Position numbers and translations under genes: made by a program
Assembly: GCA_017462915.1 (NCBI GenBank)
Contig: JAFTQG010000009.1
Span: forward strand, 1 to 50,775
From: Prevotella sp.
Lineage (GTDB): Bacteria; Bacteroidota; Bacteroidia; Bacteroidales; Bacteroidaceae
Reading direction: 5' to 3'
DNA: 50,775 nt
Shown here: positions 1 to 50,775 of the stretch, one piece after another
How positions within the stretch are numbered: position 1 is the stretch's first letter
Layout of the letters: the number at the start of each line of letters is the position of its first letter
The notes under the pieces: generated by a model
Seen by the model: only the letters and a program-made list of their open reading frames with translations
Told to the model about the DNA's origin: nothing
Database searches by the model: none

Positions 1-74
1 ATTTCTGTAATTTTGTCGGTGGTAATCATCGTATGTGTATTTTGTATGGTTTGTAACTATTTGTGTTTCAATTA

Positions 75-105
75 CAAAGATACAAAATTTCTGCGAGATT
101 ACCAA
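75..105 (-). promoter_or_regulatory. Leftward promoter, Bacteroidetes type
   Basis: Read on the minus strand, TATCTTTG (75-82) fits the -7 consensus TAnnTTTG and TTG (103-105) lies 20 nt upstream at the -33 position. It would drive a gene beyond the left edge. The rest of 1-201 is AT-rich and holds no gene I can support. Confidence 0.5.
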
Positions 106-201
106 CTTTTTCAGACAATTTCTTATACCGAACTCGCGTATTAATTGGTCTATATTTTTATTAGTTCTGCAAAAAGAAGGTGCAACCTCACTCCTGTTCT
201 C

Positions 202-1095
202 TTATATAATACTAAGGCAGAGGACAAAGTATACTACATTTATTAGTCCTGCAAAAAGAAGGCATCGGTTATAAACCGCTCCTTTAGACTTGATTGTCAT
301 CAACCACAAAGCAGAAGCAGGAATGATGATGAGGGCTGGTAAGCTCCAGCCAAAAGCGAGAATGGCAAAACAAGGCATAAGCATGACGCAAACAAGCATA
401 ATACCTTCGGAAGCGTGAATGCCTATACGAACCGGAAGTGTGCGTTTGCCTACAGGGGCATCGTCTTCAACATCACGGAGATTGTTTATCATAAGTACGC
501 ACATTGATATCAATCCACATACAGCTCCTGCATAATATGATTTAATCATTATTGATTCTGTCAACTGTGGGTATGAACCTGTGGCTGAAAGTAGAAGATA
601 TGCTGTTCCGCCACTTGCAATGACACCATAATATAGGAATACAAATATATCTCCGAGTCCAAGATATGCTAAAGAATGGCTTGTAGCCGTATATAGCCAT
701 GCAAAAAGAAGTGCGGAAAGTCCAATGGCAAGTATAACCCAGCCGCCTGTGAAAACAAGAGGCAAACCAAATGCACATGCACAAAATGCTGCTATGCAGC
801 ATGCACACTGCATAGCAGGTATGCTGACTTCTCCTTCAGCCATCATGCGGTGATAGCCTGTTCGTCCGGCCTTGTCAGCTCCACGCTGGAAGTCGTAATA
901 GTCATTTATCAGGTTTGACAGTATTTGTAATGATACTGCGCACATTGCTGTGAATGTTGCAGTTGTGGAATCTATAGGGAGGCTTCCTTGTGAGACGACA
1001 ACGATGGCTACTAATACTGGAATTAGTGATGCGAAAAGTGTTTGTGGACGTATAACGCGAAACCATAGCGATATACCTTTTGATATTGAACTCAT
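202..1095 (-). CDS. menA: 1,4-dihydroxy-2-naphthoate polyprenyltransferase (MenA)
   Basis: Membrane UbiA-family prenyltransferase that attaches the polyprenyl tail to dihydroxynaphthoate in menaquinone synthesis. The 297-residue protein is hydrophobic throughout, with about eight or nine membrane segments. It carries the two Asp-rich prenyl-diphosphate/Mg binding motifs: NLINDYYDFQRGAD at about residues 61-74 and NNLRDVEDD at about 204-212. Its length is normal for MenA. It is the last gene of the leftward patatin-menG-menA unit, 10 nt after menG, which encodes the next pathway step. That pairing argues for MenA over UbiA or a chlorophyll-type homologue. The start is the ATG at 1095. Confidence 0.92.
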   Translation of the reverse strand: MSSISKGISLWFRVIRPQTLFASLIPVLVAIVVVSQGSLPIDSTTATFTAMCAVSLQILSNLINDYYDFQRGADKAGRTGYHRMMAEGEVSIPAMQCACCIAAFCACAFGLPLVFTGGWVILAIGLSALLFAWLYTATSHSLAYLGLGDIFVFLYYGVIASGGTAYLLLSATGSYPQLTESIMIKSYYAGAVCGLISMCVLMINNLRDVEDDAPVGKRTLPVRIGIHASEGIMLVCVMLMPCFAILAFGWSLPALIIIPASALWLMTIKSKGAVYNRCLLFAGLINVVYFVLCLSII

Positions 1096-1105
1096 ATAAT
1101 TTTTA

Positions 1106-1804
1106 TTATTTGTTTTTTGTTGCAGTGTAAATTGTTGTTATGCCAAATGTCAGGGTCTGAAAATGTATGTCTTGAAACCCGGCATCTTTTAGATGTCGTA
1201 CCATTTCCTCGCCCCACATGAACTCTTTCACGGAGCGGTTCAGATAAGTATAAGCTGATTTGTCATGGCTGACAATGCGTCCTATGAAAGGAAGTATATG
1301 TGTGAAAAATAAATCATAGAAAAACCTTATTATACGGTTTTCTGGGTACGAGAATTCCAATATCACAAGTTGTGCTCCAGGTTGCATCACACGAAAGAAT
1401 TCAGCTAATCCTTTATCCGTGTCAGAGAAATTTCTTAGTCCGTATGCACACGTGAGAGCGTCAAAAGTATTGTCGGCATACGGCATATCCAGTGCACTTC
1501 CGTAATCAAAATGGATATATTCGGAAAAACCGGCTTTGTTGACTTTCTCTTCTCCAATACGCATCATTTCCCGTGACAGATCAATGCCTTGTATATGCTC
1601 TGCTTTCTTTTGGCGTATAATTTCTATCGACAAATCGGCGGTGCCGACGGCCACATCCAAAAGATTTGAAACAGGAGAAAGTTTTCGTACGGCTTTACGT
1701 CGCCATGATTTGTCAATATTCAACGACAAAACATGATTCAGGGTATCATATGTTTGTGCTATACCATCAAAAAGAGTTCCTATATGTTTTTTTTCTTCCA
1801 ACAT
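1106..1804 (-). CDS. menG: Demethylmenaquinone methyltransferase (MenG/UbiE)
   Basis: SAM-dependent C-methyltransferase that converts demethylmenaquinone to menaquinone. The 232 residues match the usual UbiE/MenG length. The N-terminal signature (LFDGIAQTYDTLNHVLSL, about 11-28) is characteristic, followed by motif I LLDVAVGTADLS (48-59), the acidic motif GIDLSREM (73-80) and the family segment TCAYGLRNFSD. Its ATG at 1804 shares one base with the stop of the upstream patatin gene (TAATG), so translation is probably coupled. With menA 10 nt downstream, a menaquinone role is more likely than ubiquinone, as expected in Bacteroidetes. Confidence 0.93.
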   Translation of the reverse strand: MLEEKKHIGTLFDGIAQTYDTLNHVLSLNIDKSWRRKAVRKLSPVSNLLDVAVGTADLSIEIIRQKKAEHIQGIDLSREMMRIGEEKVNKAGFSEYIHFDYGSALDMPYADNTFDALTCAYGLRNFSDTDKGLAEFFRVMQPGAQLVILEFSYPENRIIRFFYDLFFTHILPFIGRIVSHDKSAYTYLNRSVKEFMWGEEMVRHLKDAGFQDIHFQTLTFGITTIYTATKNK

Positions 1805-2712
1805 TATTTATTGTTGTTTTTATTAAGTTGTGTACAGAATCTGTGTCCGATAAGTTTTCCCTCATCATAAAGTGCCTGTAGCTTGTCTGCATTGCGCTCT
1901 ATGCGGTCAACGTTTATAGGATTATCTGGTCTGATGACCATAATCTTGCCATCTTTTTCCATCTGTTCTACCAAATCCAGTTGTCTGTTGTACACTTCGC
2001 TGCGTTGACATAATGCTTTTCTGAACTGTGGGTATTTGTGATAAAACAGCCATCTGAAGATGGATGATAATGCCGAGGCCAATATATTGTGTTTGATTTT
2101 CTTTCTGTATCCTTTGTTCCGGGTCAGTATCACTACACATTTCTCATAACCTTGTTCCATTGCACGGAGCACAGGAATACTGTCCACAATCCCTCCGTCA
2201 AGCATTGGAGTGCCCATGACATCGACAATGTTTCCAACGTATGGCAGACTGCTGGAAGCAAGCACTATGTCAAGGGACAATTGTTTGGCATCTTCTATCC
2301 TTCTCTTCCCGTATTCAGGCAAGTGATTGGATATGTATTCGGCCTTGCCAGTCAACACATTCGTCGTCACCATCTCAAAGGTGTCTGATGTGGAAAAATA
2401 AGTCTTGAAATCGTATGGCCATAGTTTGTAAGGAAGGGCACGGTAAAGCAAGTCTACATTGAAGATACTTCCGGTTTTCAGCAGTTGGCGTATACCAAGA
2501 TATCTATGCCCGTATTCTTTCAGCATGGTAACATTTGAGAAGTACGCCCTACCCTTCTGCTTTGTCAAGAAACTGCATCCGTTACAAGCTCCTGCGGAGA
2601 CACCGACAGAATATGGAAACCGCAGGCCGGATTCCATAAATGCGTCTAAGACGCCAGCCGTAAAGACACCTCTCATGCCTCCGCCTTCAAGAACGAGTGC
2701 AATATTTTCCAT
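1804..2712 (-). CDS. Patatin-like phospholipase (YjjU-type)
   Basis: Probable lipid acyl hydrolase with a Ser-Asp dyad. The oxyanion-hole loop GGGMRG is at about residues 10-15, the nucleophile motif GVSAG puts the Ser near residue 39, and the partner Asp is in MLDGG near residue 172. There is no signal peptide, so it is cytoplasmic or peripheral. At 302 residues it matches the bacterial YjjU subfamily. It is the first gene of the leftward operon with menG and menA. The link to quinone synthesis is positional only, perhaps shared membrane-lipid metabolism. The substrate cannot be told from sequence. Confidence 0.88.
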   Translation of the reverse strand: MENIALVLEGGGMRGVFTAGVLDAFMESGLRFPYSVGVSAGACNGCSFLTKQKGRAYFSNVTMLKEYGHRYLGIRQLLKTGSIFNVDLLYRALPYKLWPYDFKTYFSTSDTFEMVTTNVLTGKAEYISNHLPEYGKRRIEDAKQLSLDIVLASSSLPYVGNIVDVMGTPMLDGGIVDSIPVLRAMEQGYEKCVVILTRNKGYRKKIKHNILASALSSIFRWLFYHKYPQFRKALCQRSEVYNRQLDLVEQMEKDGKIMVIRPDNPINVDRIERNADKLQALYDEGKLIGHRFCTQLNKNNNK

Positions 2713-2755
2713 TCCTTTTTAATTTAAATAATGTAAATTACAGTCAATTACTTTG

Positions 2756-2793
2756 CAAAGTTACTAATTTATCAGAAATAATTTGTAACTTTG
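2756..2793. promoter_or_regulatory. Divergent promoter pair between patatin and aminopeptidase genes
   Basis: On the minus strand TAACTTTG (2756-2763) faces the patatin gene; on the plus strand TAACTTTG (2786-2793) faces the aminopeptidase. Both fit TAnnTTTG. The -33 elements are weak on both sides. The rightward start site would be near 2800, which makes the in-frame TTG at 2791 impossible as a translation start. Confidence 0.5.
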
Positions 2794-2892
2794 CAGAGTT
2801 TATTAACACCTCTTAAACTACTTAGAGTAATACATCTTTTTGTTAGAATCATAGAAAATGTTTGCAAAAGAACATATATAGAGCGTAGGCAG

Positions 2893-4263
2893 ATGCTGAA
2901 ACAGCTTGTCGGCAACGGTGTTATCATACTGTTCGGCAACAACGAATCACCATGTAACTATCCGTCAAACTGTTATTATCCATTTCGGCAGGACTCTTCC
3001 TTCCTGTATTATTTTGGTCTTCAGGAGATAGGCCTTATCGGAGTGATAGATTGTGAAAGTGGTGATGAATGGCTTTTTGGCAATGATGTCGATGTCGAGG
3101 ACATAGTGTGGTATGGCACAGTCCCTGTAATAAGCGAACTTGCAGAGACGGTTGGCATAGCAAAGAGCGCATCTCTGGATAAGATCAATGAAATTGTAGC
3201 AGAGGCTCAGCGCAAGAATCGGAAAATACATATTCTTCCACCATATCGTCACGACAATCAGATTTTAATCATGGATCTGCTGGGCATCCATCCATGCAAT
3301 CAGAAAAAAGCAGCATCGCTGGATCTTATCAATGCTGTCGTGAAAATGCGTTCCACAAAAACATCCGAGGAAATAGAGGAATTGGAACGCGCATCACTTA
3401 TTGGCTATGAGATGCATACAAAGGCTATGCGCCTGGTTCGTCCGGGAAGGACAGAAAAGTGGATAGCCGGACAGATTGACGGAGTTGCTCATTCTCTCGG
3501 TGCGCATGAGTCTTTTTCCACAATATTCTCACAGCATGGTGAAATCATGCATGGTGGTCCGTCCATGAATAAACTTGAGAATGGCCGTCTTGTATTGTGT
3601 GATTGTGGAGGAGAAACGATAAACAATTACTGTTCAGACCATACTCGAACAATGCCTGTCAATGGCAAGTACACGCAACAGCAGAAAGAAATCTATGACA
3701 TTGTGGATGAATGTCATGACTTGGCGTTGAGCATAGCTAAGCCCGGCATTAAATATTTTGATGTCCATCTTGCCGTTTGTCGCCTTATGACAGAGCGTTT
3801 AAAGGCTTTGGGACTGATGAAAGGCGATGTAGACGAGGCTGTTGCACAAGGTGCTCATGCGATGTTCCTTCCACATGGGCTTGGCCACATGATGGGTATG
3901 GATGTGCATGACATGGAAGGTCTTGGACAGATATATGTGGGATTTGACGCGGAGACACGTCCAAATCTTGAACAGTTCGGCACCAACTGCCTCCGCATGG
4001 GAAGACGTCTGGAAGAAGGTTTCGTGGTGACAGACGAACCAGGCATATATTTCATCCCGGCACTTATAGACGACTGGAAAGCAAAAGGGCATTGCAAGGA
4101 CTTCCTTAATTTCGACATGCTTGAGAAGTATCGTGACTTTGGCGGTATACGTATAGAAGACGACTTGCTCATAACAAAGGACGGTTGCCGCTTCCTCGGC
4201 GAGAAGCGAATCCCTTATCATACGGCCGATGTCGAGAAATATATGGAAGAACATGCCGAATAA
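2893..4263 (+). CDS. Xaa-Pro aminopeptidase (M24B), N-terminus apparently frame-disrupted
   Basis: Dinuclear metal aminopeptidase that removes N-terminal residues preceding proline. It has a creatinase-type N-terminal domain (RQDSSFLYYFG and following) and a C-terminal pita-bread domain with the ligands in order: CDCGG, CSDHTRT, HGLGH, VTDEPGIY and GIRIEDD. The frame from the ATG at 2893 gives 456 residues but omits the usual first residues. An ATG at 2858 reads MFAKE and then hits a stop at 2879, while the main frame continues TYIERRQ from 2872. One missing A near 2872 would rejoin them into MFAKETYIERRQ, which is how I recall relatives beginning. The catalytic half is intact. Confidence 0.85.
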   Translation: MLKQLVGNGVIILFGNNESPCNYPSNCYYPFRQDSSFLYYFGLQEIGLIGVIDCESGDEWLFGNDVDVEDIVWYGTVPVISELAETVGIAKSASLDKINEIVAEAQRKNRKIHILPPYRHDNQILIMDLLGIHPCNQKKAASLDLINAVVKMRSTKTSEEIEELERASLIGYEMHTKAMRLVRPGRTEKWIAGQIDGVAHSLGAHESFSTIFSQHGEIMHGGPSMNKLENGRLVLCDCGGETINNYCSDHTRTMPVNGKYTQQQKEIYDIVDECHDLALSIAKPGIKYFDVHLAVCRLMTERLKALGLMKGDVDEAVAQGAHAMFLPHGLGHMMGMDVHDMEGLGQIYVGFDAETRPNLEQFGTNCLRMGRRLEEGFVVTDEPGIYFIPALIDDWKAKGHCKDFLNFDMLEKYRDFGGIRIEDDLLITKDGCRFLGEKRIPYHTADVEKYMEEHAE

Positions 4264-4301
4264 CAAATGACATACCAAATAATAACAAATATAAACTAAT
4301 A

Positions 4302-5522
4302 ATGAAAAAAATCATGATGATGGCAGCATTGACGCTCACTGCGGTGTCTTTGAGCGCACAGCCTGCTGCCGACAAGAAGACAGAGAAAGCAGACTCTGTA
4401 AATCCTAATGCTCCGGTATTTACTGTGATAAAGGAAAATCCTATCACATCAGTGAAGAATCAGGCAAGATCAGGCACCTGTTGGAACTACTCCACCCTCT
4501 CCTATTTCGAGGCGGAAATCCTGAAAAAATCAAAGAAGACATACGATCTCTGCGAGATGTTTGTATGTAACAAGAACTATATGGACCGTGCAGTGCTTAC
4601 GGTACGTATGCACGGTGATGCACAGTTCTCACAGGGCGGCTCGGCCTATGATGTTCTTTATGTCCTGAAGAATTATGGTATCTGTCCTGAAGAGGCTATG
4701 CCGCTTCCTGGAACAATGTATGGTGACACACTGAACAATTTCAATGAGTTCTTCTCTGTCATGGAGCCATTTGTTGACGCTGTGGCACGCAGCAAGGCGA
4801 GAACTATCAGTCCGACATGGAAGAACGCCTTTCAGGGCATACTTGACGCATATCTTGGCAAATGTCCGGAGACTTTCAAGTATGAGGGCAAGACATACAC
4901 TCCTAAGCAGTTCGCAGCATCTCTTGGCCTTGATTGGGACGACTATGTTTCAATAACCTCTTACACACACCATCCTTTCTATACAGAATTCCCTGTTGAG
5001 GTACAGGACAACTGGCGTCAGCCTGGTTCCTGGAACCTTCCTATGGACGAGATGGCACGCATCATTGACAATGCTGTGATGAACGGCTACACTGTAGCAT
5101 GGGGCGGTGATGTCAGCGAGGACGGCTTTACCCGTGACGGTCTTGCTCTTCTTGTTGATACAAAGAATCAGGCTCTTGACGGCTCAGACATGGCCCGCTG
5201 GCTCAAACTGACTCCTGCACAGAAGAAAGACAAAATCAAGGAAGCTGGCGTGACAGTAAAAGAGATGACACCTTCACAGGAGCAGCGTCAGAAAGAGTAC
5301 GACAACTGGACTCTTACAGATGACCACGGTATGCTTATCTATGGTATAGCAAAGGACCAGACAGGCCGTGAGTATTATATGGTAAAGAACTCTTGGGGTG
5401 AGACCGGTGACTATAAAGGCACTTGGTATATGTCAAAGAACTTCATTGTTGCTAAGACTATGGACTATATGGTCAACAAGAACGCCATCCCTAAGGACAT
5501 CCGCAAGAAGATGGGTATCTGA
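4302..5522 (+). CDS. Secreted aminopeptidase C / bleomycin hydrolase-like C1 peptidase
   Basis: Papain-fold cysteine aminopeptidase. The triad is visible: Gln54 and Cys60 in KNQARSGTCWNYS, His342 in DDHGMLIYG, and Asn363 in KNSWGETG. A signal peptide (MKKIMMMAALTLTAVSLSA, cleaved before QPAAD) points to the periplasm or surface, unlike cytosolic PepC of Gram-positives. At 406 residues it is slightly shorter than classical PepC/bleomycin hydrolase. I chose the ATG at 4302 because it begins this signal sequence; the frame is open further upstream. It lies 38 nt after the Xaa-Pro aminopeptidase, so the two may be co-transcribed for peptide use. Confidence 0.88.
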   Translation: MKKIMMMAALTLTAVSLSAQPAADKKTEKADSVNPNAPVFTVIKENPITSVKNQARSGTCWNYSTLSYFEAEILKKSKKTYDLCEMFVCNKNYMDRAVLTVRMHGDAQFSQGGSAYDVLYVLKNYGICPEEAMPLPGTMYGDTLNNFNEFFSVMEPFVDAVARSKARTISPTWKNAFQGILDAYLGKCPETFKYEGKTYTPKQFAASLGLDWDDYVSITSYTHHPFYTEFPVEVQDNWRQPGSWNLPMDEMARIIDNAVMNGYTVAWGGDVSEDGFTRDGLALLVDTKNQALDGSDMARWLKLTPAQKKDKIKEAGVTVKEMTPSQEQRQKEYDNWTLTDDHGMLIYGIAKDQTGREYYMVKNSWGETGDYKGTWYMSKNFIVAKTMDYMVNKNAIPKDIRKKMGI

Positions 5523-5557
5523 TACCACCAGTAGATTATTTATTTGACAATCAGTAT

Positions 5558-5618
5558 AATGGGTTCTATAAAATCACATGAATAATATTGATATGAAAGG
5601 TGATTTATAGAACCCATT
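5558..5618 (+). terminator. Long inverted repeat downstream of the C1 peptidase
   Basis: Left arm 5558-5577 (AATGGGTTCTATAAAATCAC) pairs with right arm 5600-5618 (GTGATTTATAGAACCCATT), with one bulged A and a 22-nt loop. It sits 36 nt after the stop and probably ends the transcript. There is only a short T-run after it, so rho-independent function is uncertain. Confidence 0.6.
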
Positions 5619-5657
5619 TCTCCCGAATCATGTTACACATAGTACGGGACTCTTTGT

Positions 5658-5723
5658 GTATAATGCGTTAATTCTTGGCGTATAATGTATAATTCCTCCG
5701 CATACAATGCGTTCGAGGAGCGT
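5658..5723 (+). repeat. Three 22-bp AT-rich units in phase with the GGTCACC array
   Basis: Units start at 5658, 5680 and 5702. The first ten to twelve bases are related (GTATAATGCGTT, GTATAATGTATA, ATACAATGCGTT) and the remainder of each unit differs. The 22-bp register runs without a break into the four GGTSACC units that begin at 5724. Confidence 0.7.
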
Positions 5724-5811
5724 TAGGGTGACCTTTTATATCTCAAAAGGTCACCTTATAGGTGGCAAAAGGTCACCGTTTACCATTTAAAAGGTCACCT
5801 TCAGCATCGCC
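5724..5811 (+). repeat. 22-bp-phased GGTCACC array, copy 1 (upstream of recJ)
   Basis: Four units at 5724, 5746, 5768 and 5790. The cores are GGTGACC (5727), then GGTCACC (5749, 5771, 5793), each exactly 22 bp from the last and mostly preceded by AAA. The 12 nt between cores are unrelated. Core 1 is the reverse complement of the others, so GGTGACCTTTT (5727-5737) can pair perfectly with AAAAGGTCACC (5745-5755). The array ends 48 bp before the recJ ATG. Related arrays are at 16493 and 32592. Confidence 0.85.
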
Positions 5812-5859
5812 TGTAAATATGTGACAGATTTGGAATCAACAAAAGAAAAGGACATACAC

Positions 5860-7581
5860 ATGCACTTCAAATGGAAAAATACTCCGACCTCAGAGGCAGA
5901 GGAAAGTGCAGCACAGACATTGGCTTCGAAGCTCAATATCGCTCCTGTGCTCGCTCGACTCCTACTGAGGCGTGGCATAACCACTGAATCGGCAGCAAAA
6001 CGTTTCTTCCGTCCGCAACTGACGGACCTCATCAATCCATTCCTCATGAAGGATATGGACCTCGCGGTTGACCGCCTCAATGATGCCATTGGCCGCAAGG
6101 AGCGCATCCTGGTTTACGGAGACTATGATGTAGACGGCTGTACAGCCGTGGCTTTGGTCTATAAGTTTCTGAAACAGTTCTATTCCAATATAGACTACTA
6201 CATACCCGATCGCTATGATGAAGGGTACGGTGTATCACGGAAAGGTGTTGACTATGCGAAAGAGACAGGTGTGTCCTTGATAATTATTCTCGACTGCGGC
6301 ATAAAGGCCGTCGACGAGATTGCGTATGCAAAGGAAAAAGGAATTGACTTCATTATCTGCGACCATCATGTGCCGGACGAGAAGATGCCGCCGGCTGTAG
6401 CGATACTCAACCCGAAACGTCCGGATGACAGTTATCCTTTCAAGCACCTTTGCGGCTGTGGCGTAGGATTCAAGTTCATGCAAGGCTTTGCCCGCAACAA
6501 TGGCATACCGTTCTCACAGCTGCAGCCACTGCTTGACCTGTGCGCTGTAAGCATAGCGGCAGACCTTGTGCCTGTAGAAGGCGAGAACCGAATACTTGCA
6601 TATCACGGCTTGCGCCAGCTGAACCAGTCTCCGTCTACAGGTCTGAAAGCCATTATAGAGGTCTGCGGTTTATTGGGCAGGCCTATCACGATGTCTGAGA
6701 TAATCTTCAAGATAGGACCGCGCATAAATGCCAGTGGACGCATGGAGAACGGGAAAAAGAGCGTTGACCTTCTTGTCGAGAAGGACTATGCTACAGCAAT
6801 TCAGGTCTCTGAGCACATCAACGAGTATAATGAGCAACGCAAGGATATAGACAAGCAGATGACAGAGGAGGCCAATAATATCGTAGCGCGTCTGGATACA
6901 CAACGGCATCATACATCAATCGTCATTTATGATGAGAATTGGAAAAAGGGGATTGTCGGCATAGTTGCTTCACGCCTTACAGAACTTTATTTCCGCCCGA
7001 CGGTAGTCATTACCCGTGACGGTGATGTTGCTACGGGATCAGCACGCAGTGTGGCTGGATTCGATGTGTATGCCGCAATAAAGTCATGCCGTGATCTCTT
7101 GTTGAATTTTGGAGGACATACGTATGCCTGCGGACTGACAATGAAATGGGAGAATGTCAAGGAATTCCAGCGTCGTTTCCAGAAATACGTGGATTTCCAT
7201 ATCATGCCGGAACAGACGGAGCCTATATTGGAGATAGACGCCTATCTTGAATTCCGTGACATAACAAAGAAACTGCATTCTGATTTGAAGAAATTCGCAC
7301 CGTTTGGGCCTAAGAATCCCAAGCCGCTTTTTGTGACCGAAGATGTCTATGACTTCGGCACATCGAAGGTTGTGGGACGCCAGCAGGAGCATATCAAGTT
7401 GGAACTTGTCGACTCTAAGTCAAATAATGTCATGAACGGCATAGCATTCGGACAGTCTGGAGCTGCCAGATACATCAAGTCACGCCGTTCTTTTGATATA
7501 GCTTATACCATAGAGGACAATGTCTATCGCCACGGCGCGCCACAGCTCCAGATAGAGGATATACATACAGTCAACGATTGA
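5860..7581 (+). CDS. recJ: Single-stranded-DNA exonuclease RecJ
   Basis: 5'-3' single-strand DNA exonuclease of the DHH phosphoesterase family, acting in recombination and repair. Metal-binding motifs are in order: VYGDYDVDG (Asp88, Asp90), ILDCG, CDHH (168-170), and DHHA1-type GPRINASGRM and GGHTYACGL. A C-terminal OB-like region follows. The 573 residues match the family. I chose the ATG at 5860 (MHFKWKN), the usual RecJ opening in this group, over the upstream GTG at 5821. recQ begins 7 nt after the stop; RecQ unwinds DNA for RecJ to resect, so the pairing makes functional sense. Confidence 0.95.
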   Translation: MHFKWKNTPTSEAEESAAQTLASKLNIAPVLARLLLRRGITTESAAKRFFRPQLTDLINPFLMKDMDLAVDRLNDAIGRKERILVYGDYDVDGCTAVALVYKFLKQFYSNIDYYIPDRYDEGYGVSRKGVDYAKETGVSLIIILDCGIKAVDEIAYAKEKGIDFIICDHHVPDEKMPPAVAILNPKRPDDSYPFKHLCGCGVGFKFMQGFARNNGIPFSQLQPLLDLCAVSIAADLVPVEGENRILAYHGLRQLNQSPSTGLKAIIEVCGLLGRPITMSEIIFKIGPRINASGRMENGKKSVDLLVEKDYATAIQVSEHINEYNEQRKDIDKQMTEEANNIVARLDTQRHHTSIVIYDENWKKGIVGIVASRLTELYFRPTVVITRDGDVATGSARSVAGFDVYAAIKSCRDLLLNFGGHTYACGLTMKWENVKEFQRRFQKYVDFHIMPEQTEPILEIDAYLEFRDITKKLHSDLKKFAPFGPKNPKPLFVTEDVYDFGTSKVVGRQQEHIKLELVDSKSNNVMNGIAFGQSGAARYIKSRRSFDIAYTIEDNVYRHGAPQLQIEDIHTVND

Positions 7582-7588
7582 ACATACA

Positions 7589-9484
7589 TTGGAAAAGGAT
7601 TACAGACAGATACTCAGACAATATTTTGGCTATGATGATTTCCGCGGGATACAGCGTGAAATCATAGAAAGCATTGGGGCCGGGCATGATACGCTCGGCC
7701 TCATGCCCACTGGTGGCGGAAAGTCCATTACATTCCAGGTCCCGGCATTGAGTATGCCGGGAGTCTGCATCGTAATCACTCCCCTTATCTCGTTGATGAA
7801 AGACCAGGTGGACCATCTTCGTCAGCGGGGCATAACGGCTTATGCCATATATTCAGGCCTGTCCCATAATGATATAGTAAAGATTCTTGATAATTGCATC
7901 TACGGTGATATCAAGTTCTTGTATGTCTCTCCCGAACGTCTGTCGTCATACATCTTTCTTGCAAAGCTCCGTCATATAGATGTAAGTTTTATTACTGTTG
8001 ATGAGGCGCACTGCATATCACAGTGGGGATATGATTTCCGACCGGCATATTTGCGTATTTCAGAGTTGCGTTCCATGCTTCCTGGGAAAGCGGTGCTTGC
8101 CCTTACGGCGACAGCGACACGTTCCGTTGTTGAGGATATACAGCAACAGCTTGCCTTCAAGGACGGACATGTCTTCCGCATGTCTTTCCGTCGCGACAAT
8201 ATATCGTATATCGTCCGTCATACGATGGACAGGAGAGCGGAGATTATCCATATTCTCAATAATGTAAGTGGCAGCACTATCATATACACGAACAGCCGTA
8301 AAGCCACCAAGGAACTGAGCGGCATGATTAATGAAGCAGGTATATCAGCGACGTTTTTCCATGCAGGACTGGATATAGCCGTGAAGACAAAGCGCCAGCA
8401 CGACTGGCACTGCGGTCTCGTCCGCGTGATAGTGGCGACCAATGCATTCGGCATGGGCATCGACAAGCCAGATGTCCGCCTTGTAATACATGCCGATGTC
8501 CCCTCTTCCATAGAGGCATACTTTCAGGAAGCAGGCAGAGCCGGACGCGATGGCAAGCTGTCGTACGCTGTATTGCTCAAGACACAGAGCACCCCGATGT
8601 TGTTGCGGCGCCGTGTGAGACTATCTTTCCCGGAGAAGGATTTTGTCAGGAAAGTCTATGAGCGCCTCGCTTATTATTATGAAATAGGTGTAGGCATGGG
8701 TAAGGAGCTGTCGTTTGTCTTCCCGTTAGGCAAATTCTGTACAGTATATGGTTATTCCATTAATGATGTAGATGCGGCACTGCATATTCTTGACAATGCA
8801 GGATATATCAAGTATGATTCTAATCCTGACGATAATTCGCGTGTGAAGTTCATCGTATCACGTGACGAGCTTTATCTCTTGCGCAATCTTCCGGAAGAAG
8901 TCGATGACATGATAGATGCCATGATGAGGCTGTATACTGGCCTTTTCAGTGATTACGTCTATGTTGATACAAGAGCCATAGCTTACAGATGTTCATCCAC
9001 GCCGCAGCGCATATATACCCTTCTCACGGATCTTCGCCGTAGAGGCATCATAGAGTTCATCCCTCCAAGGACAGAGCCTCGATTGACATTCCTTGTGAAT
9101 CGTGTCGATGAATGTCGTGTCTATATTCCACGGGAGGCATACGACAACTTGCGGGATACGATGACGGAGCATATAGAAAGCATGGTCCAATATATTAATA
9201 ATGATGTTGTATGTCGTCAGCAACAGCTCATAAGATATTTTGGAGAGGACAGCACTTATGAATGTGGAAAATGTGAGATATGTCTGGAAAAGAGGAAAAA
9301 GCCACAGGATACGCCCGTCGATATCAAGAAGGCGATTCTTGATTTGTTGTCAGACGGCAATAAGCGGCATATAAGGGAAATTGCCCAGTTGCCATATCAG
9401 AAGGAGCTCATTCACATGGCTGTCGCAGAACTTCTGGAGAATAATGATATAATATCAGACGGTATAACGGTTAAAATTAGTTAA
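7589..9484 (+). CDS. recQ: ATP-dependent DNA helicase RecQ
   Basis: 3'-5' superfamily 2 DNA helicase. The N-terminus has the RecQ motif 0 region (YFGYDDFRGIQREII, about 12-26), then Walker A PTGGGKS (40-46), DEAH (138-141) followed by CISQWGYDFRPAY, and motif VI EAGRAGRDGK. Near residues 550-570 Cys residues in YECGKCEIC form the RQC zinc site. No clear HRDC domain follows; the protein ends at 631 residues. Translation appears to begin at the TTG at 7589, 7 nt after recJ, giving the normal family N-terminus; no in-frame ATG does so. It is co-transcribed with recJ. Confidence 0.93.
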   Translation: MEKDYRQILRQYFGYDDFRGIQREIIESIGAGHDTLGLMPTGGGKSITFQVPALSMPGVCIVITPLISLMKDQVDHLRQRGITAYAIYSGLSHNDIVKILDNCIYGDIKFLYVSPERLSSYIFLAKLRHIDVSFITVDEAHCISQWGYDFRPAYLRISELRSMLPGKAVLALTATATRSVVEDIQQQLAFKDGHVFRMSFRRDNISYIVRHTMDRRAEIIHILNNVSGSTIIYTNSRKATKELSGMINEAGISATFFHAGLDIAVKTKRQHDWHCGLVRVIVATNAFGMGIDKPDVRLVIHADVPSSIEAYFQEAGRAGRDGKLSYAVLLKTQSTPMLLRRRVRLSFPEKDFVRKVYERLAYYYEIGVGMGKELSFVFPLGKFCTVYGYSINDVDAALHILDNAGYIKYDSNPDDNSRVKFIVSRDELYLLRNLPEEVDDMIDAMMRLYTGLFSDYVYVDTRAIAYRCSSTPQRIYTLLTDLRRRGIIEFIPPRTEPRLTFLVNRVDECRVYIPREAYDNLRDTMTEHIESMVQYINNDVVCRQQQLIRYFGEDSTYECGKCEICLEKRKKPQDTPVDIKKAILDLLSDGNKRHIREIAQLPYQKELIHMAVAELLENNDIISDGITVKIS

Positions 9485-9511
9485 ACGGAATGTACTTTTC
9501 CTTACGTTTTC

Positions 9512-9542
9512 TTGCTGAAGATATATAAAATATGTAATTTTG
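9512..9542 (+). promoter_or_regulatory. Promoter of the Phe/Tyr operon leader
   Basis: TTG (9512-9514), a 20-nt spacer and TAATTTTG (9535-9542) match the Bacteroidetes -33/-7 pattern. The predicted start near 9549 lies 16 nt before the leader-peptide ATG. Confidence 0.75.
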
Positions 9543-9564
9543 CAATCAAATAAGACAAAATAAT

Positions 9565-9636
9565 ATGAATAAGTCATTTACATACTTCTTTTACTATTAC
9601 TTTGCAAGACCATGTAAAGCGGGAAGTTGCGTGTAA
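9565..9636 (+). CDS. Phe/Tyr-rich leader peptide (pheL-like)
   Basis: A 23-codon reading frame, ATG to TAA, in which residues 5-13 read F-T-Y-F-F-Y-Y-Y-F: eight aromatic residues in nine, four Phe and four Tyr. Such a run by chance, placed between a promoter and a terminator ahead of a Phe/Tyr biosynthetic operon, is very unlikely. The family logic is that of E. coli pheL: shortage of charged tRNA-Phe or tRNA-Tyr stalls the ribosome on this run. The last codons (18-21, 9616-9627) contain the antiterminator strand AGCGGGA, so a ribosome that finishes the peptide covers it. No Shine-Dalgarno site is visible, as is usual here. Confidence 0.85.
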   Translation: MNKSFTYFFYYYFARPCKAGSCV

Positions 9637-9713
9637 ATTTCAACTTATGAAAGCAGATATATAAAAATCATATATGCAGAATCCCGCTCAGATATAAATC
9701 TGGCGGGTTTTTT
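9618..9713 (+). terminator. Attenuator: antiterminator strand and intrinsic terminator
   Basis: Terminator stem: CCCGC (9683-9687) plus CAGAT pairs with ATCTG plus GCGGG (to 9707), followed by six T (9708-9713). The competing antiterminator pairs AGCGGGA (9618-9624) with TCCCGCT (9682-9688), extended by TGC/GCA across a small internal loop. The two structures share the CCCGC strand and exclude each other. A further hairpin AAGTTG/CAACTT (about 9624-9646) may form in between. Confidence 0.85.
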
Positions 9714-9740
9714 GTTATAATATAAAAAACGAGTCAATAA

Positions 9741-10571
9741 ATGAAGCGAATAGCAATACAGGGATTTGAAGGTAGTTTTCATGACATCACGGCACACCAT
9801 TACTTCCAGGGTGAGCAGCTGCAGATGATATGCTGTGCCACATTTGAGGAGGTCTTTGAGCAGATGAAGAATGACCCTACTGTCATCGGACTGACTGCGA
9901 TAGAGAACACCATTGCCGGCTCTCTCCTTCATAATTACGAACTGTTGCTTCAGAGTGGCATGACCGTTGTCGGTGAGGACAAGACACATATCAGCCATTG
10001 CCTCTGCTGCCTTCCATCGCAGACCATAGAGGATATAAAGGAAGTACACTCACATCCTGTAGCGCTGATGCAGTGCCGACAATATTTGTCACAGCATCCG
10101 AATATGAGGATAATCGAGGCGGAAGATACGGCAGGTGCAGCACAGTGGATTGCCGAGAACAATGCGGAGGGCATTGCCGCTATCTGCCATGCCGATGCGG
10201 CAAGACTTTACGGCTTGACCGTCTTGGAGAACAATATAGAAGACAACAAGCACAACTATACCCGCTTCCTTGTTCTTTCAGATCCACGCAAGGCAGATAT
10301 GCTCCGTCCTATCAATGACACCAATAAGTCCAGCCTCGTGTTCTCGTTGCCTCACGAGGAAGGTTCTCTGTCACAGGTGCTGTCGATATTGAGCTTCTAT
10401 ACTATGCAGCTGACAAAGATACAGTCACTGCCGATAATCGGCAGAGAGTGGGAGTACCTCTTCTATGTAGATATAACATATACCAATCTTGTAAGATACC
10501 GTCAGGCTGTGGATGCCATTATCCCGCTGACTCGTGAATTGAAAATCCTCGGCGAATACAAAGCCGTATAA
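9741..10571 (+). CDS. pheA: Prephenate dehydratase (PheA)
   Basis: Converts prephenate to phenylpyruvate, the committed step to phenylalanine. The catalytic domain covers about residues 1-180, with IQGFEGSFHD at the N-terminus, GLTAIENTIAGS, and the active-site motif NYTRFLVLS. A C-terminal ACT domain covers about 190-270 (SLVFSLPHEEGSLSQVLSIL). The protein is monofunctional, with no fused chorismate mutase; that activity is on the AroF-type fusion two genes downstream. The ACT motifs that bind Phe in other PheA proteins (GALV and ESRP) read EGSLSQVL and IQSLP here, so feedback may differ. It is the first structural gene after the attenuator. Confidence 0.93.
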   Translation: MKRIAIQGFEGSFHDITAHHYFQGEQLQMICCATFEEVFEQMKNDPTVIGLTAIENTIAGSLLHNYELLLQSGMTVVGEDKTHISHCLCCLPSQTIEDIKEVHSHPVALMQCRQYLSQHPNMRIIEAEDTAGAAQWIAENNAEGIAAICHADAARLYGLTVLENNIEDNKHNYTRFLVLSDPRKADMLRPINDTNKSSLVFSLPHEEGSLSQVLSILSFYTMQLTKIQSLPIIGREWEYLFYVDITYTNLVRYRQAVDAIIPLTRELKILGEYKAV

Positions 10572-10588
10572 AAAATACTAAGACCGCT

Positions 10589-11749
10589 ATGATCAAGCCA
10601 GCAGACAGACTCAACTCAGTCCAGGAATACTATTTCAGCAGAAAGCTGAAAGAAGTGGCAAAGCTCAATGCTGATGGGAAGGATATAATATCCCTTGCTA
10701 TCGGTTCGCCTGACATGCCACCGTCAGAAAACACCGTCACACGACTCTGCGAAGTCGCACACGACCCCTCCGCACACGGCTATCAGCCGACAGTAGGAAC
10801 GCCGGAACTCAGGAAAGCCATGGCAGGATACTACAAGAGATGGTTTGATGTCGACCTTGACTGGCAGACGGAAATACAGCCTCTCATCGGTTCCAAGGAG
10901 GGCATACTGCATATAACACTCGCATTCTGCAATCCAGGTGACGAGATCCTTGTACCCAATCCGGGGTATCCGACATATACATCGCTCTCCAAGCTCCTCG
11001 GACAGAAGATAGTCAACTATACTCTCCGTGAGGATAATGGCTGGCAGCCTGACTGGGAACAGCTTGAAAGCATGGACCTTTCGCATGTAAAGCTCATGTG
11101 GACAAACTATCCCAACATGCCTACTGGCGGCAACGCCCAGATGGAGACCTATGAGCGGCTTGTTGAGTTTGCAAGGAAACATGATATAGTCGTAGTAAAC
11201 GATAATCCCTACTCTTTCATAATAAATGACAATCCCATATCGCTCCTTCAGGTTAAGGGTGCCAAGGACTGTTGCATCGAGCTTAACTCAATGTCCAAAA
11301 GCCACAATATGCCCGGCTGGCGTGTGGGGCTATGCGCGTCAAACAAAGAGTTCATATCATGGATTCTGAAAGTGAAGTCAAATATCGATTCCGGCACATT
11401 CCGCGGACTACAGCTTGCAGCGGCAGAGGCATATACAAATACAGACGAATGGCATCATGAGGCCAACTATACGATATATAAGCGCCGTCGTGTCATAGCG
11501 GAAGAAATCATGATGACGTTGGGATGCACTTTCGACCATACACAGGTCGGAATGTTCCTCTGGGGCAGGATACCTGATTCCTATAAAGACTGTGAGGAAC
11601 TCACTGAACGTGTGCTCCACGAGGCACGGGTATTCATCACCCCAGGCTTTATCTTCGGTTCAAACGGCGAGCGTTATATACGCATATCGCTCTGTGCCAA
11701 GGATGAGAAAATGCAGGAGGCACTCGACCGCATCAAGGCAATAATGTAG
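10589..11749 (+). CDS. PLP-dependent aminotransferase, class I, probably aromatic/aspartate
   Basis: Fold-type I aminotransferase of 386 residues. The PLP lysine is Lys237 in NSMSKSHNMPGWRVG; NYPNMPTG (173-180) and NDNPY (204-208) supply the other PLP contacts, and the C-terminal Arg is in ERYIRISL. Its place between pheA and the DAHP synthase gene suggests it transaminates phenylpyruvate and hydroxyphenylpyruvate to Phe and Tyr; this is inference. The SMSKSHNMPGWR motif also resembles LL-diaminopimelate and aspartate aminotransferases, so a broader specificity is possible. It lies 17 nt after pheA, in the same operon. Confidence 0.88.
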   Translation: MIKPADRLNSVQEYYFSRKLKEVAKLNADGKDIISLAIGSPDMPPSENTVTRLCEVAHDPSAHGYQPTVGTPELRKAMAGYYKRWFDVDLDWQTEIQPLIGSKEGILHITLAFCNPGDEILVPNPGYPTYTSLSKLLGQKIVNYTLREDNGWQPDWEQLESMDLSHVKLMWTNYPNMPTGGNAQMETYERLVEFARKHDIVVVNDNPYSFIINDNPISLLQVKGAKDCCIELNSMSKSHNMPGWRVGLCASNKEFISWILKVKSNIDSGTFRGLQLAAAEAYTNTDEWHHEANYTIYKRRRVIAEEIMMTLGCTFDHTQVGMFLWGRIPDSYKDCEELTERVLHEARVFITPGFIFGSNGERYIRISLCAKDEKMQEALDRIKAIM

Positions 11750-11825
11750 TGCAGTAGAGCTTCACCGGCATCCGTTTTGCCAATGAAGCCCATGGATAAA
11801 GAATAACGAAAAAACAGATATAAGA

Positions 11826-12890
11826 ATGGAACTCAACCTTAAACCACTCAATTTACCAAGTGATCAGAAACGCCCGTTTGTCATAGCAGGCCCTTGCTCG
11901 GCAGAGACAGAAGAGCAGGTGATGTCTACAGCGACGGAACTTGCAGCCAAAGGCTGCCACATGTTCCGTGCCGGAGTATGGAAGCCACGTACCAAACCTG
12001 GAGGCTTTGAAGGCCACGGAGAACCGGCTCTGCAATGGATGAAGCAAGTGAAGGATACCACAGGCATGTGCATAGGCACGGAAGTCGCAACGCCAGAACA
12101 TGTGGAGCTTGCCATGAAGTACGGCATAGACATCCTATGGATAGGAGCACGCACGTCAGCCAATCCGTTTGCCATGCAGGCCCTTGCAGATTCCATGAAA
12201 GGGCTTGACATCCCTGTGTTCGTCAAGAACCCTGTCAATCCTGATCTTGAACTGTGGATTGGAGCCCTTGAGAGGCTGAATGCCGCAGGTTTGGAGAAGC
12301 TGGCAGTAATCCATCGCGGATTCTCTTCTTTCGACAAGACAATCTACCGCAACCAGCCGATGTGGCAGATACCTATCGAGCTACGCCGACGCATCCCTGA
12401 ACTGCCTATCATCTGCGACCCTTCCCATATGGGTGGTAAGCGCGAACTTATAGCTCCGCTGTGCCAGCAGGCTCTTGACCTCGGCGTTGACGGATTGATG
12501 GTAGAGGCTCACTGCAATCCTGATAAAGCCTGGTCTGACGCCAAGCAGCAGGTAACTCCTGATGTACTGGACTACATACTCTCGCTCCTTATCGTCCGTG
12601 ATTCAGCTTGGACGACAGAAGGCATACAGAAGCTGCGTCATGAGATAGACGTCATAGACAACCAGCTGATGGACCTCCTCTCAAAGCGTATGCGTATCTG
12701 CCGCGAGATAGGACAGTATAAGAAAGAACACAATATGACTGTCCTCCAGACAGGTCGCTATAGCGAGATTCTCAACAAGCGCGGAGCACAGGGCGCACTC
12801 TGCGGTATGGCACCTGACTTTGTAAAGCAGATCTTCGAGCACATCCATGAAGAGTCTGTACGTCAGCAACTTGAAATAGTAGGAAAATAA
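11826..12890 (+). CDS. aroF: Bifunctional DAHP synthase / chorismate mutase
   Basis: A fusion of two shikimate-pathway activities. Residues 1 to about 262 are a type I-beta DAHP synthase: RPFVIAGPCSAE (16-27), KPRTKPGGFEGHGE and CDPSHMGGKREL. It joins phosphoenolpyruvate and erythrose-4-phosphate. Residues about 265-354 are an AroQ-type chorismate mutase (LRHEIDVIDNQLMDLLSKRM, then REIGQYKKEH). The mutase half makes prephenate for the flanking pheA and tyrA products, so the operon runs from DAHP to Phe and Tyr except for the common middle steps. This domain order is usual in Bacteroidetes. It follows the aminotransferase by 76 nt. The symbol is used loosely. Confidence 0.93.
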   Translation: MELNLKPLNLPSDQKRPFVIAGPCSAETEEQVMSTATELAAKGCHMFRAGVWKPRTKPGGFEGHGEPALQWMKQVKDTTGMCIGTEVATPEHVELAMKYGIDILWIGARTSANPFAMQALADSMKGLDIPVFVKNPVNPDLELWIGALERLNAAGLEKLAVIHRGFSSFDKTIYRNQPMWQIPIELRRRIPELPIICDPSHMGGKRELIAPLCQQALDLGVDGLMVEAHCNPDKAWSDAKQQVTPDVLDYILSLLIVRDSAWTTEGIQKLRHEIDVIDNQLMDLLSKRMRICREIGQYKKEHNMTVLQTGRYSEILNKRGAQGALCGMAPDFVKQIFEHIHEESVRQQLEIVGK

Positions 12891-12903
12891 TCGGCGATAT
12901 AAT

Positions 12904-13698
12904 ATGAAGATACTTGTATTGGGAGCAGGAAAGATGGGGAGCTTCTTCATCGACCTGCTGAGCTTCGACCATGAAGTTGCAGCGTTCGAGAAAGACCTCA
13001 AGCGCCTGCGTTTCACCTACAACTGCCAGCGATTCTCCACACTGGAGGAAATCAAGGCCTTCGAGCCGGAACTGGTTATCAATGCCGTCACCGTGAAGTA
13101 TACCATACCGGCATTTGACGAGATACTGCCATATATCCCAGCGGGCTGTATCATCTCCGACATCAGTTCAGTAAAGACAGGACTCCATGACTACTACATG
13201 CAGACAGGACACCGCTATGTATCCACCCATCCGATGTTCGGGCCGACATTTGCTAACCTCCAGCAACTCTCTGAAGAGAATGCCATAATCATCAATGAAG
13301 GCGATTACATGGGACGCTGCTTCTTCAAGGACCTCTATTCACGCCTCGGACTCAATATCTACGAGTACACCTTCGAGGAGCACGATCGCACTATGGCATA
13401 TTCGCTGAGCATCCCCTTTGTGTCGACCTTTGTCTTCTCTGCTGTAATGGAACATCAGGATGCCCCAGGCACGACATTCAAGCGTCACATGCGCATAGCT
13501 AAGGGAGTGCTAAACGAGGACGACTACCTGCTGCAGGAAGTCCTTTTCAATCCCTATACCCATGACAACGTGGCGAAGATACGCACCGAATTGAAAGAGC
13601 TGCTTGCTATTATCGACAATAAAGACGCTGATGCCATGCACCGCTATCTTGAAAAGATACGCCACAACGTAGAGCGGGACATAAACGAGATAAAGTAA
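12904..13698 (+). CDS. tyrA: Prephenate dehydrogenase (TyrA)
   Basis: NAD-dependent oxidative decarboxylation of prephenate to 4-hydroxyphenylpyruvate for tyrosine. The dinucleotide motif GAGKMG is at 7-12. The catalytic His109 is in VSTHPMFGPTF. The C-terminal half is helical, as in TyrA dimers. At 264 residues it lacks an ACT domain and any fused mutase. It follows the DAHP synthase/chorismate mutase gene by 13 nt and ends the operon, with an inverted repeat immediately after. Confidence 0.92.
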   Translation: MKILVLGAGKMGSFFIDLLSFDHEVAAFEKDLKRLRFTYNCQRFSTLEEIKAFEPELVINAVTVKYTIPAFDEILPYIPAGCIISDISSVKTGLHDYYMQTGHRYVSTHPMFGPTFANLQQLSEENAIIINEGDYMGRCFFKDLYSRLGLNIYEYTFEEHDRTMAYSLSIPFVSTFVFSAVMEHQDAPGTTFKRHMRIAKGVLNEDDYLLQEVLFNPYTHDNVAKIRTELKELLAIIDNKDADAMHRYLEKIRHNVERDINEIK

Positions 13699-13711
13699 TG
13701 ATGGTTGCATA

Positions 13712-13791
13712 CGGTTATACGGTTAGGAGGTTTTACGGAGATTGCCTTTCCTGTGACCGCCAAACCGTATAACTGTCCAACCGTATAACCG
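13712..13791. repeat. Inverted repeat of the CGGTT family, copy 1
   Basis: CGGTTATACGGTT (13712-13724) pairs perfectly with AACCGTATAACCG (13779-13791). Inside are ACGGAGATTGCC and further partial units. It lies between tyrA and the rhodanese gene and may end the tyrA transcript. Related elements are at 20080 and 37936. Confidence 0.7.
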
Positions 13792-13796
13792 AAACT

Positions 13797-14177
13797 ATGA
13801 ACAAAACGACCAAAATATTCATGGGACTGATAGCCTTTATAAGCTGCATGTTAGGATGTAATGCCCAGACAGACAAGTTCAAGAGTGTCGGACCGGAAGA
13901 GTTCCGTGCAGTGATAGCCGACACAGCTACAGTGCTGCTCGATGTGCGCACGCCAGAGGAGTACGCCGAGGGACACATCGGAGACGCAAGGAATATCGAT
14001 GTGCTCAGTGATGATTTTGAGACAGCGGTCTTAGCCTCACTGCCTGCAGACAAGACCATTGCTGTCTACTGCCGCAGTGGCAGACGAAGCAAGAAAGCCG
14101 CTACCATCCTCGCGGAGCATGGATATGATGTAGTGGAACTCGAGACAGGATATCTCGGATGGATAAAGGAGAAGTGA
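13797..14177 (+). CDS. Rhodanese-domain lipoprotein
   Basis: Single rhodanese domain (about 30-126) with the active-site loop YCRSGRRS, Cys92, and the upstream motif LLDVRTPEEYAEGHI. The N-terminus is a lipoprotein signal (FISCMLGC, lipidated Cys21), so the protein is membrane-anchored in the periplasm or outer membrane. Rhodaneses carry persulfide sulfur on this Cys; the true donor and acceptor are unknown. It starts 5 nt after the CGGTT inverted repeat and has no obvious partner gene. Confidence 0.88.
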   Translation: MNKTTKIFMGLIAFISCMLGCNAQTDKFKSVGPEEFRAVIADTATVLLDVRTPEEYAEGHIGDARNIDVLSDDFETAVLASLPADKTIAVYCRSGRRSKKAATILAEHGYDVVELETGYLGWIKEK

Positions 14178-14269
14178 ATGTTGTTTTAAGAAGGCTGTCC
14201 TTGTTTGTATTTTGCAGTCCTGAATACAAATGTATTGCATACATGAGAGGACTAATGTCATACTTGATA

Positions 14270-14332
14270 TAATGTCAGCATTTTACAATTAGCCCCAAGG
14301 CTTATAGTCTGTATTGCAAAATGCTGACATTA
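14270..14332. terminator. Bidirectional terminator hairpin
   Basis: TAATGTCAGCATTTT (14270-14284) pairs perfectly over 15 bp with AAAATGCTGACATTA (14318-14332). It lies between the convergent rhodanese and HxlR genes and overlaps the last codon of the latter. Confidence 0.75.
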
Positions 14333-14734
14333 TTGTTTCTTCTTAATCTGTTGCCGACTATTTCTTGCTTTGTTTATCTCCTCAAAATGGAGATGTCCCC
14401 ACTCTATTATATAGCCAATCTCCCTTAAGAAACTTTTTCCCAATGGAGTGACAGTATATTCCACACATGGAGGAAACGTATCGTGTTCGTTGCGTGAGGC
14501 AAGCCCTTCGGACTCAAGATAGTCAAGTGTGGAGGCAAGCATCTTCTCAGAAATGCCTGGGATTTCCCTGAACAAATCTCCAAAACGTGTCCCAAGACAA
14601 GTATTTTCTTTATGTTCAGAGGATTGTTTGCTTGTATCTTCTATACATAGCAATATAACCAAAGCCCATTTATGGCTCATCCATTCAAGGACAGGTGCCG
14701 CCTTGCAATATCTGTAATCAAGTTTTTTATTCAT
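14330..14734 (-). CDS. HxlR-family winged-helix regulator
   Basis: Transcription factor of 134 residues with the HxlR pattern: C10 near the N-terminus (YRYCKAAPVLEWMSHKWALVI), the recognition-helix region FGDLFREIPGISEKMLASTL, and the wing VEYTVTPLGKSFL. An insertion rich in polar residues (about 34-46) precedes the recognition helix. The ATG at 14734 begins the conserved part. It is divergent from the radical SAM gene, which it may control together with itself. A small dyad TGCCGG-7-CCGGCA (14748-14766) lies in its leader. Confidence 0.85.
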   Translation of the reverse strand: MNKKLDYRYCKAAPVLEWMSHKWALVILLCIEDTSKQSSEHKENTCLGTRFGDLFREIPGISEKMLASTLDYLESEGLASRNEHDTFPPCVEYTVTPLGKSFLREIGYIIEWGHLHFEEINKARNSRQQIKKKQ

Positions 14735-14779
14735 CTGTATGTCAGTTTGCCGGTTCTTTGCCGGCATTTGTTTTTTTTG

Positions 14780-14787
14780 CAAAGTTA
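14780..14787 (-). promoter_or_regulatory. -7 box for the HxlR gene
   Basis: TAACTTTG on the minus strand, 46 nt upstream of the HxlR ATG. No good -33 TTG is seen. Confidence 0.45.
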
Positions 14788-14876
14788 CATGAAAAAAAAC
14801 ACTTCGACAGGATAATACTAACAACAATGTAAGGGGAATATACCAGAAATATCTTTCCCAGATGTGCCCGTTATGC

Positions 14877-14884
14877 TACCTTTG
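14877..14884 (+). promoter_or_regulatory. -7 box for the radical SAM gene
   Basis: TACCTTTG, 108 nt upstream of the radical SAM ATG, leaving a leader of about 100 nt in which I see no clear structure or leader peptide. The -33 region is a weak TTT. Confidence 0.45.
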
Positions 14885-14992
14885 CAGTCGAATAAAGTAA
14901 AATGGTAGAAAGATGAATCATATATCCTTTATGGAATAAATGATGATAGATTTATCAGTCTGCTGATTTTGAAACCCTAAAAACACTGCACA

Positions 14993-15886
14993 ATGATTCC
15001 GACATTACATTTCAACGGCCCTGTATGGCGACCGCCATACGAATCGACTGCACAGCTGCTACAGGTGACAGCAGGATGTACATGGCATAGATGCAAATTC
15101 TGTACACTATACGGTCAGCAACGTTTCAGAATGTCTCCTGTAAGCGAGATAGAAAGTGACCTGCGTATTATAAAGAGATTCCAGCCACGTGCCCGACGTA
15201 TATTTCTGACAGGAGCCAATCCTTTTGTGCTCACGACCGACAAACTTGCCGATATAGCACAGCTTATACGCAGATACATAAGTGAAGGGCAACCGACCAT
15301 CGGCTGTTTTGCCCGTGTGACTGATATCGCAGACAAGTCTGTTGATAATCTGAGGCTGTTGCATCAGCTGGGATATGACTATATCACCATCGGTGTTGAA
15401 AGCGGAGACAGTGATACACTGACGCGAGTGAATAAAGGGTATGTTGCAGAGGACATCCTGATACAGCTGCATAAACTTGACGAGGCAGGCATCCGTTATA
15501 ACCTGTTCTATCTCGCAGGCTTGGCTGGCGCAGGCAACGGCAAGCGTAATGCCATGCGTTCGGCAGAACTTTTCAGCAAGCTATCGCCTGTAAGCATTGG
15601 TATACTTTCACTCACTCTTTTTCCTGAGAGCGAGTTGTATAAAGAAGTTCAGGACGATCTTTTCAAGGAAGCGTCAGAGCATGAACGACTTGACGAGATA
15701 ATGTGTCTCGTCCGCAATCTGCAATGCCGTACACATATACTTGGCCGTACAGTAAGCAATCCAGTGCCGTTTACAGGTTATATTCCTACCGACCGTCAGA
15801 CGATTCTGGACACATTGTCTTCTGTCAGATCCTCACTGAGTGAGCAGGAGTTGCGCGATTACCGTGACGGCATCGTCTCGCTGTGA
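14993..15886 (+). CDS. Radical SAM protein of unknown substrate (COG1032-like)
   Basis: Radical SAM enzyme of 297 residues. The cluster cysteines are Cys29, Cys34 and Cys37 (CTWHRCKFC), a CX4CX2C spacing rather than the common CX3CX2C. The TIM-barrel region contains FLTGANPFVLTTD and DYITIGVESGDSDTL, which resemble the SAM-binding and HemN-like oxidoreductase set. No C-terminal auxiliary Cys cluster is obvious. The substrate is unknown. It is divergent from the HxlR regulator. The last codons lie inside a large inverted repeat (15862-15915). Confidence 0.85.
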   Translation: MIPTLHFNGPVWRPPYESTAQLLQVTAGCTWHRCKFCTLYGQQRFRMSPVSEIESDLRIIKRFQPRARRIFLTGANPFVLTTDKLADIAQLIRRYISEGQPTIGCFARVTDIADKSVDNLRLLHQLGYDYITIGVESGDSDTLTRVNKGYVAEDILIQLHKLDEAGIRYNLFYLAGLAGAGNGKRNAMRSAELFSKLSPVSIGILSLTLFPESELYKEVQDDLFKEASEHERLDEIMCLVRNLQCRTHILGRTVSNPVPFTGYIPTDRQTILDTLSSVRSSLSEQELRDYRDGIVSL

Positions 15887-15915
15887 TGTCTCGCTGTGGG
15901 ACGATGCCGTCACGG
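15862..15915. terminator. 16-bp perfect inverted repeat overlapping the radical SAM stop
   Basis: CCGTGACGGCATCGTC (15862-15877) pairs with GACGATGCCGTCACGG (15900-15915). The loop contains a tandem duplication of GTCTCGCTGTG that includes the stop codon. It separates convergent genes and probably terminates both. Confidence 0.75.
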
Positions 15916-15924
15916 GGATGTGAA

Positions 15925-16389
15925 TCATTCCTTGCCGATATAGTCAAGTATCTGCTCCGCGTGGATTTTCGTCTTTATCTCTTTCGGGGAGAATATCTTC
16001 TCTATGATACCCTCCTCATTTACAAGATAAGTGGTGCGCAGTGTGCCTATGGTGCGCCTTCCGCATGCCACTTTCTCTCCCCAGCAACCGAGGGCCTGCA
16101 GGAGTGTGGTTTCGGTGTCGGCAATGAGGGGAAAGTCCAGCCCCTGTGTCTCTGCAAACTTCTTCTGTGCTGTCTCCTTGTCCTTGCTCACACCGATGAT
16201 GGCATATCCGGCGGCCTCCAGCTCGGCTTTGTGTGCCTGCAGGGAGCATGCCTCTGCCGTGCATCCGCTCGTGTTGGCCTTGGGATAGCTGTAAAGCACT
16301 ATCTTCTTTCCGCGATAGTCGCTGCTCTTGATCTCGTTGCCGTTCTGGTCTCTTCCGAGCACCTCCGGTATTCTGTCTCCTACTTTCAT
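15925..16389 (-). CDS. bcp: Peroxiredoxin Q / thioredoxin-dependent thiol peroxidase (Bcp)
   Basis: Reduces hydrogen and alkyl peroxides using thioredoxin. The 154-residue protein has the peroxidatic Cys43 and resolving Cys48 in NTSGCTAEACSL, the helix-linked arrangement typical of PrxQ. FPLIADTETTLLQALG and the RTTYLVNEEGII strand are also typical. The start is the ATG at 16389 (MKVGDRIPEV), which gives the standard N-terminus; the frame continues upstream without family features. The 22-bp GGTCACC array copy 2 lies upstream, about 100 nt before this start. Confidence 0.93.
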   Translation of the reverse strand: MKVGDRIPEVLGRDQNGNEIKSSDYRGKKIVLYSYPKANTSGCTAEACSLQAHKAELEAAGYAIIGVSKDKETAQKKFAETQGLDFPLIADTETTLLQALGCWGEKVACGRRTIGTLRTTYLVNEEGIIEKIFSPKEIKTKIHAEQILDYIGKE

Positions 16390-16492
16390 GATGTTGTTCG
16401 ATTTAAGTGTTATACTATAATATTCCTTTTGGGACACTTTGTAATTACCTGTGTATCAAATGGCTGTCTTGTTGTGACTTCTCCTGCTTGCA

Positions 16493-16580
16493 GAGGGTGG
16501 CCTTTTGCGTGGTAAAGGGTCACCTTCTGGCATATAAAGGGTCACCCTATACAAGGCAGACCGTCACCTTTGGATATAAG
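16493..16580 (+). repeat. 22-bp-phased GGTCACC array, copy 2 (upstream of bcp)
   Basis: Cores at 16496 (GGTGGCC), 16518 (GGTCACC), 16540 (GGTCACC) and 16562 (CGTCACC), spaced exactly 22 bp, with unrelated sequence between. As in copies 1 and 3 the first core is the one with central G, so it can pair (with G-T wobbles) with the second. Relative to bcp, which reads leftward, the orientation is reversed. Confidence 0.85.
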
Positions 16581-16590
16581 GCAGGCAATG

Positions 16591-16665
16591 TATGTTGTTT
16601 AGTCGTTTTGTTGTTAGGTCGTTTTGTTAATACCGATAACCCCAGAACTATAACCGTATCACCGT
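16591..16665 (+). repeat. GT-rich short-unit repeat and partial CGGTT-family sequence
   Basis: GTTGTTTAGTCGTTTTG is followed by TTGTTAGGTCGTTTTG, then CGATAACCCC, TATAACCGTATCACCG and similar short units. It resembles the GT/CA-rich element at 40020-40117 and the CGGTT family. No gene is seen in 16390-16670. Confidence 0.5.
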
Positions 16666-16670
16666 TCAGC

Positions 16671-17045
16671 CTATTTATAGAACGAGACATACTCGTTGAA
16701 CTCGGGTGTGTCATATCTTGTGCTCACCCCTACTCCTACAGCGACAAGGCGTTCGGCTGGGATGTGGTGTCTTTCTTCAAGATATTTCTTGACATTGGCG
16801 GCCCTCTCCTCGCAGATGGCATTGACACGCGAGGCGGGAGTCTCCGCGCTTGTGTATCCTCCTATGATGATTGTCTTGCCGGGATTGTTACCCAGATATT
16901 CCGCGATATTGGCTATGATGAGTTCCTGTGACTCGCTGATGTTCACGGAATCTTTCTGAAAGCGCACGGTCTTGTTCAGTGGAGTCTGTGCTCCAGCCGC
17001 GAGTGCCGTCATTACGACGACGAGTGTCATGATAATCTTTTTCAT
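16671..17045 (-). CDS. Secreted OmpA C-terminal-domain protein
   Basis: A small protein of 124 residues: signal peptide (MKKIIMTLVVVMTALAAGA) then a single OmpA/MotB-type peptidoglycan-binding domain. The features are VNISESQELIIANIAEYL, IIIGGYTSAETPASRVNAICEERAANVKKYL (the family's GYTD..G....N..LSxxRAxxVxxYL pattern) and a GVGVS segment. It has no membrane barrel and no lipobox, so it is probably a periplasmic wall-associated protein. It resembles a stand-alone domain of a larger OmpA; no partner gene is adjacent. Confidence 0.8.
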   Translation of the reverse strand: MKKIIMTLVVVMTALAAGAQTPLNKTVRFQKDSVNISESQELIIANIAEYLGNNPGKTIIIGGYTSAETPASRVNAICEERAANVKKYLEERHHIPAERLVAVGVGVSTRYDTPEFNEYVSFYK

Positions 17046-17156
17046 TGTCTCTTCGTGTTTTATGTGTTGGTTTTATTGAAAAGACACTGCAAAGCTTGGA
17101 TGGACAACTGCCACTTTTGCAGCTCTGTCTCACGCGAGGATGCAGTTTTCTCCCTG

Positions 17157-17164
17157 CAAAGGTA
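17157..17164 (-). promoter_or_regulatory. -7 box for the OmpA-domain gene
   Basis: TACCTTTG on the minus strand, 112 nt upstream of the start codon. The -33 element is weak. Confidence 0.4.
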
Positions 17165-17258
17165 GTGATTTTCTGCTTTACTGAAAATTTTCCGCTCCCA
17201 ATATACAATATTTATTGAACATTAAGCAAATTTGGTACACCCGTGCAGTGTGTGCCGA

Positions 17259-18089
17259 CTATTTCACCGTGATATGGAAACAGCCCTGCTTCACCTCGTA
17301 CTTTATATAGCATCTTCCAGCCTCGCGGAAGTCACGCAAGACCTCAGACAATATCCATTTCAGCGTGTCGTTCTGCACTTCGCGGCGAGGTCCCTTGCGA
17401 GGGTCGTAGACTGTTTTATAACGGTTTTGCGCTATATCGAACGTTGTGCCGTAAAGGTGGCATGAGTTGTCTGTAGCATTGCCGTTGCGCCTTTGCAGTC
17501 TCGACACATCCTCACGGGTGCGCAGAACGCTCGTGACGAGAATCTTATGGAACGGCACGCCCTTGACATACAGCGAGTCATAGTATGCCCTGCCTATGTC
17601 GTTCAGGAGCGTTGACGCACGGGGCACGAGGTAAGGAATGCTGTTTTTCAGGTTCTCGACATAGAAATAGGGATTCGCGCCGATATATACCAGTTCCGAC
17701 ATCCTTTTCTCCGCATCGAGGCGGTTGGCGACTGGCTTCACGCCCCATCTCTGCGCTGCGTCCAGATGCACGGCCTGGCTGTCGGGAAAGCAGTCTTTGA
17801 ACCGTGGCACGGAGTATATGCGGTGAGGCGTGAAATCCTTGTCCGCAGGAAAATTCTTTGCAGAAGCATGAGAAGCCTGCGGCCCGTCAGTGACCTTGCC
17901 TATGATGTCACGCGTAGTTATCGTGTCGATATCGGCCGTGTCGCTTGGGTTGCAAGCCGTCGCCAAGGAGTCAAGCCGGGCGCGCTCAGTCCTTGTCATC
18001 GCCAGCTCGGGACATGCACACCGCACCAGTGCAAGTATAACGGCCACAATGCCAAAGGTCTGCAAATATACGGATTTTGATACTTTCAT
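17259..18089 (-). CDS. DUF5715-type protein, M15/LAS-like peptidase
   Basis: A 276-residue protein with one N-terminal membrane segment or signal (MKVSKSVYLQTFGIVAVILALV). The C-terminal half resembles the LAS (VanY/M15) metallopeptidases: SCHLYGTTFD supplies the SxHxxGxxxD zinc motif (His211, Asp218), and CFHITV near the end gives a third ligand (His272). The segment LVTSVLRTREDVSRLQRRNGNA matches the strand and helix before the zinc motif in that fold. It could cut peptidoglycan stem peptides, but Bacteroidetes members are uncharacterised to my knowledge. It is divergent from phoH. Confidence 0.75.
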   Translation of the reverse strand: MKVSKSVYLQTFGIVAVILALVRCACPELAMTRTERARLDSLATACNPSDTADIDTITTRDIIGKVTDGPQASHASAKNFPADKDFTPHRIYSVPRFKDCFPDSQAVHLDAAQRWGVKPVANRLDAEKRMSELVYIGANPYFYVENLKNSIPYLVPRASTLLNDIGRAYYDSLYVKGVPFHKILVTSVLRTREDVSRLQRRNGNATDNSCHLYGTTFDIAQNRYKTVYDPRKGPRREVQNDTLKWILSEVLRDFREAGRCYIKYEVKQGCFHITVK

Positions 18090-18114
18090 TCTTAAAGTTT
18101 ATTTATTCGGAGCA

Positions 18115-18162
18115 CAAAGTTAAGGAAAAAGATTGAAGATTGTGAACTTTTTTGTAACTTTG
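18115..18162. promoter_or_regulatory. Divergent promoters for the DUF5715 gene and phoH
   Basis: Minus strand: TAACTTTG at 18115-18122. Plus strand: TTG (18133-18135), 19-nt spacer, TAACTTTG (18155-18162), giving a phoH leader of about 20 nt. Confidence 0.6.
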
Positions 18163-18189
18163 CAGGGAATTTTTAAGATTTAATAAAGG

Positions 18190-19137
18190 TTGATAGAGAA
18201 ACATATCATAATAGAGGATGTTGACCCGGTCATGTTTTACGGGGTGGACAATGCACATCTGCAGATGCTGAAGTCCCTGTTCCCGAAACTGCGCATCAAT
18301 GCCCGTGGTGATGTCATCCGTATACTTGGCGACGAAGAAGAGATGTCCCAGTTTGAGGAGAATGTCGAGACGATGCGCAGACATCTGATAAAGTTCAATT
18401 CTATCGCCGAAGAGGATATAATAGACATCGTAAAGGGAAGACAGACGAAGGCAGATGCCGTGAAGGGCGTCGTATGCTACAGCATCTCGGGACGGCCTAT
18501 AAAGAGTCGCTCTGCCAACCAGCAAAGGCTTATCGATGCTTTCGGTAAAGATGACATGACTTTTGCCGTCGGGCCGGCTGGCACAGGCAAGACCTACCTG
18601 TCCATAGCCCTTGCCGTGAAGGCCTTGAAGGAGAAGCAAGTAAAGCGCCTGATACTCTCGCGCCCAGCTGTGGAGGCAGGAGAGAAACTTGGATTCCTCC
18701 CTGGCGACATGAAGGATAAAATAGATCCGTACTTGCAGCCTCTGTATGACGCCCTCGAGGATATGATACCCGCGGCGAAGCTGCAGGACATGATGGAGAA
18801 GCGCATCATCCAGATAGCTCCGCTGGCATTCATGCGAGGCAGGACGCTGAACGACGCTGTGGTGATCCTTGACGAGGCACAGAATACCACAACGGCACAG
18901 ATAAAGATGTTCCTTACCCGTATGGGATGGAACACGAAGATGATTGTCACGGGTGACCTTACACAGATAGACTTGCCGAGAAATACCCGTTCGGGACTTG
19001 GAGAGGCACTGAAGATACTGCAAGGGGTTGAGGGAATATCCGTCATACACCTTGACCAGGGCGACATCGTGCGCCACAAGCTTGTCACAAGAATAGTAAA
19101 CGCATTTAACAAATACGACAATGAAAGCATTGACTAA
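18190..19137 (+). CDS. phoH: PhoH-family ATPase
   Basis: P-loop protein of 315 residues with Walker A GPAGTGKT (128-135) and Walker [10 protein letters not shown] (about 223-231), followed by [23 protein letters not shown], the PhoH signature. The N-terminal KH-like region of about 100 residues is normal for the short PhoH/YbeZ class. YbeZ relatives work with the endoribonuclease YbeY on rRNA; that link is from the family only. The start is the TTG at 18190, as relatives begin MIEK. The 3' end overlaps purC by 17 nt, so the two are coupled. Confidence 0.9.
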
Positions 19138-20074
19138 GACAGATTTCCAGTTTGCTGGACAGAAAAGTGTGTATCACGGAAAAGTGCGCGATGTGTACAA
19201 CATCGACGACGACCTGATGGTGATGGTCGCTACAGACCGTATCTCGGCCTTTGATGTCATACTGCCGAAAGGCATTCCTTTCAAAGGACAGGTGCTGAAC
19301 CAGATTGCCGCGAAATTCCTTGACGCAACGAGCGACATCTGCCCGAACTGGAAACTTGCCACCCCTGATCCGCAGGTCACTGTCGGACTGAAATGTGAGG
19401 GCTTCCGTGTGGAGATGATTATCCGCGGCATACTTACAGGGTCGGCATGGCGCGACTACCAGAAGGGATGCCGTGAGATCTGCGGTGTAAGACTGCCAGA
19501 TGGAATGCGCGAGAACGAGCGCTTCCCAGAGCCGATAATCACTCCTACCACAAAGGCCGATGAAGGTCACGACCTCAACATCTCGAAGGAAGAGATCATT
19601 GCCCAGGGCATCGTGTCGGCAGAGGATTATGCGGTGATGGAGGACTACACCCGCAAGCTCTTTGCACGAGGTCAGGAGATTGCTGCAAAGCGAGGCCTCA
19701 TACTCGTCGACACGAAATACGAGTTCGGAAAGCGCGACGGCAAGGTCTATCTTATCGACGAAATCCATACACCGGACTCTTCACGTTATTTCTACGCAGA
19801 TGGCTATGAGGAGAAGTTTGAAAAAGGCGAACCGCAGAAGCAGCTCTCAAAGGAGTTTGTACGTCAGTGGCTTATCGAGCATGACTTTATGAACGAGCCG
19901 GGACAGACCATGCCGGAGATAACCGATGAGTATGCAGAAAGCGTCTCGGAGCGCTACATAGAGCTCTACGAAAGCATTACAGGAGAGAAATTTGACAAGA
20001 CTCAGGATACAGGGGACATCAATGCGCGCATAGAGCAGAACGTCTCCGCATATCTCGCATCACGTAAGGCATGA
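19121..20074 (+). CDS. purC: SAICAR synthetase (PurC)
   Basis: Joins aspartate to CAIR with ATP in purine synthesis. The N-terminal motif [27 protein letters not shown] is diagnostic, as are [41 protein letters not shown] and [11 protein letters not shown]. At 317 residues it belongs to the longer class found in Bacteroidetes and eukaryotic-type enzymes. It starts inside the phoH gene (ATG at 19121). Purine genes purC and purM are split here by aroE. Confidence 0.95.
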
Positions 20075-20079
20075 AGACT

Positions 20080-20165
20080 GTTGTACGGTCAGGCGGTTTG
20101 ACGGTTATGCGGAGATTACTCCTGCTGTAGCCGAAAAACCACAAGACCGTACAACTGCTTAAACC
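20080..20165. repeat. Inverted repeat of the CGGTT family, copy 2
   Basis: GTTGTACGGTC (20080-20090) pairs perfectly with GACCGTACAAC (20145-20155). Between them ACGGTTATGCGGAGATTACT plus CC (20101-20122) is also found, inverted, at 37936-37957. It starts 5 nt after the purC stop and may end that transcript. Confidence 0.7.
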
Positions 20166-20186
20166 GTCCCACAATCAATAACCTAT

Positions 20187-20264
20187 AAAGTTCCGATTAA
20201 GCGAGGACAGTCAAAAGCTTGCTTTTAGACTGTTGAGTGGAAGGAACTTCGAGCGAAGCTCAAC
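20187..20264 (+). repeat. 78-bp structured repeat, copy 1
   Basis: Outer arms AAGTTCC (20188-20194) and GGAACTT (20243-20249) enclose a long hairpin: ACAGTC (20207-20212) and AAAAGC pair with GCTTTT and GACTGT (to 20233) around a TT loop. A small CTTCG-AG-CGAAG dyad follows (20247-20258). The second copy, inverted, is at 37813-37890 and is identical at 71 of 78 positions. Confidence 0.85.
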
Positions 20265-20289
20265 CTACACATAACCTACAACCAAAACA

Positions 20290-21030
20290 ATGGACAAATA
20301 CGGGATTATAGGGCATCCTCTCGGTCACTCCTTTTCCCCGGGATTTTTCAATGAAAAGTTCCGTAACGAGAATATTGATGCTGTCTACGAGATGTTTGAC
20401 CTTCCGCAGATAGAGGCGGTCATAGAGGTCCTGGCTTCCAATCCGGAGCTTCGCGGTCTGAATGTGACCATACCGTACAAGCAGAAGATAATGCACTATC
20501 TCGATGAGCTTAGCGATGAAGCTCGTGCAATAGGTGCTGTCAATGTCGTGCGCATCTCACACGACAATGGCAAAGTGCACATGAAGGGGTACAACAGTGA
20601 TGTCATCGGATTCACACGTTCCATAGAGCCTCTTTTGGAAAAATACCACAAGAAAGCCCTTATACTGGGTACAGGCGGTGCATCGAAAGCTGTAGAGTAT
20701 GGTCTTGGCAAACTCGGGCTCGAGACTGTAAAGGTGAGCCGCTATGAACGTCCTGACACTATCCAGTATGAGAAGGTCACGGCGGACATTGTCAGGGAAT
20801 ACAACGTCATCGTCAACTGCACTCCTGTAGGTATGTATCCCGACACGGAAGAGTGTCCGCAACTGCCTTACGAGGCCATGGACAGCCATACTCTGCTTTA
20901 TGACCTTATATATAATCCCGACGAGACTCTCTTCATGAAGAAAGGAAGTCAGAATGGTGCCGTGACAAAAAACGGACTGGAGATGCTCCTGCTCCAGGCA
21001 TACGCTTCGTGGGAGTTTTGGAACGAATAG
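20290..21030 (+). CDS. aroE: Shikimate dehydrogenase (AroE)
   Basis: NADPH-dependent reduction of 3-dehydroshikimate to shikimate. The substrate site is visible at the N-terminus (GHPLGHSFSPGFFN, 8-21), the catalytic Lys64 in NVTIPYKQKIM, and the Asp of GYNSDVIGF. The nucleotide loop is LGTGGASKAV, and the C-terminal NGLEMLLLQA is conserved. The 246 residues match the short family form. It stands alone, between the 78-bp repeat and a terminator, away from the Phe/Tyr operon. Confidence 0.94.
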   Translation: MDKYGIIGHPLGHSFSPGFFNEKFRNENIDAVYEMFDLPQIEAVIEVLASNPELRGLNVTIPYKQKIMHYLDELSDEARAIGAVNVVRISHDNGKVHMKGYNSDVIGFTRSIEPLLEKYHKKALILGTGGASKAVEYGLGKLGLETVKVSRYERPDTIQYEKVTADIVREYNVIVNCTPVGMYPDTEECPQLPYEAMDSHTLLYDLIYNPDETLFMKKGSQNGAVTKNGLEMLLLQAYASWEFWNE

Positions 21031-21038
21031 ACAACAAA

Positions 21039-21086
21039 GGAAGGACACAGGCTTGCATGTGTATGCAGGGCATGTCTTTCCGTTTT
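21039..21086 (+). terminator. Terminator after aroE
   Basis: GGAAGGACA (21039-21047) pairs with TGTCTTTCC (21073-21081) with one wobble, with an inner TTGCAT/ATGCAG stem, followed by GTTTTC. Confidence 0.6.
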
Positions 21087-21147
21087 CCGTATTTCAGACA
21101 GGTAATATAAAGAACGCATTTTCATAAAAGAACCTTATATAAAAACA

Positions 21148-22314
21148 ATGAGCAACAATCGTTATATGATGCGCGGTGTGAGCGCCGCAAAGGAAGATGT
21201 CCACAACGCGATAAAGAATATAGACAAAGGCATCTTCCCGCAGGCTTTCTGCAAGATAATTCCTGATATTCTGGGCGGCGACCCGGAATATTGCAATATC
21301 ATGCATGCTGACGGTGCCGGTACCAAGTCTTCACTGGCGTATATGTACTGGAAGGAAACCGGCGATATAAATGTCTGGAAAGGCATTGCACAGGACGCTA
21401 TCGTGATGAATACCGATGACCTTCTTTGTGTCGGTGCGGTTGACAATATACTTGTCTCATCCACCATCGGAAGAAACAAGATGCTCATCCCGGGAGAAGT
21501 CATATCGGCTGTCATCAACGGCACTGACGAACTTCTTTCCGAAATGCGTGAGATGGGTGTCGGCATCTACCCTACCGGCGGTGAGACGGCAGACGTGGGC
21601 GACCTCGTACGCACCATTATCGTGGACTCTACCGTCACTTGCAGGATGAAGCGCAGCGATGTCATAGACAATAAGAACATACGTCCTGGTGACGTCATTG
21701 TCGGTCTGTCATCGTGCGGTCAGGCTACATACGAGAAGCAATATAACGGAGGTATGGGCTCTAATGGCCTCACTTCTGCACGCCATGACGTGTTCTCAAA
21801 GTATCTTGCAGATAAATATCCGGAGTCGTATGACCAGAAGGTGCCTGACGAACTCGTATATTCTGGCACGAAAAGACTTACTGATGCTATGGAAGGACTC
21901 GGCGTTGATGCCGGTCAGCTTGTACTCTCGCCTACACGTACCTATGCACCTGTGATAAAGAAGATACTTGACGAGCTGCGTCCCGAGATTCACGGTATGG
22001 TACACTGTACGGGTGGAGCGCAGACGAAGGTGTTGCATTTCGTGAGTGACGACTGCCGTGTCATAAAGGACAATATGTTCCATGTGCCGCCGCTGTTCAA
22101 GATGATTCATGATGAGAGCGGTACAGACTGGAAAGAGATGTACCAAGTCTTCAATATGGGACACCGTATGGAGATTTACGTCCGTCCTGAGGTGGCAGAG
22201 CAGGTCATGGCGATCAGCAAGTCGTTTAATATTGACGCACAGATAGTCGGCCGTATCGAGGAAGGCAAGAAATCCCTGACTATCAAGTCTGAATACGGCA
22301 CGTTTGAATACTAA
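21148..22314 (+). CDS. purM: AIR synthetase (PurM)
   Basis: ATP-dependent ring closure of FGAM to aminoimidazole ribonucleotide. The protein has the PurM-like fold signatures: HADGAGTKSSLAYMYWKETGD, DDLLCVGAVDNILVSSTIGRN, PTGGETADVGDLVRT, and the C-terminal domain with GMVHCTGGAQTKVLHF. At 388 residues it is somewhat longer than E. coli PurM (about 345), as I recall for Bacteroidetes. The promoter is not clear in 21087-21147. prfA begins 12 nt after the stop, so these two are probably co-transcribed. Confidence 0.9.
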   Translation: MSNNRYMMRGVSAAKEDVHNAIKNIDKGIFPQAFCKIIPDILGGDPEYCNIMHADGAGTKSSLAYMYWKETGDINVWKGIAQDAIVMNTDDLLCVGAVDNILVSSTIGRNKMLIPGEVISAVINGTDELLSEMREMGVGIYPTGGETADVGDLVRTIIVDSTVTCRMKRSDVIDNKNIRPGDVIVGLSSCGQATYEKQYNGGMGSNGLTSARHDVFSKYLADKYPESYDQKVPDELVYSGTKRLTDAMEGLGVDAGQLVLSPTRTYAPVIKKILDELRPEIHGMVHCTGGAQTKVLHFVSDDCRVIKDNMFHVPPLFKMIHDESGTDWKEMYQVFNMGHRMEIYVRPEVAEQVMAISKSFNIDAQIVGRIEEGKKSLTIKSEYGTFEY

Positions 22315-22326
22315 TTGACAATAATA

Positions 22327-23439
22327 ATGGCAGAAAACAATAGCATATTACAGAAGCTGGACGGATTGGAAGCTCGGTACGAGGAAGTCTCGACATTGAT
22401 TACCGACCCTGCGGTCATATCCGATCAGCAGCGTTACGTGAAACTGACACGCGAATACAAGGACCTTGAGGATATCATGAAGCTCCGCAAGAAATATGTC
22501 GAGTGTATTGAAGGCATAGCGGAGGCAAAGGATATTCTCATGAACGAGTCCGACCCTGATATGAAGGAGATGGCGCGTGAGCAGTTGGCAGAGAACGAGG
22601 CAGAGCAGCCTCGACTGGAAGAGGAAATAAAGATAGCCCTTGTCCCGAAAGACCCGGAGGATGCCAAGAACATCGAGATGGAGATTCGCGCGGGAACAGG
22701 CGGCGACGAGGCTTGTCTGTTTGCTGGAGATCTGTTCAAGATGTACAAGGCCTTTTGTGAGTCAAAAGGATGGTCTGTCAGCGTGACAGACATGTCGGAG
22801 GGTGCTGTAGGCGGATATAAGGAGATAGACTTTGCCGTCAGCGGCGAGAACGTCTATGGTGTAATGAAATATGAGTCTGGCGTACACCGTGTGCAGCGTG
22901 TCCCTGTAACGGAGTCTAACGGACGTATGCAGACTTCTGCTGCGACTGTGGCTGTATTGCCGGAAGCAGAGGCTTTTGATGTCCAGATAAACGAAGGTGA
23001 GATAAAATGGGACACTTTCCGCTCCTCTGGTGCTGGCGGTCAGAATGTAAACAAGGTGGAGTCCGGTGTGCGTGCACGTTATATGTGGAAGAATCCTAAT
23101 ACAGGCGAGACAGAGGAAATCCTTATCGAGTGTACGGAGACGCGTGACCAGCCGAAAAACAAGGAACGTGCCTTGGCGCGCCTGCGTACATATATATATG
23201 ATAAGGAGCATCAGAAATATCTGGATGATATTGCATCACGCCGCAAGTCACTTGTCTCTACAGGCGACCGCTCGGCAAAGATACGCACCTATAATTTCCC
23301 GCAAGGACGTGTGACAGACCACCGCATCGGCTATACCACACACGATCTTCAGGGATTCCTTGGCGGTAATATACAGGATATGATAGACGCATTGACTGTT
23401 GCCGAGAATGCTGAACGCATGAAAGAGGCGGAACTATAA
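22327..23439 (+). CDS. prfA: Peptide chain release factor 1 (RF1)
   Basis: Reads UAA and UAG stops and releases the peptide. GGQ is at 237-239 in SSGAGGQNVNKVESGVR. The codon-recognition tripeptide PVT (about 193-195) fits the PxT pattern of RF1 rather than the SPF of RF2. The acidic coiled-coil N-terminus is normal. The length, 370 residues, is slightly above the usual 355-360. I chose the ATG at 22327; a TTG 12 nt earlier abuts the purM stop directly. Confidence 0.95.
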   Translation: MAENNSILQKLDGLEARYEEVSTLITDPAVISDQQRYVKLTREYKDLEDIMKLRKKYVECIEGIAEAKDILMNESDPDMKEMAREQLAENEAEQPRLEEEIKIALVPKDPEDAKNIEMEIRAGTGGDEACLFAGDLFKMYKAFCESKGWSVSVTDMSEGAVGGYKEIDFAVSGENVYGVMKYESGVHRVQRVPVTESNGRMQTSAATVAVLPEAEAFDVQINEGEIKWDTFRSSGAGGQNVNKVESGVRARYMWKNPNTGETEEILIECTETRDQPKNKERALARLRTYIYDKEHQKYLDDIASRRKSLVSTGDRSAKIRTYNFPQGRVTDHRIGYTTHDLQGFLGGNIQDMIDALTVAENAERMKEAEL

Positions 23440-23465
23440 GTTTTAATTTAATATGACAAGATGGC

Positions 23466-23684
23466 ATGTCGATTAGAGAATTTTTCAAACCGCTGAATAC
23501 AAAATCCAATTCAAGGCTTTTTATGGCAATGGCCATAGCAAGTCTCGCGGTATTGTATGCTCCTTTCGCGCCAAGTTTCATTATGGCAATGGCCGTGCTG
23601 CTATTGTGGTATGCCGTGGTTGTCATGGCATTCTGTGCAATAGAACATTTAATAAACAAGAATAAATCCAACCCAAATGAATAG
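23466..23684 (+). CDS. Small two-helix membrane protein
   Basis: A 72-residue protein not recognised from any named family. A basic N-terminus ([16 protein letters not shown]) precedes two hydrophobic segments, about 18-35 and 38-58, and a polar Lys/Asn-rich tail (NKNKSNPNE). It starts 26 nt after prfA and its last 8 nt overlap the pyrF start (AATGAATAG), an arrangement typical of translational coupling. That overlap and the clean membrane pattern support it as real. Its role is unknown. Confidence 0.65.
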
Positions 23685-24492
23685 ACAAGAACTTGTAAAC
23701 CAGATTTATACCAAAAAGAGTTTCCTTTGTGTCGGCTTGGATACCGATATGAAGAAGATACCGCAGCATTTGCTTGACAGTGAAGACCCGATATTCGATT
23801 TTAATAAGGCAATAATAGACGCTACAGCTCCGTATTGTGTAGCATATAAGCCCAATCTTGCGTTTTATGAGGCATTTGGCACGAAAGGCATTATGGCATT
23901 TGAGAAGACTGTACAATATCTGAAGGACAATTATCCTGAACAGTTTGTCATTGCCGATGCAAAACGCGGTGATATAGGCAATACATCCAAAATGTATGCG
24001 AGGACATTCTTCGGAGAGTATGATGTCGATGCATTGACGGTCGCCCCGTATATGGGTGAGGATTCCGTGACGCCTTTCCTTGATGGATATGACGGAAAAT
24101 GGGTGATTCTGCTCGCGCTGACATCCAACAAGGGGTCTTTTGACTTCCAGTTGACGGAGGATGTTGAAGGCGAGCGTCTGTTTGAGAAAGTCATCAGGAA
24201 ATCACAGCAATGGGGCAACGATGAAAATATGATGTATGTCGTAGGCGCAACACGCGGTGAGATGTTCAAGGATATCCGCAAGGTTGCACCGAATGCATTT
24301 CTCCTTGTGCCTGGTGTCGGTGCACAGGGCGGTTCGCTTGAAGAAGTATGCAAATACGGCATGATTGAGAATTGCGGTCTCCTTGTAAACTCCTCACGTG
24401 GCATCATTTACGCTTCCAATGGTATGGATTTTGCGGATATTGCAGGAAAGAAAGCAAAGGAACTGCAAGAGCAAATGGCGGCATTGCTGTAA
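23677..24492 (+). CDS. pyrF: Orotidine 5'-phosphate decarboxylase, type 2 (PyrF)
   Basis: Final step to UMP. The catalytic charged network is in [14 protein letters not shown] (Asp94, Lys96, Asp99), with GLDTD near the N-terminus and [10 protein letters not shown]. The 271 residues and the [11 protein letters not shown] form mark the subfamily 2 enzyme seen in Bacteroidetes and Actinobacteria. The start ATG at 23677 lies within the end of the small membrane-protein gene. The HD gene follows 24 nt downstream. Confidence 0.94.
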
Positions 24493-24516
24493 TCGCAAAT
24501 TGTCAATCCTTGATGA

Positions 24517-25728
24517 ATGAAGATAATCAATGACCCTGTCCATGGGTTTATAAAGATACCGAAGGGACTGCTTCTCCAGATTATACAGCATCCCCTGATG
24601 CAACGACTTACACGCATCAAGCAACTGGGTATGTCCAGTTTTGTATATCCAGGTGCACAGCATACAAGATTCCAGCACTCTATCGGTGCATATTACCTTA
24701 CAAGTGAGGTAATACTTTCCCTCACACAAAAGGGAATATTCATATTTGACTCAGAGGCAGAAGCCGTTGAGGCTGCTATCCTTATGCATGACATTGGCCA
24801 TGGTCCCTTCTCACATGTTTTAGAGAATACGCTTATTTCTGGTATATGCCATGAAGATATTTCCCTGAAGATGATGGATAAAATCAATCATGATTTGGGA
24901 GGTCAGCTGAATCTTGCCCTTTCAGTCTTCAAGGATGAGTATCCGAAGCATTTCCTGCATCAGCTGGTATCTTCACAGCTGGACATGGACCGTCTTGATT
25001 ATCTTAGCCGTGACTCTTTCTTTACAGGAGTACAGGAAGGTGTTGTCGGAGGAGCTCGAATTTTAGACATGCTTAATGTTGTAGACGATGAAATTGTCAT
25101 AGACGAGAAAGGAGTCTACTCCATTGAGAATTATCTTACTTCACGCCGTTCGATGTATTGGCAGGTGTATCTGCATAAAACAGTTGTCGCCTGCGAGAAA
25201 GTTCTTGTGAACTTGCTTATGCGTGCCAAATACTTGGCTCATAATGGAGTGGAATTGTTCTGTTCACCTCATCTCAGATATTTTATATACAATGATGTCG
25301 ACAAGGATGTTTTTGAAAGTGATTCGCAGGCATTTTATAATTATGCCATGCTTGATGACAATGACATCTGGTCTGCAGTAAAGGTATGGACGAGACATGA
25401 CGACAAGATACTCGCAATGTTATCAAATGCCCTTGTGAACCGTAAACAGTTTAAGGTCGAGATTTATGATGAACCTGTTTCGGAAGAGCGTATATCTGAG
25501 GTGCGTCATGAGCTGGCCGAACATTGCGATGTCACATTCGAGGACACAAGATTCTTGTACAGCGTAGACGTCATTAAGAAAGATATGTATGATATAGGAG
25601 GAGAAAGCATAAAGGTTCTTCTGAAGAACGGATGTGTACAGGATATCTGTGAAGTTTCAGACCTCCTTAATGCGGCATTACTATGTTGCCAAAAACCGAA
25701 ATATTATCTCTCCTTTCATAGGCTATAG
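24517..25728 (+). CDS. HD-domain phosphohydrolase (COG1078, dNTPase-like)
   Basis: A 403-residue protein in the SAMHD1/YwfO-like HD group. It opens with [12 protein letters not shown], the group signature. The metal site is His54 (RFQHSIG), His91-Asp92 ([12 protein letters not shown]) with His100, and an Asp in [13 protein letters not shown] (about 155-166). Such enzymes hydrolyse dNTPs or other phosphorylated nucleotides; the substrate here is unknown. It follows pyrF closely, which fits nucleotide metabolism. The next gene, lpxD, has its own promoter. Confidence 0.88.
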
Positions 25729-25769
25729 ACCAATTAACACCGCAAAACGCCGAAAACCTTATCAATTTC

Positions 25770-25800
25770 TTTGTAGATACAAAAAGTTTTTGTATTTTTG
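25770..25800 (+). promoter_or_regulatory. Promoter of the lpxD operon
   Basis: TTTG (25770-25773), a 19-nt spacer and TATTTTTG (25793-25800), ending 20 nt before the lpxD ATG. One of the clearest promoters in the window. Confidence 0.75.
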
Positions 25801-25820
25801 CAAAAATTATAAGTTCAGAT

Positions 25821-26855
25821 ATGGAATTCACAGCAAAACAAATAGCAGAGTTTATCCAAGGGCGTGTTGAAGGTGACGAGAATGCCACAGTCAACACATT
25901 TGCCAAAATAGAAGAAGGCAAGCCTGGAGCTATATCATTTCTGTCAAATTCAAAATATACACACTACATTTACGAGACCGAGGCTTCGATTGTACTTGTC
26001 GATGAGAGCCTGAAACTTGAAAAAGAGGTCAAAAGCACTCTTATACGTGTTAAGAGTGCATATGAAGCTGTGGCACGGTTGCTCCAGCTTTACGAATCAA
26101 TGAAACCAAAGAAGAAGGGCATAGACTCTCTTGCTTTCATCGATTCTACAGCAAAAATCGGTGAGGACTGTTATATCGGTCCTTTTGTTGCGATAGGACC
26201 AAATGTGACAGTCGGAAACGGTTGTGTACTGCATCCGCATGTAACAATAGGCGAAGGCGCTGTCATAGGTGACGATACCGAGATTTACAGCAATGCCGTT
26301 GTATATCATGGATGCAAAATTGGCAAGCGTTGTGTCCTGCATGCGGGATGTGTAATAGGTGCAGACGGTTTCGGATTTGCTCCATCGGAGAATGGATATG
26401 ACAAGATTCCACAAATAGGCATTGTAACTATCGAGGATGATGTGGAAATTGGTGCAAATACCTGTGTTGACCGTTCCACTATGGGGTCAACATTTATACG
26501 CAAAGGTGTCAAGCTTGACAATCTTGTGCAGATTGCCCATAACACAGATATCGGAGCAAATACAGTCATGTCAAGTCAAGTCGGTGTAGCTGGCTCTACC
26601 AAAGTCGGTGAATGGTGTATGTTCGGAGGCCAGGTCGGTGTGTCCGGGCATATAACTATTGGCAATAAGGTCATGCTTGGTGCACAATCAGGCGTTCCTG
26701 GCTCCATAAAAGATAATCAGCAGCTTATTGGCACTCCCCCTATGGAGATGAAGCCTTATTTCCGTTCACAGGCTATCTTTAGGCGACTCCCTGATATGTA
26801 CAAGGAGTTGAATGAGTTAAGAAAAGAAGTTGACGAACTTAAATCTAAGAAGTAA
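25821..26855 (+). CDS. lpxD: UDP-3-O-acylglucosamine N-acyltransferase (LpxD)
   Basis: Adds the second acyl chain, on nitrogen, in lipid A synthesis. An N-terminal uridine-binding domain (about 1-100, with [13 protein letters not shown]) precedes a left-handed beta helix of hexapeptide repeats (about 105-300). The catalytic His240 is in [14 protein letters not shown]-terminal helix with heptad-like charge ([16 protein letters not shown]) closes the 344-residue protein. The stop overlaps the start of lpxC-fabZ by one base (TAATG). Confidence 0.95.
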
Positions 26856-28240
26856 TGTCCAAGCAGAAAACATTAAGAGGAAGCTTCTCCCTGTGCGGAA
26901 AAGGTCTCCATACAGGACTGAGTCTTACTGTGACTTTCAATCCTGCTCCAGAAAATACAGGATATAGGATTCAACGTATTGATATTGAGGGCGAACCTGT
27001 CATTGAAGCTGTAGCGGAACGTGTTGTAGATACACAGCGTGGCACAGTCGTTGGAAAGGGAGACGTTCTTGTCTCTACAATAGAACACGGTCTTTCTGCA
27101 CTCTATGCATTAGGTATTGACAACTGCCTTATTCAGGTCAATGGTCCGGAGTTCCCGATTCTTGACGGCTCGGCAGCTCCCTATGTTGAAAAAATCAATA
27201 CCGTAGGAATCGTTGAGCAAAATGCTCCTAAGGATTATTATATAATACGTAAGAAAATCGAGGTAAAAGACGAGGAAACTGGTTCTTGCATAACGATTTT
27301 CCCTGATGAGGAGTTCTCCATCACGGCAATGTGCTCTTTTGACTCAAAGTTCATAAGCAGCCAGTTTGCGACTCTTGACCACATAGATAAGTATACCGAG
27401 GAAATATCAAAAGCACGTACTTTCGTGTTTGTCCGTGATATTTATCCACTGCTACAGGCTGGACTTATTAAGGGTGGCGACATGGATAATGCTATCATCA
27501 TCTATGAACGTGAACAGCCACAGGAGCAGGTAGACACACTTTGCAATACTCTTGGAGTGCCTCGTATTGACGCGACAAAGCTGGGATATATACAGCATCG
27601 TCCTCTTGTATGGGATAACGAATGTACACGTCATAAGTTGCTTGACATTATCGGCGACATGGCACTTATCGGCAAGCATATCAAGGGACGTATTGTGGCG
27701 ACCCGTCCAGGACATACCATTAACAATAAGTTTGCACGCCTGATACGTAAGGAGATAAAGAAACATGAAATCCAAGCTCCAATATATGACCCGACAGCAG
27801 AGCCGGTGATGGATGTCAACCGCATTCGCGAACTTCTTCCACACCGTTATCCTATGCAGTTGGTTGACAAGGTGATAGAACTTGGTCCGAACTCCATTGT
27901 CGGTTTAAAGAATATAACAACAGATGAGCCGTTCTTTACAGGGCATTTTCCCAATGAGCCTGTAATGCCGGGTGTATTGCAGATTGAAGCTATGGCACAA
28001 TGTGGAGGACTGCTTATCCTCAATACCCTTGAAGACCCGAAAAGCTGGTCAACATATTTCCTTGCAATCAATGATGTCAAGTTCAAGAAAAAAGTCGTTC
28101 CTGGAGACACATTGCTTTTCAGAGTAGAGCTCACAAGTGCTGTTAGGCATGGAATAGCGACAATGAAAGGATATATGTTCGTTGGCGACAAGGTTGTCAG
28201 CGAGGCAACATTTACTGCACAGATAATAAAGAATAGATAG
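26855..28240 (+). CDS. lpxC: Fusion of UDP-3-O-acyl-GlcNAc deacetylase (LpxC) and hydroxyacyl-ACP dehydratase (FabZ)
   Basis: A bifunctional 461-residue protein. The first about 310 residues are the zinc deacetylase LpxC (LRGSFSLCGKGLHTG; zinc His in EHGLSALYALG; LDGSAAPYV; and RHKLLDIIGDMALIG with the second His and the Asp). The rest is FabZ, with MDVNRIRELLPHRYP and the active-site motif GHFPNEPVMPGVLQIEAMAQ. The two halves compete for the same 3-hydroxyacyl-ACP pool, LpxA/LpxD use versus fatty acid elongation, and this fusion is standard in Bacteroidetes. It overlaps lpxD by one base and precedes lpxA by 2 nt. Confidence 0.96.
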   Translation: MSKQKTLRGSFSLCGKGLHTGLSLTVTFNPAPENTGYRIQRIDIEGEPVIEAVAERVVDTQRGTVVGKGDVLVSTIEHGLSALYALGIDNCLIQVNGPEFPILDGSAAPYVEKINTVGIVEQNAPKDYYIIRKKIEVKDEETGSCITIFPDEEFSITAMCSFDSKFISSQFATLDHIDKYTEEISKARTFVFVRDIYPLLQAGLIKGGDMDNAIIIYEREQPQEQVDTLCNTLGVPRIDATKLGYIQHRPLVWDNECTRHKLLDIIGDMALIGKHIKGRIVATRPGHTINNKFARLIRKEIKKHEIQAPIYDPTAEPVMDVNRIRELLPHRYPMQLVDKVIELGPNSIVGLKNITTDEPFFTGHFPNEPVMPGVLQIEAMAQCGGLLILNTLEDPKSWSTYFLAINDVKFKKKVVPGDTLLFRVELTSAVRHGIATMKGYMFVGDKVVSEATFTAQIIKNR

Positions 28241-28242
28241 TT

Positions 28243-29016
28243 ATGGCAAATCAAATCAGTCCTATGGCATACGTACACCCGGATGCAAAACTGGGTGACA
28301 ATAATATTATCGGTCCTTTCTGTTATATTGATGCCGATGTTGTCATTGGTGACAATAACAGGATGCAGAATTCTGTTACTCTCCATCAAGGCACCCGAAT
28401 GGGTTCCAATAATGAGATATTCCCTGGGGCGAGTATCTCCACCAAGCCTCAGGATCTCAAGTACAGAGGTGAGGCAACAACTTGCGAGATAGGCGATAAC
28501 AACTCTATTCGTGAGTATGTCACCATATCCCGAGGTACAGCAAGCAAGGGGACAACAAAGGTCGGTTCCAATAATCTTCTCATGGAGAATATGCATATAG
28601 CCCATGATTGTATTATAGGAAATGGCTGTATTATCGGTAATTCTACAAAGTTCGCGGGAGAAGTGGTGGTGGATGATTATGCCATCATATCATCAGAATG
28701 TCTCTTTCATCAGTTTACGCATATTGGTGGATATGTGATGATTCAAGGCGGAAGCCGTACCAGTCAGGATATTCCGCCGTATGTCATAGCAGGCAAGGAA
28801 CCTATTCGATTTGCCGGCTTGAATCTTGTAGGTTTGCGTCGTCGAGGATTCTCCAATGAGACGATAACTTCTATACGTGAAGCTTATAATAAGATCTACT
28901 CTAAAGGTATCATCAAGGAAGGTATCCAGGAAGTAAAGGATACGATGGAGATTACGGAGGAAATCAAATATGTTATAGATTTCATAGAAAACGCCCAGCG
29001 TGGCATAATACGTTGA
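28243..29016 (+). CDS. lpxA: UDP-GlcNAc 3-O-acyltransferase (LpxA)
   Basis: First step of lipid A synthesis. A left-handed beta helix fills about residues 8-190, with the catalytic His121 in NMHIAHDCIIG; GGYVMIQGGSRTSQDIPPY and GLNLVGLRRRGFS follow. The 257 residues are normal. It comes after lpxC-fabZ in the pathway-ordered operon, and its stop codon overlaps the miaA start (TGATG). Confidence 0.96.
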   Translation: MANQISPMAYVHPDAKLGDNNIIGPFCYIDADVVIGDNNRMQNSVTLHQGTRMGSNNEIFPGASISTKPQDLKYRGEATTCEIGDNNSIREYVTISRGTASKGTTKVGSNNLLMENMHIAHDCIIGNGCIIGNSTKFAGEVVVDDYAIISSECLFHQFTHIGGYVMIQGGSRTSQDIPPYVIAGKEPIRFAGLNLVGLRRRGFSNETITSIREAYNKIYSKGIIKEGIQEVKDTMEITEEIKYVIDFIENAQRGIIR

Positions 29017-29912
29017 TGCAGACTCTTATTGTCATACTTGGGCCGACAGGTGTCGGCAAGACAGATTTATGTATAGATATTGCCAGACATCTTGGCTGTG
29101 AGATAATAAACTGTGATTCCCGGCAACTGTTTCGTGAAATCCCTATAGGCACTGCCGCACCTACTGCTGGACAACAGCAGCTGGTGCGGCATTATTTTGT
29201 TGGAACATTGTCGATAGATGATTATTATTCCGCATCGAGATACGAGCAGGATGTCTTGCAGTTTCTTGCAGAACAAGACAACGACAAGACATTTCTCCTT
29301 TCAGGAGGCTCAATGATGTATCTTGATGCTGTCTGTAACGGCATAGATGACATGCCGGATATAGATGATGATATACGTAATAGCTTGAAAGACAGACTTG
29401 CCCATGAAGGACTTGCGCCACTTATAGCAGAACTTCAGATACTCGACCCAAAACATTGGGAGACAGTTGATAAGAATAATCCGCGTCGCATCCTTCATGC
29501 TCTTGAAGTCTGTCATCAGACAGGGCTTCCCTACTCTTCTTTCGTTGGCAAGGAAAAGCCGGCACGGCCATTCAAGGTTATAAAGATCGGGCTTACACGA
29601 CCGCGTGCAGAACTTTTTGAGCGCATAAACCAACGTGTATTGCAGATGATGGAAGATGGCCTTGAGGAAGAAGCGCGTAGTGTCTATCATAAAAGAGCTC
29701 TCAACTCATTGAACACCGTAGGTTATAAGGAGATATTTTCCTATTTCGACGGTAAGATAACCAAGGAGGAGGCTATACGGCAGATACAATCTAACTCACG
29801 TCACTATATGAAGAAGCAGGAGACGTGGTTCAAGAGAGACAAGGATATAAAATGGTTTAACCCGAAGGAATATAAAGAAATCATAAATTATATAGATATA
29901 TCTCTTCAATGA
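29016..29912 (+). CDS. miaA: tRNA dimethylallyltransferase (MiaA)
   Basis: Transfers a dimethylallyl group to adenosine 37 of tRNAs reading codons that begin with U. The P-loop GPTGVGKTD is at about 9-17, NCDSRQLFREIPIGTAAPT is the family substrate loop, and LLSGGSMMYLDAVCNGID and PRAELFERINQRVLQMMEDGLEEE follow. The 298 residues are normal. I chose the ATG at 29016, which overlaps the lpxA stop. It is the last gene of the lpx operon; the link to lipid A is positional only. Confidence 0.94.
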   Translation: MQTLIVILGPTGVGKTDLCIDIARHLGCEIINCDSRQLFREIPIGTAAPTAGQQQLVRHYFVGTLSIDDYYSASRYEQDVLQFLAEQDNDKTFLLSGGSMMYLDAVCNGIDDMPDIDDDIRNSLKDRLAHEGLAPLIAELQILDPKHWETVDKNNPRRILHALEVCHQTGLPYSSFVGKEKPARPFKVIKIGLTRPRAELFERINQRVLQMMEDGLEEEARSVYHKRALNSLNTVGYKEIFSYFDGKITKEEAIRQIQSNSRHYMKKQETWFKRDKDIKWFNPKEYKEIINYIDISLQ

Positions 29913-29925
29913 AAATAAAAATGTG

Positions 29926-29933
29926 TAACTTTG
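29926..29933 (+). promoter_or_regulatory. -7 box for the penicillin-binding protein gene
   Basis: TAACTTTG, 27 nt before the ATG at 29961. It rules out the TTG at 29931 as a start. The -33 element is poor. Confidence 0.5.
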
Positions 29934-29960
29934 CACTCTAACGTGAAATGCATATACATT

Positions 29961-32444
29961 ATGAATAGAATAAAGCGTTATATCGGCAAAATCAAAAAAT
30001 GGTCTAAGCAATTCTGGGCCTGGTACAAGAAACTTTACAAAGGTAAACCGTGGTACACGAAGACCGCTGTCGGCATGGTTTCAACACTGGTCTTATTGAT
30101 AGTGTACCTTACGGCTGTAGACCTTAACCTCTTTTGGCTTTTTGGAAAGTCTCCAGGCTTTTTTGATATTCTGAATCCTAAGACAAGCGAAGCCTCTGTC
30201 ATTTATTCTGCTGACGGTGTGCAGATTGGCAAATACTTCAATGAGAACAGAACTCCCGTTGAATATAAAGATGTCAATCCGCGCTTTTGGCGTGCCCTTA
30301 TAGACACAGAAGACGAGCGTTTCTACAAACATGCAGGAATAGACCCTATAGGACTTTTCGGTGCGGCAAAGGATGCGGCGACAGGTCGTGGAGGCCGTGG
30401 AGCATCAACCATCACGCAGCAGCTTGCGAAGAACCTTTTCCGTATGCGTACAAACTACTCGACAGGTCTTCTTGGCTATATTCCGGGAGTAAAGATGCTC
30501 ATCATGAAGTCCAAGGAATGGATACTTGCCGTGAAGCTCGAGCTATGTTATTCTAAAGAAGAGATAATCACAATGTATGCCAATACCGTTGATTTCGGCA
30601 GCAATTCGTTTGGCATAAAGACAGCCTCGAAGACCTATTTCAACACCACTCCTGACAAGCTGAAGACAGAGGAGGCAGCCGTACTTGTAGGTATGCTGAA
30701 GGCAACGACATACTATAACCCACTTGTCAATCCTGAGAACTCCAAGCACAGACGCAATCAGGTTCTGGAAAACATGGTTGCCCATAATGACCTCTCACGT
30801 GAGGAGTGCGACACCCTAAAGACCAAGGACATCGAACTGAACTACAATGTCGAGAGCAATTATGACGGTACAGCACAGTATTTCCGCAATGCCGTTGCCG
30901 ACTATCTGAAGGACTGGTGTGAGGAAGAGGGCTATGACCTCTACAGCGATGGCCTGAAGATATACACGACCCTCGACACCCGTATGCAGAAGTATGCTGA
31001 GCAGGCAGCCATGAAGCAGATGAAGCAGGTGCAGCAGAACTTCAATAACCACTGGGGACTGCGTCGCACACAAGACAATTTCATGCCGGGAGAGAAGCCA
31101 TGGCAGGATGAATCACACAAGGAGATTGAAGGCTTCATTGAAGGAATAGCGCAGAAGCAGCCTTGCTATAAGGCTTTAGTCGCAAAATACGGTGACAATA
31201 CCGACTCCATATATCATTACCTCAATGAGCCACATAAGGTGAAAGTCTTTGATTATGAGAAAGGCGAGGTAGAGAAAACCATGTCTACAATGGACTCCAT
31301 CCGCTATATGGTCAGCTATATGCATTGTGCATTCATAGCAATGGAACCAAACACGGGGCATGTTAAGGCATGGGTCGGCGATATAGACTTTGACCATTGG
31401 AAGTATGACAAGGTGACAGCTATGCGTCAGCCTGGTTCTACATTCAAGCTGTTCGTGTACACCGAGGCTATGAATCAGGGACTTACACCATGTGACAAGC
31501 GTCGTGACGAATATTTCTCGATGCAGGTCTATGATGAGAAGCAGAAGAAAGAGGTCACTTGGGCTCCTACAAATGCCAATGGATATTTCACAAATGACTC
31601 CATGGCGTTGAAGTCGGCCTTTGCAAGGAGTATCAACTCCGTAGCGGTTCGTCTTGGACAGGAGATGGGCATAAAGAATATCGCACGTACAGCCCATGAC
31701 ATGGGCATAAAGTCCCCTCTTGACGAGACCCCTTCTCTCCCACTCGGCTCAAGCGACGTCAACCTGCTTGAACTTGCCGATGCCTACTGTACAGTGGCAA
31801 ACAACGGAATGCAGCATGAACCGGTTCTTGTGACACGTATCCTCGACCACAACGGCAATGAGATTTACAAAGGGCCGACAGAAGAGACACAGGTGATACC
31901 GTATAAGTCGGCATTCCTCATGCAGCAGCTCCTGCAAGGAGGTATGCGTGAGCCAGGAGGCACAAGTCAGTCGCTTTGGGGATACGTCGGAGAATTCCGT
32001 GACACCGAGTTCGGCGGCAAGACCGGTACATCCAACAATCACTCTGACGCCTGGTTCCTCGGAGTCTCGCCGAAGCTGGTCGTGGGAGCATGGGTAGGAG
32101 GCGAATACCGGTGCATACATTTCCGCACAGGAGCTTTAGGTCAGGGCTCGCGTACGGCATTGCCTATTTGCGGATATTTCCTGCAGTCTGTGCTCAAAGA
32201 CCCGAACTTCAAGCAGTACCACGCAAAGTTTGACATACCGAAAGACCCTGATATAGAGCGAAGCATGTATATCTGTGACAGCTACTATGAACACAAGAAG
32301 GATACTTTTGATGTCGACAGCCTTGATTTTGAGGATTACATGATAGAGATTGACGACAACGGAAATCCAGTCACACCTCAGACACAGGAGTCTACAGAGC
32401 CTGCGCGTCAGCATGAACAGCAGATAATACTGGAGGACCTTTAA
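29961..32444 (+). CDS. Class A penicillin-binding protein (PBP1A-like)
   Basis: Bifunctional peptidoglycan synthase of 827 residues. A basic cytoplasmic start is followed by one membrane anchor (about 36-60). The glycosyltransferase 51 domain has the catalytic Glu in DTEDERFYKHAGID (about 115-128) and GASTITQQLAKNLF. The transpeptidase domain has SxxK in RQPGSTFKLF, SxN in ARSINSVAV, and KTGTS in FGGKTGTSNNHSDAW. A charged tail ends the protein. Both active sites look intact. It follows the lpx operon but has its own promoter. Confidence 0.94.
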   Translation: MNRIKRYIGKIKKWSKQFWAWYKKLYKGKPWYTKTAVGMVSTLVLLIVYLTAVDLNLFWLFGKSPGFFDILNPKTSEASVIYSADGVQIGKYFNENRTPVEYKDVNPRFWRALIDTEDERFYKHAGIDPIGLFGAAKDAATGRGGRGASTITQQLAKNLFRMRTNYSTGLLGYIPGVKMLIMKSKEWILAVKLELCYSKEEIITMYANTVDFGSNSFGIKTASKTYFNTTPDKLKTEEAAVLVGMLKATTYYNPLVNPENSKHRRNQVLENMVAHNDLSREECDTLKTKDIELNYNVESNYDGTAQYFRNAVADYLKDWCEEEGYDLYSDGLKIYTTLDTRMQKYAEQAAMKQMKQVQQNFNNHWGLRRTQDNFMPGEKPWQDESHKEIEGFIEGIAQKQPCYKALVAKYGDNTDSIYHYLNEPHKVKVFDYEKGEVEKTMSTMDSIRYMVSYMHCAFIAMEPNTGHVKAWVGDIDFDHWKYDKVTAMRQPGSTFKLFVYTEAMNQGLTPCDKRRDEYFSMQVYDEKQKKEVTWAPTNANGYFTNDSMALKSAFARSINSVAVRLGQEMGIKNIARTAHDMGIKSPLDETPSLPLGSSDVNLLELADAYCTVANNGMQHEPVLVTRILDHNGNEIYKGPTEETQVIPYKSAFLMQQLLQGGMREPGGTSQSLWGYVGEFRDTEFGGKTGTSNNHSDAWFLGVSPKLVVGAWVGGEYRCIHFRTGALGQGSRTALPICGYFLQSVLKDPNFKQYHAKFDIPKDPDIERSMYICDSYYEHKKDTFDVDSLDFEDYMIEIDDNGNPVTPQTQESTEPARQHEQQIILEDL

Positions 32445-32591
32445 TATTGTATCCACTTTGCGGGTGAAGGCTCATCCACTGTTGTAGTGCGGTGACAATG
32501 AGTATCTTACATGAGATGGAATACAAGGAACAGCATAATCCCATGTGACGATGCAGACGAATTTGCATACCGGATATTGAAACTTATCATA

Positions 32592-32679
32592 AAAGGTGAC
32601 CTTTTGCACAACGGAAGGTCACCTTTCACGGGACAAAGCGTAACCTTTTAGATGCCGGAAGGTCACCTTTCATAATGTG
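32592..32679 (+). repeat. 22-bp-phased GGTCACC array, copy 3 (upstream of the PIF1-like helicase)
   Basis: Cores at 32595 (GGTGACC), 32617 (GGTCACC), 32639 (CGTAACC) and 32661 (GGTCACC), exactly 22 bp apart. AAAGGTGACCTT (32592-32603) pairs perfectly with AAGGTCACCTTT (32615-32626). The array ends 48 bp before the chosen helicase ATG, the same distance as copy 1 to recJ. Nothing else is seen in 32445-32591. Confidence 0.85.
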
Positions 32680-32727
32680 ATATGAATCAGACAGTTGCCT
32701 GAATACAGTATACAGAAAATCTGCATC

Positions 32728-34530
32728 ATGGCAGACGGCATGGAAGAAACGAGCATGACGAGCAATATGTCAGAAGGACTGGATTTCTCAAACAAGCAAT
32801 TCATGGATGCGCTCAATATCATTGAACGCACCCGGAATTCCCTTTTCTTCACAGGAAAGGCAGGCACCGGCAAGTCCACGTTTCTCAGACATATAGACAA
32901 GACCACCAAGAAGAAGCATATAATCCTTGCTCCGACAGGCATCGCCGCCATCAATGTGGGAGGGCAGACGCTCCACTCGTTTTTCAAGATACCGTTCCAT
33001 CCGTTGCTGCCTAACGACGTGCAGTATAACGCGAGGAATATCCGCGGCACCCTCAAGTACAGTTCGGAGAAGATAAAGCTCATCAGGGAGCTTGAGCTCA
33101 TCATCATAGATGAGATATCAATGGTGCGTGCGGACATCATAGACTTCATCGACCGTGTGCTAAGGGTATACTCTCAGAACATGCGTCAGCCTTTCGGAGG
33201 GAAGCAGCTGTTGCTCGTCGGCGACATCTATCAGCTGGAACCGGTATTGAAAGACGATGACCGCAAACTTCTCCAGCCGTTCTATACCTCAGGATACTTC
33301 TTCGCGGCACATGTATGGCGACAGATGCAGCTGATAAGCATTGAACTGAAGAAGGTATATAGGCAGACAGACAAGGACTTCATACATATCCTTGACAGGA
33401 TAAGGGAGTCGAAGGTGCTGGAATCGGATATCAACGCCATCAACGGGAGGGTCACCACACAGCCGGTGCATCAGGATGGAGATGACTCCATCGCGATAAC
33501 CCTCTCCACACGGCGTGACACTGTAGACTATATAAACCAGCGGAAGCTTAATGAACTGGACGGAGATGTCTCTGTATACATCGGGAAGATAACGGGAGAT
33601 TTTCCAGAATCCATGTTGCCCACTCTCATGGAGCTTGAACTCAAACCCGGGGCGCAAATCATCTTCATCAAGAACGACCAGAACAAGCGTTGGGTAAACG
33701 GTACGCTCGGTATCATAACGGGGATGGACGAAGGAGAAGGAAAGATTTATGTCCATACGGAAGCCGGCGATGACTTTGATGTGGAGCCTGCACAATGGTC
33801 TAATGTGCGTTACACCTTCAATGAGAAGGAGAAGAAGGTGGAAGAGGAGGAACTCGGCACTTTCACCCAATACCCTATCCGCCTCGCATGGGCAATTACT
33901 GTCCACAAGTCGCAGGGATTGACTTTCAACAATGTCAATATCGACCTGACTGGCGGAGCCTTTGCCGGAGGACAGACGTATGTTGCCTTGTCACGCTGCC
34001 GCTCACTTGAGGGCATCACGCTGAAAGAGCCTCTTCATCAACGGGATATCTTCGTACGCGAAGAGGTAAAGCAGTTTGCGAGGCAGTATAACGACCAGAG
34101 GGCAATAGACACGGCACTGAAACAGTCACGGGCGGATATGGAATATGCCGAAGCCATTGCTCATTTTGACAACGGTGAGTATCAGGAAGCTCTGGATCAT
34201 TTCTTTGTAGCCATACACAAGCGCTATGATATAGAGAAACCAGCCTCGCGCCGCCTTATAAGAAGAAAGCTGTCGACGATCACTCTGCTGAAACAGGAAA
34301 TCAGCCGTCTTCATGACGAGATTGAGGAACAGAGGAAGAACGCAGAAAAGCAGAACGAATTTCTCAAGAAACTTGCAGTAGAATACGTCGTCATGGGCAA
34401 GGAATGCGAGGCAGAGAATCTTCCTGCCGCTGCCGTCTCCAACTATGAGAAGGCGCTCCATCTGTATCCCGAATGTCCGGAAGCTGTCAAGCGTCTGAAG
34501 AAACTGAAATCGAAAACGAAGAAACCATAG
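32728..34530 (+). CDS. PIF1-like superfamily 1 helicase with TPR-like C-terminus
   Basis: A 600-residue AAA/helicase protein. Walker A is GKAGTGKSTFL, Walker B IIIDEISMV, with LLVGDIYQLEPV next. The C-terminal helicase motif AITVHKSQGLTFNNV and GGQTYVALSRCRSLEGI mark the PIF1/RecD2 group. After about residue 455 come TPR-like helices (AIAHFDNGEYQEALDHFFVAI; AAAVSNYEKALHLYPECPEAVKRL) separated by a charged coiled coil. The start is uncertain: I chose the ATG at 32728, but later ATGs (32740, 32755, 32767) or a TTG at 32695 are possible. Function is probably DNA unwinding in repair or replication. Confidence 0.85.
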   Translation: MADGMEETSMTSNMSEGLDFSNKQFMDALNIIERTRNSLFFTGKAGTGKSTFLRHIDKTTKKKHIILAPTGIAAINVGGQTLHSFFKIPFHPLLPNDVQYNARNIRGTLKYSSEKIKLIRELELIIIDEISMVRADIIDFIDRVLRVYSQNMRQPFGGKQLLLVGDIYQLEPVLKDDDRKLLQPFYTSGYFFAAHVWRQMQLISIELKKVYRQTDKDFIHILDRIRESKVLESDINAINGRVTTQPVHQDGDDSIAITLSTRRDTVDYINQRKLNELDGDVSVYIGKITGDFPESMLPTLMELELKPGAQIIFIKNDQNKRWVNGTLGIITGMDEGEGKIYVHTEAGDDFDVEPAQWSNVRYTFNEKEKKVEEEELGTFTQYPIRLAWAITVHKSQGLTFNNVNIDLTGGAFAGGQTYVALSRCRSLEGITLKEPLHQRDIFVREEVKQFARQYNDQRAIDTALKQSRADMEYAEAIAHFDNGEYQEALDHFFVAIHKRYDIEKPASRRLIRRKLSTITLLKQEISRLHDEIEEQRKNAEKQNEFLKKLAVEYVVMGKECEAENLPAAAVSNYEKALHLYPECPEAVKRLKKLKSKTKKP

Positions 34531-34566
34531 GAAACAACAGCATCAACAAAATTGATAACATACGGT

Positions 34567-35220
34567 ATGAGAACACTTTTTATATCCATCCTGACAGATG
34601 AGTCCATGCACGAAGCCTTGAAAGCGAAGTTCATAGAGGGCAATCCCCTGTTCATGTCCTTTGTGGCAATAACTCTCATCATAGGACTTACATTCTGTAT
34701 CGAACGCATCATATATCTTGCACTCGCAGACATAAATACAAAGAAATTCCTTTCCAGGCTCGAGAAACTCTACAAGGAGGGGGATAAAGAAGCCGCTGTG
34801 GAACATTGCCGCAATACCCGTGGCCCCGTGGCAAGCATCTGCCTGCAAGGCCTGCTGCACTCTGAGGATACACCCGAAGACATCGAGCGCACTGTGGCGT
34901 CTTATGCTGATGTGGAGGTTGCCAAACTCGAGAAAGGATGTACCTGGATAACACTGTTCATAGCCATCGCACCTTCTCTCGGCTTCCTCGGCACAGTGAT
35001 AGGCATGGTGATGTCGTTTGATGACATAGAGATGGCTGGCGATATATCCCCGACTATCGTTGCCGGAGGTATGAAAGTGGCTCTTATCACGACAATCTTC
35101 GGCATCATCTCGGCCGTAGTGCTGCAGATATTCTACAATTACATCCTCTCGCGTATAGAACATCTTACAACGCAGATGGAGCGTGCTGCCATAGAACTGA
35201 TAGAAATCCTGAGAAAATAA
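34567..35220 (+). CDS. exbB: MotA/TolQ/ExbB proton-channel protein
   Basis: Inner-membrane channel subunit that uses the proton gradient to energise outer-membrane transport or integrity. The 217 residues have an N-terminal membrane segment (NPLFMSFVAITLIIGLTFCIERIIY), a cytoplasmic stretch, and two further segments around WITLFIAIAPSLGFLGTVIGMVMSF and the ALITTIFGIISAVVLQIFYNYIL region, the family signature. Two ExbD-like genes follow after one small membrane-protein gene. Whether the set serves TonB or a Tol-like system is undecided; no TonB gene is in the window. Confidence 0.9.
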   Translation: MRTLFISILTDESMHEALKAKFIEGNPLFMSFVAITLIIGLTFCIERIIYLALADINTKKFLSRLEKLYKEGDKEAAVEHCRNTRGPVASICLQGLLHSEDTPEDIERTVASYADVEVAKLEKGCTWITLFIAIAPSLGFLGTVIGMVMSFDDIEMAGDISPTIVAGGMKVALITTIFGIISAVVLQIFYNYILSRIEHLTTQMERAAIELIEILRK

Positions 35221-35256
35221 TGTCTTGAAACAGACACCCGATAATTCTTACAATAT

Positions 35257-35619
35257 ATGATAGAACTGCTGATAATACTGATGTATATCGCTGTTGCCGC
35301 GATACTGTGCGTGACATTATGGTCTGTATACCATACTGTCAATATTGTCGGGAAGACCTCCGGTATCTCCAACGGCATCAATGTCCGCAAGATATGTATT
35401 GCCGTAAGGACAGGCATGTTCGTGATGCTTGTCTTGTCATTCGCATTGGCAAGCACGGAGCCCATCGATATCGGTGTCACAAAGTATGGAGACTCTTTCT
35501 GGCTGCGCATGTCCAATATGCTTGTGTTCACAGGCTGTATGGCGATTGCACTTGCGGGTGGCGCTGCTTTATATAGCTTCTATCTAAACATGAAAGCTGA
35601 TGATAAGATTATCAAATAG
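35257..35619 (+). CDS. Small membrane protein in the ExbB/ExbD cluster
   Basis: A 120-residue protein with three predicted membrane segments: about 2-24 (IELLIILMYIAVAAILCVTL), 50-66 (VRTGMFVMLVLSFALAS) and 87-109 (MLVFTGCMAIALAGGAALYSF). I do not recognise the family. It sits between exbB and the first exbD and overlaps the latter by 20 nt, so it is probably translated with them and may be part of the complex. Confidence 0.75.
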   Translation: MIELLIILMYIAVAAILCVTLWSVYHTVNIVGKTSGISNGINVRKICIAVRTGMFVMLVLSFALASTEPIDIGVTKYGDSFWLRMSNMLVFTGCMAIALAGGAALYSFYLNMKADDKIIK

Positions 35620-36076
35620 AATACGCAAGAGGCAGAAACGTCATGTACCGCAGTTGAATACAACATCCACGGCAGACATCTCCTTCATGCTCCTCATCTT
35701 CTTTCTTGTCACGACCTCGATGGATCCCGACAAGGGGCTGCGTCGCCAGCTCTCGCCGAAGAATGTGGAGGAAGAAGTGGCAGCTACCGATGTCGACCGC
35801 AATACGGTATTGACTGTAGGGATCACGGTAGACAACAAATACACGTACAGCCTCCCCGGACAGCAGACCCCTGCAGAATGTACGGATATGGAACTGCGAA
35901 AGCAGCTGAGGACATTCATCCCACGTTTGGGAGACAAGCATATCATAGAGATACAGGCAAGCCGGAGCGCATGTTACGACAGATATTTTCATCTGCAGAA
36001 TATCATCGTCCATGTTTACCGTGATGATCTGAAAAGGAAGTACAAACAACGAATAAGTGAAAGCTATGTTCCGTAA
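35600..36076 (+). CDS. exbD: ExbD/TolR-family protein 1
   Basis: Biopolymer-transport protein of 158 residues: a short basic cytoplasmic N-terminus ending PQLNTTSTADISFMLLIFFLVTTSM, in which the Asp at about 26 in the single membrane helix is the proton-path residue, then a periplasmic domain. It begins inside the preceding membrane-protein gene and overlaps the second exbD-like gene by 11 nt. Two ExbD paralogues with one ExbB is the common Bacteroidetes arrangement. Confidence 0.9.
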   Translation: MIRLSNRIRKRQKRHVPQLNTTSTADISFMLLIFFLVTTSMDPDKGLRRQLSPKNVEEEVAATDVDRNTVLTVGITVDNKYTYSLPGQQTPAECTDMELRKQLRTFIPRLGDKHIIEIQASRSACYDRYFHLQNIIVHVYRDDLKRKYKQRISESYVP

Positions 36077-36524
36077 GAAGGAAAGGAAAGTCCCGACATT
36101 GAACACCTCTGCCCTGCCCGACCTTATCTTTACCGTGCTGTTCTTCTTCATGATAGTGACACACATGCGGCAGACAGACGTGAAGGTCAAGGTAGAGTCT
36201 CCACAGGGGACAAAGCTGCAGAAACTGCAGAAGAAATATGCTACGGCATATATCTACATAGGCCGGGACAAGAACGGTGACGTCAAGGTGCAGTTCAATA
36301 AGGACGTGGTCGCCATAAGCCAGATTGCCGACCGCGTAATGCAGCAACGGGAGACACTCCCCATGGACGAGCAACAGTATTTCACTGTCTCCATAAAGGC
36401 CGACAGAGATACTCCTCTCGATGTCATAGCGCAGGTGAAAGATGCTCTTCGTGAAGCCAATGCGCTCAAGATAAGCTATTCCGCAACAGAGATATCCGAA
36501 AGTGAACAAAATACATTAAAATAA
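36066..36524 (+). CDS. exbD: ExbD/TolR-family protein 2
   Basis: Second ExbD-like protein, 152 residues, with the membrane start VPTLNTSALPDLIFTVLFFFMIVTHM carrying the conserved Asp at about 18, followed by a periplasmic domain of about 110 residues. I chose the ATG at 36066 (MFRKKERK); a GTG at 36057 is in frame. It overlaps the first exbD. The Lrp-type gene follows after 6 nt. Confidence 0.9.
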   Translation: MFRKKERKVPTLNTSALPDLIFTVLFFFMIVTHMRQTDVKVKVESPQGTKLQKLQKKYATAYIYIGRDKNGDVKVQFNKDVVAISQIADRVMQQRETLPMDEQQYFTVSIKADRDTPLDVIAQVKDALREANALKISYSATEISESEQNTLK

Positions 36525-36530
36525 GCGATT

Positions 36531-37007
36531 ATGTCAAAATACACTCTTGATGCTCTGGATAAGAAGATTATCCGCATGATAAGCAATGATGCACGCATAC
36601 CGTTTCTCGAAGTGGCACGTGCGTGCAATGTCAGTGGCGCCGCCATACATCAGCGTATACAGAAGCTGCAGAGTCTCGGTATTGTAAAAGGGTCGCAATT
36701 CATCATAGACCCGGAGAAGATCGGGTATGAGACCTGTGCCTATGTCGGGTTGTACCTGAAATCCCCTGAACGCTTTGACAATGTAGTAGAGGAACTGAAG
36801 AAGATTCCTGAAGTCGTGGAATGCCATTACACGACAGGCGGCATGGACATGTTCATCAAGCTCTATGCGAAGAACAATCACCACCTCCTCAGCATAATAC
36901 ATGACAAGCTGCAGCCGCTGGGCCTCTCCCGTTCCGAAACCATCATCTCGTTCAATGCTGCCATATCACGCCCTCTCTATATTGCCGACATTAACGAGGA
37001 GGATTGA
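36531..37007 (+). CDS. Lrp/AsnC-family transcription regulator
   Basis: A 158-residue feast/famine regulator: an N-terminal winged helix (LDALDKKIIRMISNDARIPFLEVARACNVSGAAIHQRIQKL, about 6-46) and a C-terminal RAM/ACT-like domain (ETCAYVGLYL, ECHYTTGGMDMFIKLY). The GGMDMF loop is the usual effector and oligomer contact. It follows exbD by 6 nt, so it is probably co-transcribed, though its targets need not be local. Confidence 0.92.
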   Translation: MSKYTLDALDKKIIRMISNDARIPFLEVARACNVSGAAIHQRIQKLQSLGIVKGSQFIIDPEKIGYETCAYVGLYLKSPERFDNVVEELKKIPEVVECHYTTGGMDMFIKLYAKNNHHLLSIIHDKLQPLGLSRSETIISFNAAISRPLYIADINEED

Positions 37008-37136
37008 ACTGCACCTTGTATGGTATTTCCCAAAAGGACTGTGAAGTGCAACGAAAAAAGTGTGAAACAGGCGAGAATGTGCTGAATTATTGTTAACATC
37101 CGTGCTCTCATCGATGTTTTTGTACGGAAATATTCG

Positions 37137-37144
37137 TAATTTTG
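37137..37144 (+). promoter_or_regulatory. -7 box for the PepSY-like gene
   Basis: TAATTTTG, 82 nt upstream of the ATG at 37227; no good -33 element at the expected distance. Confidence 0.45.
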
Positions 37145-37226
37145 CAGACATGGAGCAGCAGTCTCTACAGACCGTAATGACAATGCTCCGGAAAATCATT
37201 CATTAACCATCAAAAACAAACTGCGT

Positions 37227-37664
37227 ATGAAAAAGTTAGCATTTATCCTTACTTGTATGCTCACCTTGTGCACCACTCTCGCCATTGCCGACAATGACAA
37301 GGTAATAATTGTAAAGCAGTTGCCGCAGACAGCACAGCTTTTCCTGAAGTCACACTTCCAGAACAGCAAAGTGGCACTTGTGAAGATGGAGAACAAGGTC
37401 GTTACCAAAGACTATGAAGTGACATTCGTCAACGGCAACAAGATCGACTTTGACAGTAAAGGCAACTGGGAGGAAGTCGACTGCAAAGCCTCGTCAGTCC
37501 CTGCAAAGGTCGTCCCTGTACAGATACAGAGATATGTAAAGGCCAATTATCCGAACGAGAAAATCGTGAAGATAGAGCGCGACCGCAAGGGCTACGAGAT
37601 AAAACTCTCAAACCGTATGGAACTGACATTTGACACAAAGTATCAGCTCACAAAGATTGACTGA
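37227..37664 (+). CDS. Secreted PepSY-like (DUF2874) protein
   Basis: A 145-residue exported protein: signal peptide (MKKLAFILTCMLTLCTTLAIA) and two tandem PepSY-like/BLIP-like units. The first has the pattern LPQTAQLFLKSHFQNSKVALV ... YEVTFVNGNKIDFDSKGNW; the second VPVQIQRYVKANYPNEKIVKI ... YEIKLSNRMELTFDTKYQL. Such proteins are abundant in Bacteroidetes and have no proven function; some bind or inhibit proteases. It is monocistronic, with its own promoter and terminator. Confidence 0.85.
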   Translation: MKKLAFILTCMLTLCTTLAIADNDKVIIVKQLPQTAQLFLKSHFQNSKVALVKMENKVVTKDYEVTFVNGNKIDFDSKGNWEEVDCKASSVPAKVVPVQIQRYVKANYPNEKIVKIERDRKGYEIKLSNRMELTFDTKYQLTKID

Positions 37665-37695
37665 CATTTTCAGAATCTTAATTTATAATTATGAC

Positions 37696-37734
37696 AAAGG
37701 CTATATGGAGTCGCAAATCCATATAGCCTTTCTC
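37696..37734 (+). terminator. Terminator after the PepSY-like gene
   Basis: AAAGGCTATATGGA (37696-37709) pairs perfectly with TCCATATAGCCTTT (37718-37731), loop 8 nt, then TCT. Confidence 0.8.
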
Positions 37735-37765
37735 TGTCTTCATTACTGTCCGCTAAATATGCAGT

Positions 37766-37936
37766 TGTGAGTTATGAGTTATGAGTTATAAGCTATGAGT
37801 GGTGAGTGATGAGTTGAGCTTCGCTCGAAGTTCCTTCCGCTCGACAGTCTGAAAGCAAGCTTCCGGCTGTTCTCGCTTAATCGGAACTTTGTGAGTTATG
37901 AGTGGTGAATTATAAGTTATGAGTTATGAGCTATAG
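37766..37936 (+). repeat. Degenerate GAGTTAT short-unit repeats flanking the 78-bp element
   Basis: 37766-37812 and 37891-37936 consist of 9-10-nt words such as GTTATGAGTTATGAG, GTTATAAGCTATGAG and GTGGTGAGTGATGAG. They border the 78-bp repeat on both sides. The whole spacer 37735-38015 contains no gene. Confidence 0.7.
37813..37890 (-). repeat. 78-bp structured repeat, copy 2 (inverted)
   Basis: Read on the minus strand it matches 20187-20264 at 71 of 78 positions with no gaps. The hairpin AAAAGC/GCTTTT of copy 1 is GGAAGC/GCTTTC here: the end pair changes A-T to G-C on both sides, and the next becomes a G-T wobble. Confidence 0.85.
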
Positions 37937-38012
37937 GAGAGTAATCTCCGCATAACCGTACAACCGCTCAACCGTACAACCGTACAACCGCATGACCGTA
38001 CGCAACCGTAAC
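37936..38012. repeat. CGGTT-family repeat, copy 3
   Basis: GGAGAGTAATCTCCGC (37936-37951) then CATAACCGTACAACCG and further AACCGTAC units to 38012. Read on the minus strand it shares ACGGTTATGCGGAGATTACT with copy 2 and again lies just before the 78-bp element. It ends 3 nt from the lipoprotein stop. Confidence 0.7.
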
Positions 38013-38015
38013 ATA

Positions 38016-39383
38016 CTATTGTTTCAGCACAGCCTTTATGGACTTTACCAGTCTCAGGCTATATGTCACAGTCCTTCCTGCACTGTTTATGTTTCCATTG
38101 ATAGCAAAAGTGAATGTGCTCCTTCCTTCTCCACAGAGATAACGCTTGTTGTCATCATTAGATTTCTTTTTGGCGAGTTTCACGCCGCCAGCATTGGCGA
38201 TTGTTGTATTGATGGATGCCAACGCCGTATCGTCACAATACATGTCGTGCAGTTGTTTCGCCTCCGCCTCTGTCGGCATGCGCCATTCCCTGAGACCATC
38301 CTCGGCATAATTGTTTACAATGCTTGTCGTCTCAGCAGCCTTCTCCTCGTTTTCGACAGAGTAGACATTATTCCATTCTTCCAGAGAAAGCAACAGAAGT
38401 TCTGCTTCTGCAGATGATGTCTCGCTCGAGGCAATGACGACATGCCCGTTGACGACATCCCCTGCTTCAGGCAGCGATGCGACATACCATGTTGTGCTGT
38501 TCTTTTCCGTATCTTCATCTGCCCCAGGCCCGAAACTGAAGTCGGTCACGACAGGTGTCCCCCACTCTCCTCCTTGTATTGACGCTGTGATGTCAGCATT
38601 GGATACTCCGCCGTCATATTTTCCTGTGAAGACATAGGGAGTGCCGGCATTCAGAGTGGCATTGTATGTATAGGAATATGATTCAGAAGAGCCGTCTGCC
38701 AGCGTGAGATGCATCGTCAATACAGTCTGCGACTGTTGTGTAGGCATGATATAGAATGTCCCTGTTTCCCATGTGTCTCCTGATTTTACGCTGGGTATAG
38801 TGACAGATTTTGCTTCTCCGTATGAGCCGCCGATGGACATTGTGCGGTATGGTGTGCTCAAGGAGATATCCATACCAGTCACGTTTGCAGGCGTATTGAG
38901 CAATGTCACATTGACAGCAGCCTGCCTGTAACCCATCCTGATACTCACAGACTGCGAAGCAGAAGACGAGACAGTAATGTCCGCATTGCCGGTAGAGAAC
39001 GGCGACCGGGCATACCCTCCCTCCGGCATTTGCAGAACGGATGAAGGCGATATATTACTTTCGGAAAACGGATAAGTATCGGGCAATGAAATTGCCGTCA
39101 TGCGATATGTCCCTTTAGGGAGCTTTATAGTGGTGGTATTCTCAGCTTCATCGGCAATTATGGCAGAACCTCGGCATATATTGTTTTCGTCAAAGGCGTA
39201 TATGCGGACAGGATATTCTATTGGCGCTGTACTGGCGCTTCTCAGTGAAACCTTGACAGACTTGCCGTTGGAAGGATTGGTTGTGGGTACATCTTCATCA
39301 TCAAGCATGAAGTTCGGATTCTCGCAAGAACAGAACGCTACAGCAGACAGCATGACAGCGCCCATAAAAGAAAATTTGTTCAT
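38016..39383 (-). CDS. Fimbrillin-like lipoprotein with DUF1566-like C-terminus
   Basis: A 455-residue surface lipoprotein. The signal ends MLSAVAFCSCEN, with Cys18 or Cys20 as the lipidated residue. Residues about 45-265 resemble Bacteroidetes fimbrillin/Mfa-type beta domains: VRIYAFDENN, TIKLPKGTYRMTAIS, repeated Ser/Thr-rich strands. The C-terminal part (about 290-455) has REWRMPTEAEAKQLHDMY and KRYLCGEGRSTFTFAIN, which recalls the DUF1566/FISUMP type. It could be an adhesin or minor fimbrial subunit. It appears monocistronic, preceded by a 16-bp palindrome. Confidence 0.7.
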   Translation of the reverse strand: MNKFSFMGAVMLSAVAFCSCENPNFMLDDEDVPTTNPSNGKSVKVSLRSASTAPIEYPVRIYAFDENNICRGSAIIADEAENTTTIKLPKGTYRMTAISLPDTYPFSESNISPSSVLQMPEGGYARSPFSTGNADITVSSSASQSVSIRMGYRQAAVNVTLLNTPANVTGMDISLSTPYRTMSIGGSYGEAKSVTIPSVKSGDTWETGTFYIMPTQQSQTVLTMHLTLADGSSESYSYTYNATLNAGTPYVFTGKYDGGVSNADITASIQGGEWGTPVVTDFSFGPGADEDTEKNSTTWYVASLPEAGDVVNGHVVIASSETSSAEAELLLLSLEEWNNVYSVENEEKAAETTSIVNNYAEDGLREWRMPTEAEAKQLHDMYCDDTALASINTTIANAGGVKLAKKKSNDDNKRYLCGEGRSTFTFAINGNINSAGRTVTYSLRLVKSIKAVLKQ

Positions 39384-39401
39384 AGTAATAGTGTGGTAAT
39401 G

Positions 39402-39417
39402 ATATTAGGCCTAATAT
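39402..39417. promoter_or_regulatory. Perfect 16-bp palindrome, possible operator
   Basis: ATATTAGGCCTAATAT, centred 27 bp upstream of the lipoprotein start codon. TATTAGGC is repeated directly just beside it (39414-39421). Its position suits a repressor site. 39424-39564 shows nothing else. Confidence 0.5.
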
Positions 39418-39564
39418 TAGGCGTATATTTATTAAACGTGGGTCTTATGGTAATATTGTGACAGATCAGCACTTTTTCCCGCAATATCTTGTAATCTGCA
39501 ATATTTTACGGCAGATTTAAGGTAACGGCATCAAGAATGACGCGGATAAATATCTTTCTTAACA

Positions 39565-39607
39565 AAATATGTGCATCACAATAGATGATATTGTCATGCA
39601 CATATTT
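39565..39607 (-). terminator. Nested hairpin downstream of the DUF486 gene
   Basis: AAATATGTGCAT (39565-39576) pairs perfectly with ATGCACATATTT (39596-39607); inside, ACAATA (39578-39583) pairs with TATTGT (39589-39594). It lies 13 nt beyond the DUF486 stop on the minus strand. Confidence 0.6.
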
Positions 39608-39620
39608 ACCAGTATCTGTG

Positions 39621-39989
39621 TTATTCCCAAAATACGAAGTATACTGCGAGGATAAGACAACAGAAGGCTGCGATATGGTTCCAGTGGAGTTCTTCTCCCT
39701 GAAACAGGAATCCGGCAATGACTGTGAACACGGTCAAGGATATGACTTCCTGTATCACTTTCAGCTGCATCAGTGTGAAGGGCCCTCCGTTTCCTGTGAA
39801 GCCGGCTCTGTTGGCGGGTACCATGAGGCAGTATTCGAAGAAGGCGATGCACCATGAGAAGGCGATGACGCCGATGAGGGGCCATGATGTGGAGATATTC
39901 ATCTGTTGGAGCTTCAGATGGCCGTACCAGGCAAGTGTCATAAAGACATTGCTGCCTAAGAGCAGCAGTATTGTGTAGATTCCGGTCAT
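39621..39989 (-). CDS. DUF486 / DMT-like small membrane protein
   Basis: A 122-residue protein with four membrane segments, matching the DUF486 (COG3169) family related to small drug/metabolite transporters. The conserved segments are LLLGSNVFMTLAWYGHLK, FSWCIAFFEYCLMVPANR and LKVIQEVISLTVFTVIAGFLF. No transport substrate is established for the family as far as I know. It stands alone between two hairpin-bearing spacers. Confidence 0.88.
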   Translation of the reverse strand: MTGIYTILLLLGSNVFMTLAWYGHLKLQQMNISTSWPLIGVIAFSWCIAFFEYCLMVPANRAGFTGNGGPFTLMQLKVIQEVISLTVFTVIAGFLFQGEELHWNHIAAFCCLILAVYFVFWE

Positions 39990-40019
39990 AAGTAAGTCAA
40001 TGAAATCAAACGATACTTT

Positions 40020-40117
40020 GTTGTTTTGTTGTTTTGCTGTTTTGTTGTTTGGTTATTTGGTTGTTTTGTTGTCAGCAAAAACACTAACCACCAAACGACT
40101 AAACCACCAAACGACAC
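40020..40117. repeat. GT-rich / CA-rich inverted short-unit element
   Basis: 40020-40072 is built of GTTGTTTTG, GTTGTTTGG and GTTATTTGG words; 40079-40117 of their approximate complements (CACCAAACGACTAAACCACC). The two halves can fold on each other imperfectly. The layout is the same as in the CGGTT family: short GT-rich words, spacer, complementary words. Confidence 0.6.
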
Positions 40118-40138
40118 ATGTCTGTTTTTTCTTGATAT

Positions 40139-40179
40139 CCAGGCAAGTGGACATATACGGAATATGTCCACCTGCCTGG
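40139..40179 (-). terminator. 18-bp hairpin after the pectinase operon
   Basis: CCAGGCAAGTGGACATAT (40139-40156) and ATATGTCCACCTGCCTGG (40162-40179) pair with one mismatch, loop 5 nt. It lies 22 nt past the stop of the GH28-GH105 gene. On that strand an A-run, not a T-run, follows, so it may stabilise the mRNA end or act in the other direction. Confidence 0.6.
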
Positions 40180-40200
40180 GGGAAATCGTTCTTGTCTGTG

Positions 40201-42879
40201 TTAGTATTGGCTTGAGGTGTTGTATCCGAGACGTTCCATCTCGAGTGTCGCCCACAGGAACGGGCCTACGCCCTTGGGGTCGTTGTCGCGGATAGGTTCT
40301 GACATATAGTAGTCGAATGTGCCGTCGCGATGAGGGGACTTCTCGGGGCCGAGGCCTGAGACGCTGACGCCTTCGGTAAGGGATATTGTAGGGAATGAGC
40401 CGTCTTTCTGTGCGTCGACACGTATGAAATTGTTGATGATGCCCTTATAGGCCTTGATTCCTGCCTGGCGGTAGCTGTCGTCAAGGTATCCGAGGCGTGC
40501 GCCTTTCAGGAGGCAGTATGTGAACATGCAGGATGCTGTGGACTCGATGTAGTTGCGTGGGTCTTTCACATCCATGACGTCATACCATACGCCTGTCGCG
40601 GGGTCCTGGTAGTCGATGCAGGCGCGGAGGGTCTTGTTGAGCATGTCGATGACTTCCTGGCGGCGTGCGTAGTCTTTCGGGAGATAGTCGAGGATCTCTA
40701 TCTGTGCCATCGTGAACCATCCCATGGCGCGGGCCCATGTGTGGCGGCTCTGTCCGGTCTTCTTGTCTGCCCAGAACATTCCGTGCTTGGAGTCCCAGGC
40801 ATGTTTCCAGAGTCCTGTCTTCTCGTCGTAGGTGCGTGCGTCTGTCATTGTGATCTGGTCGACAATGTCGTCATAGTAGGCTGTCAGCTCTTTCTGCTGG
40901 GCCTTTGTGAGCTTGTCGCTCTTGCTCTTCTTTCCTGCAGGGATGCCTTTGTTGGCTACGGTAAGGCCTTCCTTTACCATGTAGGGTGCGGCCATGGTCT
41001 TGTAGGGGAGTCCCATGAAGATGCCGTCAAGCCATACCTGGTCGTGGTAGATCTGCTTGTGCCAGTAGACGCCTTCGTCTGTGCGGGGCTGGTTGATGAG
41101 CTGGCGGAAATATTCCTTCAGGGCGAGTTTTACGCCGTTACGAGGTGCCAGGGAGTCTGCACGGAAGATGAAGTGTGCGGTACGGATATTGTCGAGGTTG
41201 AAGTCTTCGTACTTGAATCCTGTCGTCTTGCCGTCATCGGAGATCATCTGCTGGGGGTAGCGCATGACATAGTCCTTGATGGCTTCGCCGCCATGGGCAT
41301 AGTATGTGTCGAGCATTCCCTCGAGCTCGATGCCCATAACGTATGACCACTTTCCCTTGGGGTGCTTTATGGAGTCGGTGAAGTCAAGGTATATAGGGTT
41401 AGGATTGCGTTTCATCTCGGAGTATGTCATCCATTCCGCATAGCTCTTGTATGGGGCTTTCTCTACGACATCTGAGCCGGAGGCATTGACAAGCTTGCCG
41501 TTTACCTTGAAATTCTCGAAGAAGATATCGTGGCAACGGTTCTCGCGGAGGAAGGGCTTGACGCTGACATTGTTGAATGTGCAGTTCTTCACATGTATGT
41601 CGTAGACGGCGTCCTTCTCCTTGATGCCGTTGATCTGCACGCCGTACTTGGATTTCTGGCAGGTGACATTCTCCATCCACACGTTGTGCACGTATGGGAT
41701 ATGGCCGCGCTCGGAGGCTTCCTTCGGCTGATAGTTGATGTTGATGCGCATCACGGACTCCTTGCACTCGCCTACTGTGACATTGCGCATGTAGACGTTC
41801 TTGGTCTCGCCGCCACGGCATGTGTTGGTCTTGATGCGGAGCACACGGTCAAGATTAGGTGAGGACATCTTGCAGTCCTCGGCAAAGACGTTCTCCACAC
41901 CGGCGGAGATCTCTGAGCCAAGGACGACTCCGCCATGGCCGTCTTCCATTGTGCAGCCTCTGATGATGATGTTTCTTGAAGGGCGGCCGTCACGGCGTCC
42001 GTCGGCATTGCGTCCGGACTTGATCGCGATGCAGTCGTCGCCTGTATGGAACATGCAGTTCTCGATGAGGACATTCTCGCAGGACTCAGGGTCGCAGCCG
42101 TCGCCGTTAGGGCCTTCGTTGATGACCTTCACGTCACGGATGGTGATATTCTTTGAGAACAATGGGTGCATGACCCAGAACGGGGAGTCTATCATCGTGA
42201 CTCCCTCGATCAGGATATTCTCGGAATTGACGAGGTTGACAAGCTGCATGCGGAGGCCCTTGCCCATGCCGAACTGACGCTGTTCTACGGGCACTCCGTC
42301 GTCGCACATCTTCTGCAGGAGCGCACGTGAACCCATCACGCCGTTGAGCGAGCGTGATGTCTCACCTCCTTTGTAGCCCCACCATTCCTCGCCGGTCCAC
42401 ATCCAGAATGTGTTCTTGTTGCCGTTGCCGTCGATGGTTCCCTCGCCGGTGATGGCGATGTTCCTTGCACCGTTGGAGTAGATGCAGGGAGAATAGCCGT
42501 AAAGGTCAAGTCCTTCGTATCGTGTGTATACTGTAGGATACAGCTCGGGCTCAAAGGCGAACTTCAATACGGCGCCTTTGGAGAGGACGAGGTTGACATC
42601 TGACTTCAGGGTTATGGCGCCTGTCCAGAATGTTCCTGCCGGTATGACGACCTTTCCGCCGCCATTCCTTGAACACTTGTCTATGGCTGCCTGTATGGCC
42701 TTCTGGTTTTTTGCGGCCTTGGCCTTGACACTGATGGATGGCTTATAGACCTTTTCTGAAAAAGTCGGCGCCTTGATGCTCTGCTCTATCTTCTTGTAAA
42801 GGGCGGAATCCCATCCTTCTGCAAAAGCGGAGATGCCCATGAGGCACAGGGCACAGATTAAAACTGAGAGTTTCTTCAT
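40201..42879 (-). CDS. GH28-GH105 fusion: polygalacturonase plus unsaturated glycuronyl hydrolase
   Basis: A secreted 892-residue enzyme (signal MKKLSVLICALCLMGISAFA). Residues about 25-470 are a GH28 pectinase beta helix with all four motifs: NGDGCDPESC, TGDDCIAIKSG, DGHGGVVLGSE and RVLRIKTN. Residues about 480-892 are a GH105 alpha/alpha barrel, with the candidate catalytic Asp in QVWLDGIFMGLPY and RHTWARAMGWF, which removes the unsaturated uronic acid left by lyases. Together they would act on galacturonan or rhamnogalacturonan. The gene follows a GH28 paralogue by 32 nt. No lyase, SusC/D pair or regulator is in the window. Confidence 0.9.
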   Translation of the reverse strand: MKKLSVLICALCLMGISAFAEGWDSALYKKIEQSIKAPTFSEKVYKPSISVKAKAAKNQKAIQAAIDKCSRNGGGKVVIPAGTFWTGAITLKSDVNLVLSKGAVLKFAFEPELYPTVYTRYEGLDLYGYSPCIYSNGARNIAITGEGTIDGNGNKNTFWMWTGEEWWGYKGGETSRSLNGVMGSRALLQKMCDDGVPVEQRQFGMGKGLRMQLVNLVNSENILIEGVTMIDSPFWVMHPLFSKNITIRDVKVINEGPNGDGCDPESCENVLIENCMFHTGDDCIAIKSGRNADGRRDGRPSRNIIIRGCTMEDGHGGVVLGSEISAGVENVFAEDCKMSSPNLDRVLRIKTNTCRGGETKNVYMRNVTVGECKESVMRININYQPKEASERGHIPYVHNVWMENVTCQKSKYGVQINGIKEKDAVYDIHVKNCTFNNVSVKPFLRENRCHDIFFENFKVNGKLVNASGSDVVEKAPYKSYAEWMTYSEMKRNPNPIYLDFTDSIKHPKGKWSYVMGIELEGMLDTYYAHGGEAIKDYVMRYPQQMISDDGKTTGFKYEDFNLDNIRTAHFIFRADSLAPRNGVKLALKEYFRQLINQPRTDEGVYWHKQIYHDQVWLDGIFMGLPYKTMAAPYMVKEGLTVANKGIPAGKKSKSDKLTKAQQKELTAYYDDIVDQITMTDARTYDEKTGLWKHAWDSKHGMFWADKKTGQSRHTWARAMGWFTMAQIEILDYLPKDYARRQEVIDMLNKTLRACIDYQDPATGVWYDVMDVKDPRNYIESTASCMFTYCLLKGARLGYLDDSYRQAGIKAYKGIINNFIRVDAQKDGSFPTISLTEGVSVSGLGPEKSPHRDGTFDYYMSEPIRDNDPKGVGPFLWATLEMERLGYNTSSQY

Positions 42880-42911
42880 ATTTGTTCTTGTTGTTGATTA
42901 TGTTATTCTTT

Positions 42912-44315
42912 TTAGAAATCGGCACTGACGGTGACGTTGTCAATGTGTATATCCTTTACAAGACCTGTCTTGTATACGGGAACATCGGAGAGTCCGCCGA
43001 ACTTGCAGTTCTTGACGTTTATATTATATATCTGTGCTTCCTTCGACTCTTTCGCTTCAAGGCCGTTGAGCAGGATGCCGTATCTTGACTTCTTGCAGGT
43101 GACATTCTCTACATACACGTTGCGTACTGTAGGGATATGGCCGCGCTCTGCAATCTCCTTCGGCTCGTATACGAGGTTGATGCGCATGACAGACTCCCGG
43201 CACTGTCCTACACGGATATTGCGGACAAAGATATTCTCATTGATACCGCCACGGCATGTGTTGGTCTTGATGCGGATGACGCGGTCGAGATTAGGAGAGT
43301 CCATGTCGCAGTCCTCTGCAAATACATTCTGCACACCGCCTGAAATCTCGGAGCCGATGACGACACCTCCATGACCGTCTGCCATGGTGCATTTGCGGAT
43401 GATGATGTTCTTGCATGGTATGTTGGCTTTCAGGCCGTCGGCATTGCGTCCGGACTTCAATGCGATACAGTCGTCACCTGTATGGAATGTGCAGCCTTCG
43501 ATGAGGACATCCTCGCATGACTCAGGGTCACATCCGTCACCGTTAGGGCCTTCATTGTAGATAGTCACGCCTTTCACTGTAAGGTTCTTGCAGAACAGAG
43601 GATGAATCACCCAGAATGGGGAGTCACGGAGCTCCACGCCTTCGATAATGGCATTCTCACAGCGCACAAAGTTTACAAGCTGTGGACGCAGACCTTTTCC
43701 CTTACCGAAAACGCGCTCGTTTGTCGGGACTCCTGCGTCTGCCATCTTCAGGAGATTGGCGCGGTTGCCGACTTTGTCTGTCCCCTGCCATTCGTCTACG
43801 CCTTCGTGGTATCCATGGTGTTTGTTGCCTTTCATGTACCACCAGCGTTCATTCGAGCCGTTTCCGTTGATGATGCCCTCGCCGGTCAGTCCGATGTTCT
43901 TTGCATCAACGGCATAGATACATGGCTGATAGTTGATGATGTTGAGACCTTCCCAACGTGTCTCTACATTCGGATACAGGTCACGGTCAAAGGCGAAAAC
44001 GAGTTCGGCACCTTTCTCTACAACGAGGTTCACATTGGAGCGCAGTGTAATAGCGCCTGTCTGATATTTTCCTGCAGGAATGACAACCTTGCCGCCACCG
44101 GCTTTGTTGCATTTGAGGATTGCGGCGTTGATGGCCTTCTGGTTAGCCTTTGCAGAAGCAGTTGTCTTTATAGACGGTTTGAACACTTTGTTCTTGAAAG
44201 TAGGTGCTACAATACGTGCACTGATTTCCTTGTAAGTCGTGTTCCATGCATCTTGGGCTAATGTAGCTACAGGTAACATGAGACAAAACATGAGTGTCTG
44301 AAAGATTTTTCTCAT
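42912..44315 (-). CDS. GH28 polygalacturonase-type pectinase
   Basis: A secreted 467-residue enzyme (signal MRKIFQTLMFCLMLPVATLA). The GH28 motifs are complete: NGDGCDPESC, TGDDCIALKSG, DGHGGVVIGSE and RVIRIKTN. The sequence is closely similar to the N-terminal half of the next gene throughout, including PTFKNKVFKPSIK against the fusion's PTFSEKVYKPSIS, so the two arose by tandem duplication. It is the first gene of the leftward pair. The substrate is galacturonan or a rhamnogalacturonan; exo or endo action cannot be read from sequence. Confidence 0.93.
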   Translation of the reverse strand: MRKIFQTLMFCLMLPVATLAQDAWNTTYKEISARIVAPTFKNKVFKPSIKTTASAKANQKAINAAILKCNKAGGGKVVIPAGKYQTGAITLRSNVNLVVEKGAELVFAFDRDLYPNVETRWEGLNIINYQPCIYAVDAKNIGLTGEGIINGNGSNERWWYMKGNKHHGYHEGVDEWQGTDKVGNRANLLKMADAGVPTNERVFGKGKGLRPQLVNFVRCENAIIEGVELRDSPFWVIHPLFCKNLTVKGVTIYNEGPNGDGCDPESCEDVLIEGCTFHTGDDCIALKSGRNADGLKANIPCKNIIIRKCTMADGHGGVVIGSEISGGVQNVFAEDCDMDSPNLDRVIRIKTNTCRGGINENIFVRNIRVGQCRESVMRINLVYEPKEIAERGHIPTVRNVYVENVTCKKSRYGILLNGLEAKESKEAQIYNINVKNCKFGGLSDVPVYKTGLVKDIHIDNVTVSADF

Positions 44316-44384
44316 AATTGTTGGATTTAAGTTGTGATATAAATGAATGAAATATTATCTCGTATAGCTTGACTGTATTGCAGC

Positions 44385-46643
44385 CTAACTGCCAAAGTCC
44401 TCTATCGAAGAGCGTTCTCCGACAATCCACAGGACATCTCCACGCTCGAAAACGTAATCGGGATTGATCTTCGTGAGCTCCTGCGCCTCTCCCTCCATCC
44501 CCACGACAAGCAGTGAATGTTTCTCGCGGAGACGGCTGTTCCTTAACGACTTGCCGACTATTGGAGATTTTGATGTCACGACAATCTGGCGGAGAAGCAT
44601 TTCCCGTTCTTCATATATATGGTCATCAACAGGATGGACGGCTGTCTGCATGACCTCGTTCATCCGTGATATCTGTGCATCGGAGCCTATGACCTGCAAC
44701 CTGTCGCCGGAGAAAATCCTTTCTACTCCATAGGGGATATTCAGGCGACGCCCGTCACGCAGTATGCTTGCAACGTGGACACCGAAGTTTTGTGCCAGTT
44801 TCAATTCGGCGAGAGTCTGTCCTGCCCATTGTGAATGCACAGGCACGACTATCTCTGCAAGGTTCAAGTCGCGTTCTACAAGACGCTCTCCGTAAGCAGG
44901 AAGTTTGGCACCTTTTACCTGTGCGACTATATCACGTGAACGGAGATTGTTCATGAAGAGACGTTCCATCTTGATGCTGCGTTGCTTGATGGACCGCGAA
45001 AGCACCGTCAGGATGATGATGACTATGCCGAGGCATATCACGACAGCATCAGCAAAACGTGCCAGATAGTTGCATATATAAAACAGGAACGCAAGACAGA
45101 CGGCAGCGCGTGCCACCATCGTGGAAATCAGTGGCAGTCTGTTGAGTACAGAGATGTTCCACAGCTGCTGCCATTCTGTGCTGTGGTTCTTCTTTATTAT
45201 TATTGCACGCATGAACGGCGCAATGAGTAATACAGTAAGCAGGCCCGTCAGCGCATTTGCCCACCAATGAGGGAGTATTGTTCTTGAGAATATCAAGAAG
45301 AACGAGAGCATGAGATATGTGACAGTCGCGATAAGGATACTGTATACTACGGTATTGATTATCATAGACCGTAACAGACGCTTCCAAAGTTCCCTTGCGG
45401 AAAGACTGCTCTCTTCCATCTGGTCGCCTGCTTCGCCACGTCGGCTCAATGACAGGGAATTGATGGCGATAATCCATGATTTCGGGAGATGCTTTTCTAT
45501 AAACCGATATGCAGGTTCTGCACCACGAATCATGTATGGAGTGGTGAATGTCGTTATGACAGATACTGCTACGATGACCGGATAGAGATAGTCTGCTATG
45601 ACATGCATGGACATGCCGAGTGAGGCAATGATAAACGAGAACTCGCCTATCTGTGTCATCGAGAAACCGCAGCGGATGGAATTATGCAGAGACTGACCTG
45701 AAAGGAAATATCCGAGTGTGCCGAATATCGTCTGTCCTATGATGATGGAAAGGACGAGGATGATAATCGGAGTGGAATATCCATAAAGTATATCCGGGTC
45801 TACAAGCATACCGACAGATACGAAGAATATCGCGCCGAAAAGGTTCTTTACCGATTCAATGACTTTTGCGATCTTTTCCGCCTCGACAGTCTCTGCAAGG
45901 ATGCTGCCCATAACGAATGCTCCGAAAGCCTCGCTGAAACCTGCCTTTTTCGAGATGACAGCCATAAGACAGCATAGACCTATGGAAACGATGAGCAATG
46001 TCTCGCCGGTCATTATGGAACGGGTCTTTTTCAAGAACAGCGGGATGGCAAAGATGCCGACCACGAACCACAGGATAAGGAAGAACCCTATTTTCAATAC
46101 AGATGCAAGCATGTCTCCTCCCTCGATATTCTCTCCGCTGGCAATGGCGGACAGCATCACCATGAGCACTATGGCAAGGATGTCTTCAAGTATAAGAACA
46201 CTCATCACCATGGAAGCGAAGCTCTGATGGCTTACCCCGAGATCGGCAAAAGCCTTATATATAATAGTGGTGGATGACATGGCGAGCATACCGCCAAGGA
46301 ATATACAGTCGATATGGGTCCAGCCGAACAGTTGGCCTACAGTATATCCCAACATCATCATGCTGAAGACGATTGTCATAGAGGCTATGACCGGTGCTGC
46401 CCCCATCTTGAGTATTTTCTTGAAAGAAAAGTCAAGACCAAGGGAGAACAATGTGAACATCACACCGATGTCCGCCCATTCGCGGACATTCTGTAGCTCT
46501 ACGTCCGGCACCAGTATCGGCATGTGGGATGACACAAGGAATCCGGCTACAATATAGCCGAGGACAAGCGGCTGTCTTAGTTTCCTAAACAGCAGTGTCA
46601 CAATACCTGCGACAATCAGTATAAGTGCCAGATCTTGTATCAT
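44385..46643 (-). CDS. CPA2 cation:proton antiporter with two RCK_C domains (KefB-like)
   Basis: A 752-residue inner-membrane transporter. Twelve or so membrane segments fill about residues 1-385, with FTLFSLGLDFSF, SSTTIIYKAFADLG and LILEDILAIVLM, the last carrying the ion-path acidic pair. A second hydrophobic stretch, about 425-560, follows, which is unusual relative to plain KefB. Then come two TrkA-C/RCK_C domains: AEIVVPVHSQWAGQTLAEL and RQIVVTSKSPIVGKSLRN. There is no full RCK_N domain, so ligand sensing is probably by the C-domains alone. K+ or Na+ exchange is inferred. Confidence 0.88.
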   Translation of the reverse strand: MIQDLALILIVAGIVTLLFRKLRQPLVLGYIVAGFLVSSHMPILVPDVELQNVREWADIGVMFTLFSLGLDFSFKKILKMGAAPVIASMTIVFSMMMLGYTVGQLFGWTHIDCIFLGGMLAMSSTTIIYKAFADLGVSHQSFASMVMSVLILEDILAIVLMVMLSAIASGENIEGGDMLASVLKIGFFLILWFVVGIFAIPLFLKKTRSIMTGETLLIVSIGLCCLMAVISKKAGFSEAFGAFVMGSILAETVEAEKIAKVIESVKNLFGAIFFVSVGMLVDPDILYGYSTPIIILVLSIIIGQTIFGTLGYFLSGQSLHNSIRCGFSMTQIGEFSFIIASLGMSMHVIADYLYPVIVAVSVITTFTTPYMIRGAEPAYRFIEKHLPKSWIIAINSLSLSRRGEAGDQMEESSLSARELWKRLLRSMIINTVVYSILIATVTYLMLSFFLIFSRTILPHWWANALTGLLTVLLIAPFMRAIIIKKNHSTEWQQLWNISVLNRLPLISTMVARAAVCLAFLFYICNYLARFADAVVICLGIVIIILTVLSRSIKQRSIKMERLFMNNLRSRDIVAQVKGAKLPAYGERLVERDLNLAEIVVPVHSQWAGQTLAELKLAQNFGVHVASILRDGRRLNIPYGVERIFSGDRLQVIGSDAQISRMNEVMQTAVHPVDDHIYEEREMLLRQIVVTSKSPIVGKSLRNSRLREKHSLLVVGMEGEAQELTKINPDYVFERGDVLWIVGERSSIEDFGS

Positions 46644-46665
46644 CAGTCTTGGTTATAGAGTCAGG

Positions 46666-49470
46666 TCAGTACCATTTTATCGAATTGGAATAGCTGCTTC
46701 GTTTGTCATATTTCAATGCATCTGTCAGTGTTGCGGCATTGCATCGGAACGAGAAATTATAGGACGTATATGGCGAAAGTACCACAGAGCATGACATGCT
46801 GAAACAGTGCAGGTCTCTTGAAAGAGAGGCTGTTGTCATGGACAGCTTGTGGAAGTCAAAGTCATATCCGCTTGAGAAAGAGATGTTCCATCCGTCGGCG
46901 ATACGCACATTTCCGCTGAAGTTCATCGTCTGTGTGTATTTATACGGATAACGCATCTTCTTCGTGTTGAATTCTCCGCCGGTATTCTCACGCATTGTTA
47001 TGCCATAGCCGATGGTAAGCGACCATGGCATGGAGAATTTCATATATCCGTCTTCGTCAGTCTCTGCCATGCCGGCATTTTTCTTGCGTGCGCCGTTCTG
47101 GCCTTTCTGCATGTCGTCGTCAAGATTACTTTCTATACCAGTGTCGTCGTCATTATCGCCATTGTCGGCCGGTTCTGTATCATCCTTGGAACCTTTGCCG
47201 AAGAGCTTCCTGATTTTCTCGGGAGTGATGGTATATGAGATGTTCTGCGACATTCCCTGGAACCTGCCGAAACGTCCGTGGCTATACTCTGTACGTGTAC
47301 CGACATAAGGTCTGCCAGCCTCGTCCAGCTCATAGGCATAGGTGGCAAAGACGGCATTCAGGTTGAATGTATAATTTTTCCACCATTTCAGTCGCAAGCG
47401 TGTAGACAGGTCTGACAATGGCCTTTCCTTCGCGGCCATGTTGTAGGACATGCTGAAGCCAAGCTCATCAATGATGCTTAGTTTCTTGAATCCTGTCGAG
47501 TCCCTGTCCGACTTGACTTTCATCTCGATGTTGTTGCTTATATCTACAGATATGTTGCCCGTTTTCCCCTGTGAGACAGTCCCGAAGAGCATTCCCGAAT
47601 ACGGGGAGTACGGCACAAGCTCGACCGTCCCATCTGGATTGGTCTTCTGATATGAATCCCAGAAACCATACCGCTGTGCGGAGAAGTCCGGTGCATAGCT
47701 GAAGCTGACAGACGGAGTGAAGACATGGCGTATGGCCTGTATCTTGTCGCCGAAAACCTTCCTGTTAGGGATATAGAATCCATATAGCTTTGTACTTGCA
47801 GAAATTGCGAGACTCCAGTTATAGACATTATGGAATCCGTATGTCGTATCGGCGACTTCTTTCTGTGCCGTCTCGTCCCAAGACCTGTTTATCTTCTGGA
47901 AATAAGTGCGGTCTGTAAGATTGAACGACGGCGTTATGTTTATTACATCAAACAGCGAGAAGGATGCTCCTACAGGTATCTGATGCTGCCAGCCGTTACG
48001 CCAGTCCTTGACAAGATTGGAGTGCATGAGCTTGTCCTCTTTCGTATTGATGGAGTTGGAGATATGTCCTGTATAGCTCATGTAAATCTTCTCATACCAC
48101 CTTTGCTTTCCTGCAGCATACTTGCGCTTGAAAGGATAGAAGCGTGATATGGAGATGTTCAAGTCCGGCAATGTCATGGCAATGGATGAGTCGCGCATGT
48201 TCTGCGAGAGATTCATTGAGGTTGACAGTGACATTCCTATGCTGGAGAATGTCGTGCTGTAACTTACCGAAGAGGTTCTTGTGCTCTGTGTCAGTGCCTG
48301 TGGATTATACATGGAATTCAGGTTACTTGACTCATAGGAGGTAGATGCAAAGTTTACACTTGCAGACAGCGAGCTGTATGGGTTCGCCTTTGAATCCTGA
48401 CGATGATTCCATTGTATCTTGAAACTCTTGGTGTGTGATTCCTGGAGATTGTCATCCTCGTTCTTTGTGTCAAGATATGACATATAGAACGAACCGCTGT
48501 ATTTATAGCGCTTGCGGTAATTGCTTGCGGCAGAGATGCCCCAAGAGCCCTTTGTATAAATCTCTCCGAGCAGTTTCAGGTCTATCCTGTCGTTTATGGC
48601 GAAGTAATATCCGCCGTCTCTCAGATAGAAGCCACGTGTAGACTCATCACCGTAAGTAGGCATGATGAATCCTGACGAATAGCTTTTGGAAAACGGAAAG
48701 AATCCGTATGGTATGGCGAGCGGCAGAGGAACGTCTGCCACTACGAGATGTGCAGGACCGAACACCACATCCTTGCCAGGACGGACACGGGCACGGGAGA
48801 GGGCTATATAGAAATCCGGCTCCTCTGCATCGCAAGTGGTGTATCTTCCGTGTTTCATGTATACGACACCCGAACTGTCACGCTTGGATGTCTCCGCACG
48901 CATGAAACCATCGTCCTGCTCTGTATAGACGTTCTTTATAAGGCCTTTCTTCGACTTGAAGTTAAACGCCATATTGTCGCTCTCATACCTGTCGTTGCCT
49001 ATATTGAAGACTGGAGTGCCGAAAGAAGCCCCGAGAGTGTCTTTGCCTCCTTCCGCACGTACAAGGCTGGAGTCCAGACTCATGTGTATCTTCTCCGCAT
49101 TCAGCTTCATGTCCTGATAATCGACATTGGCATCGCCAAAGATATGGGCAGTCTTGGAGTCTGCATAATACACCATGGAGTCTGCACCGGAATATACTAC
49201 CGGCGCATCAATGCCGTTCTTCCTTGAACTGTTTATAGAGTCAAGTCTTATAGAGTCGTCAACGGCCTTGTTGTGTTTGTATATGGCAAGCTGGAGAGAA
49301 TCCAGCTCGAGTGTGTCTATCTTCCTCGTATCTGTTGTGTCGGAAACCTTTATGCCTGTACTGTCGACATCTTCCTCAACGCCTTTTTCCACAGCGACAG
49401 GAACAACATCTGAGGCAGCCACAAAGATGGCAACAAAACAAAATATGGATATAACGAATTTCGTCCTCAT
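46666..49470 (-). CDS. lptD: LptD-like outer-membrane LPS assembly protein
   Basis: A 934-residue outer-membrane protein: signal peptide (MRTKFVISIFCFVAIFVAAS), an OstA/LptA-like beta-jellyroll region (about 90-190, AHIFGDANVDYQDMKLNAEKIHMSLDSS), then a long C-terminal barrel with alternating aromatic strands, PYGFFPFSKSYSSGFIMPTYGDES being the LptD boundary motif. It is of the Bacteroidetes LptD type, longer than in E. coli and without the usual disulfide Cys set that I can see. It would insert LPS into the outer leaflet. I chose the ATG at 49470; a TTG at 49482 overlaps the promoter. The antiporter gene lies 22 nt downstream. Confidence 0.85.
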   Translation of the reverse strand: MRTKFVISIFCFVAIFVAASDVVPVAVEKGVEEDVDSTGIKVSDTTDTRKIDTLELDSLQLAIYKHNKAVDDSIRLDSINSSRKNGIDAPVVYSGADSMVYYADSKTAHIFGDANVDYQDMKLNAEKIHMSLDSSLVRAEGGKDTLGASFGTPVFNIGNDRYESDNMAFNFKSKKGLIKNVYTEQDDGFMRAETSKRDSSGVVYMKHGRYTTCDAEEPDFYIALSRARVRPGKDVVFGPAHLVVADVPLPLAIPYGFFPFSKSYSSGFIMPTYGDESTRGFYLRDGGYYFAINDRIDLKLLGEIYTKGSWGISAASNYRKRYKYSGSFYMSYLDTKNEDDNLQESHTKSFKIQWNHRQDSKANPYSSLSASVNFASTSYESSNLNSMYNPQALTQSTRTSSVSYSTTFSSIGMSLSTSMNLSQNMRDSSIAMTLPDLNISISRFYPFKRKYAAGKQRWYEKIYMSYTGHISNSINTKEDKLMHSNLVKDWRNGWQHQIPVGASFSLFDVINITPSFNLTDRTYFQKINRSWDETAQKEVADTTYGFHNVYNWSLAISASTKLYGFYIPNRKVFGDKIQAIRHVFTPSVSFSYAPDFSAQRYGFWDSYQKTNPDGTVELVPYSPYSGMLFGTVSQGKTGNISVDISNNIEMKVKSDRDSTGFKKLSIIDELGFSMSYNMAAKERPLSDLSTRLRLKWWKNYTFNLNAVFATYAYELDEAGRPYVGTRTEYSHGRFGRFQGMSQNISYTITPEKIRKLFGKGSKDDTEPADNGDNDDDTGIESNLDDDMQKGQNGARKKNAGMAETDEDGYMKFSMPWSLTIGYGITMRENTGGEFNTKKMRYPYKYTQTMNFSGNVRIADGWNISFSSGYDFDFHKLSMTTASLSRDLHCFSMSCSVVLSPYTSYNFSFRCNAATLTDALKYDKRSSYSNSIKWY

Positions 49471-49479
49471 AATATAATG

Positions 49480-49508
49480 CAAAATTACACAATTTTAATG
49501 AGAACAAA
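49480..49508 (-). promoter_or_regulatory. Promoter of the lptD-like gene
   Basis: On the minus strand TTTG (49505-49508), a 17-nt spacer and TAATTTTG (49480-49487). The start site would fall only a few nt before the ATG at 49470. Confidence 0.5.
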
Positions 49509-49630
49509 GGCTACAGTCTATAATAATTAGGATTTCTTAATAAGTTCACTGCAAAACATCTGATGTTATAGACTTAATAAGAGATATTCTTTTAATAAAA
49601 TCATGCACTCAAATATATTTACATGGGAAT

Positions 49631-49882
49631 TTAGATTATATTGAAGAAACGACCTAAAAGTATCAATATGACAATGAACAATAGTGTCGTGAGACGATTC
49701 TTCATCTCATTTTTGATATTATAGTTGTCCTCCTCTTTCGTTTTGGCTTTAGGAATGCCATGCAACACTTTGCTGTATGTCATATTTTTATTGTGTCGAA
49801 TGTATCGCAACCAGACAAATCGCAAAGTCCCTCCGATGTATAATGCCAATAGGTTTTTGAAGATATATTCGTTCATTATCAT
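49631..49882 (-). CDS. Small membrane protein, unknown
   Basis: An 83-residue protein I do not recognise. A partly hydrophobic N-terminus (FKNLLALYIGGTLRFVWLRY) is followed by a polar Lys/Asn-rich middle (about 30-62) and one clear C-terminal membrane helix (LTTLLFIVILILLGRFF). It is third in a row of three leftward small genes (158, 55 and 83 codons), 22 nt after the 55-codon gene. The AT-rich composition differs from the housekeeping genes and suggests an accessory origin. Confidence 0.5.
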   Translation of the reverse strand: MIMNEYIFKNLLALYIGGTLRFVWLRYIRHNKNMTYSKVLHGIPKAKTKEEDNYNIKNEMKNRLTTLLFIVILILLGRFFNII

Positions 49883-49904
49883 TTTAATTATAGATATCTG
49901 AGTT

Positions 49905-50072
49905 TCATTTGTTTACGGCAATAGCCAATATGCCGCCGGTAGACCATTTGTCAGAGATATGCCCGACATTGATATGCAGAACAACCATACGAAGCCAATA
50001 GTATGACTTTGAGAACAAAATAACAATCTCAGCTATGATTATTTTGACCATGCAAATAGTTCTATCTTTCAT
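49905..50072 (-). CDS. 55-residue hydrophobic peptide, unknown
   Basis: A complete small frame, ATG at 50072 to TGA at 49905. The N-terminal half is a membrane-helix candidate (ICMVKIIIAEIVILF), followed by YYWLRMVVLHINVGHISDKW. No family recognised. It sits 36 nt after the 158-residue gene and 22 nt before the 83-residue gene, an operon-like spacing that supports it, but a frame of this size can arise by chance. Confidence 0.35.
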   Translation of the reverse strand: MKDRTICMVKIIIAEIVILFSKSYYWLRMVVLHINVGHISDKWSTGGILAIAVNK

Positions 50073-50108
50073 TTTTCACATCTGTTATTTGTATTCTCAA
50101 AATTAGCT

Positions 50109-50585
50109 TCACAATTTTATTGTTATAAAGATTTCTGGCTCTCCATCACAATTCTTAGAGTACCTTATGTCATAGCCTTTTGCCATAATAGATTCGAGAT
50201 AGAGAAGCACCTCTTTATGTCTCCTGTTTATTGTCGGAGAGTCAGATATGTCGGAGAAATTCATAGAAAAATCGTCAAAGTCACTGTTCGGAGTGTGTAT
50301 GTATAGTACGATTTGACACCCTAAATTCCTTTGAAAACATATATATCCCCAAACTTGAAATGGTATATGGATTGTTTTAGTATTTAATCCGAAAATATTA
50401 AGCATATTAAAGAGCACATCAAGATGCTGACGAATTTCCCTCCACGTAGTAAGACAATACCCATCTAAATGAATATGCTCGTAGTCATATTCCACAATTC
50501 CGCTTTTTAGGCCTGTTATAATTTTCTCTGCAAAGTTTGTCTTAGATAGCTTACGATAATATCTCTTTAATCCTCGTTTTTTCAT
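50109..50585 (-). CDS. Hypothetical protein, 158 residues
   Basis: No family recognised. A basic N-terminus (KKRGLKRYYRKLSKTNFAEKI) is followed by a mixed alpha/beta sequence with no signal peptide or membrane segment, so it is probably cytoplasmic. TTWREIRQHLDVLFNMLNIF and RRHKEVLLYLESIMAKGYD look helical; QIVLYIHT and EIFITIKL look like strands. Start: ATG at 50585, with a GTG directly upstream. It heads a three-gene row next to an insertion sequence. Size and context are like many immunity or antitoxin proteins, but no motif shows this. Confidence 0.6.
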   Translation of the reverse strand: MKKRGLKRYYRKLSKTNFAEKIITGLKSGIVEYDYEHIHLDGYCLTTWREIRQHLDVLFNMLNIFGLNTKTIHIPFQVWGYICFQRNLGCQIVLYIHTPNSDFDDFSMNFSDISDSPTINRRHKEVLLYLESIMAKGYDIRYSKNCDGEPEIFITIKL

Positions 50586-50671
50586 CACTTACTTCCTTCC
50601 CTCATTGCTGTCCACTAAAAATTGCTAAGCGTTATTTGAAATGGTTGAAATATAGTTAGTTACAGAGGTTT

Positions 50672-50703
50672 TTTGAGTCAACGGACTTGATTTTGTATCT
50701 TTG
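50672..50703 (+). promoter_or_regulatory. Promoter of the transposase gene
   Basis: TTTG (50672-50675), a 20-nt spacer and TATCTTTG (50696-50703), ending 19 nt before the ATG at 50723. Confidence 0.65.
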
Positions 50704-50722
50704 CAGCCAAAATGGTTTGCAT

Positions 50723-50775
50723 ATGTATCAATACAAGTACGTTTTCGCTCAACTGATAGCGTTTCTCGACAGGAA
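50723..50775 (+). CDS. IS4-family (DUF4372) transposase, N-terminal fragment
   Basis: Seventeen codons are visible before the window ends. They read MYQYKYVFAQLIAFLDR, which matches the opening I recall for Bacteroidetes IS4-type transposases with the DUF4372 N-terminal domain (K-YVFAQL--FL-R). The catalytic DDE part is outside the window. Identification from so short a piece is tentative but the motif is distinctive. Confidence 0.65.
   Translation, partial: MYQYKYVFAQLIAFLDR

Follow-up and report, generated by a model that had tools for sequence, protein, structure and literature searches.

Short palindromic units repeated at exactly 22 bp form more than 100 arrays in the genome of a Prevotella sp. 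(G000, the genome of the window analysed here; 2.93 Mb in 59 contigs), and two properties of these arrays are the main findings beyond the original prediction: their even chromosomal spacing, observed in two genomes, and their species dialects, as many congeners keep the 22-bp geometry (19 + 3 bp) with a core of their own. Four units are the usual number, the cores are conserved, facing half-sites of neighbouring units do not covary, and in a second genome (G016) the arrays are missing from prophage-like islands. From the sequence we infer that the arrays are probably platforms of a sequence-specific oligomeric protein that organizes the chromosome, its wrapping of DNA and loop function included.

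Arrays in the window

The window, the whole stretch of 50,775 nucleotides, contains three arrays, none with an assigned strand. Array 1 (5721..5805) consists of four palindromic units of 19 bp, with centres at 5730, 5752, 5774 and 5796, whose GGTSACC cores start at 5727, 5749, 5771 and 5793, a step of exactly 22 bp. Downstream of it lies recJ (5860..7581, plus strand; DHH, DHHA1 and RecJ OB domains), with its ATG at 5860 in frame with the open reading frame listed from 5821, ~55 bp beyond the end of the array. A GGTSACC pair at the array spacing has five matches in the window versus 0 in each of 100 shuffles. In the whole of G000, GGTSACC pairs with spacers of 3–33 bp number 129, and the spacer is exactly 15 bp in 127 of them (55 G..C, 25 C..G and 47 the same by middle base); the exact phasing predicted upstream of recJ is thus confirmed, and the genome-wide check proposed with it found spacings other than 15 near zero. 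The prediction had also counted three independent loci, and the other two are real arrays, each with four units and imperfect cores. Array 2 (16490..16574) is centred at 16499, 16521, 16543 and 16565, with cores starting at 16496, 16518, 16540 and 16562 when the imperfect first and last are admitted, and a sister genome has an orthologous array (L133). Array 3 (32589..32673), flanked by genes for a penicillin-binding protein and a PIF1-like helicase, is centred at 32598, 32620, 32642 and 32664, with core starts, imperfect cores again admitted, at 32595, 32617, 32639 and 32661, the third core being CGTAACC.

A second unit type, RTAYAATG, had been described beside array 1. Its three copies are present and in phase (5658, 5680 and 5702; 5658..5709, plus strand), but it is not general: a phased 8-mer with six identical columns occurs in one of the 202 array flanks tested, the recJ locus itself, and RTAYAATG is therefore a local peculiarity. 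Following the end of the upstream peptidase gene, a long, terminator-like inverted repeat occupies window positions 5560-5616 (TGGGTTCTATAAAATCAC ... GTGATTTATAGAACCCA).

Unit anatomy in G000

The unit is a 19-bp palindrome (approximately GYRAAAGGTSACCTTTYRC) followed by three free bases, with the consequence that AT-rich tracts return at intervals of about 11 bp; across ~90 bp of the array, an 11-bp alternation of AT-rich with GC-rich steps is seen. Some consensus is found at ~19 of the 22 positions, so the earlier statement that only the first 8–12 nt of each unit are conserved understated the extent. The free bases and flanks are unrelated among array copies. The strict pattern AAAAGGTCACC has 113 copies in G000 versus 2 for the reversed control. 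Stretches around the arrays were drawn from two lists that named 100 of 110 and 100 of 113 matches, with 100 of 105 planned stretches taken. Among the 101 arrays with two or more units (single-unit matches, of which the first 80 stretches and the window gave 17 single chains, are counted separately), 75 have four units, 10 have three, 10 have two and 6 have more than four. Beyond the four units, the core T-N-A recurs in 41 of 150 cases at +-22 bp and in 28 of 150 at +-44 bp versus ~9 expected, with 15 of 150 at +-66 bp; from the excess one and two steps out, the array is a symmetric stretch of up to 8 phased positions. The 60 bp around G000 arrays showed nothing conserved beyond these weak outer units.

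The same genome also has phased repeats of another kind. These are degenerate tandem repeats phased at 8 bp, many of them built on AACC / GGTT, and they occur at 56 places in 821 kb of G000 DNA (e.g., L145:5009 and L153:4089).

Even chromosomal spacing

Strict matches in G000 form 108 groups, 21 of which rest on single AAAAGGTCACC matches, and give 72 spacings, the lengths of two contigs being guessed. No spacing is below 6.9 kb where 24% would be expected below 5 kb, and the coefficient of variation (CV) is 0.66 versus 0.97 for random placement, an evenness reached in 0 of 2000 random sets. Reading several of the gaps revealed 13 further arrays that the strict search had missed, with lag-22 scores of 28-89; scores at other lags were at most 13.5, except for 29.7 and 26.4 at lag 21. 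In six contigs, picked because their larger gaps had been read (the window in full, the others in part), 40 spacings have a median of 14.7 kb, a CV of 0.34 and a minimum of 8.2 kb, and this evenness was matched in 0 of 10,000 random placements.

A similar regularity is seen in G016, for which 400 kb were searched de novo for 22-bp periodicity and the result refined by a matrix. This yielded 36 discrete arrays, two low-complexity detections (294880 and 326187) having been excluded. Outside three array-free islands, 33 spacings have a median of 8.4 kb and a CV of 0.28, where random choice among intergenic slots gives 0.64-0.76 and reached the observed value in 0 of 4000 trials; with the islands kept, the CV is 0.66 (P = 0.006). 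Random spacing has a CV of ~0.9 versus ~0.3 for the arrays of the six G000 contigs and of G016. Two of the islands, at 1-33 kb and 117-160 kb of contig C1 (L327-L328 and L333-L334), both carry a phrog_310 transposase and are presumably Mu-like prophages; the second has a terminase and tail proteins, with host genes at its end, and the other has a weak tail match. The third island has low GC (0.363) and 21 ORFs on one strand. Elsewhere on the same contig, positions 644078-644195 hold a longer array of at least 6 units.

In a third genome, G367, the minimum spacing is 7.7 kb (P = 0.0007), with a CV of 1.04 including one 112-kb gap and 0.44 without it, the test being based on 18 of the 22 lag-22 detections. 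Beside this gap of the main type, at C1 225124 and 238635, are 22-bp arrays of another palindrome (approximately ACCAAATTCACTGAATTTGGT), both among the four detections set aside, which may belong to another dialect and would then fit the lattice. As arrays occur every 8-16 kb along chromosomal DNA, their role is likely chromosome-scale.

Species dialects

Of the 398 genomes searched in the genus, 7 have the G000 unit itself, G000 included. A looser pattern, which keeps the AAAG..CTTT flanks but leaves the core free, is found in 78 of the 398 and reaches 518 pairs in a single genome, so that relatives do carry arrays, many with other cores, which had been named as a check on the prediction. The reversed control (TTTC..GAAA) gives at most 3 pairs per genome except in G326 (17), G347 (9), G355 (5), G360 (139) and G377 (9); given these counts, G347, G360 and G377 prove little, and G326 and G355, with 17 and 5 for the control and 0 for the pattern itself, perhaps have another dialect. 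The cores include GCGGCTC/GAGCCGC (G100), GGGCAYC types (G395, G148, G162 and G364), GGTTATC (G010) and GCTATGC (G266 and G285). In G016 the unit is approximately GYAATWTGANKCARATTRC with three free bases, and the genome is negative for the G000 unit and the looser pattern apart from one chance-like pair; the outer GY..RC is common to the units of G000 and G016. The G016 core pair has matches in 12 of 150 genomes, counting G016 itself, and seven of the 12 have a single copy. G367 has mainly GTTSAAC cores, or GTGSCAC mixed with GGGGAAC, and several of its arrays share flanking segments (e.g., CGTATATTTATACG). Among the matches listed, arrays in bins labelled Bacteroides consist of three to five GTCGAG-GGTSACC-CTCGAC units, with GC-rich flanks and no A-tracts. 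No lag-22 array of this type stood out in 1-20 kb samples of 14 genomes from other families, and none was found in samples of up to 20 kb from the congeners G009, G217, G045 and G058, suggesting that the system may not be universal; the same sampling gave one candidate in G183 and one near-identical tandem repeat in G040.

An unlikely alternative is that the arrays are strong sites for DNA gyrase (or another topoisomerase), serving as a counterpart of BIME-2 with one site per supercoil domain and phased AT/GC tracts that guide wrapping. The alternation at 11 bp over ~90 bp, with weak units on both sides, and the even 8-16 kb spacing both favour it, the former through its likeness to the E. coli gyrase motif, which one study describes as symmetric, 130 bp long and periodic in GC content at 10.75 bp (PMC6379681). 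However, a conserved enzyme would not be expected to use a fixed 7-bp core that varies from one congener to another, the arrays have no counterpart of the unphased central cleavage segment of the gyrase motif, and in the Bacteroides-labelled bins the flanks are GC-rich and lack A-tracts.

Conservation and genome context

Conservation of the proposed binding platform can be followed between G000 and a sister genome, G076, which is 100% identical to Prevotella sp. SC0317_S2_2 over the 2.5 kb compared. In 14 array pairs (one further sister pair, L031/L148, with three units, being set aside), core positions +-1 to 3 are identical in 326 of 336 cases (97%), a figure inflated by the finding of most sister loci through exact triple cores, and the less affected AT tracts and outer positions in 303 of 336 and 268 of 336; the middle base is identical in 48 of 56, the free bases in 123 of 168 (73%) and the flanks in 999 of 1344 (74%).

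The arrays lie between genes: in the 400 kb of G016, 36 of 36 are intergenic (60 bp tolerance). In G000 they occupy tandem, divergent and convergent gaps roughly as in the background, by a count that took ORFs of at least 90 aa by length only and in which an ORF of this kind overlapped 19 of the 75 arrays; a promoter-only or terminator-only role can be dismissed on this ground. Six scanned neighbours of arrays (recJ, the genes of a C1-like peptidase, a PIF1-like helicase, a penicillin-binding protein and a DUF5715 protein, and one family-less ORF) and seven further ones, including a class I tRNA synthetase, RecQ, a malate/lactate dehydrogenase and a polysaccharide export protein, are functionally unrelated.

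Array positions are only partly kept between distant species, and a conserved neighbourhood as a rule is accordingly rejected. In G141 the two genes that flank window array 3 likewise have an array between them (L034), G160 has one between the same genes as in L175, and in G141 (L029) and in G100 (L257), the latter with a quite different core, an array stands beside the same gene on the same side. Across 12 non-sister array loci with a matching gene, position matched in 4, roughly in 1 (L247) and not in 7, a count biased by the centring of the stretches on arrays. Ortholog rows, which include some gene pairs twice, were array-adjacent in both genomes in 5 cases for G016-G367 (4 unique, all on the same side), with 3 adjacent in one and 15 in neither; for G000-G016 the figures were 6 (5 unique; 4 on the same side, 2 on the other), 18 and 13, and for G000-G367 they were 0 of 39, 18 and 21.

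Such partial turnover of position between distant species would also be produced by the remains of a mobile element with target immunity, whose copies avoid neighbours and hence become evenly spaced. The exclusion zone that accompanies the even spacing, the intergenic location, the indel breakpoints between sister species that abut an array edge at two places (L073:2510 / L141:4065 and L059:7318 / L161:3992) and the flanking segments shared by several G367 arrays are compatible with this origin, which is nonetheless quite improbable, as core sequence is retained even though the free bases diverge as fast as the flanks, some arrays hold their place across species with different cores, and conserved sequence ends with the weak outer units of G000 arrays. 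Viral contigs gave 0 matches to the G000 dialect and plasmids 0 to the recJ array, by which mobile carriers are rejected. At the first of the two breakpoints, the L073 flank has no match in G000. Separately, a ~200-bp MITE-like repeat with the ends AGTAAGTCAC...GTGACTTACT is present in G000 (L155:4141-4350 and 23 other full or partial matches), is an insertion relative to the sister genome (L109 3884/3886) and is sometimes near arrays.

Search for a putative reader protein

If the arrays are binding platforms, there must exist a protein that reads the central 7-9 bp at several hundred sites. The Lrp/AsnC family forms octamers of four dimers, which four palindromes 22 bp apart would suit, and phased palindromes about two turns apart in fours, as in the operators of this family, are what the arrays present. 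The family (PF01037) is found by profile in 24 of 24 genomes, with two members in G000, one of them encoded in the window (36531-37007). In the two groups compared, A and B (a third, absent from G000, stood outside the comparison), the recognition helix is VSRAAIHQRVQ in all 17 readable group-A proteins across different cores, and VSGAAIHQR[IV]Q in 19 of 20 group-B proteins and in the one from the window, again unchanged across cores. Constant helices do not explain the dialects, and Lrp/AsnC is therefore rejected as the dialect reader. The RHH_1 profile gave nothing above the cut-off in 8 genomes (two weak matches fell below it) and is likewise rejected.

These helices also bear on the possibility that the arrays are operators of a global transcription factor, such as an Lrp/AsnC octamer, which would control ~100 genes. 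The fit of four palindromes to four dimers and the end of array 1 so shortly (~55 bp) before the recJ ATG would favour such a regulon; however, convergent gaps are used too, the scanned neighbours share no function, even spacing is not expected of a regulon, and in neither Lrp group does the recognition helix follow the change of dialect, which together make it very doubtful.

DNA sites or RNA elements

The original prediction offered two readings of the arrays, mutually exclusive RNA hairpins or identical sites that face the same side of the DNA and are bound cooperatively by a protein, and is partly supported overall, the second option fitting the data and the first not. Pairing of neighbouring units, whether in RNA or as cruciforms, should make their facing half-sites covary; as they do not, the arrays look like DNA sites rather than RNA switches: over 288 neighbour pairs in G000, the variable positions have z from about -2 to +2.4 with inconsistent sign (the values at k = 10 and 11 carry no meaning, because these positions have bases in common). 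In these facing half-sites, C-A mismatches and G-U pairs have similar frequencies, indicating that strand preference is absent. The two halves within one G000 unit tend to compensate, with z of -2.6 to -2.9 at k = 3, 6, 7 and 9, although not at k = 4 and 8; a weak half joined to a strong half is the pattern expected of dimer sites, and together with the conserved core it agrees with side-by-side binding. The corresponding test in G016 is confounded, since two dyads, 11 bp apart, were open to every array.

In G367, covariation is seen between the two halves of a unit at k = 1 (z 4.0), and neighbouring cores pair mildly at k = +-1 (z 2.1 and 2.6). Exact neighbour cores, in a test without the array at 286689, are inverted in 15 of 65 cases (7.2 expected) and direct in 16 of 65 (7.8 expected), an equal enrichment that results from likeness among the units of one array.

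Pairing of adjacent units within the transcript, to form alternative hairpins or tandem bidirectional terminators, is consequently a poor prospect. In its favour, units 1-2 of the recJ array form an 11-bp inverted repeat, as predicted for cores 1 and 2, and the region (5718-5812) can fold as RNA with z = -6.5; the ten G100 neighbour pairs listed of 21 are all inverted and non-palindromic GCGGCTC / GAGCCGC, one with a mismatch; and there is the mild pairing in G367. Against these stand the 288 pairs without covariation or strand preference, the use of tandem, divergent and convergent gaps at about the background rate, the direct core repeats of G334, G294 and G266, the G367 inverted cores that are no commoner than direct ones, and a window without any Rfam match. 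A hairpin or riboswitch is rejected on the same evidence, as are intrinsic terminators, since divergent gaps are also used and there is no pairing constraint.

Comparison with known systems

Among the literature matches listed, with most subscription papers and all of bioRxiv outside their scope, no such arrays were found. In iterons of plasmid origins, repeats about two helical turns apart are bound side by side by one protein; those serve one origin per replicon, whereas the arrays have palindromic units at more than 100 chromosomal loci. The matS, parS, SlmA and Noc sites are single, are confined to one region or unevenly spread, and are stable between related species; what they have in common with the arrays is palindromic sites, one protein, a spread along the chromosome and a chromosome-scale role, inferred in the present case. 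REP / BIME-2 elements of enterobacteria are intergenic, palindromic, and present in many copies and small clusters. BIME-2 is enriched in gyrase cleavage sites (PMC6379681). The arrays are likewise intergenic palindromic repeats in clusters, but they differ by the fixed 22-bp phase, the approximately four units, the unrelated free bases, the even spacing and the dialects, and they lack the hairpin that compensatory changes keep in REP/BIME, by which this identity is rejected.

Another short tandem intergenic unit is BrickBuilt, a minisatellite/MITE of Porphyromonas gingivalis with 23 nt tandem units, always intergenic, which are spacer-less and form part of a MITE that has a leader, a tail and inverted ends and occurs 19 times in one strain; the abstract of its description (PMC4596501) mentions no even spacing. 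A-tract phased curved DNA, for which a link to DNA-bridging nucleoid proteins has been proposed, has helix-phased AT tracts as the arrays do, but it is a statistical genome signal (PMC3940949), and it lacks discrete four-unit arrays with a specific core. The arrays are not MITEs, which share sequence from end to end and have terminal inverted repeats, in that free bases and flanks are unrelated in G000, although several G367 flanks are shared. A CRISPR array is dismissed because, for all their fixed 22-bp period, the units are degenerate (19 bp, with 3 free bases) and come in groups of about four at more than 100 loci.

A proposed platform for chromosome organization

In the binding platform favoured here, each array would present four palindromic sites, or up to 8 with the weak outer ones, exactly two helical turns apart, and an oligomeric protein would bind them side by side, wrapping or coating ~90-180 bp. 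The arrays may then anchor, bridge or topologically bound loops of ~10 kb, and protein and sites would co-evolve, giving rise to the species dialects. More tentatively, the arrays could be a chromosomal ruler, an undescribed nucleoprotein system of Prevotella, and perhaps of further Bacteroidales. A rapidly evolving protein that wraps DNA would sit on four-site platforms at nearly constant distances of 8-16 kb, depending on the species, and would thereby partition native DNA, prophages excepted, into regular loops or topological domains.

In model species, domain boundaries are described as mostly variable, and to our knowledge it is an open question whether bacteria have sequence-encoded, regularly spaced ones. 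If the arrays are boundaries, they would be readable from sequence at base resolution, countable, movable and deletable. The dialects would be a natural experiment in how a protein with several hundred sites shifts its specificity, and the absence of arrays from the G016 prophage regions hints at a mark by which self may be told from non-self on the chromosome.
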